A stretch of 64,000 nt of DNA from Labilithrix sp. (GCA_019637175.1 JAHBWD010000014.1:1-64000), one strand, 5' to 3'; counted from the stretch's first letter, positions 1 through 64,000 are shown. Made by a program: numbers and translations. Notes: generated from the sequence alone by a model not told the origin.

Positions 1-2
1 CC

Positions 3-986
3 GCGCACGCGCCGCCCAATCCCTCGAACGAGAGCGGCGCGTCTTCTCCCGACGTGCGCGCGCGCTCGGCGCCGCCGTACGAAGGGCAGTTCGCGCGCGT
101 GATGGAGAAGATCGCCGCGAGCAAAGACGAAGCGCTCGCGATGGCGCGCGCCTGGCAGAAGGAGAGCCCCGGCGACGTCCTCGCGCTCGTCGCGCTCGGC
201 GAGGCCTCCGAGGCGACCGGCATGGGCGAGCTCGCGGCGCGCGCCTACGGATCGATCATCGATCTGTTCCCCAACCGCGCCGATCTCCGTCGCTTCGCCG
301 GCGAGAGGCTCGAGCGCGTCAAGGATCCGTCGGCGCTCGGCCTCGCGATCGACACGTTCCGCAAGGCCGCGGCCGATCGCCCCGATCATCCGTCGAGCCA
401 TCGCCTCCTCGCGTTCGCGCTCCTGCGCGACAAGCAGTACGACAAAGCCTTCGAGGCGGCCGCGCTCGGCGCGCGCCAAGGCTACGACGTCGATCGCTTC
501 GCCGGCGTCGATCGCATCCTGCGCGAAGATCTCGGCCTCGTCGGCGCCGCGTGGGCGCGCGCGCAGCCGGCGCGCCGCGACGAGATCCTCCGGCGCGTGC
601 AGCAAGCCGGCGGGCGGATCGAAGACAAGCCGTCGCTCCGGTTCGTCCTCGACTGGCAGACCGACGCCAACGACGTCGACTTCCACATCCACGACGCGAA
701 GGGCGGCCACGCGTTCTTCAGCTCTCCGCATCTCCCGAGCGGCGGCGATCTCTACGCCGACGTCACGACGGGCTATGGGCCCGAGTGCTTCACGATCCGC
801 CTGCCCAAAGAGCGTCGCTCGAGCTACCGCCTCGAGGCGCACTACTACTCGCGCGGGCCGATGGGTTACGGCATGGGCAAGCTCCAGGTCGTCGATCACG
901 ACGGGAACGGCAACATCACCTTCGACGAGCGGCCTTTCGTGGTCATGGTCGACCAGGCGTACGTGGATCTCGGTACGGTTCCCTGA
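3..986 (+). CDS. TPR/DUF2135-type protein, C-terminal part (5' end outside window)
   Basis: The reading frame is open to the left window edge without a stop, so the true start lies upstream; the first possible in-window start is a GTG at 54. The visible 300-odd residues hold helical TPR-like repeats (roughly residues 30-150 counted from 54), then a beta-rich C-terminal domain beginning around FVLDWQTDANDVDFHIHD. That aspartate-rich start followed by GGDLYADVTTGYGPE is typical of DUF2135/YfaP-like domains, which in myxobacteria often end long VIT/von Willebrand-type envelope proteins. A calcium-binding-like DHDGNGNITFDE stretch lies near the end. The family call is good; the biological role is unknown. 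It is probably periplasmic or surface exposed, but the N-terminus that would show this is missing. Confidence 0.7.
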   Translation, partial: AHAPPNPSNESGASSPDVRARSAPPYEGQFARVMEKIAASKDEALAMARAWQKESPGDVLALVALGEASEATGMGELAARAYGSIIDLFPNRADLRRFAGERLERVKDPSALGLAIDTFRKAAADRPDHPSSHRLLAFALLRDKQYDKAFEAAALGARQGYDVDRFAGVDRILREDLGLVGAAWARAQPARRDEILRRVQQAGGRIEDKPSLRFVLDWQTDANDVDFHIHDAKGGHAFFSSPHLPSGGDLYADVTTGYGPECFTIRLPKERRSSYRLEAHYYSRGPMGYGMGKLQVVDHDGNGNITFDERPFVVMVDQAYVDLGTVP

Positions 987-1066
987 AATGGTGTAGAGTG
1001 TCGGGCAATTCGGCGTGTCGGCGCCGTCGGTTTTGCCCCCACGCGTTTTGCAGGCTCGTTCGGGAA

Positions 1067-1086
1067 GAACTGTCTCTCGTCAGTTC
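1067..1086 (+). promoter_or_regulatory. Leader hairpin before the sigma factor gene
   Basis: A perfect 6-bp inverted repeat, GAACTG / CAGTTC with an 8-nt loop, sits 10 nt before the AGGAG ribosome-binding site (1096-1100) of the sigma-70 gene. It could be an operator half-site pair or an mRNA hairpin. With only six base pairs this may be chance. Confidence 0.25.
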
Positions 1087-1106
1087 GGTCGACCCAGGAG
1101 CCTTCC

Positions 1107-2354
1107 ATGAGCGCGCGTCGTCTTCCCTCGCCGGTTTCGGAGACCTCCGGATCGCGCGACTCCCTGGGCCTCTACTTCCGGCAGATGGGCCGCGTGCCGC
1201 TCCTCACGCGCGAGGGGGAGATCGATCTCGCGAAGCGGATCGAGAAGAGCGAGCACGCGATCCTCCGCGCGCTCCTCGCGTCGCCCGCGGGGCTCGAGGA
1301 GGTCCTCTCGCTCGCCTCCCGCCTGAAGCGCGGCGAGGTGCGACCTGCGGAGCTCGTTCGGAGCTCCAACGACGACGATCCCGAGTGGGAGGATGCCCAG
1401 ACGACGCGTCTCCTCCGCCTGCTCGCGTCGGTGAAGAAGGCGCAGCGTCTCCCGCGCGCGCAGCGCGTGTCCGAGGCGCTCGCCGCCTGCGTGGAGATGG
1501 AGCTGAGCGGGCGCGCCGTCGACGCGTTCGCCGACGCGCTCGCCGCGCGGCTCGGCGAGCTTCGCGCCGGCGAGGCCCGCGCGGTGCGCGCCGCCCTCGA
1601 CGTCGTCGCCGAGGCGAGGCGAGTCCGCAAGAGCGCGCAGGGTGAGCTCATCCAGGCGAACCTCAGGCTCGTCGCGTCGATCGCGAAGAAGCACGCGAAC
1701 CGTGGGCTCCAGTTCCTCGACCTGATTCAGGAGGGAAACATCGGGCTCATGCGGGCGGTCGAGAAGTTCGACTACCGCCGCGGCTACAAGTTCAGCACCT
1801 ACGCGACGTGGTGGATCCGTCAGGCGATCTCCCGCGCGATCGCCGATCAGTCGCAGACGATTCGAACGCCGGTCCACATGTTCGAGCTCATCGGGAAGCT
1901 CACGCGCGCGAACCGGAGCTTCGTGCAGGAGTACGGCCGTGAGCCCTCCGTCGAGGAGCTCGCGATGCTCCTCGACGTCGAGCCGCGACAGGTGAGGACG
2001 GCGCAGCGGTGCTCGCGCCAGCCGATCAGCCTCCAGACGCCGGTCGGCGACGACGCGACGACGAGCCTCGGCGATCACCTGCACGACGCGAACGCGATCT
2101 CTCCGCTCGACGCCGCGATCAGCACGCGGCTCGCCGAGCAGATCGAGGCCTTGCTCGCGACGCTGAGCCCGCGCGAGGCCTGCATCCTCCGCATGCGCTT
2201 CGGCGTCGGCCAGAGCTCCGAGCACACGCTCGAGGAGGTCGGTCGCGCCTTCCTCGTGACGCGCGAGCGGATCCGCCAGATCGAGGCGAAGGCCCTCTCG
2301 CGGCTTCGCCAGGGCGGGCGGGCCCACATCCTCAAGATCCTCGCCGAGAGCTGA
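1107..2354 (+). CDS. RNA polymerase sigma-70 family factor (RpoD-like, short)
   Basis: A sigma-70 factor that directs RNA polymerase to promoters. Region 1.2 is at residues ~18-55 ([26 protein letters not shown]). Region 2 is at ~178-250, with the core-binding/-10 signature [20 protein letters not shown] and the [10 protein letters not shown] helix. Region 3 follows at ~255-325, and region 4.2 ends the protein with the -35 helix-turn-helix [20 protein letters not shown]. At 415 residues it is much shorter than a typical deltaproteobacterial/myxobacterial primary sigma factor and lacks the long acidic non-conserved region, so a group 2 (non-essential RpoD-like) factor is more likely. ATG 1107 has AGGAG six bases upstream. 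The downstream gene purQ starts 54 bp later. Confidence 0.93.
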
Positions 2355-2408
2355 GCCCCGACCTCGGCGGCCGTTTCCGGGCGGCGCCCGCCGTGCTACG
2401 CGGAGCGC

Positions 2409-3098
2409 ATGCGCGCCGCCGTGGTCCTCTTCCCGGGTCTGAACGCCGATGCGGAGATGATCCGCACGCTCGAGCTTGCGGTGGGCAGCGGCCACGTCAG
2501 CACCGTCTGGCACGGGGAAACGGCGCTGCCCGCGGGCACCGATCTCGTCGCCATCCCCGGCGGCTTCAGCTACGGCGACTACCTCCGGTGCGGGGCCATC
2601 GCCAAGGTCGGCCCGATCATGCGCGCGGTCGCCGACCACGCGAAGAAGGGCGGCTACGTCCTCGGCGTCTGCAACGGCTTTCAGATCCTCACCGAGTGCG
2701 GCCTCTTGCCCGGCGCGCTCACGCGCAACGCGCACCTCCGCTTCGAGTGCCGCGACGTGCACGTGAAGGTCGAGGCGTCCGGGCCGTTCTCGCCCGCCGC
2801 CGGCGCCGTTCTCCGCCTGCCGATCGCCCACGGCGAGGGCCGCTATCAGGCCTCGCCCGAGGTGCTCGCGCGCCTCCGCGCCGAGGGGCGGATCGCTCTC
2901 GTGTATTGTGCACGCGATGGCGCGGTCACCGATCTCGCGAACCCCAACGGCTCCGTCGACAACATCGCCGGCATCTACGGCGGCCCGCAGAAGAACGTGC
3001 TCGGCCTCATGCCTCACCCCGAGCGGATGAGCGAAGACTGCCAGGGCGGTCGCGACGGGCTCTCGCTCTTCACGTCGGTCGTCGCGCGCGCCGCCTGA
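2409..3098 (+). CDS. purQ: Phosphoribosylformylglycinamidine synthase subunit I (PurQ)
   Basis: Glutaminase subunit of FGAM synthase: it releases ammonia from glutamine for the PurL subunit in purine synthesis. It has the class I glutamine amidotransferase fold, with the nucleophile Cys88 in GVCNGFQIL and the C-terminal catalytic His/Glu in LMPHPERM. The N-terminal LFPGLNADAEM and the GGFSYGDYLRCGAIA stretch are PurQ hallmarks. 229 residues is normal for the stand-alone subunit (PurL and PurS are not in the window). GGAG lies three bases before the ATG. The rseP-like gene starts 21 bp after the stop, so co-transcription is possible though the two functions are unrelated. Confidence 0.96.
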   Translation: MRAAVVLFPGLNADAEMIRTLELAVGSGHVSTVWHGETALPAGTDLVAIPGGFSYGDYLRCGAIAKVGPIMRAVADHAKKGGYVLGVCNGFQILTECGLLPGALTRNAHLRFECRDVHVKVEASGPFSPAAGAVLRLPIAHGEGRYQASPEVLARLRAEGRIALVYCARDGAVTDLANPNGSVDNIAGIYGGPQKNVLGLMPHPERMSEDCQGGRDGLSLFTSVVARAA

Positions 3099-3119
3099 CC
3101 TCAGCGAAGAGCGCGCGCC

Positions 3120-4880
3120 GTGGATCTGCTCTACTTCGTCCTCTTCGTCAGCATCCTCATCTTCATCCACGAGTTCGGTCACTTCGCCTTCGCGAAGCTC
3201 TTCGGGGTGAAGGTGCTGACCTTCTCCATCGGCTTCGGCCCGAAGATCCTGAAGGTCCGGGGCCGAGAGACGGAGTACTGCGTCGCGCTCCTCCCGTTCG
3301 GGGGCTTCGTGAAGATGCTCGAGGAGGGCAAGGCTCGAGAGGAGATCCTCCCCGAAGACCGCCACCGCACGTTCGAGGCGCAGGCGCTGTGGAAGCGCGT
3401 CGTCATCGTCCTCGCGGGGCCGGCGATGAACCTCGTCTTCCCGATGGCGCTCTACACCTCGGTCTACCTCGAGGATCGCGAGTTCCTGCCGCCCACCGTC
3501 GGCGCCGTGTTCCCCGGCAAGCCGGCCGACGGCAAGCTCTTTCCGGGCGACACGATCACGTCGATCGACGGCGAGGCCGTCGCGAGCTTCCCCGACGTGC
3601 AGAAGGCCTTCGCGAAGCGCGCGGGCCAGCAGATGCGCGTCGTCGTCGAGCGCGACGGAAAGGCGGTCGACGTGCAGATCACGCCCGCCGACGAGGTCGA
3701 GGTCGTCGAGCCGAGCGAGCTCGAGCTCTACGAGCACGTCGGCCGGATCGGCATCGCGCCGACCTACGCCGCGCCGGTGATCGGCATCGCCCGCACCGAC
3801 TCGCCCGCGTTCCGCGCGGGCCTGCGCACGTTCGACCGGATCACGGCGGTGAACGGACGCAAGGTGGAGACGTTCGTCGATCTCACACGCCTGCTCTCGC
3901 AGAACCGCGGCGACAACGTCGTCTTGACGTACGTGAGGCCGGTGTCGGTGCCGAAGGCCCTCGGCGGGCTGTGCGACATCGCGGTGCTCGACACCGGCAT
4001 CGCCTCGCTCGCGCCGCGCCCGCGCGTCGAGGGCGCCGCGACGCACGACGGCGATCCCTCGTTCCGCGCGCGCGACGTCTTCGAGCGCACGGGGATCGAG
4101 AGCGCCGAGATGTACGCGGCGTTCGTGCCCGAGGGCTCGAGCGAGTGGCGCGCGGGCCTGCGCGCGGGCGACCGCATCACCCACCTCGACGGCGTCGCGC
4201 AGCAGATGTGGAAGGTCGATCGGCGCGGCGGCCACGCGCTCGACGACACGACGATGGTCGGTCAGCTCCTGCGCGAGCCCAATCGCGTGCACGAGCTCGT
4301 GTGGACGCGCGACGGCGAGCGCATGAGCGGCACCTTCCAGGTCCGCAAAGAGCGCTGGGACGACGAGCTCGGCCAGCACTACGAGCGCTACGTCTTCCGC
4401 ACGACCCACTGGATGCCGCGCGCGCCGAGCAAGCTCGTGCCCAACCCGCATCCGGTCTTCTATGCGGTCAAGCGCGGGGCGCTCGAGACGAAGAACGCGA
4501 TCACGTTCATCGTCGTCGGCTTCGTGCGCATCCTCCAGGGGCGCGTGAGCATCGCGGCGGTCGGCGGACCGATCACGCTCTACGACGTCGCCGGCGACGC
4601 CGGGGCGAAGGGCACGGCGTACTTCGTCTGGGCGATGGCGGTCACGAGCGTGAACCTCGGGCTCATCAACCTCTTGCCGATCCCCGTGCTCGACGGAGGC
4701 CACCTCCTCCTCTTCTTGATCGAGTGGGTGAGGCGGAAACCCGTCAGCCTGAGGGTGCGCGAGCTCTCCAGCCTGGTCGGCATGAGCGTCCTCGTCATCC
4801 TCATGTTGGTCGCCTTCAAGAACGACGTCACCCGGAAGTGGGACACCATCGTTCTGCAAGTCATTGATTTAACTAGATGA
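3120..4880 (+). CDS. rseP: RIP metalloprotease of the RseP/site-2 protease family
   Basis: Integral inner-membrane zinc protease that cuts transmembrane substrates such as anti-sigma factors. The zinc motif HEFGH is at residues 17-21 in the first membrane helix, and the third zinc ligand lies in LDGGH around residue 525 in a late helix. Between them are PDZ-like segments at about 120-190, 215-275 and 330-370, each with a GLR.FDRI or PGDTI core. RseP of enterics has two PDZ domains and about 450 residues, so this 586-residue protein is enlarged by an apparent third PDZ-like unit. The start is GTG at 3120. The window also holds an ECF sigma/anti-sigma pair (30091-31403), a possible but unproven client. 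Confidence 0.92.
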   Translation: MDLLYFVLFVSILIFIHEFGHFAFAKLFGVKVLTFSIGFGPKILKVRGRETEYCVALLPFGGFVKMLEEGKAREEILPEDRHRTFEAQALWKRVVIVLAGPAMNLVFPMALYTSVYLEDREFLPPTVGAVFPGKPADGKLFPGDTITSIDGEAVASFPDVQKAFAKRAGQQMRVVVERDGKAVDVQITPADEVEVVEPSELELYEHVGRIGIAPTYAAPVIGIARTDSPAFRAGLRTFDRITAVNGRKVETFVDLTRLLSQNRGDNVVLTYVRPVSVPKALGGLCDIAVLDTGIASLAPRPRVEGAATHDGDPSFRARDVFERTGIESAEMYAAFVPEGSSEWRAGLRAGDRITHLDGVAQQMWKVDRRGGHALDDTTMVGQLLREPNRVHELVWTRDGERMSGTFQVRKERWDDELGQHYERYVFRTTHWMPRAPSKLVPNPHPVFYAVKRGALETKNAITFIVVGFVRILQGRVSIAAVGGPITLYDVAGDAGAKGTAYFVWAMAVTSVNLGLINLLPIPVLDGGHLLLFLIEWVRRKPVSLRVRELSSLVGMSVLVILMLVAFKNDVTRKWDTIVLQVIDLTR

Positions 4881-4987
4881 AATAAGGGCCGGCCGAGGCC
4901 TTGCTGCATCTACGTCTCAATGTGTGTGTTCTGTGCGGCCTACGTGGCGCATGTGCGGTCGATGTGGCATAGGCGAGCCGCCGTCGA

Positions 4988-7027
4988 ATGCCCCGTCGCT
5001 CCCTCCTCGCCATCCTCGCCTCGCTCGTCGCCGTTCCCCTCGCTTGCGCGCAGGGAAATCCACTGCTCGATCCGGCGCCCGCGCCGACCACGACGATCGA
5101 CGGCACCGAGCCGCCGCCTCCGATCCCGACCGCCGAGAAGCCTCCTGCCCAAAACCCCGACGAAGCGCTCGCGCCCGAGGTCACCGGCGTCACGCCGAAC
5201 AGGGCCTTCGTCGGATCGGTCGGCCCCTCGATCGTCGTCGCGGGCAACAACTTCGTGCCTCGCTCGATCGTCCAGCTCGACGGCGCGCCCCTCGCGACGT
5301 CGTTCGTGAGCGGAACGGAGCTGCGCGCGACGATCCCGAGCTCGAAGCTCGCGAGCGTCGGCGTGCTCCGCCTCTCGGTCGGAACGAGCCCGCCGGGCGG
5401 CGGCGCGAGTAGAGAGGTCACCTTCGAAGTGCAGAACCCCGGCGCGACGCTCACGAGCCTCGCGCCTCTTTCGGTCGTCGCGGGCGCGGGCGCGACCGCG
5501 ATCCACCTCTCCGGCGCGGGCTTCGTGAGCGGCGCCAAGGTCGTCTTCGGCACGACGGATCTCGCGACCACGTTCTCGAGCGACACCGAGCTCGACGCGA
5601 CGATCCCTGCGAGCTTGCTCGTCACGTCGGGCAGCGTTCCGGTGAAGGTCGTCAATCCTGCTCCGGGCGGCGGCGCGTCGACGCCGATCTCCTTCACCGT
5701 CGCGAACCCCGACGCGGTCGTCCAGAGCATCAACCCGGTGGGCGCGTTCGTCGGCTCGGCGGCGATCCAGATGACCGTCTTCGGCGCCGGTTTCTTCGGC
5801 GGCAGCAGCGTCGTCTTCAACGGGGTCACGCTCGCGACGACCTACGTGAACGGCGGCGAGCTCAAGGCGACCGTCCCCGCGAGCTCGCTCGGCGCGGCGG
5901 GCGACTTCCCCGTCGCGGTGAAGAACCCGCCGCCCGGCGGCGGCGTGAGCGCGCCCGTCGTCTTCCGCGTGCAATACCCCGCGCCTTCGTCGTCTTCGCT
6001 CTCTCCCGCGAGCGCCGCGGCGGGCTCCGGTCCGACCGACGTGATCGTCACCGGCTTGGGCTTCTTCATCGCGTCGCAGATCACCTTCGACAACGCGCCG
6101 GCCGCGACGACCTACATCGACGCGACCCACCTCAAGGCGACGCTCACCGCCGCCCAGCTCGCGACCGCGGGGACGGTCTCGGTGCGCGTCGTCAACTCCG
6201 CGCCCGGCGGGGGCATCTCGGCGGCGCTCGCCTTCGCGGTGAACAACCCGGCGCCGTCGATCACGAGCCTGAGCCCCGCGAGCGTCGTCGCGGGATCGCC
6301 CGATCGCACCGTCACGCTCACCGGCACCGGCTTCGTGCCGACGTCGACCGCGAAGAGCAACGGCATCAACGTGATGACGAGCTACGTGAGCCCGACGCAG
6401 ATCACGGCGCTCGTGCCGTCGAACCAGCTCCTCTATCCCGGCGTGGTGGCGCTCACCGTCACGAACCCCACCCCCGGCGGAGGAACCAGCGCGGCGCGCA
6501 ACCTGAACGTCGGCTGCGACACCACCGGCACCGACGTCGCGCTCGGCACCATCGGCCAGGTGAACACGCTCGCCACCAACTTCGGCGCCGCTCCGCAGAT
6601 GTCGCGCTTCACCGACAGCGGCACGTGCACGACGGTCACGATCACGACCACGAACCTCCAGCCCGCGCGCTACTGGATCGTGCAGAACACGTCCGGCGCG
6701 CCGATGACGCTCGGGGCCTGGGCCGACTGCACGGCCGACGGCCAGCAGGGCGACGCCTACCTCACGTTCTACCGGCGTCCGACGCTGCCGGCGAACGACG
6801 TCGAGCGCCTCGGGTGCGCGTTCGTCGTCGCCGAGGGCATCAACGGCCCCGGCGGCTACTCGAGCCCCGAGCGCGGCGCGAGCGGATGGTGCCCCGGCCT
6901 CACGAAGGCCAACGGCGGAGGCCTCACGCTCGCGGTCTGCGAGAAGGCGGTCGTGCACATCCAGCCGTGGAGCTACGCGAGCACGCTCTTCACGCCTCCG
7001 CCGATCGTTCGCGTCAAAGCCGAATAA
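4988..7027 (+). CDS. Secreted protein with five IPT/TIG domains and a cysteine-containing C-terminal domain
   Basis: Probable surface or periplasmic protein. An N-terminal signal peptide (RRSLLAILASLVAVPLAC) is followed by a Pro-rich linker. Five Ig-like IPT/TIG domains of about 88-90 residues then span ~55-505. Each starts with a motif such as ITSLSPASVVAGS and closes with the near-invariant PxPGGGxS loop (TSPPGGGAS, NPAPGGGAS, NPPPGGGVS, NSAPGGGIS, NPTPGGGTS). The last ~170 residues form a different domain with several cysteines, which I do not recognise. Whether the Cys after VPLA is lipidated is unclear because position -3 is Pro. IPT repeats usually serve as adhesion or spacer modules. 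It precedes rsmB by 19 bp but is unrelated in function. Confidence 0.85.
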   Translation: MPRRSLLAILASLVAVPLACAQGNPLLDPAPAPTTTIDGTEPPPPIPTAEKPPAQNPDEALAPEVTGVTPNRAFVGSVGPSIVVAGNNFVPRSIVQLDGAPLATSFVSGTELRATIPSSKLASVGVLRLSVGTSPPGGGASREVTFEVQNPGATLTSLAPLSVVAGAGATAIHLSGAGFVSGAKVVFGTTDLATTFSSDTELDATIPASLLVTSGSVPVKVVNPAPGGGASTPISFTVANPDAVVQSINPVGAFVGSAAIQMTVFGAGFFGGSSVVFNGVTLATTYVNGGELKATVPASSLGAAGDFPVAVKNPPPGGGVSAPVVFRVQYPAPSSSSLSPASAAAGSGPTDVIVTGLGFFIASQITFDNAPAATTYIDATHLKATLTAAQLATAGTVSVRVVNSAPGGGISAALAFAVNNPAPSITSLSPASVVAGSPDRTVTLTGTGFVPTSTAKSNGINVMTSYVSPTQITALVPSNQLLYPGVVALTVTNPTPGGGTSAARNLNVGCDTTGTDVALGTIGQVNTLATNFGAAPQMSRFTDSGTCTTVTITTTNLQPARYWIVQNTSGAPMTLGAWADCTADGQQGDAYLTFYRRPTLPANDVERLGCAFVVAEGINGPGGYSSPERGASGWCPGLTKANGGGLTLAVCEKAVVHIQPWSYASTLFTPPPIVRVKAE

Positions 7028-7046
7028 CGCCTAGAACACGAGACCG

Positions 7047-8387
7047 ATGGCGAAGCCGGGCAAGGTCCGGGCACCGACGGGCCGCAGCGTCGCGGCCGAC
7101 GTGCTCGTGCGTGTCTTTCGCGACGCCGCCTTCGCCGCGGCGTCGCTCGACGCCGAGCTCGATCGCAACGTCCAGCTCGACGCCCGAGAGCGCAGCCTCG
7201 CCACCGAGCTCGTGTACGGAACTCTCCGCCTCCGCGGATGGCTCGAAGCGCAGGTCGCGAAGCACGCGACGCGCGGCATCGGCTCGCTCGACGTGCACGT
7301 GCGCGCGCATCTGCTCCTCGCGGCCTACCAGGTGCTCGTGCTCACGCGCGTGCCCGACTTCGCGGCGGTGAGCGAGGCGGTCACCGCGATCGGCGAGCTT
7401 CGTGGAAAGCAAGTGAGCGGCTTCGCGAACGCGGTCTTGCGCAAGGTCGCGAAAGGCCCCAAGCCGACGCCCGACGATCTCGCGCGCGCGGCGCTCGCCG
7501 GCGCCGATCCCGATCTCGCGCGCGCGATAACGTCGGCGATCGGCGAGGAAGGAGCGCTGCGCCTGCTCGCCGCGGACGCGGCTCCGCCCGCGGGGATCCG
7601 CGTCGAGGATCCCGGCGCGCGCGACGCGTGGCTTCAGCGCCTCCGTGAGGCGCGGCCGCAGGCGTCGTTCGAGCCGGGCGCGATCTCGCCCCAGGCGATC
7701 CTCGCGCGGGGCGCCGGCCGGCTCACGGATCTGCCCGGCTTCGACGAAGGCGCGTGGTCGCCGCAAGAAGAGGGCTCGCAGGTGGTCGCGCTCGCGCTCG
7801 GCGCGAGGCCGGGCGAGCGCGTCCTCGACGCGTGCGCCGGGCGGGGAAACAAGACCGGGCTGCTCGCGCGCGCCGTCGGCGCGCAAGGCGCGGGAGGGAG
7901 CGTCGACGCCGCCGATCTGCACGACAAGAAGCTCGAGACGCTCCGCGCCGAGCTCGCGCGTATCGGCCTCTCCCCGCGGCACACCTACGCCGTCGACTGG
8001 TCGGTGGGCTCCGGGGGCATCCGCGAGGCATACGATCGCGTCCTCGTCGACGCTCCTTGCTCGGGCACGGGCACGCTGCGTCGCCGTCCGGAGATCCTCC
8101 TCCGCCGCGTCGCGGGCGATCTCCCGAAGCTCGCCGCGCTCCAGCGAACGATCCTCGCGCGCGCGGCGTCGCTCGTGCGTCCGGGCGGGCGCGTCGTCTA
8201 CGCGGTGTGCAGCGTGCTGCGCGAGGAAGCGGAAGAGGTCGTCGCCTCCGCGGCCGAGATCGGCCTGGATCCCGCGCCGTTCGACGGCCTCGTGCCGTCG
8301 GAGGGCGCGCAGAGCTTTCGCTTGCTTCCGCACGAGCACGGCACCGACGGCTATTACGTCGCCTCGTTTCTTCGGCGGAGCGCCTGA
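7047..8387 (+). CDS. rsmB: 16S rRNA (cytosine-967-C5)-methyltransferase RsmB
   Basis: Methylates C967 of 16S rRNA using S-adenosylmethionine. The N-terminal ~140 residues form a NusB-like RNA-binding domain (RSVAADVLVRVF, LVYGTLRLRGWLE, VSGFANAVLRKV). The C-terminal Rossmann methyltransferase has the SAM motif VLDACAGRGNKTGLLA and motif IV DAPCSGTGTLRRRPEI. Motif VI, AVCSVLREE, carries the presumed nucleophilic cysteine. The length of 446 matches the family. The stop is 45 bp before the E2 gene on the same strand. Confidence 0.94.
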   Translation: MAKPGKVRAPTGRSVAADVLVRVFRDAAFAAASLDAELDRNVQLDARERSLATELVYGTLRLRGWLEAQVAKHATRGIGSLDVHVRAHLLLAAYQVLVLTRVPDFAAVSEAVTAIGELRGKQVSGFANAVLRKVAKGPKPTPDDLARAALAGADPDLARAITSAIGEEGALRLLAADAAPPAGIRVEDPGARDAWLQRLREARPQASFEPGAISPQAILARGAGRLTDLPGFDEGAWSPQEEGSQVVALALGARPGERVLDACAGRGNKTGLLARAVGAQGAGGSVDAADLHDKKLETLRAELARIGLSPRHTYAVDWSVGSGGIREAYDRVLVDAPCSGTGTLRRRPEILLRRVAGDLPKLAALQRTILARAASLVRPGGRVVYAVCSVLREEAEEVVASAAEIGLDPAPFDGLVPSEGAQSFRLLPHEHGTDGYYVASFLRRSA

Positions 8388-8432
8388 CCGCGTTGCGGAT
8401 CGGCCCATCCCTACGCTAGCTTGCGTGGCGCG

Positions 8433-9809
8433 ATGCTCATCGACGTCACAGTGCCCCAGCTCGGCGAGAGCGTGACCGAGGGAACGATTACGAAGTGGTT
8501 GGTCAAGGAGGGCGACGTCGTCCAGAAAGACCAAACGGTCGCCGAGATCGCGACCGACAAGGCCGACAGCGAGCTCCCTGCGCCCGCGTCCGGCCGCGTC
8601 ACCAAGCTCCTCGCGAAGGAGGGCGACGTCGTCCCGGTCAACACGGTCATCGCGCAGATCGAGGAAGGCGCGACCGCGGGCGCCGCGCCTCCGGCGCCGG
8701 CGAACGTCGCGACGACGCTCGTGCCGGGAGGCGACGGCAACGCGGGCGGCGCGGGCGGCGCGATGGGCCCGCTCGCCTCGCCGATGGCGCGGCGCTCGGC
8801 GCTCGAGCAGGGCGTCGATCTCCGCGACGTGCGCGGCTCGGGTGAGCGCGGTCGGATCACCCGCGACGACGTGATGCGCGCGGCCGGCGACGTTCCCGCG
8901 CGAACGGAGCCTCCGATGTCGCCGACGCTTCGCGCGCAGGTCGACGCGCAGATGCGCGTCGCGGCCGGCGTCGACGCGCCGAAGCCGCGCGGCGCGGGAG
9001 GCGAGAGCGCCGCCCTCGCGCAGATGGTCAATCAAGGCGGCGGCTTCGTCCCGGCGATCCCCGGCGTCGGCTTCGGCTCCTTCAAGGTCCCGCCCTATCG
9101 CGCCAAGCCGGGCGATCAGGTCGTGCCCTTCACGCGCCGTCGCCGGATCACCGCCGATCACATGGTCTACTCGAAGCTCACGTCGCCCCACGTGGTGACG
9201 GTCGCCGAGTGCGATCTCTTCCGCTCGGCGCGTCTGCGCGAGGCCAACAAGGATCGCTACAAGAAAGAGGGCATGAGCCTGACGATGCTCGCCTTCGTCG
9301 TCGTGGCGGTGGCGCGCGCGATCCGCGAGAACCCGACGATCAACGCGCGCGTCCTCGACGACGCTTACGTCGTCTTCAAGGACGTGAACATCGGCGTCGC
9401 CGTCGACTCGCCCGACGGGCTGGTCGTCCCGGTCGTGCGCCGCGCCGACGAGCTCGGCGTCCGCGGCATCGTGCGCGGGATCGACGACGTCGCGACGCGC
9501 GCGCGCAACGGCAAGATCACCGTCGACGATCTCTCGGGCGCGACGTTCTCGGTGTCGAACCCGGGCCTCAAAGGAAATCTCTTCGGCGGCGCGATCATCA
9601 ACCAGCCCAACGTCGGCATCCTGCGCATGGGCGAGATCAAGAAGCGCGCGGTCGTCGTCGAGGGGCCGGGCGGCGAAGATCAGATCGCGATCCACCCGGT
9701 CATGTACATGGCCCTGAGCTACGACCACCGCATCGTCGACGGCGTCGCCGCCAACTCCTTCTTGTGGCGAGTCCGCGAGATCCTCGAGAAGGCCGAGTTC
9801 GAAGTCTAA
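8433..9809 (+). CDS. Dihydrolipoamide acyltransferase (E2) of a 2-oxoacid dehydrogenase complex
   Basis: E2 core subunit that carries acyl groups on a lipoyl lysine and passes them to CoA. Residues ~1-78 are a lipoyl domain (PQLGESVTEGTITKWLV, lipoylated Lys in ATDKAD). A Gly/Ala linker follows, then an E3/E1-binding domain (SPMARRSALEQGVDLRDVRGSG, ~115-150), a second long linker, and the catalytic domain with the active-site signature ALSYDHRIVDG near the C-terminus. I prefer ATG 8433, which begins the lipoyl domain directly, over a TTG 12 bases upstream. The PQLGESVTEG start favours a succinyltransferase (SucB-like), but a branched-chain E2 is possible because no E1 or E3 gene is nearby. 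The TAA stop overlaps the stop of the convergent gene by two bases. Confidence 0.9.
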   Translation: MLIDVTVPQLGESVTEGTITKWLVKEGDVVQKDQTVAEIATDKADSELPAPASGRVTKLLAKEGDVVPVNTVIAQIEEGATAGAAPPAPANVATTLVPGGDGNAGGAGGAMGPLASPMARRSALEQGVDLRDVRGSGERGRITRDDVMRAAGDVPARTEPPMSPTLRAQVDAQMRVAAGVDAPKPRGAGGESAALAQMVNQGGGFVPAIPGVGFGSFKVPPYRAKPGDQVVPFTRRRRITADHMVYSKLTSPHVVTVAECDLFRSARLREANKDRYKKEGMSLTMLAFVVVAVARAIRENPTINARVLDDAYVVFKDVNIGVAVDSPDGLVVPVVRRADELGVRGIVRGIDDVATRARNGKITVDDLSGATFSVSNPGLKGNLFGGAIINQPNVGILRMGEIKKRAVVVEGPGGEDQIAIHPVMYMALSYDHRIVDGVAANSFLWRVREILEKAEFEV

Positions 9810-11179
9810 GAGCTTGCGCGGCGCCTGCGCCGCGCGATCGCCACGATCGCGAAGAGGCTCGCGATCGCCGCCGCGACGGGGCTCGCCGACGGCGCGGCGA
9901 ACGAGCAGCCGCCGTCGTCGCCGCCCGGATCGACCGGCGGCTCGCCGCCGGCGGCGTCGGGGCCCGCGTCGAGCCCGGCGTTGCATCCGAGCAGCGCGCG
10001 CTGCGGCGGCCACGGGGGAACGCGATTCGACGACGTGCCGCCGAGGTGGCACTCGGTGTGGGTCACGCTGCCGACGGCGCAGCCGAGGGGACCGCGCGCG
10101 TCGCAGAAGTGGAGCTTCGTTTCGAACGTGTGCCCTTCGTCGTTCGACCGGCCGGCGACGAACCCGCTCTTCTCGTTGGAGCACGCCCAGAGGCCGTCGC
10201 TCGCGTACGCGAGGCACGAGATCTCGGCCCGCGATCGCGGCTCGAACGCGAAGTCGGTCGTGCTCGCGTAGTGCAGGCCGTCGAGCATGCTGCCGACCCA
10301 GATCTTCTTTCCGTCGGGCGAGAGCGCGAAGCCCGCGAGCGAGGTCTGCGCGGTGAAGATGACGCGGAACGTCTTGCCCGCGTCGTCGGAGACGAGCAAG
10401 CGCGACGGACGGTCGACGGCGGTGTACGTGCGCACGTAGACGCGATCGGCGTTCGTCGGATCGACGCCGGCGATGTACGGCGCCTTCTCTCCAGGCACGA
10501 GCGCGATCGGGGTCTCTTCGTAGGTCTTGCCGCGATCGTGCGACGTGAGAAAAACGCCGCTCGGCTGCGTCTCGCCCGGGCCGCGCACGCCCGTCACGTA
10601 GACGCGGTCGGGATCGCTCGGCGTCAGATCGACCGTCTCGCCGAGGATCGTCGGGTCGAACGTCGCGCCGAACTTCGTGAACGTGACGCCCTCGTCGGTC
10701 GTCTCGTAGAGCGCGGAGTTGAAGAAGATCGCGCCGGCCTCGTCTTGGCCGTCGTACGAGCTCGCGAACGCGACGACGCGCTGGGCCTCGCTCGGGCGCG
10801 AGGTGAGATCGATGAAGACGTAGTCTTTGGTGTTCGGCGAAAAATCGAAGGAGCAGCCTTGATCGCGCGACACGGTGACGCCGGAGAACGTCGAGCCGAG
10901 GAACGTCCCCGCGGGCGTGATGTTGAACATCGGGTCTTCGATCCCCGCGAGGCCGATCGAGCGCTCGCACACCCAATCCCACGTCGCGCCGCGATCGTGC
11001 GAGAGCATGAGGCCGAACGTCACCCGGAGGAGGACGAGGTTCGGATCGCTCGGGGCGAAGAAGATCCCGTTCGACTCCGGGAAGCGCCCGTTGGCCCTCG
11101 CCTCGCTCGAGGAGAAGGCGAGGAGAGCGGAGGTGAGACCGATCGCGACGGCGCGCTTCGCTGCCTTGAAGCTAGTCAC
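9806..11179 (-). CDS. Secreted sialidase-like beta-propeller protein with a MYXO-CTERM-like tail
   Basis: Predicted extracellular or surface protein. A GTG start opens a signal peptide (RAVAIGLTSALLAFSSSEARA). The body carries BNR/Vps10-type propeller signatures such as LSHDRGATWDW, VSRDQGCSF, TSHDRGKTYEE and VSDDAGKTFRV, i.e. Asp-box-like turns. The last ~40 residues are a Gly/Asp linker, a single Cys in GDDGGCSFA, one hydrophobic helix and an RRRRR tail. That arrangement matches MYXO-CTERM sorting tails, which are processed for surface anchoring in myxobacteria. No catalytic sialidase residues were identified, so an enzymatic role is not claimed. It lies 30 bp downstream of the aldo/keto reductase gene. 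Confidence 0.82.
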   Translation of the reverse strand: MTSFKAAKRAVAIGLTSALLAFSSSEARANGRFPESNGIFFAPSDPNLVLLRVTFGLMLSHDRGATWDWVCERSIGLAGIEDPMFNITPAGTFLGSTFSGVTVSRDQGCSFDFSPNTKDYVFIDLTSRPSEAQRVVAFASSYDGQDEAGAIFFNSALYETTDEGVTFTKFGATFDPTILGETVDLTPSDPDRVYVTGVRGPGETQPSGVFLTSHDRGKTYEETPIALVPGEKAPYIAGVDPTNADRVYVRTYTAVDRPSRLLVSDDAGKTFRVIFTAQTSLAGFALSPDGKKIWVGSMLDGLHYASTTDFAFEPRSRAEISCLAYASDGLWACSNEKSGFVAGRSNDEGHTFETKLHFCDARGPLGCAVGSVTHTECHLGGTSSNRVPPWPPQRALLGCNAGLDAGPDAAGGEPPVDPGGDDGGCSFAAPSASPVAAAIASLFAIVAIARRRRRASS

Positions 11180-11209
11180 GCCTGAAAATGTAGCGGCATA
11201 CCGCTCGAT

Positions 11210-12178
11210 TCACCAGGCGTAGGCTTCGGGCGCGGCGCCGCCCGGGCCGGGGAAGATCGCGTCGAGCTCCTTCTTCGTCGGCTCGTCGAGCTTCGTTCCC
11301 AGCGCGCGCACCGCGCCCTCGAGCTGTTCCATCGTGCGCGGGCCCACGATCGGCGCCGTCACCGCGGGGTTCGCGAGGAGCCACGCGAGCGCGACGTCGC
11401 CCGGCGGCGCGCCGATGCGATCGCAGAGCGCCTCGTACTTCTCGAGCGCCGCGCCGTGCTTCGCGATCGCCTTCTGCGCGAGATCGCTCGAGCGCCGTCC
11501 TTCGGCCTGCTTCTTGAGCACGCCTCCGAGCACGCCGCCCTTGAGCGGGCTCCACGGAATGAGCCCGAGGCCGTACGCCTTGCACGCGGGCACGACCTCG
11601 AGCTCCACGGTGCGATCGATCAGGTTGTAGAGGCTCTGCTCCGAGACGAGCCCGAGGAAGTGCCGCGCGCGCGCGGCCTCGCACGCTTGCGCGATGTGCC
11701 AGCCGGCGAAGTTCGACGAGCCGACGTAGATCACCTTGCCCTGGGCGACGAGCGTCTCCATCGCCTGCCAGATCTCTTCCCACGGGCTCGCGCGATCGAT
11801 GTGGTGCATCTGGTAGAGATCGATCACGTCGGTCTTCATGCGGCGAAGCGAGTCTTCGCACGCGCGCACGATGTGCATCGCCGAGAGGCGCGACTGGTTC
11901 GGCCAGTCGCCCATCGTGCCGTAGACCTTCGTGGCGAGCACCACCTTCTCCCGCCGCCCACCTTGCGCCAGCCAGCGGCCGACGATCTGCTCCGTCCAGC
12001 CCTCGCCCTTCTTCCAGCCGTAGACGTTCGCGGTGTCGAAGAAGTTGATCCCCTCGTCGAGGGCGCGATCCATGATCTTGAACGCGTCGGCCTCGGACGT
12101 CTGCGGGCCGAAGTTCATCGTTCCGAGGCAGATCCGGCTGACCTTCAAGCCCGTGCGACCGAGGTGGACGTATTCCAT
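11210..12178 (-). CDS. Aldo/keto reductase
   Basis: NAD(P)H-dependent oxidoreductase of the aldo/keto reductase TIM-barrel superfamily. Visible signatures are the N-terminal YVHLGRTGLKVSRICLGTMNFG, the catalytic Asp and Tyr in NFFDTANVYGWKKGEG, the catalytic Lys in VVLATKVYG, and DLYQMHHID with the active-site His region. C-terminal cofactor-binding residues lie in VGPRTMEQLEGAVRAL. 322 residues fits the AKR family that includes YajO/YghZ-like and potassium-channel beta-like enzymes. The substrate cannot be read from the sequence. An intrinsic terminator separates it from the upstream AAA ATPase gene, so it is probably transcribed on its own or with the propeller gene downstream. Confidence 0.92.
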   Translation of the reverse strand: MEYVHLGRTGLKVSRICLGTMNFGPQTSEADAFKIMDRALDEGINFFDTANVYGWKKGEGWTEQIVGRWLAQGGRREKVVLATKVYGTMGDWPNQSRLSAMHIVRACEDSLRRMKTDVIDLYQMHHIDRASPWEEIWQAMETLVAQGKVIYVGSSNFAGWHIAQACEAARARHFLGLVSEQSLYNLIDRTVELEVVPACKAYGLGLIPWSPLKGGVLGGVLKKQAEGRRSSDLAQKAIAKHGAALEKYEALCDRIGAPPGDVALAWLLANPAVTAPIVGPRTMEQLEGAVRALGTKLDEPTKKELDAIFPGPGGAAPEAYAW

Positions 12179-12192
12179 CCGCGAGAGGGTAC

Positions 12193-12220
12193 GGAAAAGA
12201 CGCGCGCGTGTCTCGCGCGC
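12193..12220 (-). terminator. Intrinsic terminator after the AAA ATPase gene
   Basis: On the minus strand a 7-bp all-GC stem (GCGCGCG / CGCGCGC, at 12214-12220 and 12202-12208) with a 5-nt loop is followed by GTCTTTTCC. It lies 17 bases past the ATPase stop codon and before the aldo/keto reductase start, where a rho-independent terminator is expected. Confidence 0.6.
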
Positions 12221-12236
12221 CGCGTGCTCGCGACGC

Positions 12237-13010
12237 TCAGCCCGCGGCCTGGCGCAGCAGCACCTCGGCGAGGCGTCGATCGATGATGCAGTCTTGCTTC
12301 GGGAGCCCGACGAGGATGGGCGCGAGGTGTGAGAGCGCGCGATCGATCAGCGCCGCGCCCTCGCCCGACGCGAACGCGGTGCTCGCGAGGAGCTTCTTCG
12401 CCTCCGGGTGGATGACGATCGTGATCCCCATGCGCGCGGCGACGACCTTCGCCTGCTCGAGGCGGCTCGCCGGGTGCGTGACGACCTCCTCGAGCTCGCT
12501 CTCGGAGAGCGCCGAGAGATCCGTCGTGTCGTCGAAGAGATCGGGCAGACGAGCATCCGACGTGTCGGCCGCCGTCGCGATGATGAGCGCGCCCGACTGG
12601 ATGACGTCGTCGATCCAGACGTCGAGCTCTTCGACGCCGATGTCGGCGAGATCGATCGCGTCGGCGAGCACGATCGTGCGCTGACGCGGGGGCGCGGCCG
12701 CGAGGACCATCATCTCGTCGAGGCCGGTGACGATCTGGAACGGGCGCGTCGTCGCGGTGCCCGCGGTGCGCGCGAGGAGCGTCTTGCCCACGCCGTGAGG
12801 GCCGCGGATGAGGATCGTCGGCGGCCGCACCTCGACGTGCGAGACGTAGGCGTGCACCGCGCCGGCGAGGTTCAGCTTGGCGTGCGCGTGCCCGACGGCC
12901 GCGCGATCGAAGCTCTCCCAGATCTCCTGGAACGTCGCGGGCCGCGTGCCCGGCGCGCTCGGCGGCTCGTCTTCGCCGCGAACGGTGGAGTCGAAGGGCG
13001 TCCTCGTCAC
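12237..13010 (-). CDS. AAA-type ATPase
   Basis: A single-domain ATPase of about 257 residues. Walker A is GPHGVGKTLLAR. A Walker B-like strand TIVLADAIDLADIGVEELD and a sensor-like LIIATAADTSDARLPDLFDD follow, and the small helical AAA lid lies at the C-terminus. The layout resembles the ATPase cores of MoxR/RuvB-like or MCM-like helper proteins, but no partner domain is present. The start is inferred: GTG 13010 is the first start before the conserved body, and no ribosome-binding site is visible. The frame stays open far upstream through the next genes only because of base composition. The target is unknown. Confidence 0.75.
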   Translation of the reverse strand: MTRTPFDSTVRGEDEPPSAPGTRPATFQEIWESFDRAAVGHAHAKLNLAGAVHAYVSHVEVRPPTILIRGPHGVGKTLLARTAGTATTRPFQIVTGLDEMMVLAAAPPRQRTIVLADAIDLADIGVEELDVWIDDVIQSGALIIATAADTSDARLPDLFDDTTDLSALSESELEEVVTHPASRLEQAKVVAARMGITIVIHPEAKKLLASTAFASGEGAALIDRALSHLAPILVGLPKQDCIIDRRLAEVLLRQAAG

Positions 13011-13051
13011 GAAGGGGTCAGGATAGTGCAGTCGGGCCGCGCGTGGGAGCC

Positions 13052-14338
13052 TCACGTCGACGGCAGGAGAGGGCGCATGCGCTCGCACAGCGGCAAATAG
13101 ATCGCCTCGTGGATCCCGGCGAGCTCGATCGCGTGCGCGCGGAGGCTCGCGCGATCGGCGTCCGACCATCGCGTCTTCGGCGTCTTCGTCGCGGCGCGCG
13201 CGTGGGCGGCGCCGAGGAGCGCGCCGAGGTAGGTCGCGAGCGAGGGCAGATCGGCGCCGCGGAGCCGCCGGAGATTGAGCTTGTCTTCCTGCGGCGAGAG
13301 CTTGCGCACGAAGAGCGGGAGCTTCGAGAACTTTCCTGCGTTCGCGAGCGACGTGCACCCCATCATGCGCGGAGGCGCCGCGACGCACGCGCGGAAGGCG
13401 GTCGCGACGCGCTCCGCGTCGTTGCCGCTCCATGGCGCCGCCTCGCCGAGGAGAACGCTCGCCGACGGCGCGCCTTGCTCCTTCATGTCGAAGATCCACG
13501 AGCCCTCCTCGCCCTTGCCCTTGACGAGGACCGCGATGCGCAGCCCGCCGAGGCTCCCCGTGCCCGCGATGCGCAGCGCCGCGTCGACGATCTCGAACGA
13601 GCCCTTGCTCGGGCGATCCTCCTCCGGGAGCGTCGCGACGTAGCTCTGGAACGCGGCGGGGACGGCGCTCGCCACCTCCTTGGGCAGATCGGCGTAACGC
13701 GGCCCGCGCGCGAAGCGTCGCTTGCCGGCCACCATGAGCGTGCGCGCGTCGAGGAGCGCCGCCTTCGATCGCGCGCGCACCTGCTCGGTGAGCGCGACGA
13801 CCGGCGGCGGCGGCTCGAGCGGCGGCGCGCCGTCGAAGGCGCTCCGGATCCATGCGTCGATCAGCAGATCGCACAGCGTGAGCGCGACGACGCCGCTCGC
13901 GCCGAGCTCTCGCCCTCCGAGCAACAGGCTCGTCGAGAGGCGGAGCAGATCGAGCCGCCACGGCCCGATGATCGCGTCGTCGAAGTCGTTGAGATCGAAG
14001 CGCACGCTCCGCTTCTTCTGGTTGCCGCTCTCGCCGCGTGAGGAAGCGGCCTCGGAGGCGCCGAGCGGGTCGGGCCGATACGCCCCGAAGTTCTCGAGGT
14101 GCATGTCGCCGACGATCCATCCTTCTCCGGGCGGCCCGTCGGCGAGATCGGGGCGCGCGACGAGGATCTCGTAGAAGAGCGGCGCGGCGCCTCGGAGGTA
14201 CGCGAGCGGCGACGCGCTCATGCGTTGGAGCTTGCGCACGAACAGATCGGGGAACCGCGAGGTGCGCGCGCGATCGTGGACGAGCTGCCGCTCGGCGAGG
14301 GCCGCGGGCTCCAGGGGAAGCACGACGGGTTTCGCCAC
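13052..14338 (-). CDS. DUF2252 family protein (kinase-fold-like)
   Basis: Conserved protein of unknown function. The diagnostic DUF2252 motifs are present: residues ~80-130 carry GWIVGDMHLENFGAYR and, further on, RFDLNDFDDAIIGPWRLDLLRL. The His/Asn and paired Asp residues resemble aminoglycoside-phosphotransferase/kinase-like catalytic loops. The chosen GTG at 14338 has AAGGAAAGG immediately upstream, whereas the frame's earlier start overlaps the divergent lpxK gene. The product has 428 residues, normal for the family. It is divergent from lpxK with only 46 bp between starts, so the two probably share a regulatory region. Confidence 0.85.
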   Translation of the reverse strand: MAKPVVLPLEPAALAERQLVHDRARTSRFPDLFVRKLQRMSASPLAYLRGAAPLFYEILVARPDLADGPPGEGWIVGDMHLENFGAYRPDPLGASEAASSRGESGNQKKRSVRFDLNDFDDAIIGPWRLDLLRLSTSLLLGGRELGASGVVALTLCDLLIDAWIRSAFDGAPPLEPPPPVVALTEQVRARSKAALLDARTLMVAGKRRFARGPRYADLPKEVASAVPAAFQSYVATLPEEDRPSKGSFEIVDAALRIAGTGSLGGLRIAVLVKGKGEEGSWIFDMKEQGAPSASVLLGEAAPWSGNDAERVATAFRACVAAPPRMMGCTSLANAGKFSKLPLFVRKLSPQEDKLNLRRLRGADLPSLATYLGALLGAAHARAATKTPKTRWSDADRASLRAHAIELAGIHEAIYLPLCERMRPLLPST

Positions 14339-14384
14339 GCCTTTCCTTGTACGCTCCTCGGCGCGGGTTGTGTACCGTCGCGTC

Positions 14385-15302
14385 GTGATCGGGGCATTCG
14401 AAGAGGTGCTCGGGCTCGTCACGCGAGCCGCGCGCACGATCGCGCGGCCGCTCGCGCTCCCGCGCGGCGTGCCCGTCGTCACCGTCGGGGGCTCGACGTT
14501 CGGCGGTTCGGGCAAGACGCGGCTCGCGCTCGCGTGCGCCTCGATGCTCGGAGAGAGAGGCGCGCGCGTCGTGCTCGTCGGTCACGCGTATCGCGCGCGC
14601 CCCGGTCACGCGCGGATCGTCGCGCCGGGCGACGCGCTCGCGATCGTCGGCGACGAAGCGCTCGCGTGCGCCCGCGTCCTCGCGGCGCGCGGCCTCGCGC
14701 GCGTGCGCGTCGTCGTCGCCGAGCGCAGGCAATCGGCCGTCGACTTCGCCGCGGCGATGGATGATCGCCCAGACGTCATCGTGATCGACGGTCCGGCGCA
14801 GCTCGCGCCGGAGCGCGCGGCGCTCTCGCTCCTCGCGCTCGACGCGCACGCGCCGTGGAGCCGAGGATGGGATCTTCGCGCGCCGCGGGCCGCGCTCGTC
14901 GCCGCGACCGATCATCGCGTGTTCGTCGACGCGGCGCCCGAGAGGGAGGGGCGCGTCGCCCTCGCCTCCGGCCGAACGGTCGTTCTCGACGAGCTCGCGG
15001 GGCTGCGCGTCGGCCTCTTCACGGCGCTCGCGCGGCCCGATCGCCTCGTTCGAGGGCTCGCGCGCCGGGGCGTCGCTCCGCGCGTGACCGTCCACGCGGC
15101 CGATCACGGCCCGCTTCGCGTCGGCGAGAGGCGACGCCTCGCCGGTGCCGCCGGCGACGTCGATCTCTGGCTGGCGACGCCGAAGTGCGCGACACACCTC
15201 GACTCGGCAGAGCTCGTCGCGCCGCTCGCCATCCTCGAAGACGCCCTGCGCGTTCCTCCCTCCGTGGCCCGCGCGCTCGCCGCGCTCTCGAGAAAAGAGT
15301 AG
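14385..15302 (+). CDS. lpxK: Tetraacyldisaccharide 4'-kinase (LpxK-like)
   Basis: Adds the 4'-phosphate to the lipid A precursor at the inner membrane, a late step of lipopolysaccharide synthesis. The P-loop VTVGGSTFGGSGKTRLALA and the following RGARVVLVGHAYR correspond to the LpxK core. The Walker B-like strand DVIVIDGPAQL takes the place of the usual DDGFQ segment; the exact DDGFQ is not seen, so activity is likely but not certain. GTG 14385 is used (305 residues, slightly short for LpxK); a GTG five codons upstream is equally possible. No other lipid A genes are adjacent. It is divergent from the DUF2252 gene. Confidence 0.82.
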   Translation: MIGAFEEVLGLVTRAARTIARPLALPRGVPVVTVGGSTFGGSGKTRLALACASMLGERGARVVLVGHAYRARPGHARIVAPGDALAIVGDEALACARVLAARGLARVRVVVAERRQSAVDFAAAMDDRPDVIVIDGPAQLAPERAALSLLALDAHAPWSRGWDLRAPRAALVAATDHRVFVDAAPEREGRVALASGRTVVLDELAGLRVGLFTALARPDRLVRGLARRGVAPRVTVHAADHGPLRVGERRRLAGAAGDVDLWLATPKCATHLDSAELVAPLAILEDALRVPPSVARALAALSRKE

Positions 15303-15431
15303 GCGCTTCGCCCACATCCACGGCGCGACGTGGAACACGCTTCAGATGGCGCTGTATGCGATCGCGCTTCCGTGATTTAGTTTCCGAAGGCGGATCCCTC
15401 CTGAAAGGCTCATTTTTTCTGCGGACCGGAC

Positions 15432-16343
15432 GTGAGTGAAGTCGACGAGAAGACCCGCGTAACGACGATCGTCCAGAAGCCGGCGGGCGAGCCGGACGGC
15501 GACGACAAGCCGCGCAACAACGACTGCATCGTCGTCATCTACACCAAGGAGCCGACGCTCCTCGGGAAGCGGTTCGTCCTCGACTTCACGCCGGTCAGGC
15601 TGGGCCGCGGCGCGGAGAACCACATCGTCCTCGAGGGCGACAGCGTGTCGCGCCGTCACGCGCACCTCGAGCAGCGCGGCGCCGTCTGGTGGGCGGTCGA
15701 CGACGGCTCGACCAACGGCACGTACGTCAACGACGAGCAGATCAGCCGCGAGTTCGGCCTCGCCAACGGCGATCGCATCAAGGTCGGTCCGACGATCTTC
15801 AAGTACCTCTCCGGCGCCGACGTCGAGTCGCAGTACCACGAAGAAATCTATCGGATGACGATCATCGACGGCCTCACGCAGGCGCACGTGAAGCGCTACC
15901 TGCTCGAGGCGCTCGAGAAGGAGATCATCCGCGCGCGGCGACACGCGCGCGATCTCTCCTTCATCATGTTCGACATCGATCACTTCAAGAAGATCAACGA
16001 CCACCACGGCCACCTCGCGGGCGACTTCGTGCTCAAGGAGCTCGCGCGGATCGTCCAGGGGCGCATCCGGCGCGACGAGGTCTTCGCGCGCTACGGCGGC
16101 GAGGAGTTCGCCATCATCCTCCCCGAGACGAGCATGGAAGGCGCGCGCGCGCTCGCCGACGGCCTGCGCGAGAAGATCGAGACGAGCCGCTTCGTCTTCC
16201 AAGGCGACAGCATCCCGGTGACGATCTCGATCGGCGTCTCGATGCTCGCCGACGCCGACAAGACGAGCATGGATCTCATCCGCGCCGCCGACGCGAAGCT
16301 CTACGAAGCCAAGCGCGGCGGCCGGAACCGCGTCGTCGCCTGA
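15432..16343 (+). CDS. FHA-domain diguanylate cyclase (GGDEF)
   Basis: Predicted to make cyclic di-GMP from two GTP under control of a phosphothreonine-binding FHA domain. FHA spans residues ~35-115 (RLGRGAENHIVL, SVSRRHAHL, DDGSTNGTYVN). GGDEF spans ~135-300, with DIDHFKKINDHHGH for metal and substrate binding and GGEEF at 222-226. The inhibitory I-site, normally RxxD five residues before GGDEF, reads RRDE here, so product inhibition may be weak. FHA suggests coupling to a Ser/Thr kinase; one lies at 58039 in this window. The GTG start at 15432 follows a 129-bp gap after lpxK. The aminotransferase gene begins 11 bp after the stop. Confidence 0.93.
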   Translation: MSEVDEKTRVTTIVQKPAGEPDGDDKPRNNDCIVVIYTKEPTLLGKRFVLDFTPVRLGRGAENHIVLEGDSVSRRHAHLEQRGAVWWAVDDGSTNGTYVNDEQISREFGLANGDRIKVGPTIFKYLSGADVESQYHEEIYRMTIIDGLTQAHVKRYLLEALEKEIIRARRHARDLSFIMFDIDHFKKINDHHGHLAGDFVLKELARIVQGRIRRDEVFARYGGEEFAIILPETSMEGARALADGLREKIETSRFVFQGDSIPVTISIGVSMLADADKTSMDLIRAADAKLYEAKRGGRNRVVA

Positions 16344-16354
16344 CGGAGGCTCGC

Positions 16355-17695
16355 GTGAACGAGCTCCCGGAGGTGAAGGTCGCGCCGCCCGGGCCGCGCT
16401 CGCGCGAGCTCGCGTCGCGGCTCGCCTCCGTCGAGTCGCCGGCCTTCGAAGCGCGGCGAGACGCGCGCGCGCAGGCGTCGCGCGCCGATCAAGGACCGAT
16501 CGTGTACGCGCGCGGGCGGGGATCGAACGTCGTCGACGTCGACGACAACCGCTACGTCGATCTCACGGCGGGCTTCGGCGCGCTGATCCTGGGGCACGGA
16601 CCGAACGTCGCGCTCGAAGCCGCGCGCGCCGCCGAGGACGAGCTCGTCCTCGCGCTCGGCGACGTCTACGCCTCCGAGCTCAAGGTGCGCGCGTGCGAAG
16701 CGCTGGCCGCGCTGTTCCCGGAGCCAGGCGCACGCGTGATGCTGGGTCTCTCGGGCGCCGACGCGATCACGTGCGCGCTGAAGACCGCCGCGCTCGCGAC
16801 GGGCAAGGTGGCCGCCGTCGCGTTCGAGGGCGCGTATCACGGGCTCTCGTACGGTCCGCTCGCCGTGTGCGGTCTCTCGCCCAGCTTTCGCGAGCCGTTC
16901 GCGGCGCAGCTCGGCGTGCCGGTCACCTTCGCGCCGTACCCTTCGCGCGACGCAGACGACGCAGACGACGCGGACGTCGAGCTCGACGAGAGCTTGTCGG
17001 CCGTGCGCGCGGCGCTCGCGCGCGGCGACGCCGGCGCGGTCGTCGTCGAGCCGATGCTCGGCCGCGGCGGATGCGTGATCCCGCCTTCAACGTTCCTCCC
17101 CGCGCTGCGATCGCTCGCCGACGAGGCGGGCGCGCTGCTCGTGGTCGACGAGATCTGGACGGGGATGGGCCGCACCGGCGCGCTCGTCGCGTGCCTCGAC
17201 GCGGGCGTCGTTCCCGACGTCATCTGTCTCGGCAAGGGCCTCGGCGGAGGCGTGCCCATCTCGGCGTGCATCGGCCGCGCGGGCGCGATGGAGGCCTGGG
17301 CGAAGCACGGCGGCTCGACGATCCACACGGGGACGCACTTCGGCGCGCCTCCCGCGTGCGCGGCGGCGCTCGCGACGCTCGACGCCGTCGGCTCGTCGCT
17401 CGCCGATCGCGCCGCCGAGATCGGCGCGCGCTGGCTCGAGGAGATCGCCGAAGCGTGCGCGCCCTTCGAACGCGCGCGCGTGCGCGGCAAGGGGCTCATG
17501 ATCGGCGTTCAGCTCGGCGACGCCGGCGAGGCGCTCGCGGTCGCGCGCGCGCTCCTCGGCCGCGGCTACATCGTCCTCACCGGCGGTACGCGCGGCGACA
17601 CGCTCACGCTCACGCCTCCGCTCACAGTCGCCCCCGAGCTGCTCAGCGCCTTCGTGCCCGAGCTCACGGCCGCGATCGAGCGTGGTACGGCGTGA
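16355..17695 (+). CDS. Class III aminotransferase (PLP-dependent)
   Basis: Pyridoxal-phosphate aminotransferase of the acetylornithine/4-aminobutyrate/glutamate-1-semialdehyde group. Seen are the substrate/PLP region LSGADAITCALKTAALATG, the PLP-contacting aspartate in LLVVDEIWTGMGRTG, and the Schiff-base Lys294 in ICLGKGLGGGVPISA. The start is GTG 16355 with GGAGG five bases upstream, giving 446 residues. A repeated Asp-Ala-Asp stretch around residues 199-207 is encoded by three 9-bp tandem copies. The substrate is unknown; a GSA-aminomutase role is unlikely without other haem genes nearby. It probably shares a transcript with the FHA-GGDEF gene 11 bp upstream. Confidence 0.9.
   Translation: MNELPEVKVAPPGPRSRELASRLASVESPAFEARRDARAQASRADQGPIVYARGRGSNVVDVDDNRYVDLTAGFGALILGHGPNVALEAARAAEDELVLALGDVYASELKVRACEALAALFPEPGARVMLGLSGADAITCALKTAALATGKVAAVAFEGAYHGLSYGPLAVCGLSPSFREPFAAQLGVPVTFAPYPSRDADDADDADVELDESLSAVRAALARGDAGAVVVEPMLGRGGCVIPPSTFLPALRSLADEAGALLVVDEIWTGMGRTGALVACLDAGVVPDVICLGKGLGGGVPISACIGRAGAMEAWAKHGGSTIHTGTHFGAPPACAAALATLDAVGSSLADRAAEIGARWLEEIAEACAPFERARVRGKGLMIGVQLGDAGEALAVARALLGRGYIVLTGGTRGDTLTLTPPLTVAPELLSAFVPELTAAIERGTA
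16949..16975 (+). repeat. 9-bp tandem repeat inside the aminotransferase gene
   Basis: Three in-frame copies of GACGCAGAC (the third has one change) encode Asp-Ala-Asp three times. The copy number could vary by slippage without breaking the frame. It lies in a probable surface loop. Confidence 0.7.
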
Positions 17696-17708
17696 TAGAT
17701 CCGACGGC

Positions 17709-18000
17709 ATGGTCGCCGCGCCGGTCGCGAAGAGGATGAGCGCCGCCGAGTCTCTCGAAGAGCACGGAGCAGCTCGATCGAGGCGACAAGTGGACGGACT
17801 ACCAGAGCATCCCGTCGGTCATGGACTACGTGCTCGTCGCTCAGCGAATCGTGCGGGTGGAGCACTTCCGTCGAGAGGCGAACGGCGCGTGGACGTACCG
17901 CGTCGCCGGGCCGGGCGGGCGTCTCGAGCTCTCGACGGGCACCGTCATCACCGTCGACGAGATCTACGAGCGCGCGTTCGACGTGCCAGGCGACGACTGA
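17709..18000 (+). pseudogene. Uma2/DUF820 family endonuclease-like gene, internally deleted and frameshifted
   Basis: Two pieces of one Uma2-type PD-(D/E)XK protein can be read in different frames. The N-terminal piece from ATG 17709 reads MVAAPVAKRMSAAE, the usual Uma2 opening. After about 17750 the frame changes and the C-terminal half appears: LSKSTEQLDRGDKWTDY, PSVMDYVLVAQR, then a normal end at TGA 18000. About 100 codons that normally lie between these parts, including the catalytic acidic residues, are missing. The junction falls at a GAG/CTC triplet, consistent with a short-homology deletion. It is almost certainly a non-functional remnant. Uma2 proteins are numerous in myxobacterial genomes and their role is poorly known. 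Confidence 0.75.
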
Positions 18001-18008
18001 TCGCGAGC

Positions 18009-18800
18009 TCACGGCCGTGATCGGATCGTGATCGCGCCGATCTCCGGCCGGCAGAAGAAGCGCACCGGAAAGATCGACGTGCCCACGCCGCGCGAGACGA
18101 ACATGCGCGCGCGCCCCGACGTGTACCAGCCTTCGACGAAGCGATCGGATCCGGGCGGCGTCCAGATCGGGCCGACGAAGGGGAGGCGCACCTGCCCGCC
18201 GTGGGTGTGGCCGCCGAACGCGAGGTCGACGCGATCGGCGAACGTCGCGAACGACCCCGGCGAATGGAGGAGGAGGACGCGGAGCGCGCCGTCGGGCGCG
18301 CCCTTCATCGCGCGGTCGACGTCGGCGTCGCCGGACATCGGATCGTCGACGCCGCCGATCCAGACGTCGGGTCGAACGAGGCGGCCTTCGTTGACGAGGA
18401 AGGTCGCGCCCACCGAGGCGTAGAAGCTCGCTTCGTCGCCCGGCGGGCTCCAGTTCTCCCAGTTGCCGCGCACGACGAGCACGCCGAGCGGCGCGCGCAT
18501 GCGCGTGAAGAGCTCGCGCGCGGGCTCGAGCGATCCGCCGTCGACGACGTCGCCGGTGACGACGATGACGTCGGGCCGGAGCTCGTCGATCGCCTCGACG
18601 ACGCGGCGCTCGCGCCGGCCGAAGCCCGACGTGTGCAGATCCGTCAGGTGCATCACCGTGAGCGGCGCGGCGACGCTCGCGGCGATCTCGTGCTTCGCGA
18701 TCGCGACCGCGTAAGGCTCGACGGCGAGCGCGTCGATCGCCGCGATCACGATGACCGCGAGGCCGATCCGCGAGGCCCAGCGGCGCCGGTTCGAAACCAC
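18009..18800 (-). CDS. Membrane-anchored metallophosphoesterase (YkuE/YaeI-like)
   Basis: Dimetal phosphoesterase with one N-terminal membrane helix (residues ~10-30). The metal motifs in order are LTDLHTS, VTGDVVDGG, VVRGNWENW, LLLHSPGSF and FGGHTHGGQ. The third motif is normally GNHD/E; here Trp replaces the His that usually aids the leaving group, while the metal-binding Asn is kept. The best-known relatives hydrolyse phosphodiester or pyrophosphate bonds in lipids such as UDP-diacylglucosamine. A lipid A role is tempting because lpxK is close, but this is inference. The product has 263 residues and is divergent from the lipase gene across 114 bp. Confidence 0.88.
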   Translation of the reverse strand: MVSNRRRWASRIGLAVIVIAAIDALAVEPYAVAIAKHEIAASVAAPLTVMHLTDLHTSGFGRRERRVVEAIDELRPDVIVVTGDVVDGGSLEPARELFTRMRAPLGVLVVRGNWENWSPPGDEASFYASVGATFLVNEGRLVRPDVWIGGVDDPMSGDADVDRAMKGAPDGALRVLLLHSPGSFATFADRVDLAFGGHTHGGQVRLPFVGPIWTPPGSDRFVEGWYTSGRARMFVSRGVGTSIFPVRFFCRPEIGAITIRSRP

Positions 18801-18827
18801 GATCCGAGGCTAGCCGTGGGGATCAGG

Positions 18828-18847
18828 CGATCCGCATCGATCCGCAT
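18828..18847. repeat. Perfect 10-bp tandem repeat between divergent genes
   Basis: Two adjacent copies of CGATCCGCAT, exactly one helical turn each, lie between the metallophosphoesterase and lipase starts. A direct-repeat operator for either gene is plausible but unproven. Confidence 0.45.
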
Positions 18848-18914
18848 GGGGAGGCGCTCCTGGCAATGAGATCAATAGCTTACCATGGGTGCGCCATTTG
18901 CTTACATCGTCGCC

Positions 18915-19940
18915 ATGAAGAAGCTCGCTGCCGTGGTCGCCCTCGCCGTCACGGCCACCTTGGGCTGCGCCGCCGAGGAGGTCCCTGAAGAAGAGGCCGT
19001 CGCCGGCGAAGACGCGTTCACCGCCCGGCCGTCGCGTCACGCGATCGTCCTCGCGCACGGCTTCAACGGATCGACGACCAACACGTGGAGCTTCTACAAG
19101 GTCGCCGATCGGCTGACCGCCGACGGTCACGTCGTGCACGCCGCGGAGGTCTCGCCCTACAAGTCCGTTCCGGTTCGCGCCGGCGAGCTCGCCGGTCACG
19201 TCGACGCCGCGATCGCGAAGTGCCGCGCGAGGCCCGGATGCGACGCGAGCAAGGTGCACATCGTCGCGCACTCGATGGGCGGGCTCGACTCGCGCTACTT
19301 GATCTCGAAGCTCGGCTACGGCAATCGCGTCGCGTCGCTCACGACGATCTCGTCGCCTCACCGCGGCACGCGCATCGCCGACGTGTTGCTCAAGGTCGTG
19401 ACCGACGACTTCAACGGCGCGATCAGCGCCGCCGCCTCTGCCTGGGCGCGCACGTTCACCGAGCGCGAGCTCGCAGGCGACAGCGATCTGCGCGGCGCGC
19501 TCCTCTCGATCAGCGAGAAGTACACGAAGGAGACGTTCAACGAAGAGATCCGCGACGACGCGCGCGTGACGTACCTCTCGTACGCGGGGGTCAGCAACTT
19601 CGCCTCGATCCCGAACTACAAGGATCGCGAGGCGTGCGACGGCCTGTTCAACCCGCGCCTCGGCGTGCGCGACCTCATGAACGCCCAGCTCGTGCCTTCG
19701 GCGCCGTTCGTCGCGCACGGCGCCCAGCTCCGCCCGAACGACGGCCTCGTGACCGTCGAGAGCGCGAAGTGGGGCAAGTTCATGGGCTGCATTCCGGCCG
19801 ATCACCTCGACGAGGTCGGCCAGCCCCGCCACGATCGCCCGAACTTCCTCACGGGCTTCGACCACCTCGATTTCTACCGCAAGCTCGCGTCGAAGCTCGA
19901 CGACGAGGTCGCCGAGCGCGCTGCCGCTGGCAACCGCTGA
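18915..19940 (+). CDS. Lipoprotein alpha/beta hydrolase (triacylglycerol lipase-like)
   Basis: Predicted secreted lipase or esterase. The start chosen is ATG 18915 because it opens a proper signal peptide (MKKLAAVVALAVTATLGC) with a lipobox-like Cys; an ATG 30 bases upstream would add residues before it. The hydrolase core begins at ~45 with IVLAHGFNGSTTNTW (oxyanion region). The nucleophile Ser is in VHIVAHSMGGLDSRYL, a candidate catalytic Asp lies in the RPNDGLVTVES stretch, and the His in TGFDHLDF. The length and the GLVTVES/DHLD arrangement match bacterial lipases of the LipA type. The stop is 22 bp before the LuxE-like gene, and a 7-bp hairpin spans that stop. Confidence 0.86.
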   Translation: MKKLAAVVALAVTATLGCAAEEVPEEEAVAGEDAFTARPSRHAIVLAHGFNGSTTNTWSFYKVADRLTADGHVVHAAEVSPYKSVPVRAGELAGHVDAAIAKCRARPGCDASKVHIVAHSMGGLDSRYLISKLGYGNRVASLTTISSPHRGTRIADVLLKVVTDDFNGAISAAASAWARTFTERELAGDSDLRGALLSISEKYTKETFNEEIRDDARVTYLSYAGVSNFASIPNYKDREACDGLFNPRLGVRDLMNAQLVPSAPFVAHGAQLRPNDGLVTVESAKWGKFMGCIPADHLDEVGQPRHDRPNFLTGFDHLDFYRKLASKLDDEVAERAAAGNR

Positions 19941-19947
19941 CCAGCGG
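19924..19947 (+). other. Hairpin spanning the lipase stop codon
   Basis: A perfect 7-bp stem (CCGCTGG / CCAGCGG) with a 10-nt loop contains the lipase TGA. It lies 15 bases before the GTG of the luxE-like gene. There is no U-run, so it is not a classical terminator; it could trim or stabilise mRNA ends and lower lipase/luxE co-expression. Confidence 0.4.
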
Positions 19948-19962
19948 AGCTAGACGAGAAGC

Positions 19963-21081
19963 GTGGATCGAAGCAATGAGCTTCACGCGCGCGCGCGCGC
20001 GTTCGTGAGCGCGTTCGAAGCGGGTGCGCCTTCGCCCGAGCCGTTCGACGCGCTCGCGTGCGACATCGCGCGGTTCCAGGGCGCGCACATCGAAGGCTTC
20101 GCGCGCCTCTCTGCCGCGCGCGGCGTCGATCTCGAGCGCGTCACGAGCGCGTCGCAGATCCCCGCCGTTCCCACGGACGCGTTCAAGGTGACGCGCGTCG
20201 CCGCGTTCGAAGAGGGCCGCGCCGAGATCACGTTCAAGACGAGCGGCACGACCGCGGGCGCGCGCGGCGCGCACGAGATGCGCGACGTGTCGACCTACGA
20301 CGCCGCGGCGATCGCCTTCGGGCGCCGCTGGCTCGCGCGCGATCTCGATCGATCGGTGCCCGTCGTCGTCCTCGGGCCGTCGCCGTCCGAGGCGCCCGAC
20401 TCGTCGCTCGTCCACATGTGCGCGTCGTTCGCCGAGGCGTTCGGCGCCGACGCGGCGCCGAGCTACCTCGTGACGCTCGACGGGATCATCGATCTCGCCA
20501 CGTTCGACGAGCGCGTCGCCGTCGCGCTCGCGAAGGGCGAGCCGATGCTCGTGCTCGGCACGTCGTTCGCGTTCGTTCACCTCGTCGACGCGCTGGGCAA
20601 GGCGTCGTTCGCGCTGCCCCCCGGCAGCCGCGTCATGCAGACCGGGGGCTACAAGGGCCGGAGCCGCGAGGTGCCGCCCGACGTGCTCCGCTCCGATCTT
20701 TCCCGCGCCTTCGGCCTCGACCAACGACGCATCGTCGCCGAGTACGGGATGACGGAGCTCTCGAGCCAGTTCTACGAGCGCACGCTCTTCGACGAAGATG
20801 CCTCCTTCGGCTGGTACGCCGAGCCGCCGTGGGCGCGCGTCGTGCCCGTCGATCCGGTCACGCTCGAGCCCGTCGCCGACGGCGAGATGGGCGTCGCGCG
20901 GATCGTCGATCTCATGAACGTCGACAGCGCGGTCGTCGTCCTCACGCAAGATCAGGTGCGCCGCAGCACGAACGCGAGCGAGGGCTTCGAGCTCATCGGC
21001 CGCGCGCCGGGCGCGCCGCCGCGCGGCTGCTCCATCGCGATGGACGAGATCCTCGGGCGCCGCGCTACCATCACGGGATGA
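19963..21081 (+). CDS. LuxE-like acyl-protein synthetase
   Basis: A member of the LuxE family within the ANL adenylating superfamily. LuxE activates a fatty acid with ATP and holds it as an acyl-enzyme for the LuxC reductase. The ANL phosphate loop appears as TFKTSGTTAGARG (residues ~88-100). A motif YGMTELSSQFYE (~262-273) corresponds to the acyl/AMP-binding YGxTE. The C-terminal ATP-hinge and lid are short, as in LuxE. The GTG start at 19963 gives 372 residues, typical for LuxE. The stop overlaps the start of the LuxC-like gene (ATGA), so the two are translationally coupled. No luciferase genes luxA or luxB are in the window. Confidence 0.88.
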   Translation: MDRSNELHARARAFVSAFEAGAPSPEPFDALACDIARFQGAHIEGFARLSAARGVDLERVTSASQIPAVPTDAFKVTRVAAFEEGRAEITFKTSGTTAGARGAHEMRDVSTYDAAAIAFGRRWLARDLDRSVPVVVLGPSPSEAPDSSLVHMCASFAEAFGADAAPSYLVTLDGIIDLATFDERVAVALAKGEPMLVLGTSFAFVHLVDALGKASFALPPGSRVMQTGGYKGRSREVPPDVLRSDLSRAFGLDQRRIVAEYGMTELSSQFYERTLFDEDASFGWYAEPPWARVVPVDPVTLEPVADGEMGVARIVDLMNVDSAVVVLTQDQVRRSTNASEGFELIGRAPGAPPRGCSIAMDEILGRRATITG

Positions 21082-22124
21082 CACGGAACCTCGCCGAGCG
21101 CATCGCCGACGTCCGGCGCCTCCAGGAGGCGGCCCGCGCGATCGTCGAGCGCCGGGTGACGCTCGCGCCTGCCATCGTCGAGTCTACGGGCCTCTCGACC
21201 GAAGGCGTCGAGCTCGGCCTCACGCGTCACGTCGAGGTCGAGGCGACCGACCGAGAGCTCACCCAGCTCGTGACCTGGGCCGGCGACGCCGAGGCGGTGC
21301 TCGTGATCCTCTCGTCGAACGTCTTCGTCGGCGCCTTGCGCGCGCTCGCGCTCGCGCGCGCGGCCTCGAACGACGTCGTGCTGCGCCCGTCGCGCCGCGA
21401 TCCGACGTTCGCGCGCGCGCTCGTCGAGGCGGCGAACGAGGTCGGCGATACGCGCGTGCGCATCGTCGACGAGCTCGACGTCGCGTCGATCGCGCGCGGC
21501 GAGATTCACGTCTACGGCCGCGACGAGACGATCGCCGACGTTCGCAAGAAGGCGAAGGTGCGCGTGCGCGGCCACGGCAGCGGGATGGGCGTCGCCTGGA
21601 TCAGCGCCGGCGCGGATCTCGCCAAGGCCGCGCGCGGCCTCGCCGAAGACATCGTCGTCTTCGACCAGCTCGGGTGCCTCAGCCCGCGCGTCGCGTTCGT
21701 CGAGGGCTCGCTCGAGCGCGCCTCCGAGCTCGGCGACGTGCTGAGCGCGGAGCTCGACCGCCTCGACGCGAGCGTCCCGCGCGGCATGGTGCCCGCCGAA
21801 GAGCGCGCCGCCGCCGGCCGCTACGTCGCGACGATGACCTACGCGTCTCGCGCGCTCGTGGGCAGCCGCCACGCGATCGGCGTCGCGCCGCCGGGCGCGC
21901 CCGTCATCGTGCCGCCGCCGTATCGCAACATCCACGTCGCCGCGTGCGCCTCCGCGGGCGAAGCGAAGACGCTCCTCGCGCCGCTCGCGAAGGCGATCGT
22001 CACGGTCGGCAGCGACGACCTCGACGCCGCGGCGAAGATCGCGCCCGCGTGGGCGCGCCTCTCGCTCCTCGGGCACATGCAGCGCCCGCCGCTCGACGGG
22101 CCGGTCGATCTCCGCTCCGAGTAG
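21078..22124 (+). CDS. LuxC-like acyl-CoA/acyl-protein reductase
   Basis: A member of the LuxC family of the aldehyde-dehydrogenase superfamily. It reduces an activated acyl group to the aldehyde with NADPH. The start ATG 21078 overlaps the preceding stop. The presumed catalytic Cys200 lies in VVFDQLGCLSPRVAFVEG, matching the DQxxCxSP pattern of LuxC. VLVILSSNVFVGALRAL near residue 75 is the nucleotide-binding-side motif, and residues ~165-180 give the Gly-rich RVRGHGSGMGVAW. At 348 residues it is shorter than marine LuxC (~480), lacking N-terminal sequence. With the LuxE-like partner it should form a fatty-acid reductase giving long-chain aldehydes, perhaps for wax, alcohol or ether lipids. 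Confidence 0.85.
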   Translation: MTRNLAERIADVRRLQEAARAIVERRVTLAPAIVESTGLSTEGVELGLTRHVEVEATDRELTQLVTWAGDAEAVLVILSSNVFVGALRALALARAASNDVVLRPSRRDPTFARALVEAANEVGDTRVRIVDELDVASIARGEIHVYGRDETIADVRKKAKVRVRGHGSGMGVAWISAGADLAKAARGLAEDIVVFDQLGCLSPRVAFVEGSLERASELGDVLSAELDRLDASVPRGMVPAEERAAAGRYVATMTYASRALVGSRHAIGVAPPGAPVIVPPPYRNIHVAACASAGEAKTLLAPLAKAIVTVGSDDLDAAAKIAPAWARLSLLGHMQRPPLDGPVDLRSE

Positions 22125-22126
22125 CG

Positions 22127-23941
22127 TCACTTCACGGGCGGCGGCTTCGCGTCGTTGACCGGGCGGCTCCCCATTCCGCCGGCGTAGCCGTAGCTCGCGT
22201 CGCGACCCATGCCCCACACCGTGACCGAGAACGGACCGTCGCTCCGGGCTTCGTGACGACCGTGACCGCACGTGCCCTTCGCGAACGCTTGCGGGGTGAA
22301 GCCGCGCGTCAGGTGCACCCACGCGTACTCGTACTCGCCGCTCGCGCCGAGCGGACGGAAGCTCGTGATCTCGCCGGCGCACTCGAGCTCGACCGGCGCG
22401 AAGCCCGCGGCCGTCTTCCTCCGGACGACGGTGAGCGTCGTCTCTGGATAGGTGTAATCTGCAAAGAAAACGTAGCGGTCGAGGAACTGATCGGAGGGAA
22501 CGACGTTCACGAAGTCCGGATCGCCCACCGTTCGTCCGCCGCCGGCGAGGCCGCCGTTGTACTGCGAGCCCGTCATGTAGACCGACGCGTGGAACGGGTG
22601 GCGGCTGTCTTGGCTCCTCACGACGACGAGCTCGTCGGTGAAGAAGCTCACCACCTGGCCGGCGGCGAGCGTCTCCGGCGCGTTGCGCGGTCGCGACGGC
22701 TCGTAGGTCAGGACCGTGCCGTCGACAGCGCCGACGAAGCTCCAGGGCACCGTCTCCCTCGCATCGGCGCCGGTGAGGCTGTCGATGCGCGGCTCGTAGG
22801 GCACGAGCGCGTACTCGCGGCCCCACTGCGAGAACGGCGCGATCTGCTGCTGGGTCACGTCGCAGAACTCGACGCGGCCCGGCAGGAACGCGCACCGCGC
22901 GCCGCCGAAGAGGCCGACGGGCTTGTTCGAGACGAACGGGCTGCCGCTCGCGTCTTCACGCTGCGTGATCTGGAGCACCTGTCCGCGCGAGAGCGTCCAC
23001 GTCTGCGTCTCGCCGCGCGGCGCCGCCGCGACGTCGGGACCGGGCAGGATGCCGACGGTCGGCTTCATCTCGACGGTCGTGTCGTCGTCGCTCGCGACGA
23101 TCTGGAGCGTGCGGGGCTCGGTGCCCGGCGTGCCGCGATCGGTGATGTTGCTCGTGCTGACCGCGATGTAGCTCGTGTCCCACGACGAGACCGGCAGGAG
23201 GAGCGTCGCGGTCGGGATGTAGCCGAGCGCGCCGCCGTAGGGGTAGATCGAGTACGCCGCGACCGGCGCGTCGGCCGTGATCTCGAACGCGCGCGTTTTG
23301 GTGGTGCCGTGCGAGAGCGGGTCGACGCGCACGGCCGGCGTGACCTCCTTCGGACACGGCGCGAACGAGGGGCCCGTCGCGCTCTCCGCTTGGGCGAGGA
23401 AGACGAGCGCGACCTGTCCCGGCGGGAGCGGTCCCGCGAGGGGCGTGTACACCGTCGCTTCGCCGGCGTTCTGCGCGGTGAAGGTCGACCTCGAGATGTC
23501 GAGCGGCGCGCCGCCGAATCCGGCCGAGAGGGTGACGGGGCGATCCCACGTGTTCGCGATCATCGCCGCGAAGCATGATCCGCGACCTTCGTTCGGCTCG
23601 TCGGGCGGCAGCGTCCAGAAGGCGCAGCCCGTCGAGCCCTTCGACAGGCGCGCGCTCTCGCAAGCGTCGACGCAGCGCCCGTCGCCGCAGCCCTGATCGG
23701 CGCCGCACGTCTCGACGACCTCTTCGCCGCCGTCGCAGACCGCGAGCACCTTCTTGAGATCGCGCGAGCAGCGGCGCCCGCTGCACGCCGAGCCGGCATC
23801 CGCGTCGGGGCTGCCGAGCTGCGGACCGGCGGCGGGATCGAAGCCGTCACGCGTCCCGCAAGCGGCGAACGCGCTCGAGAGCGCCGCGATGCCGAGCATC
23901 CACGTGAGGGCACGAGCTGAGGTGGAAGCGTTGGAGAACAT
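22127..23941 (-). CDS. Lipoprotein with IgGFc-binding-protein-like domain
   Basis: Last gene of a five-gene lipoprotein operon. The signal peptide ends at FAAC (Cys27). A short Cys-rich segment with CDGGEEVVETCGADQGCGDGRCVD follows. A large beta-rich domain then resembles the IgGFc-binding N-terminal domain common in Myxococcota: PVAAYSIYPYGGALGYIPTATLLLP, SWDTSYIAVS, SNKPVGLFGGARC, and DQFLDRYVFFADYTYPETTLTVVRR. The product has 604 residues. The name comes from a mammalian mucin-like protein; binding of immunoglobulin is not implied. It is probably surface exposed, perhaps adhesive. It starts 13 bp after the RCC1 gene's stop and ends 2 bp from the convergent LuxC-like gene. Confidence 0.8.
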   Translation of the reverse strand: MFSNASTSARALTWMLGIAALSSAFAACGTRDGFDPAAGPQLGSPDADAGSACSGRRCSRDLKKVLAVCDGGEEVVETCGADQGCGDGRCVDACESARLSKGSTGCAFWTLPPDEPNEGRGSCFAAMIANTWDRPVTLSAGFGGAPLDISRSTFTAQNAGEATVYTPLAGPLPPGQVALVFLAQAESATGPSFAPCPKEVTPAVRVDPLSHGTTKTRAFEITADAPVAAYSIYPYGGALGYIPTATLLLPVSSWDTSYIAVSTSNITDRGTPGTEPRTLQIVASDDDTTVEMKPTVGILPGPDVAAAPRGETQTWTLSRGQVLQITQREDASGSPFVSNKPVGLFGGARCAFLPGRVEFCDVTQQQIAPFSQWGREYALVPYEPRIDSLTGADARETVPWSFVGAVDGTVLTYEPSRPRNAPETLAAGQVVSFFTDELVVVRSQDSRHPFHASVYMTGSQYNGGLAGGGRTVGDPDFVNVVPSDQFLDRYVFFADYTYPETTLTVVRRKTAAGFAPVELECAGEITSFRPLGASGEYEYAWVHLTRGFTPQAFAKGTCGHGRHEARSDGPFSVTVWGMGRDASYGYAGGMGSRPVNDAKPPPVK

Positions 23942-23954
23942 GGGACCCTCGCGT

Positions 23955-25346
23955 TCAGAACGCGACCTTCACCGGGGTTGGATGAGCGTCGCCGTCGCGC
24001 GCCGGCAGCCCGAGCTCGCCGCGCGCGTTGCCGCCCCAGCACGCGACCGTGCCGTCGTCGACCAGCGCGCACACGGCGTGACGGCTCGTCACCACCTGGA
24101 CGGCGCGCTCGGTGAACGCGGTGGCCGCCACGAAGAAGGTCGAGAACGCGCCGGTCGCGCCTCTGCCGAGGTTGCCGCGGTCGTCCGTCCCGCAGCACTG
24201 GACCGTGCCGTCGGTGAGGCGCGCGCACGTCGTGTCGCCGGCGACCGAGATCTGCTGCGGGTACGCGACGCTCGTGACGGGCGCGTAGGTCGGCGTCTTG
24301 GCGACGGGATCGGGTAGACCCGTGCACAGTGCACCTTTCGCGTTCCTGCCCCAGCAGAGCGCGGCGCCGTTCACCACCGCGCACGCGTGCGCCGACGCGG
24401 GTGGGGGAGGCTCCCACGGCGGCGCGTCGTCGGGGAGGACGCCGGGCACCGACGACGAGACCGCGAAGCTCGACACGCCGGTGAGGATCGTCGCGGGCGT
24501 GGTGTCCGGGCTGATGGAGGAGACGCGGCCGGCGACGACGCCTTCTTCGCCGGAGATCGCGCCGACGCTCAGCAGCGTGCCCGCGCCGGTCGACACGAAG
24601 CCGGTGCTCGTGCCCGTGCGCATGCTCCGCGCGGGCGCGCCCGTCATGGCGTGGCCGGGCTTCACGACGTCCGAGGGATCGCGCGCGAGCTGACCGTGCT
24701 GGTTGTCGCCCCAGCAGTGCACGGCGCCGCCGTCGGCGAGGACCGCGCAGGCGCTGCCGTGCCCGAGATCGATCCGGGACGCCGGTCCAGGGAGCGAGAC
24801 CCTGACGGGCGTCCGGTGCGGAGAGTCGTCGAAGGGCGCGCCGGCCTCGAGGCCGAGCTGCCCGCGGGCGTTGCTGCCCCAGCAGTACACGCTGCCGCTC
24901 TCGTCGCGCGCGCACGTCGACGCGCCGGCCGCGCTGATCTGCGCGACCGCGTCGAGGCCGACGACGGGTCGCCGGCCGCCGTCGCCCGCGTCGGCGCCGA
25001 CGCCGAGCGCGCCCTTCGCGTCGTCGCCCCAGCAGCGCACTGTGCCGTCGCGAAGCCGCGCGCAGACGTGATCGTCGCCGGCGGCGAGCTCGGTGACGCA
25101 CGGTCCGTCGGCCGTGGCGCACACGACGGCGGCGCTCGCGGCGTCGAACGGCGCGCGGGCGTCGACGGCGTCGACGGCGACGTCGGCCGCGGCCTCGGGG
25201 AGCGAAGCCGCCGGAGCGCCGTCCGGATCCTCGAACGGCGCGCGCTCCTCGGGATCGATGCACGCCGCGAGCACGGCGGTCGCGAGAGCGGACATCGCCG
25301 AGAGCAGGAGGAGCCCGCGGGCCTTGTGTCGCGTGTGGAGGATCAT
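23955..25346 (-). CDS. RCC1-repeat lipoprotein
   Basis: A predicted seven-bladed beta-propeller on the cell surface. The signal peptide has a canonical lipobox LAAC. Repeats of the form [70 protein letters not shown] and [23 protein letters not shown] recur about every 50 residues from ~70 to the end. Each carries a CARL..G.V.CWG core, with two cysteines per blade that probably pair. This bacterial secreted RCC1 form is abundant in myxobacteria. It is not expected to act on Ran-like GTPases. ATG 25346 is 7 bp from the stop of the upstream gene, within the same operon. Confidence 0.88.
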
Positions 25347-25353
25347 CGCGTTC

Positions 25354-26562
25354 TCACTTCTTCGCCTTGGTCGGGTCGAAGTGGAGCGCGATGCCGTCGC
25401 CCACGACCCAGAGGTCGGTCGCGCTGCTCCCCCAGATCGCGTGGAGCGGCGCCGTGATGGGGAACTTGCCGGTCATCAGCGCCGCTTGGGTCCACGTGCT
25501 CCCGTTCCACCGGCGCAGGCGGCCGTAGTCGCCGGCCGCCCACGCGTCGGTCGAGCTCGTTCCCCAGATCGCCTCGAGCCGATGGTCGTCGAGGTGGCGC
25601 GCGACGTGCGACCACGCGAACGTCGCGCCGTCGGTCGACGTGCCGCGCCACAAGCCGGGGCTGAAGCCCAGGCTCTTGCCCGCGATCCAAACGTCGTTGC
25701 CGCTCGCGCCGCCGGTCGTGAACTCGCCGAGCACACCGCTGTCGACGCCGTCGCGCGGATCGAACGCGAAGCTCGTGAGCTTCGCGAACGCAGGAGCGCC
25801 GGCAGGACGGCGATAGACCGCCGCGCTGTGGCCGAAGGGGTTCGTGTTCGAACCGCCGATCCACACGCCGCTCGCGGTGGTGCCCCAGACCTTCGTGAAC
25901 GCGTACGGGCTCGTGCCGACGGGATCGAGCGTCCACGTCGCGCCGGCGTCGGTCGTCGCGCCGGTGAAGCGCAAGACGCGCGAGACGGCCGTCTCTTCGT
26001 CCTGCATCTTGCCGCCGACGGCCCAGACGTCGTTCGGACCCGTGCCCCAGATCGAAGTGATGCCGATCGTGGCGTCGCCGGGTGTGGCGTTCGGCTGGAA
26101 CGCGAGCGCCGCGGAGGTCGCGCCTCGCCCGCGGTACAGGCCTTCGTCGCCGCCGACCCAGACGTCGAGCGGGCCGCTGCCCCAGATCGCGTGGAGCGGT
26201 CCGCTCAAGGTCGCGTGCACGGTCCACGCGCCGGCGCCGGCGCTCAATCGAAGCACGGCGCCTTCCTCGGAGACCGCCCAGATCACGCCCGCGCCGTCGG
26301 ACCACACGCCGCGCAACGAATGATCGGGCGGCAGCGTCGTCGAGCACCAGCCGTGGTCGGAGCACGTTCGAGGGGGCCCGGCTTCGGCGCCGGCGTCGCT
26401 GTCCGCGTCGATCGCGGGGCCGCCGTCGTTCGGAGGGATCACGCCACCCTCGTCGTCGATCGCGGGATCGGGCGCGCGGCCGTCGTCGGCGCACGCCGCG
26501 AACGCGAAGACCGCGGCGCCGGCGATGACGAACGTCACGGGCGCTCTCCAACGGGCGTTCAT
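25354..26562 (-). CDS. Lipoprotein with WGSSxxDVW beta-propeller repeats (copy 2)
   Basis: A signal peptide with a FAAC lipobox is followed by an acidic linker and a propeller of about seven blades. Each blade carries an [14 protein letters not shown]-type motif ([60 protein letters not shown]). A paired HGWCSTTLP cysteine segment lies near residue 70. The product has 402 residues. ATG 26562 overlaps the stop of the related upstream gene (ATGA), so the two paralogues are translated together. The function is unknown; such secreted propellers are typical of Polyangia and may bind surface glycans or other lipoproteins. Confidence 0.82.
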
Positions 26563-27758
26563 CGATCGCCTCCGGTCTTGGGGCCGGTGAAGCGCAAGAC
26601 GACGCCGTCGCCGACCACCCAGACGTCGTTCGGACCGCTGCCCCACACGCCGTGGAGGTCGGGCTTGGGGCCGAGCGCGAACGCCGCGGTCGCGGTCGCC
26701 CAAGTCTTGCCGTCGTAGTGCAGGATCGTGCCCTCGTCGCCGACCGCCCACACGTCGCTCGGGCCGCTGCCCCACACGCCGTGGAGATCGGCGCTCGTCG
26801 GAGACGGTGTGATCGCCCAGCGCGTCGCGCCGGCCGCCCAGTGACGGATCGTGCCGAGCGATCCGACCGCCCAAACGTCGTTCGCCGAGCTTCCCCAGAT
26901 CGACGCGAGGACGTGCGCCGACTGGCTGTCGACCGAGGTCCACGCGCCCGGCGCGCCGCCGTCGCCGGGCGTGCGATGCAGGAGCAGGCCGCGCATCCAC
27001 GCGATCTCGGGGCTGTTGTCGGCCGACATCCAGACGTCGCTCGCCGAGCTTCCCCAGATCGCGCGGACGGTCGCGCGCGTCCACGCGCCGTCGTCGCCTT
27101 CGAACGCCTTCCACGCCGGCGCGCCGCCGTCGCCGGCGGGTTGGAGCCGCAGGTAGTTGCCCGAGCGGCTCGCGCCCGTGTCGAGATCGAGCTCGTCGAA
27201 GACCGCGCCTCCGACGATGACGTCGGTCGCGCTCGAGCCCCACGCGGCGTGCGCGCGACCGCCGTAAGCGTCGGGCGACGCCGCGGGCACGCTCGTGAAC
27301 GAGATCGCGCCGCCTGCGGCGCCCTTGCTGTGGAGCAGGACGCTCGCCGAGCTCACGACCCAGACGTCGGTCGGCCCGCTGCCCCAGACCGCGTGGAGCG
27401 TCTCGACGATGCCGGTCGCGGCGAGGCGCCAGGTGGCGCCGTCGTAGTGAACGACGGTGCCGCCGGAGCCCACGGCCCAGACGTCGGTCGCGCTCGAGCC
27501 CCAGATGGACGTGAGCGCGTAGCGAGGATCGACCCCGACCGAGACGGGGCAGAAGTCGGCCGACGCGCACGTGGGCCCCTCGAGCGCCGCGTCGTCGGGC
27601 GGCGCGTCGCCGGCGTCGGAGGTGATCACGGCGGACGCGTCGTCGGCGCCCGGAGGTTGATCCTCCGCGCCCGCGCAGCTCGCGACGAGCGACAGCGCCG
27701 GCAGCGCGACGAAAGGCAGCACGATCAGCAGCGCGCGCGTGTGCGAAGCGAGCTTCAT
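26559..27758 (-). CDS. Lipoprotein with WGSSxxDVW beta-propeller repeats (copy 1)
   Basis: A paralogue of the next gene in the operon, from which it probably arose by tandem duplication. The start ATG 27758 opens the signal peptide (lipobox VASC) and overlaps the TGA of the Cys-rich lipoprotein gene. Blades show [69 protein letters not shown] and two GVWGSGP(S/N)DVW copies. Each blade has the pattern WGS..(D/N)VWAVG followed by a strand ending in a tryptophan. The product has 399 residues. Ligand and partner are unknown; surface exposure is inferred from the lipobox and the operon. Confidence 0.82.
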   Translation of the reverse strand: MKLASHTRALLIVLPFVALPALSLVASCAGAEDQPPGADDASAVITSDAGDAPPDDAALEGPTCASADFCPVSVGVDPRYALTSIWGSSATDVWAVGSGGTVVHYDGATWRLAATGIVETLHAVWGSGPTDVWVVSSASVLLHSKGAAGGAISFTSVPAASPDAYGGRAHAAWGSSATDVIVGGAVFDELDLDTGASRSGNYLRLQPAGDGGAPAWKAFEGDDGAWTRATVRAIWGSSASDVWMSADNSPEIAWMRGLLLHRTPGDGGAPGAWTSVDSQSAHVLASIWGSSANDVWAVGSLGTIRHWAAGATRWAITPSPTSADLHGVWGSGPSDVWAVGDEGTILHYDGKTWATATAAFALGPKPDLHGVWGSGPNDVWVVGDGVVLRFTGPKTGGDR

Positions 27759-28960
27759 CGGACCCCCGCATCGCACGCGCCGACGAGGCACTTGCCCTCG
27801 ACGCACGGCTGTCCCGCGCCGATGTCACATGCGTGCCCGCACGCGCCGCAGCTCGCTTGATGGATTCGCAGATCGGTCTCGCAGCCGTCGGTCGGGTCGC
27901 CGTTGCAGTCGGCGTAGCCCGCCGCGCACTCGACCGCGCACAGTCCCTTCACGCACGAGCGCACCTGGTTCGGGCCTGCGTCGGGGCACGGCGTGTTGCA
28001 TCCTCCGCAGCTGTCCGGATCGTTCAGGATGTCGGCGCATCGGCCGTACGCGCACAGCACGCCGCCGCTCTTCTTGCAAGGCACGAGGCACTCGTAGCCG
28101 TCGCCCTCGTCGCGGCACTCTTCGCCCGCGGCGCACTTGATCCCGCAGCCTCCGCAGTGGTTCCGATCGGTCGTGATGTCTTCGACCTCGCAGCCGTTCG
28201 ACGCGCACTTGCTCGCGAGGTCGCCGTTGCAGTCGGCGGCGAAGCCGGCGCACTTGAGCGCGCCGCACTTTCCTGCTCTGCACCCGTAGTACGTGTTCTC
28301 CGGTGGCGTCGCGCAGGCATCGGGGGGCGGCGCGTCGCACATCGTGCCGCACGTCCCGCAGTTGACGTCGTCGTTCTGCGTGTCGACGCACTCGCCGTTG
28401 CAGTCGGTGAGGCCGGCGGGGCAGCCGCACTTGCCGTCGAAGCAGCGCTGGTTCGGGCCGCACGCTTTTCCGCAGACGCCGCAGTTGGCGGCGTCGGAGA
28501 GCACGTCGACCTCGCAGCCGTCGTCGAGCATGCCGTTGCAGTTCTTGAACTCGGTGTTCGCGTAGCCGTGCGGGAGCGGACGCGGCGTGCTCAGGCACTC
28601 GAGCTCGCAGCCGCCCTTCACGCACCGCGAGATCATGTGGATGGGCTCGAACCTCGGGCACGCGTTTCCGCACGAGCCGCAGTTCTCCTGATCGTTCTGG
28701 AGGTTCGTTCCGCACCGATGCGTGGCGGCGCCCGCCTTCGCCGGGCACGTCGCGTACGGCGCCGGGCACGCGGTGGCGACGCAGAGCGCCGCCGAGCCTG
28801 CCTCGACGCACGCGCCGCCGTCGCACTCGGCCTGCGCGTCGGTCTCGTCGAACCCCGGGCCACGCGAGGGCCCCGGATCGCTCGCGAGCTCCGCGCGTTG
28901 GGCGCACGCAAGCACGAGCGCGGCGCTGACGAGCGCGATGGTGACGGTTCTCGTCGACAT
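27755..28960 (-). CDS. Cysteine-rich lipoprotein (Stig1-like Cys repeats)
   Basis: First gene of the five-lipoprotein operon. ATG 28960 is preferred because it starts the signal peptide directly (VLAC lipobox). The mature part is made of about eight Cys-rich modules of 35-45 residues, with motifs such as NQENCGSCGNAC, AANCGVCGKAC, DDVNCGTCGTMC, DRNHCGGCGIKC, DPDSCGGCNTPC and QASCGACGHAC. Each is followed by a C..GYADCNG.P.DGCE.D segment. These are the disulphide-rich tandem repeats often found in myxobacterial surface proteins. 401 residues. Partners are probably the four co-transcribed lipoproteins. It is divergent from the envelope gene at 29048 across an 87-bp gap. Confidence 0.84.
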   Translation of the reverse strand: MSTRTVTIALVSAALVLACAQRAELASDPGPSRGPGFDETDAQAECDGGACVEAGSAALCVATACPAPYATCPAKAGAATHRCGTNLQNDQENCGSCGNACPRFEPIHMISRCVKGGCELECLSTPRPLPHGYANTEFKNCNGMLDDGCEVDVLSDAANCGVCGKACGPNQRCFDGKCGCPAGLTDCNGECVDTQNDDVNCGTCGTMCDAPPPDACATPPENTYYGCRAGKCGALKCAGFAADCNGDLASKCASNGCEVEDITTDRNHCGGCGIKCAAGEECRDEGDGYECLVPCKKSGGVLCAYGRCADILNDPDSCGGCNTPCPDAGPNQVRSCVKGLCAVECAAGYADCNGDPTDGCETDLRIHQASCGACGHACDIGAGQPCVEGKCLVGACDAGVR

Positions 28961-29047
28961 TCTCGATTCTCGGTAAGCTTCGTGTCGCGTCTTCGCTTTA
29001 TCTTCCAAAAACCGTCACGGTCTCGTACGAAGCCTCTCTCTCTTACG

Positions 29048-30094
29048 ATGCATGTGCCTCGGTTCGTCCTGGCGGTGGCTCCAGGGATCGTGCTGGCCGC
29101 CTGTCTGATGCTCGCACCGTCGCGCGTGCGTGCCGAGCCCGACGGCGTCGTCTTTCACTGGTCGCGTGATTCGACGGCGAGCGCGTGCGCGTCGCCCGAG
29201 GCGATGACGGACGAGGTTGCGCGCCGCCTCGGCGCGTCGCCGTTCGCGCGCGACGGAAGCCGCTCGCTCGAGGGATTCGTCGAGCGCCGCGACGGAGCCT
29301 ATCGCGTTCGCCTCGTGCTCCGCGACGCCGGCGGCGCCGTCGCGTGGACGCGCGAGCTCGCGAGCCGCGACGCCGATTGCGCGGCGGCGACGCAGGCCGC
29401 GGCGCTCGCCGTCGCCGCGCTCCTCGCGCCTGAGGTGGAGGCGGCGCGGCTCGAGCCGCCCGACGCCGCGGACGCAAGCGACGCGACCGACGCTGCCCAA
29501 GGTGACGGTGACGCCGGTGTGCGCACGGTCGTGCGCGCGCCGATCGAGCCGCGCGACGGCGCACCAGAGACGCCGAAGGGAGCCGCGGCGCCCACCACGC
29601 TCGAGCTGCTCGTCGTGACCGGCGGAGGCCTGCTGCCCTCGCCGAGCCCGGGGCTCGACGTCGGCGCCACCCGCGTCCTGCGAGGTCCACTCCGGCTCGA
29701 GCTGGGCGCGATGTGGCTCTCCTCGGTTCGAACCGAGAGCGAGCGCTTCGGCTTCGGGCTCGTGGCGGCGCGTGTGGGTCTCTGCGGCGAGAGCGCGTCG
29801 ACGAGGCTCTCGATGGCGCTCTGCGCGCGCGCGCTCGTCGGCGTCGTGCACGGGACGGTCTACGAGCTCTCGCCCTCCCGACCGGGCGAGCGGGCGTGGC
29901 TCGGAGCCTCGTTCGGGCCGCAGATTCGCGTGCAGATCGCCGGGCCGCTCGTCGCCTCCGGGGGCGGGGGCGTGGTGGTGAACCTGCTGCGCTACGAGTT
30001 CGTGAACGCCGTCGGCGGCCGTGATCTCGTGGTCTTCGAGCAGCCGATCCTCGGCGTCGAGGCCCGCGTCGGTCTGGGGCTCGCCTTCCCGTGA
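29048..30094 (+). CDS. Secreted beta-rich envelope protein upstream of an ECF sigma factor
   Basis: 348 residues with an N-terminal signal peptide (VLAVAPGIVLAACLMLAPSRVRA). Residues ~30-130 form a small alpha/beta domain resembling the periplasmic domain often encoded next to ECF sigma genes in myxobacteria. An Asp/Ala-rich linker follows, and the C-terminal ~160 residues alternate hydrophobic strands (LELLVVTGGGLLP, LRLELGAMWLSS, FGFGLVAARVGL, LLRYEFVNAVGGRDLVVF) like an outer-membrane beta-barrel. The family name is not known to me. The last codons overlap the GTG start of the sigma gene (GTGA), so it belongs to the same unit and may act as a sensor. Confidence 0.72.
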   Translation: MHVPRFVLAVAPGIVLAACLMLAPSRVRAEPDGVVFHWSRDSTASACASPEAMTDEVARRLGASPFARDGSRSLEGFVERRDGAYRVRLVLRDAGGAVAWTRELASRDADCAAATQAAALAVAALLAPEVEAARLEPPDAADASDATDAAQGDGDAGVRTVVRAPIEPRDGAPETPKGAAAPTTLELLVVTGGGLLPSPSPGLDVGATRVLRGPLRLELGAMWLSSVRTESERFGFGLVAARVGLCGESASTRLSMALCARALVGVVHGTVYELSPSRPGERAWLGASFGPQIRVQIAGPLVASGGGGVVVNLLRYEFVNAVGGRDLVVFEQPILGVEARVGLGLAFP

Positions 30095-30726
30095 AGATTT
30101 CTGGAAGATTTCCGTCCGCGGGCGACACCCAGGGGAAGATGCTCGCCGACGCGCCCGTCGCCCCTGCGCTCGCGAGCGAGCGGCCGTCGCTGCGCGACGT
30201 CTACGACGAGCACGTCGACTTCGTGTGGAGCGCGCTCCTGCGCCTCGGCGTCGCGCCGAGCGACGCCGACGACGCGACCCAGGAGGTCTTCCTCGTGGTT
30301 CATCGTCGGCTCGACAGCTTCGCCCATCGCGCGAGCCTCCGGAGCTGGGTGTACGGCATCTGTCTTCGCGTCGCCTCGAACCATCGCCGGAGCCAGCGCA
30401 GCCGTCGCGACGGCCCTTCGAAGAGCGACGACGGCGACGAGGTCGCCGCATCGCTCGCCGCGGCCGCGCCGGGGCCGGAGGAGCTCGTCTCCGAGCAGCA
30501 GGCGCGCGCCATGCTCGAGGAGGCGCTCGCGCGTCTCGAGCCCGAGCAGCGCCTCATGATCGTGATGTTCGAGATCGACGACCTCAGCGGCAAGGAGATC
30601 GCGAGCACGCTCGGTCTCCCCATCGGCACCGTCCATTCGCGCCTTCATCGCGCCCGTGAAGCCTTCCGCGTCGCCGTCGAGCGCGTCCTCCGCTCGGCCG
30701 ACCGCGGAACGAGGAGACCCACGTGA
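30091..30726 (+). CDS. ECF-type RNA polymerase sigma factor
   Basis: An extracytoplasmic-function sigma factor with regions 2 and 4 only. Sigma2 lies at ~30-100 (RDVYDEHVDFVWSALLRLG, DADDATQEVFLVVHRRLDSF, LRSWVYGICLRVASNHRR). Sigma4 lies at ~145-200 (LARLEPEQRLMIVMFEIDDLSGKEIASTLGLPIGTVHSRLHRAR). The GTG start at 30091 overlaps the upstream stop by four bases; an ATG at 30139 just after a purine-rich stretch is an alternative. The stop overlaps the GTG of the next gene. It is predicted to be held by the downstream membrane protein and to respond to envelope conditions. Confidence 0.93.
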   Translation: MKISGRFPSAGDTQGKMLADAPVAPALASERPSLRDVYDEHVDFVWSALLRLGVAPSDADDATQEVFLVVHRRLDSFAHRASLRSWVYGICLRVASNHRRSQRSRRDGPSKSDDGDEVAASLAAAAPGPEELVSEQQARAMLEEALARLEPEQRLMIVMFEIDDLSGKEIASTLGLPIGTVHSRLHRAREAFRVAVERVLRSADRGTRRPT

Positions 30727-31403
30727 CCGACCCGCTCGTCCCGCTTCGTCGCTCCGCCGAGCCTGACGCCGTCGGCCGTCTGCTCGCCAAGGCCGCGCCG
30801 TCGATGAAGACGCCCGCCCTCGGCGCGGAAGCGCGCGCGAAGATCCTGGCGTCGTTGCCTGCGGCGGGCGCGGCGCCCGTCGCGGCGGCGTTCTCGTTGA
30901 CGAAGCTCGCGGGCCTCGTGGTCGGCGCGGGCGTGATCGGCGCGATCGCGTGGACGACGCTCGGGGGCGCGCCGGTCGCTCCGCGCGCGCCCGTCGAGAG
31001 CGCGCCCGCTCCGGTCATCGCGGCGAGCGAGCCGCCTGCGGCGCCGGTCTCCGCGCCCGCGCCGGTGTTCTCGGTGCACGATCTGCCGACCGCCGCGCCG
31101 GTCGCGGCGAGCGGTGAGCGGCGCGCCGCGAGCACGCCCGTCGAGACGGACACGCTCTCGCGCGAGGTCGCCATCCTGGATCGCGCGCGCGCGAGCGGCG
31201 ATCCCGCGACGGCGCTCACGATCCTCGGCGAGCACGCGCGCGCGTTCCCCGACGGCAAGCTCGCCCCCGAGCGCGAGGTCTTCGCGGTCGAAGCGCTGCT
31301 CCAGGCCGGGCGGCGCGACGAGGCCCGCGCGAGAGGCGAAGCGTTCATCCGCGCCCAGCCGGGCAGCGCGCACGCCGCGCGCGTCCGCGCGCTCTTGCGC
31401 TAG
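30723..31403 (+). CDS. Single-pass membrane protein, probable anti-sigma factor
   Basis: Starts with GTG overlapping the sigma factor stop. The N-terminal ~55 residues would be cytoplasmic, followed by one membrane helix (LAGLVVGAGVIGAIAWTTLGG, ~60-80), a Pro/Ala-rich periplasmic linker, and a C-terminal helical TPR-like segment (SREVAILDRARASGDPATAL.. EVFAVEALLQAGRRDEARARGEAFI). This layout is common for proteins encoded after ECF sigma genes in myxobacteria. No zinc-binding HxxxCxxC motif is present, so a ZAS-type mechanism is unlikely. The anti-sigma role is inferred from position and topology only. The stop abuts the convergent AraC gene directly. Confidence 0.65.
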   Translation: MTDPLVPLRRSAEPDAVGRLLAKAAPSMKTPALGAEARAKILASLPAAGAAPVAAAFSLTKLAGLVVGAGVIGAIAWTTLGGAPVAPRAPVESAPAPVIAASEPPAAPVSAPAPVFSVHDLPTAAPVAASGERRAASTPVETDTLSREVAILDRARASGDPATALTILGEHARAFPDGKLAPEREVFAVEALLQAGRRDEARARGEAFIRAQPGSAHAARVRALLR

Positions 31404-32198
31404 CTATTCGCGAAACGTCTTCGCGATGAACGCCGGGGTGACACCGAGCACGCGCCGCATGCAGCGCGCCATGTGACTCTGGTGAGAGAAGCCCGCCTCG
31501 AGCGCGATCTCGCTCGCGGGTTGGTCGCCGCGCGCGAGGAGGACGCGCGCTCGTTCGACGCGGCGCTGAATGACGTACTCGTGCACGGGAACGCCGACCG
31601 AGCGCTTGAACAGAGCGCGGAGATGCGACGCGCTCACGCCGGCGACGCGCGCGAGGCGCAGCAGCGAGACGTCTTCGGCGAGATGAGCCTCGATGTACTC
31701 GGTGACGCGCGCGAGCTGACTCTTCGAGAGGCCACGTGGCGCCGCCTTCGCGGGGTGACGCGCGAGGAGATGGACAGCGAGAGCCATCCCGAGGCTCTCT
31801 CGATAGACGAGCCCGCTCGGTGCGCGCTGGTCGGCCGCGAGGGCCCATCCGATGTGCTCGATCTGCACGTCGCGCACATGACAGCGCGCGGCGATCCCGG
31901 CGCGGTCGGGATCGAGCCCCAGCTCCTCCGCGGCGAGACGCACGAGCGAGGTTGGAAGCTGGAGAAAGAGCATCTCGCTCGCGTCGTCTTCGAACCAGTC
32001 TTCCGTCACGCCCGCGGGGAGCACGTTGATCTCTCCGCGGCTCCGGACGCAGCGTTCCCCCGTGGGCATGCACGAGATCCTCACGGGCGCGCCGGTGTGG
32101 ATCGTCACGAAGTGATCCGAGCTCGCGTGACGGTATGCGCCGGCGGATGTCTTGCGCATCTCGAAGCCGAGCGCGATCCGCGTGCTGCGCGATTCCAT
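31404..32198 (-). CDS. AraC-family transcriptional regulator
   Basis: 264 residues with an N-terminal cupin-like ligand domain and a C-terminal double helix-turn-helix. The DNA-binding part is at ~165-260 with DVSLLRLARVAGVSASHLRALFKRSVGVPVHEYV and EIALEAGFSHQSHMARCMRRVLGVTPAFI. The second motif is the classic AraC signature with the closing GVTP. It is divergent from the imine-reductase-like gene across 109 bp (32199-32307), the usual arrangement for a regulator and its target. The inducer is unknown. Confidence 0.9.
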   Translation of the reverse strand: MESRSTRIALGFEMRKTSAGAYRHASSDHFVTIHTGAPVRISCMPTGERCVRSRGEINVLPAGVTEDWFEDDASEMLFLQLPTSLVRLAAEELGLDPDRAGIAARCHVRDVQIEHIGWALAADQRAPSGLVYRESLGMALAVHLLARHPAKAAPRGLSKSQLARVTEYIEAHLAEDVSLLRLARVAGVSASHLRALFKRSVGVPVHEYVIQRRVERARVLLARGDQPASEIALEAGFSHQSHMARCMRRVLGVTPAFIAKTFRE

Positions 32199-32307
32199 CG
32201 ATCGAAATCATAGCAGCCCGGTTCGCCTCCGCTGCACGTCGCTTCGTGCTCTCGAAACATCGGATCGTGCGCGACCGCGTGGAGTCTCGCGCGCTACTCG
32301 ATCTCGA

Positions 32308-33180
32308 ATGAAAAGACGCATCACGGTCATCGGTACGGGACGGATGGGCTTCGCGCTGGCGCTCGGCTTCGTCGAGCGCGGTCATTCGGTCACGGTCTGG
32401 AATCGCACCGCATCCAAGGCCAAGCCGCTCGAGGCCCGAGGGGTCCGCGTGGCCTCTTCCGTCGAAGACGCGATCGCCGACGCGGAGATCGTCGTCGGAA
32501 ACGTCAACGACTACCCCACGAGCGCCGCGCTCCTCTCGCCGGTGGCGAGAGCCCTGCGCCACAAGCTCTTCGTCCAGCTCGCGACGGGCACCCCGCGTCA
32601 AGCGAAGGAAGCTGCCGCGTGGGCCCGAGAGCACGAGATCCGCTACCTCGACGGCGCGATCATGGCGACGCCCAACTTCATCGGCCAGCCGGGGTGCACC
32701 ATTCTCTACTCGGGCGAGAAGGCGCTCTTCGACGAGAGCAGCTCGGTCTTCGCGGCGCTCGGAGGCAACGCGCTGTGGGTCGGCGCCGACATCGGTCACG
32801 CGAGCGCGCTCGACGCTGCGATCCTGATCGTCCTGTGGGGCTCGCTCTTCGGGACATGGCATGCGGCCGCCATCTGCGAGGCCGAGGGCTTTCCGCTCGA
32901 TGCGTTCGCGAGCGCGCTCGGCGCGACGATGCCGGTGGTCGAGGGAGCGCTGAAAGACTCGCTGGATCGGATCGCGAAGCGTCGCTTCGCCGCCGACGAG
33001 ACGACGGCGTCGTCGGTCGACATCTGCCATGCCTCCGCGCGGTTGATCCAAGAGATGAGCAAGGAGCACCGTATCCACCCGGGCCTCACGGAGGCCCTCG
33101 AGACGATCTTCGGCCGCGCGACGATCGCGGGACGGGGCGCGGACGACGTGGCGGCGGTCTACCAGGGTATGAGGGAATGA
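32308..33180 (+). CDS. NAD(P)-dependent imine reductase / 3-hydroxyisobutyrate-dehydrogenase-like protein
   Basis: 290 residues in the 6-phosphogluconate-dehydrogenase-like superfamily. An N-terminal Rossmann domain has VIGTGRMGFALALGF and VTVWNRTASKAKPL; the Arg/Lys after strand 2 suggests NADPH. The C-terminal helical domain carries ADIGHASALDAAIL, which aligns with the active-site helix of imine reductases, where an Asp or Tyr acts at that position. The conserved Lys typical of beta-hydroxyacid dehydrogenases is not evident, favouring the imine reductase branch. ATG 32308 is the start of the Rossmann strand. The divergent AraC gene probably controls it. Confidence 0.83.
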   Translation: MKRRITVIGTGRMGFALALGFVERGHSVTVWNRTASKAKPLEARGVRVASSVEDAIADAEIVVGNVNDYPTSAALLSPVARALRHKLFVQLATGTPRQAKEAAAWAREHEIRYLDGAIMATPNFIGQPGCTILYSGEKALFDESSSVFAALGGNALWVGADIGHASALDAAILIVLWGSLFGTWHAAAICEAEGFPLDAFASALGATMPVVEGALKDSLDRIAKRRFAADETTASSVDICHASARLIQEMSKEHRIHPGLTEALETIFGRATIAGRGADDVAAVYQGMRE

Positions 33181-33196
33181 AACGGCAACGCTAAGT

Positions 33197-33291
33197 GTGC
33201 GTACGGACGTCGTTTTCCGAAATCGACCGCGTCCGGCGAAAAAAAGATCACTTCGCTGTCGATCCCGGCACCCTTCGGTCGACGTACGCAC
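33197..33291. repeat. 9-bp inverted repeat flanking the YCII/ECF42 promoter
   Basis: GTGCGTACG at 33197-33205 is repeated inverted as CGTACGCAC at 33283-33291, 77 bases apart. The right arm overlaps the predicted -10 element, so it could form a DNA loop or act as a paired operator. Chance cannot be excluded. Confidence 0.35.
33257..33283 (+). promoter_or_regulatory. Candidate ECF42-type promoter (TGTCGA-17-CGAC)
   Basis: TGTCGA at 33257-33262 and CGAC at 33280-33283 are 17 bases apart, 46 bases before the ATG of the YCII gene. This matches the -35 TGTCGA and -10 CGA(T)C elements I recall as reported for Streptomyces ECF42 sigma factors. An ECF42-like factor is encoded directly downstream, so autoregulation is the natural reading. 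Confidence 0.65.
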
Positions 33292-33329
33292 GGGCCGGCG
33301 AAGGGCCGGACCTACCCAAGGAGCTTCCG

Positions 33330-33683
33330 ATGCAATTCCTCATCATCATCAACAGCGACGAGAAGGCCGAGACCAAGGCGACCGTGGAGCAGCAGAAGGA
33401 GGTCTACGAGGCGTACATGAAGTACACCGCCGACCTGAAGACCGCGGGCGTGCTCCTCGGCGGCGAGGCCCTCGAGCCGAGCGCCAAGGGCGCGCGGGTC
33501 GGCTGGAAGGACGGCCGTCAGGTCGTCGTCGACGGGCCGTTCACGGAGGCCAAAGAGGTCGTCGGCGGGTACTACCTCATCGACGTCAAGAGCCGCGAGG
33601 AGGCGATCGAGTGGGCCGCCAAGTGCCCGGGCTCGCGCTTCAGCCCGGTCGAGGTTCGGTCCGTGATGATCTTCAACAAGTAG
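33330..33683 (+). CDS. YCII-related (DGPF-domain) protein
   Basis: 117 residues, with the DGPF signature at ~68-72 (VVVDGPFTEAKEVVGGYYLIDV) and a dimeric alpha/beta ferredoxin-like fold expected. AAGGAG lies six bases before ATG 33330. DGPF proteins are the usual genomic partner of ECF42 sigma factors, whose gene follows 85 bp later. Their biochemical role is unsettled; they may be small enzymes or ligand-binding modulators. Confidence 0.92.
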   Translation: MQFLIIINSDEKAETKATVEQQKEVYEAYMKYTADLKTAGVLLGGEALEPSAKGARVGWKDGRQVVVDGPFTEAKEVVGGYYLIDVKSREEAIEWAAKCPGSRFSPVEVRSVMIFNK

Positions 33684-33768
33684 TCCGTCGGTCGATCGCC
33701 GCGCCTCCGGACCGGGGGCGCGAGCCGGCGCTTCGCCGCAGACGACATCGGTGCTTTGATGCGGAGCC

Positions 33769-35031
33769 GTGCAGGCTGCCGCAGCTCATCGCGTCGTCGA
33801 AGCGATCTGGCGCTTGGAGGCGGGGAAGGTCACGGCGAGGCTCGTTCGCCTCGTCCGTGACGTCGACCTCGCCGAAGAGATCGCCCAGGAAGCGCTCGTC
33901 GCCGCCCTCGAGCGGTGGCCGAGCGGAGGTGTGCCCGACAATCCGGGAGCCTGGCTCATGGCCACCGCGAAGCATCGCGCGATCGACGAGCTGCGCCGCC
34001 AGAGGCGCGTCGAGTCCAAGCAAGAGGCCGTCGCGAGCGAGACGCAGACGGTCACGGAGGCGACCTTCGACGAGGCCGCCGACGATGACGTCGGCGACGA
34101 TCTCTTGCGCCTCGTCTTCGTCGCCTGCCACCCCGTGCTGTCGCGCGAGGCGCAGGTCGCGCTCACGCTGCGCCTGCTCGGCGGCCTCACGACCGCGGAG
34201 ATCGCGCGGGCCTTCGTCGCGTCCGAGCCGACGATCGCGCAGCGCATCGTCCGCGCGAAGAAGACGCTCGCCGAGAAGAGGATCCCCTTCGAAGTGCCGC
34301 GCGGCGCGGAGCTCGCGCCGCGGCTGGCCGCGGTCATCGAGGTCATCTATCTCATCTTCAACGAGGGCTACTCCGCGACCGCGGGCGACGACTGGATGCG
34401 CCCTGGCCTCTGCGAAGACGCGCTCCGCCTCGGCCGCGTCCTCGCCGAGCTCGTGCCGCGCGAGCCCGACGTCCATGCGCTCGTCGCGCTCATGGAGATC
34501 CAGGCTTCACGCACGGAAGCGCGCACCGGAACGGACGGCGAGCCCGTGCTGATCCTCGACCAGGATCGGTCGCGATGGGATCGAGAGCGCATCGCGCGTG
34601 GCCTCGCCGCGCTCGTTCGCGCCGAGGAGATCTGCGGTTCCGGGCGCACGCCGTACGTGCTCCAGGCGGAGATCGCCGCGTGTCACGCGCGCGCCGCGAC
34701 CGCCGAGGAGACCGACTGGGCGCGCATCGCGGTCCACTACGCAGCGCTCGGCAACCTCGCGCCGAGCCCTATCGTCGAGCTCAATCGCGCGGTCGCGATC
34801 GCGTACGCCTTCGGCCCGGCGGCCGGCCTCGCGATCGTCGACGCGCTCGACGCGGACGGCGCCCTCGCGAGCTACCACCTCTTGCCGAGCGTGCGCGGCG
34901 ATCTCCTCCTCAAGCTCGGGCGCCTCGAAGAAGCGCGCCGCGAGCTCGAGCGCGCCGCGTCGCTCACGCAGAACGCGCGCGAAAGAGAGATGCTGCTCGC
35001 GCGAGCGCGCTCGTGCCAGCCGGCGTCGTAG
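33769..35031 (+). CDS. ECF42-type sigma factor with long C-terminal extension
   Basis: A 420-residue sigma factor starting at GTG 33769. Sigma2 occupies ~8-75 (WRLEAGKVTARLVRLVRDVDLAEEIAQEALVAALERWP, NPGAWLMATAKHRAIDELRR). Sigma4 occupies ~115-165 (LTLRLLGGLTTAEIARAFVASEPTIAQRIVRAKKTLAEKRIPFEVP). The ~200-residue extension (DUF6596-type, helical, TPR-like) contains the group hallmark IYLIFNEGYSAT, and ends with LPSVRGDLLLKLGRLEEARREL. Such extensions are needed for ECF42 activity and replace a separate anti-sigma factor. Pairing with the DGPF protein gene supports the ECF42 call. The stop is convergent with the PIN toxin gene, one base apart. Confidence 0.94.
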   Translation: MQAAAAHRVVEAIWRLEAGKVTARLVRLVRDVDLAEEIAQEALVAALERWPSGGVPDNPGAWLMATAKHRAIDELRRQRRVESKQEAVASETQTVTEATFDEAADDDVGDDLLRLVFVACHPVLSREAQVALTLRLLGGLTTAEIARAFVASEPTIAQRIVRAKKTLAEKRIPFEVPRGAELAPRLAAVIEVIYLIFNEGYSATAGDDWMRPGLCEDALRLGRVLAELVPREPDVHALVALMEIQASRTEARTGTDGEPVLILDQDRSRWDRERIARGLAALVRAEEICGSGRTPYVLQAEIAACHARAATAEETDWARIAVHYAALGNLAPSPIVELNRAVAIAYAFGPAAGLAIVDALDADGALASYHLLPSVRGDLLLKLGRLEEARRELERAASLTQNAREREMLLARARSCQPAS

Positions 35032-35032
35032 C

Positions 35033-35440
35033 TCAGGGTTGGATCGTCACGACGTCGACGTCCTTCGCGTGGCTCGCGAGCGACGTCATGTCGTCGACGT
35101 CGACCGTCGCGATGACGGCCCCGCCGGCGAGCTCCGCGACGGCGACGACGAACGCGTCGACGGCGACGTCCGAGCGGCGCCGGGCGGCGCCCAGGAGCTG
35201 ACCGGCTCGTACGCCGACGCGCGAGTCGACGGGATGAACCTGGACGCGCTCCCGTCGGAGACCGGCGAACACCGCCGCGTCTGCGGCCCGGCCTCGAACG
35301 ACCTCCGCGAGCACCGCCGCGACCGTTCCGACGGGAAGGTCTCGCCGACGCATCGCCGCGATGAGCGCTCGCACGCGATCGCGCCGCTGCGCGGGACCGC
35401 GCGACATCGCCGAGAGCGCTTCGCTGTCGAGGAGGAGCAT
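35033..35440 (-). CDS. vapC: PIN-domain toxin (VapC-like ribonuclease)
   Basis: 135 residues with a PIN nuclease fold. The four acidic residues can be placed: Asp in MLLLDSEAL, Glu in AVLAEVVRG, Asp in SDVAVDAFVVA and Asp in IATVDVDDM. They bind magnesium for RNA cleavage, typically of tRNA or rRNA. ATG 35440 shares one base with the stop of the antitoxin gene (TGATG), so translation is coupled. The frame is open further upstream, but that extension lies inside the antitoxin gene and has no PIN sequence. It is the second gene of a toxin-antitoxin pair. Confidence 0.85.
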   Translation of the reverse strand: MLLLDSEALSAMSRGPAQRRDRVRALIAAMRRRDLPVGTVAAVLAEVVRGRAADAAVFAGLRRERVQVHPVDSRVGVRAGQLLGAARRRSDVAVDAFVVAVAELAGGAVIATVDVDDMTSLASHAKDVDVVTIQP

Positions 35441-35703
35441 CAGCCTGCCTTGCGCCGGCGCGCGCGCTTCGCCCAATCGTCGACGAGCTGCCCTGCCCAC
35501 TCGAGCGTCTCGGGTGGAATCGGGCCGTGCTGCTCCTCGAGCTCGTCGAGCCACTCGTCGACGGCCGCGAGGTGCTGGAGGCGCGAGACGTGCGCCGCGA
35601 TCGCGCGATCGACGGTCGCCGAGAGGCTGCGGTGCCCTACGAGATCGCGGAGCGCCGCGAGGTTCTCGGCCTCGAGCGTGAGCGTGACCTTTTCCTTGGC
35701 CAT
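35440..35703 (-). CDS. vapB: Ribbon-helix-helix antitoxin (VapB-like)
   Basis: 87 residues. The N-terminus MAKEKVTLTLEAENLAALRDLVGHRSLSATVDRAI fits a ribbon-helix-helix DNA-binding domain: a beta strand of alternating residues, then two helices. The acidic C-terminus (DEWLDELEEQHGPIPPETLEWAGQLVDDW) would wrap the toxin. ATG 35703 is chosen because it opens the RHH strand and lies five bases after a good -10 element; an ATG 21 bases upstream would fall before the predicted transcription start. The dimer should repress its own promoter. Confidence 0.82.
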   Translation of the reverse strand: MAKEKVTLTLEAENLAALRDLVGHRSLSATVDRAIAAHVSRLQHLAAVDEWLDELEEQHGPIPPETLEWAGQLVDDWAKRARRRKAG

Positions 35704-35706
35704 ACC

Positions 35707-35737
35707 CGATGATAGTACGTTCATACCATCGTCACAA
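35707..35737 (-). promoter_or_regulatory. Toxin-antitoxin promoter and operator, predicted leaderless mRNA
   Basis: On the minus strand TTGTGA (35732-35737) and TATCAT (35709-35714) are 17 bases apart, a good sigma-70 promoter. Transcription would begin at about the antitoxin ATG (35703), giving a leaderless mRNA. CGATG at 35727-35731 and its inverted copy at 35707-35711 bracket the -10/-35 spacer, a natural place for the RHH antitoxin to bind. The -35 element overlaps the end of the upstream hydrolase gene. Confidence 0.5.
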
Positions 35738-36664
35738 CCGCGGCCCGAGCCCTCGCGTCTCGCCGAGGTCCATGATCCACAGCCGCTCCGCGGCGTGGCC
35801 GCGCTCTCTCCACCACGCGCGCAGGCGCTCCGGCGGCTCGCCGAGCGGCTCGTCGGTCAGCTTGAACGTGCCCCAGTGCATGGCCACGAACGTCTTCGCG
35901 CCGAGGAGATCGAACGCGCGCCCCGCCTCTTCGGGCCCCATGTGCTGCGGCTGCATGAACCACGGCGGATCGTAGGCGCCGATCGGGAGCATCGCCCAGT
36001 CGATGCGGGGGAACCTCTCGGCGATCGCCGAGAACACCTGCTCGCTGAACGCGGTGTCGCCCGCGTGATAGCCCGTTCCCTCCGGCGACTCGTAGACGAA
36101 GCCTCCCCAGAGGCGCTTGTTCTTGTCCCACGGCGTTCGCATCGACCAGTGCTGCGCGGGCACGAGCGTCACCCGCAAATCGCCGACGACGTGCGACTCC
36201 CACCAGCCGAGCTCGACGACGCGAGGCAGCCCCGCGCCGCGCAGGATGTCGGCGTTGTCTCGGGGAACGATGTAGAGCGCATCTTTTCCGATCCGCGCGA
36301 GCGTCGGCAGATCGAGGTGGTCGTAGTGCGCGTGCGACACCGTCACGACGTCGAGCTTCGGACAGTCGCGCAAGGCGACGCCCGGCTCCGCGAGGCGCGC
36401 GATCGTGTGGATCCGCGACGACCAGATCGGATCGGTCGCCACGAGCGTTCCACCGAGGCGCATCACGAAGGTCGCGTGGCCGATCCACGTGAGGTGCGGC
36501 GACGTCTCGGCGAGCGCGCGGCCGTCGTTCGGGCGCCGCGGCGTCGTGAAGGGCGTCGTGTCACGCCGGCGCTTGCCGGCGATCCGATCGCCGACCTGCC
36601 ACTTGAGGAGATCGAGCGGCCCCTTGTCGGGGGTCGTTCCGTCGAGGTTCGTGTAGCGCGCCAC
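35732..36664 (-). CDS. MBL-fold metallohydrolase (NAPE-PLD/UlaG-like)
   Basis: 310 residues. Metal-binding signatures in order are LTWIGHATFVMRLGGT, the HxHxDH motif VSHAHYDHLDLPTL, PAQHWSMRTPWD, YHAGDTAF and VAMHWGTFKLTDEP. The WIGHAT opening and the W-rich PAQHWS loop are those of N-acylphosphatidylethanolamine phospholipase D-like enzymes, so a phospholipid or phosphodiester substrate is possible. The gene starts three bases after the jag stop, at the position where mnmE usually follows in the rpmH operon, and is probably co-transcribed with yidC-jag. Confidence 0.9.
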   Translation of the reverse strand: MARYTNLDGTTPDKGPLDLLKWQVGDRIAGKRRRDTTPFTTPRRPNDGRALAETSPHLTWIGHATFVMRLGGTLVATDPIWSSRIHTIARLAEPGVALRDCPKLDVVTVSHAHYDHLDLPTLARIGKDALYIVPRDNADILRGAGLPRVVELGWWESHVVGDLRVTLVPAQHWSMRTPWDKNKRLWGGFVYESPEGTGYHAGDTAFSEQVFSAIAERFPRIDWAMLPIGAYDPPWFMQPQHMGPEEAGRAFDLLGAKTFVAMHWGTFKLTDEPLGEPPERLRAWWRERGHAAERLWIMDLGETRGLGPRL

Positions 36665-36667
36665 CGA

Positions 36668-37270
36668 TCAGGCGGGCGCGCCGCCCGATCCGGCAGCTCC
36701 GGCAGCGCCCTTCACGGGGATGATCTGCACGCGGCGATCGGGGCCCTCGCCGTGGCTCTCGGTGCGCACGCCGCCGATGTCTTTGAGCGCCATGTGCACG
36801 ACGCGACGATCGCGCGCGCTCATCGGATCGAACGTGATGATCTTGCCTTCCTTGGCGACGCGGCGCGCGAGCTTCTGCGCCATCTCGGCGAGCTGATCCT
36901 CGTGGCGCGCGCGATAGCCCTCGGCGTCGACCGCGATGTGCTTGCGCGGCTCGCCCGGTTTGTGGGCGATGCGCGTCGTGAGGTACTGGATCGCCTCGAG
37001 CACGCTGCCTCGCTTGCCGATCACGCGGCCCGCGTCGGGGCCCTCGATCTCGAGGCGGATCTCGTCGGCCGAGCCTTCGCCGTCGTCGGGCGCGAGCGAG
37101 ACCTCCGCGTCCATGTCCATCTTCTCGAGGAGCATGTCGACGAAGTTCAGCGCGCGTTCGGTCTGCGGATCGAGCGGCCCGTCGTCGTGATCGTCGGCCT
37201 CGGCGCCCTCGGCGCCGCGCGCCGCGTCGACGTTCCCCGCATCCCCAGTTTCGCGCTCGGTGCTAGACAC
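36668..37270 (-). CDS. jag: KH/R3H RNA-binding protein Jag (KhpB)
   Basis: 200 residues. An acidic N-terminal linker is followed by a Jag-N-like helix, a KH domain with the GxxG loop in RVIGKRGSVLEAIQYLTTRI, and an R3H domain (ITFDPMSARDRRVVHMALKD) at ~150-180. It binds RNA and in other bacteria affects cell division and envelope growth. GTG 37270, eight bases inside the end of yidC and preceded by GGAAAGGAAAAGG, is preferred over a TTG 18 bases upstream. This is the standard place for jag, after yidC. Confidence 0.9.
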   Translation of the reverse strand: MSSTERETGDAGNVDAARGAEGAEADDHDDGPLDPQTERALNFVDMLLEKMDMDAEVSLAPDDGEGSADEIRLEIEGPDAGRVIGKRGSVLEAIQYLTTRIAHKPGEPRKHIAVDAEGYRARHEDQLAEMAQKLARRVAKEGKIITFDPMSARDRRVVHMALKDIGGVRTESHGEGPDRRVQIIPVKGAAGAAGSGGAPA

Positions 37271-39050
37271 GTGCCTTTTCCTTTCCAAACCTGTCGGGCG
37301 GCGACGACTTCCGCGTCTCGCCCTTCTGTTTTACGACGATCCCCTTGCCCTTGTCGCCCCCGTCGTCGGATCGCGGCGCGACCCGCTCCACGATCAGCTG
37401 CTGGGCGATGCCGAGGACGCTGTTGGTGAGCATGTAGACGCCGAGCGCCGCGGGCAAAAAGAGCATCATCACGGTGAAGACCGCCGGCAGCATGTACATC
37501 ATCATCTTCTGCTGCATGGGATCCATGCCCTGCTGCGGGACGATGCGCTGCTGCACGATCATGAACACGCCGAGGAGGAGCGGCAGGATGTAGAACTTGT
37601 CGGGCGCCGACAGGTCGGCGAACCACAAGAAGCGCGTGTGGTACATCTCCACGGCCGTCTGGAGCGTCGTGTACATCGCGAACCAGACGGGCATCTGCAC
37701 GAGCTGCGGGAGGCACCCGCCGAACGGGTTCACCCCGTGCTTCTTCCACAGCTCCATCATCGCGAGGTTCTTCGCCTGCGCGTCGTCGGAGAACTTCTCG
37801 TTGATCTTGTCGACCTCCGGCTTGAGCCGGCGCATCGCGATGGTCGTCTTGATCGACTTGAGCGTGAGCGGGAAGAGGAGCGTGCGCAGCCCGATCGTCA
37901 TGACGATGATCGCCACGCCCCAGTTGCCGAACGTGATGTGGTCGTGGATGAAGTCGAGCACCCTGACGAGGACGTTCGCGACCGGCGCGAAGAACCCCAG
38001 GTTCAACAGATCGCCGAGCTTCGGCGCTCCGCCCGCGGCGTGCTTGAGCACGTCGCGCTCCTTCGGGCCGAAGAAGGCGATCTGGCGGTACGTCGCCGTC
38101 GCCTCGGGCGCGAGCTCCTTCGCCGGGTAGACGAGCTTCGTCTGGTAGATCGCCGCCGCTTCGTCGGCGTCGGGCGCCTGACCGGGCGCGGTGAGCCAGG
38201 GCTCGGCGAGGATCGCGCACGTCGGCGCTTCGGCCACCGCGCCCTCGCCCGGCTGAGGCACGAGCGTCTGCGCGAAGTAGTGGCTGTTGACCGAGCCGTA
38301 GCGATCGACGCCGGGCACCGTGAGCCAGCCGCCCTTGAAGTCGTCCTTCTGCTTGCGCGTGACGTCTTTGCCGACCGCGCACGACAGCTCCGTCTGGAAC
38401 GGCGAGACCCTGCCGAGGCTCCCCTTGATGTCGGCGTTCTTGTGGAACGCGTACGCGCCGATCGTGAGCTGGTGCTTCTTCGGCGCGCTCGTTCGGTTCT
38501 TCAACGTCGTGTCGACGATGAGCTCGAAGGGACGCGTCGGGTGCGCCGAGACGGTCTTGACGATCTGGACGTCGTCGTCCTCGTACGTGAACTTGCACGA
38601 CTTGTCGTCGGGGCCGCGCTCGAGGTGCCAGAGGAAGCGGTCGTATTTGAGCTGATCGTTCGCGTCGGGCCCGCGGAAGAGGGTGCGGAGCGATCGCCAG
38701 CGCTCGTGATCGGGCGTCGTCGACAGGTCGTGCGCGTCGGACTCGGCGTACTGCTTGTCGGTCAGCGCGAAGTGGGTGATGGCCGCGCCGCGCGCCGAGA
38801 GCTCGGCGTTGAAGCGAACGCCGCGGATCGTGCACGTCTCGCCTTCGGCGGGGCGGTTCGGCTCGCCCGGCTTCTGCGGCGGATCGAGCGCGTCGGGCAC
38901 GAAGTTGGGCGCGTTGACGTACGTCTCGTCGGGCGCTTGCAGGGCTTGCGCGTGATCCTTCGATCCCGTGATGAGCGGCAGGCCGTAGAAGTAGAAGAGG
39001 AGGATCGCACCCGCGATCACGGCCCAGCGCAGGACACTGCTCTTTTCCAT
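37263..39050 (-). CDS. yidC: Membrane protein insertase YidC
   Basis: 595-residue Gram-negative type YidC, which inserts and folds inner-membrane proteins with or without SecYEG. TM1 is at ~7-25 (VLRWAVIAGAILLFYFYGLPLI). A large periplasmic P1 domain follows at ~40-350, then the conserved core of five helices with WGVAIIVMTIGLRTLLFPL, the cytoplasmic hairpin KSIKTTIAMRRLKPEVDKINEKF, FGGCLPQLVQMPVWFAMY and the last helices. The conserved Arg in TM2 (GLRTLLFP) is present. The C-terminus is basic and may contact ribosomes. It lies 15 bp after yidD. Confidence 0.96.
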   Translation of the reverse strand: MEKSSVLRWAVIAGAILLFYFYGLPLITGSKDHAQALQAPDETYVNAPNFVPDALDPPQKPGEPNRPAEGETCTIRGVRFNAELSARGAAITHFALTDKQYAESDAHDLSTTPDHERWRSLRTLFRGPDANDQLKYDRFLWHLERGPDDKSCKFTYEDDDVQIVKTVSAHPTRPFELIVDTTLKNRTSAPKKHQLTIGAYAFHKNADIKGSLGRVSPFQTELSCAVGKDVTRKQKDDFKGGWLTVPGVDRYGSVNSHYFAQTLVPQPGEGAVAEAPTCAILAEPWLTAPGQAPDADEAAAIYQTKLVYPAKELAPEATATYRQIAFFGPKERDVLKHAAGGAPKLGDLLNLGFFAPVANVLVRVLDFIHDHITFGNWGVAIIVMTIGLRTLLFPLTLKSIKTTIAMRRLKPEVDKINEKFSDDAQAKNLAMMELWKKHGVNPFGGCLPQLVQMPVWFAMYTTLQTAVEMYHTRFLWFADLSAPDKFYILPLLLGVFMIVQQRIVPQQGMDPMQQKMMMYMLPAVFTVMMLFLPAALGVYMLTNSVLGIAQQLIVERVAPRSDDGGDKGKGIVVKQKGETRKSSPPDRFGKEKARV

Positions 39051-39065
39051 TGGTGCTTTCGAGTC

Positions 39066-39347
39066 CTACTGCGCTGAAGGCGGAGGGTCGTAACCCCCCG
39101 GATGAAACGGGTGGCACTTACACAGGCGTTTGACCGAAAGCAAGCTGCCCCGTGCGGCCCCGTGGCCCTCGATGCAGGCGAGCGCGTACCGCGAGCACGA
39201 AGGCTCGAAGCGGCAGACGCGCCCGAGCCATGGGGACACGATCTGCTGGTACAGACGGATGAGCGCCATGAGCAGGCGGGCCGGCACGCCCGGAAGATGA
39301 GGCCAAGGGGCGCGTCGCGCCACCATGGATCGCGTCGAAATCGTCAT
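39066..39347 (-). CDS. yidD: Membrane protein insertion efficiency factor YidD
   Basis: 93 residues. The family core is complete: LMALIRLYQQIVSPWLGRVCRFEPSCSRYALACIEGHGA, LLSVKRLCKCHPFHPGGYDPPP. The two conserved Cys pairs and the Arg-Phe-Pro/Glu-Pro-Ser-Cys-Ser-x-Tyr motif are diagnostic. YidD helps YidC-dependent insertion at the inner membrane. ATG 39347 overlaps the rnpA stop (ATGA). An earlier in-frame start would lie wholly within rnpA. Confidence 0.94.
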   Translation of the reverse strand: MTISTRSMVARRAPWPHLPGVPARLLMALIRLYQQIVSPWLGRVCRFEPSCSRYALACIEGHGAARGSLLSVKRLCKCHPFHPGGYDPPPSAQ

Positions 39348-39742
39348 GAAACGGCCTCTAGCGCGGCGGTGCATCGCTCGAGGAGCTTGCGCCGCGTGCG
39401 CTGCCACTCCGAGCGAACCTCGGCCAGCGTGAGCTCGTGGGCGCCGGCGCGCGCGATCACCACGAGATCCACGCCGTCGGGGACGAAGTCGGGCCAGAGG
39501 CGAAAGCACTCGCGAACGAGGCGCTTGATGCGGTTGCGACACACGGCATTGCCGACCTTCCGCGTCGTGACGATGCCGAGGCGAGCGCAGGCGTTTCGCG
39601 GCTCGGGGCAGTCGCGGTCCGGCGCGCGCGGCGCCACGAGGAACACGAAGTGAGCAGACTGCGCGCGGAGCCCGCCGTCCTGAACGCGCACGAAGTCCGA
39701 GCGCCGGCGGATCCGCCGGTCCTTACCGAACGCGAGGCTCAG
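39344..39742 (-). CDS. rnpA: Ribonuclease P protein component, probable CTG start
   Basis: The protein subunit of RNase P, which matures tRNA 5' ends. The core is RKVGNAVCRNRIKRLVRECFRLW, the RnpA signature. The first standard start (GTG at 39691) would remove the conserved N-terminal segment. Upstream in frame lies SLAFGKDRRIRRRSDFVRVQ, which matches the usual RnpA opening (SL.F.K..RL.RRSDF). The only plausible start for it is CTG at 39742, one base after the rpmH stop; a TGA lies in frame further up, and no ATG, GTG or TTG lies between. This gives 132 residues, normal for RnpA. Re-initiation by ribosomes finishing rpmH would explain the weak codon. Confidence 0.88.
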   Translation of the reverse strand: MSLAFGKDRRIRRRSDFVRVQDGGLRAQSAHFVFLVAPRAPDRDCPEPRNACARLGIVTTRKVGNAVCRNRIKRLVRECFRLWPDFVPDGVDLVVIARAGAHELTLAEVRSEWQRTRRKLLERCTAALEAVS

Positions 39743-39743
39743 A

Positions 39744-39902
39744 TCACTTCTTGTAGATCGTCACCGTGAGGCGCTTGCGGCCCTTGCGGCGACGGTTCGC
39801 GAGCACCTTCTGCCCACCTTGCGTCGCCATCCGGGCGCGGAATCCGTGGGTGCGCAGGCGGCGCGTGTTGTGAGGCTGATAGGTGCGTTTCGGCTTTGCC
39901 AT
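39744..39902 (-). CDS. rpmH: 50S ribosomal protein L34
   Basis: 52 residues, rich in Arg and Lys, with the invariant [27 protein letters not shown] opening shortened to [12 protein letters not shown] and the [18 protein letters not shown]-type tail. L34 is the first gene of the rpmH-rnpA-yidD-yidC-jag operon. ATG 39902 gives the exact L34 N-terminus; the longer open frame upstream is not part of the protein. Confidence 0.97.
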
Positions 39903-39949
39903 GACGGTTGCTCGGGAAGCCCGCGGCCACGAGGGCAGCTGGGCCGCGC

Positions 39950-39978
39950 AAAAAAGCATCGCGGCGGCCCTCTGTCAA
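39950..39978 (-). promoter_or_regulatory. Candidate rpmH operon promoter
   Basis: A perfect TTGACA (39973-39978) is followed after 17 bases by TTTTTT (39950-39955), a poor -10. It is placed about 48 bases before the rpmH start. The -35 is convincing; the -10 is not. Confidence 0.35.
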
Positions 39979-40118
39979 GCTCGGGCAGGCGAGGGCCTCA
40001 CCGCCGGGCGCGCTTATCGAAGCGGCTTCGGCTTTGCGAAGCGCCGCAGCGCGCAGAGTTTTTCTTTCGTGAACGCACGGTTACCGGTTAGGCTGAGCCG
40101 CAAACGGGAACCTTTCTT

Positions 40119-41885
<1,767 letters not shown>

Positions 41886-41946
41886 GGCTCGCTCCGGAGC
41901 TGGTTTGGTCAGCTGAAGGAACGCCTGCCGGCACCAAAAGCACGAT

Positions 41947-42333
41947 TCAACCGCCAGTGCCGGCGTCCTTGACCGCTGCCGGTGGCCCCGATCCGCCGGA
42001 GCTGCTCGACCAGAGAGCACACGCCAGTAAAGGTGGCAGGGAAGTAGCGATCTGGCACACCGTCCCTTCCGGACACTGAAGAACACTGCAGTCTGGCTGG
42101 TCCGTGCAGTGCCCTTCGACGGCGCCTTCGCCCAGGACGTACAACACGCACTCGAGACCGGCCGAGCGACCGGTGCACTGACTCGAGGACTCGCAGGCCG
42201 CTCCGAGCGACGACCGGTCGAGCTGCGCGAGCTGCGACGTCGAGGTCGTGCTCTCGGTCGTGTCATCGGTGGTCGCGCACGCAGCGACCACGAGCAGGAT
42301 CCCTACGGACGCGAGGGGGCAATACAGCTTCAT
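41947..42333 (-). CDS. Small cysteine-containing lipoprotein
   Basis: 128 residues. ATG 42333 has AGGAGG seven bases upstream and opens the signal peptide (lipobox VAAC). The mature part is Ser/Thr-rich (DDTTESTTSTSQL) and then has six or more cysteines (CESSSQCTGRSAGLECVLY, CTDQPDCSVLQCPEGTVCQ), which suggests a compact disulphide fold. It has no family that I recognise. It is convergent with the OmpA gene. Confidence 0.72.
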   Translation of the reverse strand: MKLYCPLASVGILLVVAACATTDDTTESTTSTSQLAQLDRSSLGAACESSSQCTGRSAGLECVLYVLGEGAVEGHCTDQPDCSVLQCPEGTVCQIATSLPPLLACALWSSSSGGSGPPAAVKDAGTGG

Positions 42334-42353
42334 CTGCGCTCCTCCTGAACAAA

Positions 42354-42383
42354 CTGATACCCGTGACGTACTCTGAGTCTCAA
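42354..42383 (-). promoter_or_regulatory. Candidate promoter of the small lipoprotein gene
   Basis: TTGAGA (42378-42383) and TATCAG (42354-42359) lie 18 bases apart on the minus strand, with the -10 element about 20 bases before the start codon and the AGGAGG site in between. Confidence 0.4.
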
Positions 42384-42462
42384 CGTCGGTCACCGCATCG
42401 ACAGCACGGTTCTCTCGTTGCGCTGGAAGGCGGCGCGGTGCCGCGATCGCATCCGAGACGGG

Positions 42463-42496
42463 CTCGCCTTCGTCATGCCCGCGGGCCGGAGGCGAG
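42463..42496 (-). other. Hairpin downstream of the CAP-domain gene
   Basis: Ten-base arms (42463-42472 and 42487-42496) pair with one G-U and a 14-nt GC-rich loop. It lies 32 bases after the CAP gene stop on the minus strand. No U-run follows, so a terminator role is uncertain. Confidence 0.3.
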
Positions 42497-42527
42497 GCGT
42501 AGCGAGGGCAGTCGTCTACGGCCCATC

Positions 42528-43796
42528 TCAGCGCGCGGCGGCGAAGGCTTCGCAGACGTAGACGCTGCCGTCGGGGGCGCGCGCGACGCCGACGCCGACG
42601 TGCGTGTAGTCGTTGCGAAGGAGGTTGATGCGGTGCGACGGGCTCGCGTAGAGCGCGCGATGCGCGAGGCGGACGCTCGCGGCGCGGGCCACGTTCTCTC
42701 CCACCGCGCGCGCCGCCATCGACGCCTCGCCCTCGAAGCGCGCGCGGAAGTCTCCCTCGCCGACGTCGTGCGCGACCTCACGGCGATCGCGCATCTGCTC
42801 GGCGTGCGCGCGGGCGAGCGCCTCGAGGCGCGGCTCGCGCCGGAGCGGCGGCAAGCCTTCCATCGCGCGCACGGCGCCGAGCATCTTCACGAGCGCGTCG
42901 GCCTCGCGTCCTTCGTCGAGATCGGCCGCGGCGTCTTCGCCCGGCGCGATCGGATCTTCGCCCGGCGCCGTGGGCGCGACGTCGGCGAAGACGCGCGCCT
43001 CGAGGAGCGGTCGCGGCCCTTCGTCGAGGTCGCCGACGAGCTGGAGCGTGAAGGCGCCCGGTTGATCGAGCGTGAGCTTCGCGCGCGCGCGGCCCGTCGC
43101 GGCGTCGAGCGAGGTCGGGACGGTGCGCGGCGCGCCTCGCGGTCCGAGGATGACGAGCTTCGCGCTTCGCGCCGGGACGTGGAGCTTCGCTTCGAACGAG
43201 AGCCACTCTCCGGCGCGCGCGCGCGTCGCGAGCGGCGCCATGTCGGCGAGCGCCTCGACGGCGACGGCGACGAAGACCTCGCCGCCGTGCGGCGTGCCCA
43301 TGAGCGCGATCCCGCAGCGCGTGGGACGCCGCGCACCCTCGCGACCGCCGAACGCTTCGGAGGTGAGCCGTCGCTTGATCGGTACGTCGTCGAGCGGGGC
43401 GTGACCGCTCGCGAACACGACGCGCGGCCTCACGTGAGGCTCGCCCGCCGCCCGCATCTTTCCGCTCACCGCGTCGGGATCGACCCCGAGCCCGCGCGCG
43501 CGCGCGGCCGCGAGCTCGTGAGCGACGCGATCGAGCGCGCCGTCGCGCGTGCCGCACGCCTTCGCGAGCGATTCTTCGCGCGCGTCGCGCACTTCGCCTT
43601 CGGGGATCTCCCACGGCGACTTTGTCACCGGCGCCCACGCGTTCACGTCGGCTTCGTGATGCTCCTCCGCCGAGCTCGATCGCAGCGCGGACGGCGCGTC
43701 GAGCTGCCCCGCGGAGCCGGGAAACAGCTCCATCGGCGTGCAGCCGATCACGGCGCACACGATTCCGGTCAGCGGCGGCAGGAGCCGAGCAGTCAT
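42528..43796 (-). CDS. CAP-domain (SCP/PR-1-like) lipoprotein
   Basis: 422 residues with a lipobox at VIGC. Residues ~60-280 hold an uncharacterised beta-rich region. The last ~130 residues form a CAP domain, with the motifs LEALARAHAEQMRDRREVAHDVGEG, AARAVGENVARAASVRLAHRALYASPSHRINLLRNDYTHVGVGVA and DGSVYVCEAFA. The four usual CAP cavity residues (His, Glu, Glu, His) can be partly placed: the His in REVAHD, Glu in VGENVA and His in PSHRINL. CAP proteins bind lipids or act as secreted signals or toxins; which applies here is unknown. Confidence 0.85.
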   Translation of the reverse strand: MTARLLPPLTGIVCAVIGCTPMELFPGSAGQLDAPSALRSSSAEEHHEADVNAWAPVTKSPWEIPEGEVRDAREESLAKACGTRDGALDRVAHELAAARARGLGVDPDAVSGKMRAAGEPHVRPRVVFASGHAPLDDVPIKRRLTSEAFGGREGARRPTRCGIALMGTPHGGEVFVAVAVEALADMAPLATRARAGEWLSFEAKLHVPARSAKLVILGPRGAPRTVPTSLDAATGRARAKLTLDQPGAFTLQLVGDLDEGPRPLLEARVFADVAPTAPGEDPIAPGEDAAADLDEGREADALVKMLGAVRAMEGLPPLRREPRLEALARAHAEQMRDRREVAHDVGEGDFRARFEGEASMAARAVGENVARAASVRLAHRALYASPSHRINLLRNDYTHVGVGVARAPDGSVYVCEAFAAAR

Positions 43797-43845
43797 CCCC
43801 TCTACAAGCTAGCGCCAGACCGGCAGAGATCGAAGAGAACCGCGA

Positions 43846-43965
43846 TCACTCGCGCTTGGCACGACGGAGGTGCTTGCGCGCGTTTCGGTGTCCGAGTGCG
43901 AGCCCCACCCTCAGCCCGAGCAAAAACCCCGCGCCGACACCCAGCGCGATGAACAGCGCGGACAC
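43846..43965 (-). CDS. Small single-pass membrane protein (39 aa), predicted
   Basis: A GTG-started frame encodes MSALFIALGVGAGFLLGLRV and then GLALGHRNARKHLRRAKRE: one Gly-rich membrane helix and a strongly basic tail. It starts nine bases after the stop of the GltJ-like gene on the same strand, with GAGAAG five bases upstream of the start. The helix-plus-basic-tail layout and operon position support it being real, but without homology evidence it could be chance. Confidence 0.5.
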   Translation of the reverse strand: MSALFIALGVGAGFLLGLRVGLALGHRNARKHLRRAKRE

Positions 43966-43974
43966 GTGTGCTTC

Positions 43975-45723
43975 TCAGTTGATGGTGAAGCTCTTGCCGA
44001 CGCCGACCGGCGCGCCGCTGAACGCGGGTACGCGGGCGCCGCGGAACTTGCCGGCGATGCACCCGCCCACCGGCGTGCCGGGGAAGGGGCCACCATCGAC
44101 GACAGCGGACGAGACGGAGCCGTTCGGTGCGAACGTCACCTTCACGTGGCCGGTGCCGGTCGGACCGTCGGGCTTCTTGCACGACTGGACGTTGACGCCG
44201 CCGAGCGCCGCCGCGGCCGCGCCGCGATCGAACGGCGCAGTCGAGCCGCCGCCGCCCGTGTCTTTCGGAGCCTCGTTCGCCGGCTTGCCGGCGGCCGCGG
44301 CGAGCGCGGAGCCGAAGTCTTTCGGAGCCTCGGGCTTCGCGGGCGCCGCGGGCTCGGGCTTCGACGCCGGCTCCTTGGCCGCCACCGCGGTCGCGCCCGC
44401 GGGCTTGGTCGCGGCGCCGGTCGCCGGCTTGTTCGCCGCCGCCGACTGCCCGGTGCCTGGAGGAGGCGGCGTGTTGTCGGCCGTCGGCGTGGGAGGCGGC
44501 GTGACCGCGTCGGTCGGCGCGCCGGTGCCCGCAGGGTTGGGATCGTTCATGGCGAGCGCGCCCGTCATCGCGCCCGTCGGCACGCTCGACGTTCCGTTCG
44601 CGAGCGAGGTGTCGGCCGTCGGCACCGTCGGCCGCGTGAGAACGACCGCGACGACGATGCCGACCGCGATGAGCGCGGCGCCGGCGATGATCGCGACGAA
44701 GAGCATCTTGCTCGACTTGGCGCCCGCGCCGCCCATCACGCCGACGTCGGCGACCTCGAGCGGAGGAGGCGCGAGGATCGGAGCCGCGAGCGCCGCGCCG
44801 AACGCGCCGCCGCCGCTCAGGTTCATGATGTCGTCGACGCGCGCGTTCGTGTCCTTCTTGTCGTCGGCGCCCATCGTTTGGCTGAGCGCGCGGATGTCGA
44901 TGAGGCCCGAGCCGTCGGCCGTCGCCGTCGTGCGGTTCGCGGGCGCGTCACCCTTGCGCCCTTCGGTGAGCGCGGAGAGCGAGAAGAGAACGCTGCTCTC
45001 GTTGCGCTGGCCGGTGAGCTTCTGCTCCTCCAAGCCCGCGCCGCCGCCGCCCATCGCGGCGCTCGCGGCGGTCGCGGCGCTCGTCATCACGTCTTCTTCG
45101 CCGCCGGCGCGCTCGACGTTGCCGAAGAGATCGGCGCCTTGACCGCGTCCGCCGCCGCGACGCGCCGCCGGTGCGGGCGCGGCCTGCGCCGCTTCACCGT
45201 AGCCGTAGCCGTTGCCGTTCGAGCCGCCCGCGAACGGGCTGTCGACGGCGTTCGAAACTTCGCTCGCCGAGAAGAGCCCGGCGCCCGCGGCCGCCGGAGG
45301 CGGCACCGACTGCGGAGGCAGCGAGATGTCGTCGTGGTGCGACTCGCTCGGCGGTCGATGACCCCCGAGCTTGACCGATCCGTAGAGCTGCTCGATCTCG
45401 CGGAGCGGCAGCCAGTCGGCCATGCCGTCCTTCCAGCAGTACGTCTCGTCGTTGATCGTTCCGGCCCGATACTCCGCGCCGATCTCTTGCGCGGTCATCG
45501 TGCGCTGATCGCCGTCGGCCACGTTGACGGTCCACTGATCGTTGGAGCCGCCGGCGTAGTCGAAGACGTTCGTCTCTGCGTTGTCATCCGCCGGACGTGT
45601 CTCGTTCCCGTTGATCACGATCGTCGCGCTGCACTTCTTGCAGCGGATCTTGACGACCTTCCCCAGGACCTTCTCGTCCGCGATGGTGTACTTGGCCTGA
45701 CAGGATTGGCACTGGATCTTCAT
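43975..45723 (-). CDS. Zinc-ribbon/GYF/TonB-like membrane protein (GltJ/AgmX-like)
   Basis: 582 residues. ATG 45723 opens a zinc ribbon with two CxxC pairs (MKIQCQSCQAKYTI, KIRCKKCSATIVI). A GYF-2 domain follows at ~52-115 (TMTAQEIGAEYRAGTINDETYCWKDGMADWLPL). A long disordered segment leads to one membrane helix (~337-362, KMLFVAIIAGAALIAVGIVVAVVL). The periplasmic part is an Ala/Pro-rich linker and a TonB-C-like domain (~510-582, VQSCKKPDGPTGTGHVKVTFAPNGSVSSAVVD). This architecture is that of AgmX/GltJ, the Myxococcus gliding-complex protein, but myxobacteria carry many paralogues and no other glt genes are adjacent. Confidence 0.85.
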   Translation of the reverse strand: MKIQCQSCQAKYTIADEKVLGKVVKIRCKKCSATIVINGNETRPADDNAETNVFDYAGGSNDQWTVNVADGDQRTMTAQEIGAEYRAGTINDETYCWKDGMADWLPLREIEQLYGSVKLGGHRPPSESHHDDISLPPQSVPPPAAAGAGLFSASEVSNAVDSPFAGGSNGNGYGYGEAAQAAPAPAARRGGGRGQGADLFGNVERAGGEEDVMTSAATAASAAMGGGGAGLEEQKLTGQRNESSVLFSLSALTEGRKGDAPANRTTATADGSGLIDIRALSQTMGADDKKDTNARVDDIMNLSGGGAFGAALAAPILAPPPLEVADVGVMGGAGAKSSKMLFVAIIAGAALIAVGIVVAVVLTRPTVPTADTSLANGTSSVPTGAMTGALAMNDPNPAGTGAPTDAVTPPPTPTADNTPPPPGTGQSAAANKPATGAATKPAGATAVAAKEPASKPEPAAPAKPEAPKDFGSALAAAAGKPANEAPKDTGGGGSTAPFDRGAAAAALGGVNVQSCKKPDGPTGTGHVKVTFAPNGSVSSAVVDGGPFPGTPVGGCIAGKFRGARVPAFSGAPVGVGKSFTIN

Positions 45724-45781
45724 CGCGGGTCCTTCGCGGTGCGTTTGCTCGCGAAAATCTGCGAGTTTTGACTGCATGGTG

Positions 45782-45811
45782 AGTATAGCGGGGCCCGATC
45801 GACGCGATCAA
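45782..45811 (-). promoter_or_regulatory. Candidate promoter of the GltJ-like gene
   Basis: TTGATC (45806-45811) and TATACT (45782-45787) are 18 bases apart on the minus strand, leaving an mRNA leader of about 50 bases before ATG 45723. The -10 matches five of six consensus bases. Confidence 0.4.
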
Positions 45812-45968
45812 GCTAGCCCTGGGATTTCGACGCGCCGAACCTCACGCTGTTTGGAACTATCTGGTGGGCCGTCGGGCGAACGATCTCGAGGCCCCCGACA
45901 CGCGCGCTGACAGCGCTTTGACCACCCCTGCTCAGGTTTACCTCCGCGTGCGGCGTGCGACCGGAGAT

Positions 45969-47393
45969 TCAGTTCAGTAAGACGAGCTGAGTCCCGTCCT
46001 TTCCACAGAAATCCGCGGTTCCGTCGAAGCGGTCGCCGCACGTGGGACATATCTTGCCGCGCTTGGGCTTCGAGAGGGTGGCCGGGTGGGGCAGCGAGGC
46101 TGCGGCCTTCGCCGCCTCTTCGGCGCGCTGCCGCTGGGCCGCCCGCGCAGCGGCGGCCTCGGCGACCTTGGCGTTGCGGTGGGCGACACTCTCTTCGTGC
46201 GCGCGCATCTGCGCGGCGTGCTCGGCTTCGCGCTCGGCGCGCCTCGAGAGCACCTCGGCGACCTTCGCCTCGTGCCGCTCTTCGGCCTCGCGCTCGAGCG
46301 TCTTGGCCTTGCGCGAGCGGCGCGCGAGGATCGTCGCGACGACGCCGAGCAAGACGAGCACCGCGCCGACGATCGCGACGAAGGTGTAGCGCCGCGTCTT
46401 CGCGCGATCTTCGACGCGGCTCTCGCCGGCGCCGAGCGATCCGATCGTCGCGACCGCCGCCACGTCGGTCTCGCCCGCGGCGTTGAGGTCGGACTTCGCG
46501 AGCAGCTCGTCGTACCGCGCGGGGGACGTGACCTCGATCGTGACGCGCGCGTCTTTGTCGGCCGCGGTGGCGACGATCTCGACGGTGCCCTCGCGGACGT
46601 CGCCGCCGATCTTCACGAGGCCGGTCTTGGCGTCGACGGTCACGCCGGCGGGCGCGCCCGGCGCGAGCTTCCACGTCGTCGGCGTCTTCGTCGCGCAGCC
46701 CTTCGCGTCGAGCACGAGCGGCCGGAACTGGAACGACTCGCCCGTCCGCAGGAGCTTCTTCGAGGGGCGCACCTCGAGGCGTGAAGGATCGCCCGGCGAC
46801 TCGCACGCCGGAGGCTTGGGATCGCTCCGCGGCGGCTCCTTCACCGTCGGCGCCGGCGGCGGCGCCGCGCTCACGGCGGGCTTTTCGTCCTGGATCAGGC
46901 TGTAGCTCCGCGTGCGCTTGACGTCGGCCACGCAGCGGCCCGACTCGATCACGACCTCGTAGCGGCCGGTCTCGATCACGTCGATGTGAGTGTCGGTCGT
47001 CGCCACCACCAACGTATTGAGGATCGCCTGGCGCGGATCGTTCGCCGGCGTGGTGCAACGGGTGCGCCACGTCTTGCCGTTCGCGTCGCGCGAGTGGGCC
47101 ACGCGGGCGAGCGTCGGCATCTGGTCGTAGCACTGGTTCGAGCGGTAGACGCGGCCTCCGCCGACGAACGCGAGCTCGTCGCCCTCCATGCGGATCGCGA
47201 TGATCTCGCCGCCGCCGGTCGCGGCCGACTGGGGAGTCGGCCCGCAGCCGTTGGGGAGCCACTGCTGGACGGTGAAGTCTTCGCGGAGGGCGCTCTGCCG
47301 CCAGCGGCCGTCGAGCTGCAGATCGGCGCTCGCGGGGGCAGACCACGCGAGCGCGGCGAAGGCGAGGGCGAACGGACGGAGCAGACGAGGCAT
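45969..47393 (-). CDS. Periplasmic Ig-like protein with membrane helix, coiled coil and C-terminal zinc ribbon
   Basis: About 474 residues; ATG 47393 is preferred over a GTG five codons upstream. A signal peptide (FALAFAALAWSAPASA) exports the N-terminal half, a beta-rich domain with several cysteines and then a BIG2-like Ig domain (~200-290, SRLEVRPSKKLLRTGESFQF.. TWKLAPGAPAGVTVDAKTGLVKI). One membrane helix (~335-358, YTFVAIVGAVLVLLGVVATIL) is followed by a charged Ala/Glu/Arg coiled coil (~365-435). The C-terminus is a cytoplasmic zinc ribbon (CPTCGDRFDGTADFCGKDG). It is the mirror of the neighbouring GltJ-like protein. The role is unknown; it may link envelope and cytosol. Confidence 0.78.
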   Translation of the reverse strand: MPRLLRPFALAFAALAWSAPASADLQLDGRWRQSALREDFTVQQWLPNGCGPTPQSAATGGGEIIAIRMEGDELAFVGGGRVYRSNQCYDQMPTLARVAHSRDANGKTWRTRCTTPANDPRQAILNTLVVATTDTHIDVIETGRYEVVIESGRCVADVKRTRSYSLIQDEKPAVSAAPPPAPTVKEPPRSDPKPPACESPGDPSRLEVRPSKKLLRTGESFQFRPLVLDAKGCATKTPTTWKLAPGAPAGVTVDAKTGLVKIGGDVREGTVEIVATAADKDARVTIEVTSPARYDELLAKSDLNAAGETDVAAVATIGSLGAGESRVEDRAKTRRYTFVAIVGAVLVLLGVVATILARRSRKAKTLEREAEERHEAKVAEVLSRRAEREAEHAAQMRAHEESVAHRNAKVAEAAAARAAQRQRAEEAAKAAASLPHPATLSKPKRGKICPTCGDRFDGTADFCGKDGTQLVLLN

Positions 47394-47469
47394 CCGCGGT
47401 ATCCGCACGCCAGTGTAGATCGCGCCCGGATTTTCGCAGCGGAATGTTTGATTGTGTTACCGTCGCAGC

Positions 47470-49434
47470 GTGAGCGTGTGGAAAGGCAACGCCGGGCTCG
47501 GCGCTGTGAGGAACGTTCTCGTCGGCCTCATTTTCCTCGTCGGATTGACGCTGGGCGCGCGCCCTGCGCAAGCCCAGCCGACGGAGAACGCGATCGTCGA
47601 CGGCAACGGTAGCGGCATCGACACCCACCTGTTCCGGCCTGCGCTGGACTCGAAGGGGTTCTTCCACACCAACGGCTCCGACATCCTCGGCAAGAACGAC
47701 ATCAGCTTCGGCCTGGTCATCGACTACGGCCGCGAGCTCCTTCGCGTGCGCGGGATCGGTCAAGAGGGCAACCAGCTCATCGACCACTCCTTCCAGGGGA
47801 CGTTCTCGTTCAACTACGGCATCGCGAACCTGCTCGTCGTCGGTCTCACCATGCCGGTGAACCTGATGAGCGGCACGGCGCAGGTCGATCGCGCGACGCC
47901 GCCGAACGCGGTCTTGCCCGGGCAGTGGTTCCTCAATCAGTTCGACTCCCAGACCGTCGGCTTCCTCGCCCTCCACGCGAAGCTCCGCCTCCTGCGCGTC
48001 GAGCGAGGCTTCGGGCTCGCCGTCTCGACGCAGGTGGGCGTTCCCATCTCCGACGCGCCGAGGAACGCGGGCGCCGATCCGAGCGTCTGGTTCTGGCCGC
48101 AGATCATCGCCGAGAAGCGCTTCGGATCGACGGGGCAGCTCAAGATCGGCGCGAACGTGGGCTTCCGCGCGCACTCGCCGAGCGACACGACGTTCAATCT
48201 CCGTGACGGCGTCGTTCGCGACGGGCAGCGCCTGACGTACGGCGCGGGCGTCGCGTATCGCGTCCTCGAGGCCGTCGACCTCGTCGCCGACACCTACGCC
48301 ACCTTCCTCCTCGCCGACGGCGCAGACGGCAAGGTCAAGCCCTCGAACGAGGTCGTCGGCGGCCTCAAGATCTTCGTCGAGCGCAACAGCTTCCTCATGA
48401 TCGGCGCCGGCCCGCGCTACACCTCGGGCTTCGAGGCGGCGAACTTCCGCGGGTTCATCGGCTTCGTCTTCGAGCCCTCGATCGGCGATCGCGACGGCGA
48501 CGGGATCAAAGACGACGTCGACAAGTGCCCCGATCAGCCGGAAGACTTCGACGGCTTCCAAGACGAAGACGGCTGCCCCGATCCCGACAACGACAACGAC
48601 GGCATCCTCGACAAGGACGACCGCTGCCCGAACGAGCCGGAAGATCGCGACGGCGATCAAGACGAAGACGGCTGCCCCGAGGGCTCCGACGGCGATCGCG
48701 ACGGCGACGGCATCATCGACTCGAAAGACAAGTGCCCCGACGATCCGGAAGACAAAGACGGCTTCCAGGATCAAGACGGCTGCCCCGATCCCGACAACGA
48801 CAAAGACGGCATCCCGGACAAGAAGGACCTCTGTCCGAACGATCCGGAAGACAAGGACGGCTTCGAAGACGCCGACGGCTGCCCCGATCCCGACAACGAC
48901 AAGGATCAGATCCCCGACGTCGTCGACAAGTGTCCGAACGAGCCCGAGACCTACAACGGCTTCCAAGACGAAGACGGCTGCCCCGACAAGGGCAACGTCA
49001 TCATCGACGACAAGAACATCGTCATCCTCAAGAAGATCAAGTTCAAGACGGCGTCGGCGGAGATCCTCCCCGAGTCGAACGAGATCCTCGACGCGGTAGC
49101 GACGACGATCATCCACCACCCCGAGTTCACGCTCATCGAGATCGCCGGGCACGCCGACGAGCGCGCCTCCGACGAGTACAACCTGCGCCTCACGCAGGAT
49201 CGCGTGAACAGCGTCATGAACGCGCTCATCCAGCGGAAGGTCCCGCGCGACCACCTCCGCAGCAAGGGCTACGGCGAGTTCTGCCCCGAGGATCCGGGCC
49301 ACAACGAAGAGGCCTGGGAGAAGAACCGCCGCGTCGAGTTCAAGATCGTCAAGACGAAGGACGGCCCGACGGGCGTCGAGCTCGGCTGCGCCAACGCCAC
49401 GTCGAAGGGCGTCAAGCCCGACCCGGTTCCGTAG
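47470..49434 (+). CDS. OmpA-family outer-membrane protein with TSP3 repeats (second copy)
   Basis: About 654 residues; a GTG at 47470 or 47476 starts the signal peptide that ends at AQA. A beta-barrel-like domain spans ~35-335. Five thrombospondin type-3 units follow at ~340-510 (DRDGDGIKDDVDKCPDQPED and four variants ending EDGCPD), an acidic calcium-binding rod. The OmpA domain lies at ~515-630, with FTLIEIAGHADERASDEYN, LTQDRVNSVMNAL and KNRRVEFKI; GHTD is GHAD here. It shares the layout of the OmpA gene at 40119 but has more repeats and an extra C-terminal tail. It is divergent from the zinc-ribbon protein gene. Confidence 0.9.
   Translation: MSVWKGNAGLGAVRNVLVGLIFLVGLTLGARPAQAQPTENAIVDGNGSGIDTHLFRPALDSKGFFHTNGSDILGKNDISFGLVIDYGRELLRVRGIGQEGNQLIDHSFQGTFSFNYGIANLLVVGLTMPVNLMSGTAQVDRATPPNAVLPGQWFLNQFDSQTVGFLALHAKLRLLRVERGFGLAVSTQVGVPISDAPRNAGADPSVWFWPQIIAEKRFGSTGQLKIGANVGFRAHSPSDTTFNLRDGVVRDGQRLTYGAGVAYRVLEAVDLVADTYATFLLADGADGKVKPSNEVVGGLKIFVERNSFLMIGAGPRYTSGFEAANFRGFIGFVFEPSIGDRDGDGIKDDVDKCPDQPEDFDGFQDEDGCPDPDNDNDGILDKDDRCPNEPEDRDGDQDEDGCPEGSDGDRDGDGIIDSKDKCPDDPEDKDGFQDQDGCPDPDNDKDGIPDKKDLCPNDPEDKDGFEDADGCPDPDNDKDQIPDVVDKCPNEPETYNGFQDEDGCPDKGNVIIDDKNIVILKKIKFKTASAEILPESNEILDAVATTIIHHPEFTLIEIAGHADERASDEYNLRLTQDRVNSVMNALIQRKVPRDHLRSKGYGEFCPEDPGHNEEAWEKNRRVEFKIVKTKDGPTGVELGCANATSKGVKPDPVP
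48487..48990 (+). repeat. DNA encoding five TSP3 calcium-binding units
   Basis: Repeated GACGGCnnC/GACGAAGACGGCTGCCCCGA blocks encode the Asp-rich TSP3 array of the OmpA gene. Near-identical units may allow copy-number change by recombination; the OmpA gene at 40119 has only three. Confidence 0.7.
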
Positions 49435-49451
49435 AGCGCTAGAGCGCTCTA
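49432..49451. terminator. Possible bidirectional hairpin between convergent genes
   Basis: TAGAGCGCT and AGCGCTCTA form a nine-base inverted repeat separated by two bases, including the OmpA stop codon. It lies between the convergent OmpA and 49480 genes. There is no clear U-run on either side, so efficiency is doubtful. Confidence 0.4.
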
Positions 49452-49479
49452 CTTCCTTTCGCGTGGGTGCTCGCGCGGG

Positions 49480-50322
49480 TCAGAACGCGACGCCCGCGGG
49501 GGTCAGCTTGGGTTTGCCGATGACCCTGCCGGAGTCGGTCGAGACCTCGGTGCCGCTGCTCGCGATGCCCCAGATGCCGAACGCCATGGCGACGACGCCG
49601 ACGCCGATGCTCACGAAGCCGACGGTGCGGAAGGTCTGCGCGCGGTTCTTGTCGTCCTCGAAGTCTCCGGCGAAGCCGCCGGTGTAGCGCGGGCTCTGCG
49701 GATCGGGCTCGACGATCGATCCGACCGCGACCAACGTCCCGCCGAGGACGAGGCCGAGGATGCCCGTGTAGAGCCCGGTGAGGCCCCACGCCCGCGCGGT
49801 CGCCGAGCCCGCGTCGACGTGCAGCTTCACCGGCGCGCCGCCCTCGCTCGGGATGTGGAACTTGTCGGAAGGCGTGACGCCGTCGCCGGCGACGACGTAC
49901 GTGCCGTTGGGATCGTACGCGGCCGTGCACGGCGCGGTGCAGACCGGCTCGTAGTGCTCGAACGCGATCGCGACCGCGCGCGCGCCGGCGTAGCCGTAGC
50001 CCGTCCCCGTCGAGACGAGCTTCTGGAGCACCGTGCCGTCCTTGTTGCTGTTCAACTCGACTGTGCCCTGCGCGGGCGGCGCGGGCGGCGCGGGCCGCTG
50101 CGCGTCCGAGCGGATCGCCGCCCACGGGATCACGCGGATCTCGCCGGTCGCGAGCTTGATCGTCACGTGATCGCCGATGATGCGCTCGACGAGCTCGCCG
50201 CGCATCGACGAGCCGTCGGTCAGCACGACCTCGATCGTCGCGTCTGCGCGCGCGAGCGCCGGCACGGAGACGATCGAGAAGAACAACGCCGCCGAGAGCG
50301 CCCCGAGCCGACTACGCGACAT
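49480..50322 (-). CDS. Secreted/membrane protein with two late membrane helices
   Basis: 280 residues. The signal peptide is ALSAALFFSIVSVPALARA. A short N-terminal domain with IEVVLTDGSSMRGELVERIIGDHVTIKLATGEIRVIPW (~25-75) resembles an Sm-like fold often found in myxobacterial exported proteins. A Pro/Ala linker, a PEGA-like beta segment (~105-180) with two cysteines, and two hydrophobic helices (LYTGILGLVLGGTLVAVGSIV and FVSIGVGVVAMAFGIWGIASS) follow. The function is unknown. The start overlaps the end of the HTTM gene by 11 bases, so it is the third gene of that operon. Confidence 0.7.
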   Translation of the reverse strand: MSRSRLGALSAALFFSIVSVPALARADATIEVVLTDGSSMRGELVERIIGDHVTIKLATGEIRVIPWAAIRSDAQRPAPPAPPAQGTVELNSNKDGTVLQKLVSTGTGYGYAGARAVAIAFEHYEPVCTAPCTAAYDPNGTYVVAGDGVTPSDKFHIPSEGGAPVKLHVDAGSATARAWGLTGLYTGILGLVLGGTLVAVGSIVEPDPQSPRYTGGFAGDFEDDKNRAQTFRTVGFVSIGVGVVAMAFGIWGIASSGTEVSTDSGRVIGKPKLTPAGVAF

Positions 50323-51247
50323 GCCGAGAGTGTCGCACAGCTCGGCGCCGGATCGCCTTGCGCAATTTCGTGAGCCACGGCTCGGGCATGTAAGCGCCGG
50401 CGAGGAGCGTCGCCATGAGGAGCGCGAACCAGCGGACCGGGCCGAACATCAGGCCGATCATCGCGTGCATGGAGATCGCCCACAAGAACGCCGCCGTGCG
50501 CGAACGCTTCCAGAGAAACCAGATCGGCGCGAACGTCTCGAAGATCAACGTGAAGGCTTGAAGGAGCGTCCACGCCGGCGCGGGCAGCAGGTTCGCGAGC
50601 GCGACGGTGACCGACGTCTGATACGTGTCGTGGAGGTGCGTCCAGAGGACGTGCGAGTGCTTCAGCCAATCGCCCTTCGCCTTCGCGATGCCCGACGCGC
50701 AGTAGATGGTCGGCAAGAGGAGCTGGAAGAAGCGGACCGATCCCGACGTGATCGTCTTCGGCAGCTTCACGCGCGGATCGCGGCGCCGGGCGAGCCACGC
50801 GTCGACGCTCCACCGCGCGCCGCACGGGCTCGCGGCGAGCGCGATCGCGACGACCGGCGCCATCTTGCTCACGCTGAACGCCGCGAGGCGATCGGAGAGC
50901 GCCACGTACGCGGTCACGATCGCGAAGATCCCGGCCGCCCAGCGCGGCTTCCAGCCGATCGCGACGGCGAGCCCCGACGCGACGAGCACGCCGGCGACGA
51001 TCCACGCCGTCGTGCTCGAGAGCGACGCGAGGTAGAGCGGCTGGCGATAGTCGGACCGGCCGAGATCGGGGACGCGGAAGCCTGCGTCGCCGAGCCACTC
51101 GTCGGCGTGCGCGACGCGGCTCGACATGAAGCCGAGGATCGCGAGCGGCGCGCCGATGCGCACGAGCTCGAGGCGCAGGAAAGGGACGGGCGCGTCGAGC
51201 CACGCGAGGAACATGTCGCCGACGAAGCGATGCGCGCTCGGCTTCAC
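50312..51247 (-). CDS. HTTM-domain membrane protein (vitamin K-dependent carboxylase-like)
   Basis: About 311 residues with seven or eight membrane helices, starting at GTG 51247 that overlaps the preceding gene's stop (GTGA). The N-terminal LDAPVPFLRLELVRIGAPLAILGFM and the core QLLLPTIYCASGIAKAKGDWLKHSHVLWTHLHDTY match the horizontally-transferred transmembrane (HTTM) domain related to gamma-glutamyl carboxylase. A carboxylase activity is not shown; bacterial members are mostly unknown. It sits between two envelope protein genes in one operon. Confidence 0.82.
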   Translation of the reverse strand: MKPSAHRFVGDMFLAWLDAPVPFLRLELVRIGAPLAILGFMSSRVAHADEWLGDAGFRVPDLGRSDYRQPLYLASLSSTTAWIVAGVLVASGLAVAIGWKPRWAAGIFAIVTAYVALSDRLAAFSVSKMAPVVAIALAASPCGARWSVDAWLARRRDPRVKLPKTITSGSVRFFQLLLPTIYCASGIAKAKGDWLKHSHVLWTHLHDTYQTSVTVALANLLPAPAWTLLQAFTLIFETFAPIWFLWKRSRTAAFLWAISMHAMIGLMFGPVRWFALLMATLLAGAYMPEPWLTKLRKAIRRRAVRHSRHVA

Positions 51248-51900
51248 GGCTCGGGATCCTTGCTCGTGTCGGGCGCGACCGGCGCCTCGTCGTCCGGCTC
51301 GGCGCCTTCCGAGCGCGGCTGCCCGCATCGCTCGGCGCGGAGCGACTTCGGCGACCAGTACCAGTGCTTGCGCTGCGCTTCCGGATACGACGAGAGCGGC
51401 AGGCGCTCGTACGGCGAGACGCGGCTCCCGAGCGGCGGGTAGGGGACGCGCAGGCTGAGGAAGCGCACGCCGCCGATGCGCGGCTCGCCGGAGGCGACGT
51501 GCCGCTTCACGACGTAGTCGTCGAGCGCGCGCATCACGTTGCGGCTCCGCCGGTAGAACTGGAGCGAGCGGTGGAAGCGGTTCTCTTTGTTGTCGCGATC
51601 GACGAGGAAGTACGGGCGGACGTCGATCTCGACCCAGCGCTTGTCGTCGCACGACCAACCTTGCGCGCGGTAGTCGATCGTCGTGATCGCGGCGTTGGGG
51701 AAGAGCGCCGAGACCTGTGCAAAGTACACCCAAGGGCGCGGCATCAGCTTCGCGGGGACGTTGGTGCCGACCCCGTCCAGCCAGACCGTCACGAGGTACG
51801 CGCCCGCCAAGACGAGGAGGGCCCAGCGGCCCCGCCGGCGAGGCGGCTCCTGCGTCGGCGGCTTCCGTTCGGACCCCACGAACGTAGTCCTATCATGCAT
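51244..51900 (-). CDS. Membrane-anchored partner of the HTTM protein
   Basis: About 218 residues; ATG 51900 is the likely start. One N-terminal membrane helix (RWALLVLAGAYLVTVWLDGVGT, ~25-45) is followed by an extracytoplasmic domain with conserved-looking aromatic and basic residues (YFAQVSALFPNAAITTIDYRAQGWSC). Small proteins of this kind are commonly encoded before HTTM genes in myxobacteria. No family name is offered. The end overlaps the HTTM start, implying coupled translation. Confidence 0.68.
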   Translation of the reverse strand: MHDRTTFVGSERKPPTQEPPRRRGRWALLVLAGAYLVTVWLDGVGTNVPAKLMPRPWVYFAQVSALFPNAAITTIDYRAQGWSCDDKRWVEIDVRPYFLVDRDNKENRFHRSLQFYRRSRNVMRALDDYVVKRHVASGEPRIGGVRFLSLRVPYPPLGSRVSPYERLPLSSYPEAQRKHWYWSPKSLRAERCGQPRSEGAEPDDEAPVAPDTSKDPEP

Positions 51901-51919
51901 TTGCACTGGAGAAATCCTC

Positions 51920-51944
51920 TGATGTCGCAACGCGTTGCACATCA
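51920..51944. promoter_or_regulatory. Near-perfect 25-bp palindrome between divergent operons
   Basis: The half-site TGATGT-(C)-GCAACG is followed directly by its inverse CGTTGC-ACATCA. The inner 12 bases (51927-51938) are a perfect palindrome and the outer six on each side match too; only one C (51926) is unpaired. It lies 20 bases before the HTTM-operon start and 55 before the NHL lipoprotein start, so one dimeric regulator could control both. Confidence 0.6.
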
Positions 51945-51998
51945 GCGGTCATGTGGTAGCACCTCCTCCCTCTCGAGCCTCACGAGGAAGACCCCACG

Positions 51999-53159
51999 AT
52001 GACCCGACGTATCTTCTACCCCCTCTCGGTCCTCGCTCTCGTTCTCGGCGGCTGCTCGTCGGCCGCCACCGAAGAAGAGCAAGTCGACGTCGACGATCGG
52101 TGCAACGAAGAGGGCGTCCTCTGCCAAGGCTACGGGCGCGGGGCGGGCTACCAGAACAAGCCCCCGGCCTACGAGCTCGGGAACGGAACGACCGCGCCGG
52201 CGCTGACCGTCGTTTACACCGGTCAGGTCGGCTGGGATCCGGTCGATCTCGAGTTCAACCCGCGCCGCACGCGCGAGCTCTGGGTCAACAACTACGCGAC
52301 GGGCCACATGACGATCGTGCAGAACCCCGGCGCGGCGAGCGCGAGCGTCAAGCAGCTCCGCGATCCGGCGTACCAGCACTACAACTTCCGGCCCGCGGGC
52401 CTCGCGTTCGGCACGAACCACGCGCAGTGGGGCCAGCAGTTCGCGACCTGCGGCGACAACGACAACTTCGGCAACTACCACATGGGGCCGACGCTCTTCA
52501 CCGCCGATCCGCGCTTCTTCGGCTACCAGACGCAGGGCGGTCTCGGCACGCACCTCGACATGCTGCACTCGACGGCGTTCTGCCGCGGCATCGCGTGGGG
52601 CGGCACCGGCAACGAGTACTGGGTCTTCAACTCGCGCGACAAGTCGATCGACTTCTACGACTTCAAGCAGGATCACGGCCCGGGCAACACCGATCACTCC
52701 GACGGCGTGATCCGCCGCTTCTGGCGCAACCAGGTCAAGGGCGTCGACGGCGTGATGAGCCACGTCGGGTTCAACGTCGACGACGGCAAGGTGTACGTCG
52801 TCGACACGGGCAACAAGCGCATCCTCATGCTCGATCCCTCGCTCGGGCGGCCGGTCGCGCCGCTGCCGGGCAACGAGGTCGTCGCCGAACGTCGCTACTT
52901 CGAGGCGCCGGTGAAGGTCGTCGTTCCTGCCGGCACGCTCCAGCAGCCGAGCGGCATCGAGGCGAGCGGCGGCCTCGCGTTCGTCACCGACGCGGCGACG
53001 AGCACGATCTACGCGTTCAAGCTCAGCGACGGATCGCTCGTGAAGAAGCTCGAGACGAACCTCCCCGCAGGCTCGCTCGCCGGCCTCAACTTCGGGCCCG
53101 ACGGCAAGATCTACTTCGTCGATCGCAAGACGAGCCGCGTCTTCCGTATCGATCCCTGA
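51999..53159 (+). CDS. NHL/YncE-like beta-propeller lipoprotein
   Basis: 386 residues; lipobox LGGC. A propeller with YncE/NHL-like strands follows: PVDLEFNPRRTRELWVNNYATGHMTIV, GIAWGGTGNEYWVFNSRDKSIDFYD, VGFNVDDGKVYVVDTGNKRILML, GIEASGGLAFVTDAATSTIYAFKL and GLNFGPDGKIYFVDRKTSRVFRI. A loop with a His/Asn-rich segment (YNFRPAGLAFG, NYHMGPTLF) suggests a metal or ligand site, unproven. AGGAAG lies nine bases before the ATG. It is the first gene of a three-lipoprotein unit, with the next starting eight bases after its stop. Confidence 0.82.
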   Translation: MTRRIFYPLSVLALVLGGCSSAATEEEQVDVDDRCNEEGVLCQGYGRGAGYQNKPPAYELGNGTTAPALTVVYTGQVGWDPVDLEFNPRRTRELWVNNYATGHMTIVQNPGAASASVKQLRDPAYQHYNFRPAGLAFGTNHAQWGQQFATCGDNDNFGNYHMGPTLFTADPRFFGYQTQGGLGTHLDMLHSTAFCRGIAWGGTGNEYWVFNSRDKSIDFYDFKQDHGPGNTDHSDGVIRRFWRNQVKGVDGVMSHVGFNVDDGKVYVVDTGNKRILMLDPSLGRPVAPLPGNEVVAERRYFEAPVKVVVPAGTLQQPSGIEASGGLAFVTDAATSTIYAFKLSDGSLVKKLETNLPAGSLAGLNFGPDGKIYFVDRKTSRVFRIDP

Positions 53160-53167
53160 TCGGCTCC

Positions 53168-53773
53168 GTGCGGCGCGCGGCAGCGATCCTGACGGGCGGG
53201 CTCGTCCTCGCCGGCTGTCGGTCCTGCGACGAGCGCACGGTCGCTCGCACGGACGCGTCCGCGCAGCCGTCGATGCCGACCGGGCTGCTCTTGCCGCCGC
53301 CGAGCGCGCCGAGCGGCGACGGCGGCGCAGATCTGCGGATCGCGCGCGACGCGAAGGGCGGCCCGTACGCCGAGCTCCAGGTCGCCGCCGAGGGCGATCG
53401 CCCCGACAAGAAGGGCCTCGAGCGATGGAAGAGCGACTCGCGCTTCGTGCCGCTCGACGCGATGACGATCTTGCACGAGGCCTTCGCGCGCGCGCTGCCT
53501 GGCTTCGACCTGTTCCTGCCGCGGCTCTTCTCACCCGAGGCGCTCGCGCGTTTGTCCTCCGAGCTCGTCGCGTTCGAAACGGAGTGGTCGTCGGTGAGCG
53601 ACGTCTCCCTCGCGAAGAAGCGCTGGTCGTCGTCGTCGCAGGTGCGGGATCTGCGCGACGACGGTGAATGGCTCGCCACGCGCGCTATGCTTGCCCAGAC
53701 GGCACGCGAGATCGCCGATCTGGCGCGCGATCTGTCCGCGAAGGGAAAGTCACTTTGGGTCATCGGTATGTGA
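53168..53773 (+). CDS. Lipoprotein of unknown function
   Basis: About 201 residues, GTG start eight bases after the upstream stop; lipobox LAGC. A Ser/Pro-rich linker is followed by a mostly helical C-terminal domain (LDAMTILHEAFARALPGFDLFLPRLFSPEALARLSSELVAFETEW, MLAQTAREIADLARDLSAKGKSLWVIGM). No family recognised. Its last 19 bases overlap the Kelch gene if that gene starts at TTG 53755. Confidence 0.68.
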   Translation: MRRAAAILTGGLVLAGCRSCDERTVARTDASAQPSMPTGLLLPPPSAPSGDGGADLRIARDAKGGPYAELQVAAEGDRPDKKGLERWKSDSRFVPLDAMTILHEAFARALPGFDLFLPRLFSPEALARLSSELVAFETEWSSVSDVSLAKKRWSSSSQVRDLRDDGEWLATRAMLAQTAREIADLARDLSAKGKSLWVIGM

Positions 53774-54789
53774 TCGCCATCGTCGTCGCGCTCGCGGCCT
53801 GCGGCGACGACGCGTCGTCTGCGTCGGACGGCGGCGCGCCGCACGATGCTTCGGTCGACGCGCCGCCGGGCGCCGACGCGTCGATCGACGTGCCGAGCAA
53901 GCCCGCGACGTGGTCGCCGCGTGCGCCTCTGCCCGCGGCGCAGCAAGAGACCGCGGTGCTCGCGCTCGGCGGCAAGATCTACGTGATCGGCGGCTTCCTC
54001 GGGAACAGCCAGCCGACCAACGCGGTCAACGTCTACGATCCGGCCGCCGACACGTGGACGGCGGCGGCGCCGCTGCCGGAGCCGCTTCATCACGTCAACG
54101 CCGCGGTGGTCGACGGCAAGATCTGGATCGTGGGCGCGCTTCGCTCGCTCGCCTTCAACGCCGCGGGCCTCGTGATCGTGTTCGATCCGGCGGCCAACAC
54201 GTGGACGCCGAAGCCCGGCGCCGCGATGCCGGCGGGCAGCGAGCGCGGATCGTCGGTCGTGGGCGCGATCGGGAAGGTGATCTACGTCGCCGGTGGCTTC
54301 CGCGGCGGCGCGGTCGCCGACTTCTCTTCGTTCGACACCGAGACGGAGTCGTGGACGCCGCGACCGCCGCTCGACGCGCCGCGCGATCACGCCATGGGCG
54401 GCGTCGTCGCCGGGAAGCTCTACGCGATCGGCGGGCGCGACGGGACGATCGGCGGGCACTACGACCGCGTCGACGCCTTCGATCCGGTCACGGGCGCGTG
54501 GATGTCGCGCGCGCCGATGCCGACGAGCCGAGGCGGCGGCGCCGCCGCCGTCGCCAAGGGGCTCGTGATCGTCGCCGGCGGAGAGGGTAACGGCGACAGC
54601 GCGACGGGCGTCTTCGCCGACGTCGAGGCCTACGATCCCGCGACCGACGCGTGGTCGAAGCTCCCGCCGATGCTCACGCCTCGTCACGGTACGGGCGCCG
54701 CGACGGTCGACGACGTCGTCTACGTCCCCGGCGGCGGCGATCGCCAAGCCTTCGGCGCGACCGCGGTCGTCGAGGCGATCACGTTCTGA
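53755..54789 (+). CDS. Kelch-repeat lipoprotein
   Basis: About 344 residues. TTG 53755, with AAGGGAAAG five bases upstream, gives a good signal peptide (MGHRYVIAIVVALAACGDD, lipobox LAAC); a GTG at 53770 overlapping the stop would be shorter. The mature part is a Kelch propeller with six blades carrying the paired GG of the fold: KIYVIGGFLGN, KVIYVAGGFRGG, KLYAIGGRDGT, GLVIVAGGEGN and VVYVPGGGDRQ, with WSPRAPLP/TWTAAAPLP motifs between. Third lipoprotein of the unit; role unknown. Convergent with the ROK gene one base apart. Confidence 0.82.
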   Translation: MGHRYVIAIVVALAACGDDASSASDGGAPHDASVDAPPGADASIDVPSKPATWSPRAPLPAAQQETAVLALGGKIYVIGGFLGNSQPTNAVNVYDPAADTWTAAAPLPEPLHHVNAAVVDGKIWIVGALRSLAFNAAGLVIVFDPAANTWTPKPGAAMPAGSERGSSVVGAIGKVIYVAGGFRGGAVADFSSFDTETESWTPRPPLDAPRDHAMGGVVAGKLYAIGGRDGTIGGHYDRVDAFDPVTGAWMSRAPMPTSRGGGAAAVAKGLVIVAGGEGNGDSATGVFADVEAYDPATDAWSKLPPMLTPRHGTGAATVDDVVYVPGGGDRQAFGATAVVEAITF

Positions 54790-54790
54790 T

Positions 54791-55753
54791 TCACGCGCGG
54801 AGGAGCGCGGCGCCGAGGACGCCGGCGCTGTCGCCGAGCGTGTTCTTCACGATGCGCGTCGCGAGGTGATCGCTGAAGACCCAGCGAGCCACGGCGCGGA
54901 CGCCGGCGCCGTAGAGGACGTCGAGGTTCGAGACGCCGCCGCCGAGGACGACGACGTCGGGATCGACCACGTCGATCACCACCGCGAGCGCGCGGCCGAA
55001 GATCTCGACGCGATCGGCGAAGAGCTCGCGCGCGCCTTCGTCGCCGCGGGCTTCGAGCTCCGCGATCTCGCGGAGCGGGCGGCGCACACCGGTGCGCTCG
55101 GCGTACGCGGCCTCGATCGCGGGGCCGGAGAGGTACGTCTCGATGCAGCCGCGGCGGCCGCAGTAGCAGGGCGGCCCACCGGTCGGATCGAGGATCACGT
55201 GGCCCCACTCGCCGGCGATGCCCTGCGCGCCGTCCCAGGCGCGCGCCGCGCCGCTCGCGTCGCGAAAGACGAGGCCGCCGCCTACGCCCGTGCCCAGGAT
55301 CACGCCGAACGCGACGCGGGCTCCCGCCGCGGCGCCCCAGACCGCCTCCGCGAGCGCGAAGCAGCTCGCGTCGTTCGAGAACGCGATCTCCTTGCCCAAC
55401 GCGCGCGAGAGATCGGCGCGGAAAGGCCGGCCGTTGAGGCACGTCGTGTTCGAGTTCTTCACGAGCGCGACGTCGCTCCGCGATCCGTCGGGGAGGCGCG
55501 TCGTCGTCGAGCCCGGCATCCCCACGCCGACGGCGATCGCCTCGAGGCTCGACAGCCCTGCGTCCTTCGCGACGTCGCGCACGAGCCCTGCGGTCTGCGC
55601 GACGATGTGGTCGTAGCCGAGATCGCGCGCCGTCGGGACGCGGCGCTTGGCGACGACGTCGGGGCGATCGCGCGCGTCGCCGCCGAGGCGCACGACGACG
55701 GCCTCCGTCTTCGTTCCTCCGAGATCGACGCCGATGCGAAGCTCGTCGGTCAC
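54791..55753 (-). CDS. ROK-family sugar kinase (glucokinase-like)
   Basis: 320 residues; GTG 55753 overlaps the prfB stop (GTGA). The N-terminal ATP-binding motif [17 protein letters not shown] and the phosphate-2 motif [15 protein letters not shown] are clear. The catalytic Asp lies in [15 protein letters not shown]. The ROK zinc signature [15 protein letters not shown] (with the preceding GEWGHVIL) is complete. It probably phosphorylates glucose or N-acetyl amino sugars; ROK repressors are excluded because no helix-turn-helix is present. Coupling to prfB is unusual and the functions are unrelated, so it may be simple compaction. Confidence 0.92.
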
Positions 55754-56890
55754 GCGTCGGCTTCTTCGGCGACGCCGCCCTTCTTCAGCGTGCCGCCCGC
55801 GGCCGCGAGCAGGTAAGCCTCGATGAAGTCGTCGAGATCGCCGTCGAGCACGCCGTCGACGTTGCCGATCTCGTGGCTCGTGCGAAGATCTTTCACCAAT
55901 CGATACGGCGCGAGCACGTAGCTCCGGATCTGGTTGCCCCAGGCGATCTGCGTCTTCGTCGCCTGGTAGGCGGCCGCCTGCTCCTCGCGCTTGGCCATCT
56001 CGAGCTCGTAGAGCTTCGCCTTCACCATCTTGAGCGCCATGCGCCGGTTCTGGAGCTGCGAGCGCTCGGCGCGGCACACGACGACGATGCCCGACGGGAT
56101 GTGCTTCATGCGCACGGCCGTCTCGACCTTGTTGACGTTCTGGCCGCCCTTGCCGCCGGCGCGCATCGTGGTCGTCTCGAGATCTTCGTCCTTCACGACG
56201 ATGTCGATCTCGTCTTCGATGTCGGGCGTGACCTCGACGGCGGCGAACGCCGTCTGCCGGCGCGCGTTGGCGTCGAACGGCGAGATCCGCACGAGGCGGT
56301 GCACGCCGATCTCGCTGCGCAGGTAGCCGAACGCGTGATCGCCCGAGACGGTGATCGACACGCCGTTGATCCCCGCCTCGTCGCCTTCTTCGAAGTCGAC
56401 GATCTCGGTCTTGTAGCCGCGACGCTCCGCCCAGCGCATGAACATGCGCATGAGCATCTGCCCCCAGTCTTTCGCGTCGACGCCGCCGGCGCCGGGATGA
56501 ATGCTGAGGATCGCGTTGGCGTGATCGACCGGACCCGAGAGCATCCGGCTCAGCTCCGCCTTGCGGAGGCGCGACTCGAGATCGGGGACCTGCCCGGCGA
56601 TCTCGCCGACCACCGCGTCGTCTTTCTCCGACGCGCCGAGCTCGAGGAGCTCCTTCGCGTCGTCGATGTCGCGCGTCAGCTTCTCGATCGTCTCGACCTT
56701 CTGCTCGATCGACGAGCGCTTGCGCGTGACCGCTTGGGCCTTCTTTGCGTCGTCCCAGAAGCCGGGCGCGAGCGTTTCTTCGTTGAGGCGATCGATGTCC
56801 TTCTTCAGCTTCGGGACGTCAAAGATGCCCCCTTAGCGTCATGAGACGCCTTTGGAGGTCCTCGAGCTTCACGCGAGACTCGGCGAGCAT
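55750..56890 (-). CDS. prfB: Peptide chain release factor 2 with programmed +1 frameshift
   Basis: RF2 ends translation at UGA and UAA. It is encoded in two frames: 56890 down to 56822 (23 codons, [20 protein letters not shown]..), then, after the T at 56821 is skipped, 56820 down to 55750 (356 codons), 379 residues in all. Domains are the N-terminal helical domain, the class I GGQ loop ([19 protein letters not shown]) and the anticodon-like SPF motif ([13 protein letters not shown]). The SPF tripeptide is specific for RF2. The internal UGA is the autoregulatory signal: low RF2 favours frameshifting. The ATG start at 56890 has no clear ribosome-binding site. Confidence 0.95.
56818..56834 (-). 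promoter_or_regulatory. prfB programmed frameshift signal
   Basis: Reading the minus strand: AGGGGG (56828-56833), CAT, CTT, then TGA in the zero frame and GAC in the +1 frame. The internal Shine-Dalgarno stands three bases before the slippery CTT, exactly as in E. coli. This is the well-known RF2 autoregulation element, in intact form. Confidence 0.95.
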
Positions 56891-56935
56891 GGGAGAGCAA
56901 TGACACGCGGCCTCGATCGCCGTCAAGCGGAGCCG

Positions 56936-57880
56936 TCATAGGCCTTGTTCGGCGCGCGACGGGATCGGCGAAACCAGCGTGACCCGCTGCGAACGCCACG
57001 TCGAGAACCACCCCGACGTGAGCACGTCGAGCGTCGCCTCCGCCTCCATCACGCGGAGCGCCGCCTCGATCTCGTCGCGCGAGCGGCCCGGGGCCTCGCG
57101 CGCCTCGCGCGAAGCGGCCTGCGCCCAGCGAAGCTCGAGCCACGCGCGCTGCCAGTGAAAGAGCGCGTCGAGGACCTTCGCCGCGATCCGCGTCCGCGCG
57201 TCGTGGCGATCGAGCCGCATGCGCTCGAACGAGGGCTCGTCGTCGGCGTAGAGCAGCCGATCGAACCTCCACGTGAGGCGCGCCTCGAGCCCGAGGTTCG
57301 CGCCCGCCGAGTCGCGCAGCCGGCTCACGTCGCCGGTCGCGTCCGTGTAGAGCCGCTCGTCGGCGTAGCGAATGGCGCGGAGGCGAGCCTCCGGCAAGAG
57401 CGCGGCCCACCTCGCGCGCGACACGATCGTGTCGAGCCGTCCGTCGTCGACGGCCACGCCGGCGGCGCGCCAGGCCTCGGCGACGCACGCGCGCGCGAGC
57501 TTCGGCGTCATGGCGAGCGCGGCGTCGCCGTCGGTCGCCGCGGCCGCGGCCGCGCCGGCGCCCGTGCTCGGCCTGGCGCTGACGCGGACGATCCGATCGA
57601 GCGGCAAGCCGACGACCACCATTCCCCCGAGCTCGCGCTCGCCGATCGCCGTCTCCTTGGCGTAGCCGACGAGCGAGACCCACGTGTCGCCGCCGGGCGC
57701 GCGCGGCAAGACGGCTCGACCGACCGTCGCGCGGCCCACCAGATCGTCCACGTCGATGTCGCCGTCGATGAGCCGCTCCTCGGCGCTCTTGACGTGGGCG
57801 TGCGCCGGCGACGCGCGCGCCTCGCCGCCCAGCGAAAGGAAGACGCACACGAGACCGACCCATGCATGACGGAGGAGCAT
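56936..57880 (-). CDS. Secreted protein of unknown function
   Basis: About 314 residues. ATG 57880 opens a signal peptide (RHAWVGLVCVFLSLGGEARA). The mature protein is mostly helical and charged, with an Ala-rich stretch (STGAGAAAAAATDGDAALA) near residue 110 and conserved-looking Arg/Asp clusters (TWRFDRLLYADDEPSFERMRLDRHDARTRI). No known family is apparent. It is divergent from the Ser/Thr kinase gene across 158 bp. A periplasmic scaffold or assembly role is possible but only a guess. Confidence 0.6.
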   Translation of the reverse strand: MLLRHAWVGLVCVFLSLGGEARASPAHAHVKSAEERLIDGDIDVDDLVGRATVGRAVLPRAPGGDTWVSLVGYAKETAIGERELGGMVVVGLPLDRIVRVSARPSTGAGAAAAAATDGDAALAMTPKLARACVAEAWRAAGVAVDDGRLDTIVSRARWAALLPEARLRAIRYADERLYTDATGDVSRLRDSAGANLGLEARLTWRFDRLLYADDEPSFERMRLDRHDARTRIAAKVLDALFHWQRAWLELRWAQAASREAREAPGRSRDEIEAALRVMEAEATLDVLTSGWFSTWRSQRVTLVSPIPSRAEQGL

Positions 57881-58007
57881 GGCGCGCTCAGAAACCAATT
57901 CGCGTGCCGGCCCGGCGCCGCCGTGATTTCCGCGAGTTGCGGCCGTGACCATGTGGCCCGGCCAGATCGCGCGCTGGCCGCGCCAGCCCCCCCGGCCTTT
58001 CTTGATT

Positions 58008-58026
58008 TGCCGGGGACCACCCGGCA
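58008..58026. promoter_or_regulatory. Inverted repeat immediately before the Ser/Thr kinase gene
   Basis: TGCCGGG-GACCA-CCCGGCA is a perfect seven-base inverted repeat with a five-base spacer, ending 12 bases before the GTG start. No ribosome-binding site is present there. A TTGATT at 58002-58007 could be a -35 with the repeat filling the spacer, i.e. an operator in a nearly leaderless promoter. Confidence 0.4.
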
Positions 58027-58038
58027 CACTCTCCCCCC

Positions 58039-59442
58039 GTGAGCGGCGTCCGCCCCGGAGATGTCATCGCCGGGAAATTCCAGATCGAACGGCTGCTCGG
58101 CGAAGGCGGCATGGGCTACGTCGTCGCCGCGCGCCATCTCCAGCTCGGGCAGATGGTCGCGCTCAAGTTCATGCGCGACGAGGTCTGCACGCCCGACTAC
58201 AAGAGCCGCTTCCTCCGTGAGGCGCGCAACACCGTCCGCCTGAAGAGCAAGCACGTCTCGCGCGTGCTCGACGTCGGTTCGCTCGACAGCGGCTCTCCTT
58301 ACATGGTGATGGAGTACCTCGAGGGGACCGATCTCTCGGATCTGCTCCACAAGCGAGGTCCGGTCCCGGTCAACGAGGCGTGCGAGTACGTCCTCCAGGC
58401 GTGCGAGGCCATCTACGAAGCGCACGGTCACGGCATCGTTCATCGCGATTTGAAGCCGGCGAACCTCTTCCTCACGCGGGGCCAAGGCGGCGAGCCCGTC
58501 GTGAAGGTGCTCGACTTCGGCGTCAGCAAGGTCCTCGATCTCGGCATCGACGACGACACGAGCCCGGGCGGGCGCCCGCGCCACGATCACCCGGACAGCG
58601 TGGTCACGAAGGCGACCGATCTCCTCGGCTCGCCGAGCTACATGGCGCCGGAGCAGATCATCTCCGCGCGCGACGCCGATCCACGGAGCGACGTGTGGTC
58701 GCTCGGCGTGATCCTCTTTCGCCTCGTCAGCGGCAAGGCGCCGTTCCAGGCGACGTCGCTCGGCGAGCTGATCCAGTCGATCATGCACGGCCCGATCCCG
58801 AACCTGCGCGACGCGAAGCCCGACGTCCCGGCCGGGCTCGAGCACGTCGTCGCGCGCTGCATGGAGCGCGATCGCGATCGCCGCTTGAACGACGTCTCGG
58901 AGCTCGCGCGTTTGCTCGCGCCTTACGCCGGCCCGGTCGCGACGCCTTCGCTCGAGCGGATCGCGATCCTCGGCCCTGCGCTCGTCGCCTCGGTTCCTCC
59001 GCAGTCGCACACGAGCGTGCCGTCGTTCAACTCGTCGGGCGGCGGGAGCGCGTGGACCACGGGGCCGGTGCGCCCGAGCTTGGTGGCGAACGAAGAGAAG
59101 CGTGAGCTCAGCACGTCGACGGCGATCGTGTGGGGCTTTCTCTTCGTCGGCATCGTCGCGTGCACCGCGATGCTCGTCGCGACGTTCGCGAAGCTGAAGC
59201 GCGACCCCGCGCCGCCGACCGTCGCGTCGACGGTGCCGTCGGATCCGGTCCCGCTCCCCATGACGCCGCCGGAGCTCGATCCGCCGGCGCCCGCCATCGC
59301 GCTCACCGTCACGCCCGCGGCGTCGGTGCCCGTCGTGCCGAAGCCGAGCCACGGTCACGGAGGGCGCCGGGGCGGCAAGACGCCTCCGCCCCCGGGGACG
59401 CAGGCGGCGCCTCCGGACGCGATCCCGGCGACGCGCGAGTAG
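58039..59442 (+). CDS. Ser/Thr protein kinase with C-terminal membrane helix
   Basis: 467 residues, GTG start. The kinase domain is at ~12-285, with the P-loop LLGEGGMGYVVAARH, catalytic Lys in VALKFMRDE, HRDLKPANLFLTRG, DFGVSK and the SPSYMAPEQI activation-end motif. A Ser/Pro-rich juxtamembrane region and one helix (~360-387, STAIVWGFLFVGIVACTAMLVATF) anchor it; a Pro-rich tail follows outside. This is the PknB-like layout common in myxobacteria. Possible targets include FHA proteins such as the one at 15432. The SpeE-like gene starts two bases after its stop. Confidence 0.94.
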   Translation: MSGVRPGDVIAGKFQIERLLGEGGMGYVVAARHLQLGQMVALKFMRDEVCTPDYKSRFLREARNTVRLKSKHVSRVLDVGSLDSGSPYMVMEYLEGTDLSDLLHKRGPVPVNEACEYVLQACEAIYEAHGHGIVHRDLKPANLFLTRGQGGEPVVKVLDFGVSKVLDLGIDDDTSPGGRPRHDHPDSVVTKATDLLGSPSYMAPEQIISARDADPRSDVWSLGVILFRLVSGKAPFQATSLGELIQSIMHGPIPNLRDAKPDVPAGLEHVVARCMERDRDRRLNDVSELARLLAPYAGPVATPSLERIAILGPALVASVPPQSHTSVPSFNSSGGGSAWTTGPVRPSLVANEEKRELSTSTAIVWGFLFVGIVACTAMLVATFAKLKRDPAPPTVASTVPSDPVPLPMTPPELDPPAPAIALTVTPAASVPVVPKPSHGHGGRRGGKTPPPPGTQAAPPDAIPATRE

Positions 59443-59444
59443 AC

Positions 59445-60089
59445 GTGACGCAGATCCTTCGCACGTGGGTGGAAGGGGGCGGAAACCTCGCGCTCCGCAA
59501 GCGCGGCGACGAGCTCGATCTCGTGCTCGGGAGCGTCGTCCTGCTCTCGAGCGCCGCGCTCGAGACGGAGCGCACCTTCGGCCGGCTCGCGCGGCTCGCG
59601 CCGTGTGCGCCGGCGATGCGCGTCGTCGTGGGCGGCCTCGGCTTCGGCGCGACGCTCCGCGGCGTGCTCGACGTCCTGCCCGACGACGGACGCGTCGTCG
59701 TCGTCGAGAAGCTCCACGCGGTCGTCGACGTCGCGCGCAACGAGGCCGCTCACCTCGTCGAAGGCGCGCTCGACGACCCTCGGGTCGAGCTGGTCGTCGA
59801 CGACGTCGCCGACGTGCTCTCGCGCGAGCGCGATCTCTCGGCGGTGCTGCTCGATGTCGACAACGGTCCCGAGTGGGCGAGCTTTCGCACGAACGCGCGT
59901 CTCTACGCCGACGCCGCCCTCGTTCGCACGCGTGAAGCGCTTCGCCCCGGCGGCCTCTTCGCCGTGTGGAGCGGCTATGCGAGAGACGCCTTCGTCGCGC
60001 GTCTGCGCAAGGTGGGCTTCACCCCTCGCGTCGAGCCGCTCGAGGAAGGCGGCGTCGTCCGCGCGCGCGCGTACGTCGGCGTGCGTTGA
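59445..60089 (+). CDS. Spermidine-synthase-like methyltransferase-fold protein
   Basis: About 214 residues, GTG start two bases after the kinase stop. The Rossmann-type nucleotide motif VVVGGLGFGATLRGVLDVLP and acidic strand-2 end VVVVEKLHAVVDVAR match SpeE-like proteins. DVSAVLLDVDNGPEWAS takes the place of the catalytic Asp region, and ALRPGGLFAVWSGYARDAFV is the following strand. It is shorter than true spermidine synthase and lacks its N-terminal domain, so it may be a SAM-dependent enzyme of unknown target. The stop is convergent with the next gene three bases away. Confidence 0.8.
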   Translation: MTQILRTWVEGGGNLALRKRGDELDLVLGSVVLLSSAALETERTFGRLARLAPCAPAMRVVVGGLGFGATLRGVLDVLPDDGRVVVVEKLHAVVDVARNEAAHLVEGALDDPRVELVVDDVADVLSRERDLSAVLLDVDNGPEWASFRTNARLYADAALVRTREALRPGGLFAVWSGYARDAFVARLRKVGFTPRVEPLEEGGVVRARAYVGVR

Positions 60090-60092
60090 TCT

Positions 60093-61997
60093 CTACTTCT
60101 TCGGCGGCTCCGAGTCGCCGAGCGGGCCGCCCGTGAGGAACGCGGCGAGGAGATCGTCGTGCTTCGACGAAGGCTCGGGGTCGGCTTCGGGCGGCGGCGG
60201 CGCGGTCGTGACCGCGCTCGGGTCCGGCACCTGCGGCGGCATCGTGATCGCGATCTCGGGGCTCGGCGGCGTGGGCACCGGGCGGATCGTCTCCGCTTCG
60301 CTCCGCGGGATCGGCTTCGAAACCGGCGGAGCGTTCTTGATCGACCGGCGCGAGAAGACCTCGTCCTGCATGCTCGAAGGCGGCGAAGAGTCGTTGCGCG
60401 CGAGCACCTGCACGCGCGGCTTGCGCGGCTGCGCGGCGAGGGTGATCGACGGGGAGGGCCGAGGCGGGCGGTGCGTCGGCCCCGCCGGATCGACGCCGGG
60501 CACGGTCGCGATCACGGCCGGCGGGGGCGCGGTGACGGCGACAGCGTCGATCTCGCCGCGCCGCTTCGCCGCCTGCGCCGCGATGACGTACGAGCGCATC
60601 GCCTTCATCTGCCGCTCGTCGGCGTCGATGTTGCGCCAGATGAAGCGAACCTCGCCGGACGGCGCGGCGAGGTCGACGTCGACCGGCGTCTCGAGGAGGT
60701 TCGCGTGCGCGTCGTAGAGGATCTTCACCGGCGGGCGCACGTAGTGGACGGGGAGCGCGGGCGTCGCCATCACGACGCCGAGCTCTCCGGTGTTGAGCTC
60801 CACCATCGTGCCCGCGGGATAGATCCCGAGCGCACCGATGAAGAGCTTCACGAGCGCCTTCTCCGTTCCGTCGGTCGCGCGGCTCGTGAGCATCTGGATC
60901 GCGTCGTCGATGCCGAGCCCGCCGCCCGCGCCCGCCGCGCGGAGCTCCGCGAACGCGCGCGCGAGGCCGATGATGCGTGAGAGCACGGTCGGCGGGCGCC
61001 GGCCGCCGTACAGCGCGCCGAGCCGATGGGCGCGCCGCTGCGCCCAGACTTCGTAGAGCAGCGCGGTGCGCGCGCGCGCCGGCGCGTGCATCCGGCCCAT
61101 CGCCGTGAGCGCGAGCACCGACTTGCCGGGGACGCGATCGAGCTCGTCGTCGGTCGGCTTCCGCCGCGTCTCGCCCGGCGGCGTCGCCGCGATGCGACCG
61201 GCGTCGTGCAAGAGCGCGGTCATCGCCGCGCTCGTGAGGAGGACGCGATCGGTCGTGAGCTGCTTCGTCATCGCGACCGTGAGGATCGCGCTCGCGACGG
61301 CGATCGCCGCCGGCTCGATCGAGGCCCCGGACGCCGCGAGCGCCACGAGCAGACGCGAGTCCTCGTCGGCGAGAGCGACGATCTTCTGTGCGACGCGCTT
61401 GATCCGCCGTGGGAGCTCGAACTTCTTCTGCTCGACTTCGGCGAAGACGCTCTGCACGGTCACCACCGAGATCGCGTACGTGCGCGCGGCGCGGCTGCCC
61501 GGCGACTCCGCGCGGGCGGCGCCGGTCGCGGCGAACTTCGCCTTGCCCGCGCTGATCCCGTCGATCTCTCCGGCCGTCACGCGCGGGGCGAAGGCGCGAT
61601 CGCGCTGCACGTCGGCGAGGAGCTTCGCGAGCTGCGCCACCGCCGACGTCGTGACGTCACGGCGAAGCGTGAGCTCGGTCACGCCGCACGGCTCGAGCAG
61701 CTCTCCGAGCGCGCTCGCGAGGGCGTGCGTGTCGCGCGAGCCCTTCAGGATCTGTCGGTTCACGAAGACGGCGTCGCCGAGGAACGCGATCGACACGGCT
61801 GCGCACGACGCGAGCTGGCAGTACTCCGCCACCGTCGTCGCGGCCGCGGCCGTGAGCCCGGTCACCGCGTCGTTGTTCACGTCGGTGTGGAAGAGACACG
61901 CCTTCACCGCGCGATAGACGCCGTGGACCACGCCGGCGGCGGCCTCTTGCAGCGCCGCGCTGTCGCGCTGTCGCTCCTCGGGGTCGCGCTGGGTCAT
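60093..61997 (-). CDS. Degenerate HD-domain protein
   Basis: 634 residues. ATG 61997 overlaps the upstream kinase/HEAT gene stop (ATGA). Residues ~45-170 are helical. Around ~215-330 an HD-like region has TALLHDAGRIAATPPG, with His-Asp kept; the GYP motif and most metal ligands of HD-GYP phosphodiesterases are absent. A beta-rich segment (~385-440, VELNTGELGVVMATPALPVHYVRPPVKILYD) and a Pro-rich disordered tail follow. It is a likely non-catalytic or altered c-di-GMP-type sensor; co-translation with the kinase-HEAT protein suggests one signalling module. Confidence 0.72.
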   Translation of the reverse strand: MTQRDPEERQRDSAALQEAAAGVVHGVYRAVKACLFHTDVNNDAVTGLTAAAATTVAEYCQLASCAAVSIAFLGDAVFVNRQILKGSRDTHALASALGELLEPCGVTELTLRRDVTTSAVAQLAKLLADVQRDRAFAPRVTAGEIDGISAGKAKFAATGAARAESPGSRAARTYAISVVTVQSVFAEVEQKKFELPRRIKRVAQKIVALADEDSRLLVALAASGASIEPAAIAVASAILTVAMTKQLTTDRVLLTSAAMTALLHDAGRIAATPPGETRRKPTDDELDRVPGKSVLALTAMGRMHAPARARTALLYEVWAQRRAHRLGALYGGRRPPTVLSRIIGLARAFAELRAAGAGGGLGIDDAIQMLTSRATDGTEKALVKLFIGALGIYPAGTMVELNTGELGVVMATPALPVHYVRPPVKILYDAHANLLETPVDVDLAAPSGEVRFIWRNIDADERQMKAMRSYVIAAQAAKRRGEIDAVAVTAPPPAVIATVPGVDPAGPTHRPPRPSPSITLAAQPRKPRVQVLARNDSSPPSSMQDEVFSRRSIKNAPPVSKPIPRSEAETIRPVPTPPSPEIAITMPPQVPDPSAVTTAPPPPEADPEPSSKHDDLLAAFLTGGPLGDSEPPKK

Positions 61998-64000
61998 GCC
62001 CCTTCGCCCTTTCGCCGCGTCACGCCGGGCTCCTCCGCGCCGGAGGCCAGCAGCGCGGTGATCGCCTCGACCGCGTGCTCGGCGGCGTCGCGGACCGGCG
62101 CCGTGTTCCACCACCGCTTCTTCGCCGCCTCCCGCGCCGCTTCGAGCGCCTCCTTCGAGGCCATCGTCGCGAGCACCTCCACGGCGAGCACGCGCGTCGT
62201 CTCCGCGGCCTCCGTCGGGATGATCTGATGCTCCTTGGCGATCTCCGCGCAGACCGTCATCGCGCGGCGCGGGCTGAGGCGCGCGAGCGACTGGAACCAG
62301 AGGCGACGCTCGTCCTGCGTGAGGTCGTTGAACGTCGGCGACTGGATCCTGAGGACGATCGCGGGCCCGGCGGCGACGAGGCATCGCTCGGCGACGAGCG
62401 CGAGGGCCTCGGTGCGCGCCGACGACGCCGGATCGTCGAGCATCTTGCGCACCTCGACGCGCACGTCGTCTTCCTTCGTCGCCGAGAGACATCCCAGCGC
62501 CTCGACGCGGACGGCGAGGTGCGGGCTCTTGATCCCGCATTCGAGCGCGCTCATCGCCGCCGGCGTGCCCAGCTTGGCGAGCAGGCCGACGAGCATGAGG
62601 CCGAGATCCGCCGCGCCCGACTCGAGCAACGACGCGAGGCGCGCCTCGTTCCCACGCGCCCACCGCTCGACGTAGGCGAGCAAGACGGCCCGAAGGGGCT
62701 CCGACCGAAACGAGCCGTGGCATCCGCCCGCGAGCTCGAGCATCGACGCGTCGCCGAGCAGCGCGAGCGCCTTCTCGATGCCGCTCACGATGTGCGGGTC
62801 GATCTCCTTCGTCGCCTGCGTCGGATCGCGCCCCTCCTTCTCGAGGTCGGCGAGGATCGCGGCGATCGTGGGGCCGGGGAGCATCTCTCCGGCGAGCGCC
62901 TTCTCCCAGACCTTCGCGTCGGCGGGCGCGCGGACGGCGAGCGCGCGCGTGATCGCCTCGAACATCTCGAAGGTCGCCGCGTGGTGATGGAGGGTGAGCT
63001 GGTCGGCGGTCCACTCCTTCAACACCTCCGAGAGCAACGAAAGCTCGCCGCTCGCGCGCGCCTCGAGGCAGCCGTCGGCGAAGGCCTCGACGAAGCGCTC
63101 GTGCCACTTGTCTTCGCTCAGGTTGAGCTGCGCGCCGAGCGTCGCGCGCTGGAGCGGATCGAGCGCGAGGGCGGCCGCGGCCTCCCCGCTCTCTTTGAGC
63201 TGCGTCGAGAGGTTGAGGTGCATCGCGCGGCTCTCGAGCGAAGCGTCGTCGAAGTCGCGATCGAGGTGAGCCGCCGCGGCGACCTCGCGCGCGAGATCGA
63301 CGGCGCCGGCGAACGCGACGTCGGGCTCGACGTCTCCATCGCCCTCGGCGAACGACTCGATCGCGACGTAGGCCACGTGCTCGAAGCGTCGATCCCAGAA
63401 CGCGGTGACGGCGTCGTCTTCCGAAGCGGAGACGCCGTCGACGACGTCGCGGAGGAAGATGGCGACGAGATCGCGGAACTCCTCCTTCGTGAAGCCTTCC
63501 TTGATCTGGATGCGGCGAACGCCGTCGGCGAAGAGCTGATAGGGGATGCGATCGAAGGGGATCCGCTCCGGCGCCCAGATCGGCGCGCCCTCGAAGAGGA
63601 ACGCGCCGGGCCCCACGTCCCACCGCACGCTGTTCGGCGCGGCCGCGAGCGCGTCGACGATCTGCTGGAGGCCCGCGTCCATCGCGCGCATCGCGTGCGG
63701 ATGCGTCCAGCCGTATTGGCGCACGTCGGCGAGGCAGGTGCCGATCTGCTTCCATACGCCCGCGAGGCGCGTCTGGTTCTCCTTGATCTCTTCGGGTGAG
63801 AGCTCGTCGATCGCCTCGATCGCCTCGTTGCCGCGCGTTTGGAGCCCGCCCGCCCGCTTGGGCGCGACGGAGACGAGCTGGCCGGCGCGGAGCGCGGCGC
63901 GCAGCCCGAGCAGCTCGCCGCGCATCGACGAGGCGTCCTGGAAGCGGTTCTCGCGCTCGAACGCGAGCGCGCGATCGACGAACGCGACGACCTCCACCGG
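61994..64000 (-). CDS. Ser/Thr kinase-HEAT repeat protein, C-terminal part (5' end outside window)
   Basis: The frame is open to the right window edge. The first visible residues (EVVAFVDRALAFERENRFQDASSMRGELLGL) match the last helix of a Ser/Thr kinase domain, which normally reads like LDRALAKDPAQRFASA, so the kinase domain lies beyond the window. After a linker come HEAT-like helical repeats (~400-640), with LGTPAAMSALECGIKSPHLAVRVEALGCLSA, DDVRVEVRKMLDDPASSARTEALALVA and ATMASKEALEAAREAAKKRWW. The C-terminal stop overlaps the start of the HD-domain gene. Kinase plus HEAT would allow a kinase to dock its partner. Confidence 0.75.
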   Translation of the reverse strand, partial: PVEVVAFVDRALAFERENRFQDASSMRGELLGLRAALRAGQLVSVAPKRAGGLQTRGNEAIEAIDELSPEEIKENQTRLAGVWKQIGTCLADVRQYGWTHPHAMRAMDAGLQQIVDALAAAPNSVRWDVGPGAFLFEGAPIWAPERIPFDRIPYQLFADGVRRIQIKEGFTKEEFRDLVAIFLRDVVDGVSASEDDAVTAFWDRRFEHVAYVAIESFAEGDGDVEPDVAFAGAVDLAREVAAAAHLDRDFDDASLESRAMHLNLSTQLKESGEAAAALALDPLQRATLGAQLNLSEDKWHERFVEAFADGCLEARASGELSLLSEVLKEWTADQLTLHHHAATFEMFEAITRALAVRAPADAKVWEKALAGEMLPGPTIAAILADLEKEGRDPTQATKEIDPHIVSGIEKALALLGDASMLELAGGCHGSFRSEPLRAVLLAYVERWARGNEARLASLLESGAADLGLMLVGLLAKLGTPAAMSALECGIKSPHLAVRVEALGCLSATKEDDVRVEVRKMLDDPASSARTEALALVAERCLVAAGPAIVLRIQSPTFNDLTQDERRLWFQSLARLSPRRAMTVCAEIAKEHQIIPTEAAETTRVLAVEVLATMASKEALEAAREAAKKRWWNTAPVRDAAEHAVEAITALLASGAEEPGVTRRKGEGA

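Follow-up and report, generated by a model that had tools for sequence, protein, structure and literature searches.

What do relatives of the acyl-protein synthetase LuxE and the acyl reductase LuxC do where no luciferase gene is seen beside them? The window, a 64,000-nucleotide stretch of DNA from Labilithrix sp., carries such a pair of genes behind a lipase gene, and no luciferase genes (luxAB) were found among the cassette-adjacent genes scanned with Pfam. A sequence-only reading had proposed that the lipase, as an analogue of LuxD, supplies fatty acids that the pair turns into aldehydes. We propose instead that the window probably encodes a three-enzyme pathway from a carboxylic acid to an amine, in which the lipase has no part. 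The genes concerned are as follows.

15,432 to 16,343, plus strand: FHA-GGDEF gene, diguanylate cyclase-like (PF00990, 148 bits; PF00498, 65 bits)
16,355 to 17,695, plus strand: class III PLP-dependent aminotransferase, 446 aa, catalytic Lys294 (PF00202, 265 bits)
18,009 to 18,800, minus strand: metallophosphoesterase (PF00149, 51.6 bits)
18,915 to 19,940, plus strand: lipoprotein lipase, 341 aa, with an LGC lipobox and an AHSMGG nucleophile motif (alpha/beta hydrolase, 39.3 bits)
19,963 to 21,081, plus strand: LuxE-like acyl-protein synthetase, 372 aa, GTG start (PF04443, 61.1 bits)
21,078 to 22,124, plus strand: LuxC-like acyl reductase, 348 aa, ATG start, aldehyde-dehydrogenase fold (PF05893, 67.7 bits)

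A 22-bp spacer separates the lipase gene (ATG at 18,915, stop codon ending at 19,940) from the LuxE-like gene, which an ATGA overlap joins to the LuxC-like gene. These coordinates bear out the placement of the three genes in the sequence-only reading, and both motifs to which it had pointed, KTSGTTAGARG in LuxE and DQLGCLSP in LuxC, are present. The aminotransferase gene at 16,355 to 17,695, upstream on the same strand, is a partner that this reading had overlooked. In the window, the cassette is interrupted by 2,267 bp between the aminotransferase gene and luxE, an interval that holds the lipase gene and, on the opposite strand, the metallophosphoesterase gene. The FHA-GGDEF gene ends 11 bp upstream of the aminotransferase gene. 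A homologue lies directly upstream of the aminotransferase gene in loci of the window's own family and is absent elsewhere; this gene is an operonic partner only within that family. PADLOC returned no defense-system match.

Genes were called and clustered in the window and 40 further loci of its phylum, Myxococcota (41 in all), and the only families common to nearly all of them were LuxE, LuxC, and the class III aminotransferase. Profile searches covered two locus sets, a phylum set and a second set from named genomes (Labilithrix, Polyangium, Sorangium, Minicystis, Sandaracinus, and Myxococcales MAGs). The aminotransferase gene was located upstream of luxE on the same strand in 36 of 40 and 72 of 73 loci (108 of the 113 assessable), and luxC was located downstream of luxE in 35 of 39 and 63 of 67 (98 of the 106 assessable). 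Moreover, 4-bp overlaps are common at both the aminotransferase-luxE and the luxE-luxC junctions. Because orthologues of both occur across the phylum, the LuxE- and LuxC-like genes of the window are not a chance pairing. Judged by gene order, what is conserved is the arrangement of a class III aminotransferase gene, luxE, and then luxC.

Co-occurrence was assessed in 284 genomes of this one phylum. LuxE is present in 230 of them, the aminotransferase subfamily in 221 (profile, E up to 1e-110), and LuxC in 226 (profile, E up to 1e-20). All three genes are found in 213 genomes, none in 47, and a partial set in 24; several of the partial genomes are incomplete assemblies or have weak matches. LuxE usually has one orthologue per genome, and roughly three of every four genomes sampled carry the cassette. 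The aminotransferase and LuxE occur together in 219 of the 232 genomes that hold either, with a Fisher p of 2.5e-43 that is not corrected for phylogeny and is inflated by shared ancestry. More telling than this value are families f22, f30, and f39, in which the aminotransferase is present in the genome though unlinked to luxE. Among the genomes listed, families f8, f9, f12 to f15, f17, f18, and f32 are missing all three genes, and families f10 and f11 have weak or single partial matches only.

Beyond the three genes, neighborhood clustering revealed no conserved substrate-revealing enzyme near the cassette, no lipid-synthesis gene as a constant neighbor, and no shared acyl carrier protein (ACP) gene family. 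Other neighbors are lineage specific, with SUF iron-sulfur genes and metallophosphoesterases among them; a metallophosphoesterase gene near luxE was seen in the window only, among the 81 loci scanned.

The LuxE-like protein exceeds the gathering cutoff of its Pfam family (61.1 versus 24.9 bits) and falls far below the NCBIfam equivalog cutoff for luminous LuxE (NF052244/NF052251 pair; 47.4 versus 550 bits). A search of PDB sequences at an E value below 0.001 matched one entry alone, the LuxE chain of 7xc6 (E = 1.2e-14; about 22% identity), in which Cys364 aligns with Cys356 of the window protein (codon 21,028 to 21,030). This cysteine is kept in 125 of 125 relatives, gaps left out. The structure model (pLDDT 89.9) aligns best with PaaK, 2-hydroxyisobutyryl-CoA ligase, ClxA, NatL2, AjiA1, and EhpF (3l2k; Z = 21.0). 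Chain E of 7xc6 is absent among the top structural matches, which we do not count against relatedness, since the sequence search finds it. LuxE is thus predicted to combine an adenylation domain with an acyl-carrying Cys356.

Similarly, the LuxC-like protein scores 67.7 bits against a Pfam gathering cutoff of 21 and 24.7 bits against an NCBIfam equivalog cutoff of 750 for luminous LuxC. Although short, it has a confident, well-formed aldehyde-dehydrogenase fold, as evidenced by a model pLDDT of 92.4 and by 7xc6 LuxC as the best PDB structural match (E = 1.9e-15, TMq 0.72). The candidate active-site Cys200 named from the sequence (codon 21,675 to 21,677) holds up: it aligns, in a weak alignment, with the cysteine of DQQACFS in chain A of 7xc6 and is invariant in 106 of 106 relatives, gaps left out. 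The two sequence-level outcomes that would have refuted the earlier reading, loss of the active-site cysteine in relatives and a luxE-luxC pairing that is not conserved, therefore did not occur; conserved cysteines and conserved pairing together support its view of LuxE and LuxC as a putative carboxylate-reductase pair.

We posit the following pathway. LuxE would use ATP to adenylate a carboxylic acid, and the acyl group would move from AMP onto the enzyme's own C-terminal Cys356. On LuxC, Cys200 would accept the acyl thioester, and reduction by a nicotinamide cofactor would then yield an aldehyde that may stay in or near the complex by channeling. Finally, transamination by the class III PLP enzyme would turn this aldehyde into a primary amine. 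The sequences themselves show which genes these are, what catalytic residues they encode, how the operon is built, and that the three genes are linked and co-occur across the phylum; the direction, the three reactions, and channeling are what we infer from them. Because the pair's partner across the phylum is a class III aminotransferase, an amine is the expected product, rather than the aldehyde, alcohol, wax, or ether lipid envisaged previously.

Two characterized systems bracket this proposal. First, luminous LuxC-LuxE (7xc6, from Photobacterium) draws on the same two families for adenylation, a cysteine-bound acyl group, and reduction; both catalytic cysteines align, and its LuxC is the best fold match. 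However, LuxC is 477 aa there and 348 aa here, and the cassette has an aminotransferase in place of LuxD or luciferase. Second, TamA and TamH of tambjamine biosynthesis convert a C12 acid to a C12 amine via acyl-AMP, an ACP-bound carrier thioester, and an aldehyde, in a cascade that ends in a class III transaminase (PMC9594044). The order of intermediates and the class III transaminase as the last step match those proposed here. Nevertheless, TamA has an ACP domain, whereas the carrier of the cassette would be the LuxE cysteine; TamH has a fused thioester-reductase domain of another family, whereas the cassette reductase has the LuxC/aldehyde-dehydrogenase fold. The cassette is not of the TamA/TamH type in these respects, with no shared ACP gene family in the neighborhood clustering and no fused thioester reductase, and its genes are core genes across a phylum rather than part of a secondary-metabolite cluster.

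Which acid enters the pathway is a matter of balance. A long-chain fatty acid could be converted by the same three steps to a long-chain alkylamine for a lipid, given that the characterized LuxE-LuxC pair works on fatty acids and that TamA/TamH yields C7 to C14 amines (PMC9594044). We regard this version as unlikely; constant neighbors of the cassette include no lipid-synthesis gene, and its closest relatives elsewhere point in another direction. Other phyla were sampled through plasmids, and the nearest LuxE relatives found outside Myxococcota are on plasmids of Azospirillum, Pantoea, Priestia, Lactiplantibacillus, and Niallia (30 to 36% identity). Where annotated, they belong to LuxE-LuxC-SDR operons and retain the acyl cysteine, and they nest within the Myxococcota LuxE clade in a single tree rooted on very distant LuxE. 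Several of these operons include small-solute importers, namely, an NMT1-type ABC importer in Azospirillum and Priestia and a xanthine-type (nucleobase) permease in Lactiplantibacillus. They differ from the cassette in that an SDR (aldehyde to alcohol) replaces the aminotransferase and in that LuxC is full length (488 aa in Azospirillum lipoferum). No aminotransferase homologues were found on plasmids at an E value of 1e-40.

Fold comparison offers a second hint. PaaK, 2-hydroxyisobutyryl-CoA ligase, ClxA, NatL2/AjiA1, and EhpF, the best structural matches of LuxE, are small-acid adenylating enzymes. This likeness does not fix the substrate, because their superfamily also includes luminous LuxE. 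EhpF and EhpG, of D-alanylgriseoluteic acid (phenazine) biosynthesis, have reportedly been proposed to reduce a phenazine carboxylate. The ehpF gene adjoins an aldehyde-dehydrogenase-family gene, with an SDR gene in the same cluster (PMC11278526). As in the cassette, a small adenylating enzyme stands beside an aldehyde-dehydrogenase-family partner, but in an antibiotic cluster and with no aminotransferase partner. Gene context and fold comparison thus lean toward a smaller acid, and neither is decisive; between a long-chain fatty acid and a small acid, which may be aromatic or heterocyclic, we somewhat favor the latter. The importers encoded in the SDR operons led us to consider thiamin-pyrimidine carboxylate, pterin-6-carboxylate, and sulfoacetate, and the evidence singles out none of them.

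Nonluminous LuxE-LuxC pairs are also found in Aeromonas flagellin glycosylation islands (PMC7874193) and on a Deinococcus plasmid (23% LuxE identity). Unlike the cassette, these sets occur with ACP, SDR, and AMP-ligase genes in glycan loci. A class III aminotransferase of Aeromonas was rejected as a parallel, since it belongs to a different island group than luxE/luxC.

The final step of the proposed pathway depends on the PLP enzyme, whose class III assignment rests on its PF00202 score and catalytic lysine. Active-site residues were counted over 107 to 129 sequences, gaps left out: Lys294 is present in 126 of 126 and Asp265 in 125 of 125. The gate typical of GABA/ornithine aminotransferases (Glu211 and Arg398 in E. 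coli GabT numbering) is lacking. Arg237 occupies the position of Glu211 in 124 of 125 sequences, and the position of Arg398 holds Thr, Gln, Val, Ser, Ala, or Gly and never Arg. Profile scores are about 500 to 660 bits among the subfamily members listed, versus 316 for the best PDB relative. By these sequence measures, the aminotransferase forms its own subfamily, whose differences from GABA aminotransferases are constant. Class III PLP enzymes also include racemases and lyases, and because the usual gate is missing, the amino donor or even the reaction type may differ. The enzyme might therefore be a racemase, mutase, or lyase of another metabolic branch, with LuxE-LuxC making an aldehyde or alcohol; besides the altered gate, a class III amino-acid racemase is its second-best PDB match, at a nearly equal score. 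We consider this rather improbable, given that the genes are translationally coupled and nearly always occur together, which suggests that they act one after another, and that TamA/TamH provides a clear transaminase precedent for a class III PLP enzyme acting on an aldehyde product.

The pathway might also run backward, with an amine deaminated to an aldehyde that LuxC and LuxE oxidize and conserve as an acyl thioester or adenylate. Class III transaminases are common in amine catabolism, and an aldehyde-dehydrogenase fold, as in the LuxC model, is capable of oxidation. Still, oxidation needs no dedicated ATP-dependent ligase with an invariant acyl cysteine, retention across the phylum, usually as a single orthologue in each genome, has a biosynthetic look, and no amine transporter is a constant neighbor, so that catabolism appears quite improbable.

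As for the lipase, a homologue in the aminotransferase-luxE interval or immediately ahead of luxE was found in 6 of 121 loci (the window, L075, L077, L079, L091, and L114), scattered in one clade of the LuxE tree among relatives without it. The lipobox-type signal (LGC) indicates that the protein should be exported, away from cytosolic LuxE, and a secreted lipoprotein, unlike LuxD, could not pass an acid directly to that enzyme; we therefore dropped it from the mechanism. We see the lipase as a passenger outside the pathway, placed there by chance or shared within a clade; a role as LuxD analogue is not supported, the lipase is no conserved member of a lipase-luxE-luxC unit, and the unit includes no conserved LuxD-type acyl hydrolase. 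A lipase-fed reductase whose long-chain aldehydes go into alcohols, waxes, or ether lipids is accordingly very improbable: the identity and active sites of LuxE and LuxC, the 22-bp proximity in the window, and homologues in the same interval of five related loci speak for it, and the absence of the lipase there from 115 of 121 loci, its expected export, the aminotransferase as the constant partner, and scores far below the luminous cutoffs (LuxE, 47 versus 550; LuxC, 25 versus 750) speak against it.

Each enzyme family and acid-to-amine cascades as such are known. In the open-access papers searched, we found no description of their combination in a three-gene cassette, of its conservation across the phylum, or of the aminotransferase subfamily. 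We tentatively advance a broader reading, as a single package that is possible rather than probable: that most Myxococcota have an undescribed core pathway in which LuxE-LuxC and an aminotransferase of its own subfamily convert a specific small acid to a primary amine, that a cofactor, lipid, or cell-envelope component typical of the phylum requires this amine, and that LuxE-LuxC-SDR versions elsewhere derive from the Myxococcota cassette by horizontal transfer.

That a translationally coupled set of three enzymes, usually in single copy, is kept in some three quarters of the genomes sampled marks a gap in our knowledge of myxobacterial metabolism. If the proposed pathway is true, acyl transfer would take place on a LuxE cysteine where TamA/TamH uses an ACP, and the cassette would offer a compact biocatalyst for converting acids to amines. 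Also, luxE and luxC annotations would change in meaning, since many of them may concern neither fatty acids nor light.

Family f20, a group of Myxococcota genomes (loci L169, L170, and L172), retains the aminotransferase-luxE pair with no adjoining luxC, and LuxC is located elsewhere in most f20 genomes that have this pair. At two other Myxococcota loci, the luxE profile match is split into two pieces (L108:5070-6182 and L117:4167-5279), a pattern that may reflect an insertion or a frameshift in these genes.

LuxE-LuxC-SDR operons are carried by plasmids in Azospirillum, Pantoea, Priestia, and Lactiplantibacillus (loci L155, L156, L157, L158, L159, and L179), and some also have transport genes, either for an ABC importer of the NMT1 type or for a permease of the nucleobase type. 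Their appearance is that of a pathway from acid to alcohol, spread by horizontal transfer and acting on a putative small substrate. On a Deinococcus plasmid (L160:3052-8440), ACP, SDR, AMP-ligase, LuxE, LuxC, and acetyltransferase genes adjoin a sugar transferase gene, a set nearly the same as that of Aeromonas flagellin glycosylation islands.

The following genes flank the cassette in the window:

13052-14482, DUF2252 protein (212 bits)
22127-23941, IgGFc_binding domain (342 bits) in a large protein, gene convergent with luxC
23955-25346, RCC1-repeat protein, adjoining the IgGFc_binding gene
25354-27758, two neighboring genes on the same strand, tandem paralogues by sequence clustering

Only 2 bp separate luxC from the IgGFc_binding gene, and the tandem paralogues have no Pfam match. 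Homologues of the DUF2252 protein also occur near the cassette in several loci of the window's own family.

Across that family, the aminotransferase gene is directly preceded, and often overlapped, by an FHA-GGDEF gene (15432-16343 in the window), which is found upstream of the aminotransferase in none of the other families. This position suggests a regulatory link through c-di-GMP or FHA in the window's family and not in others.
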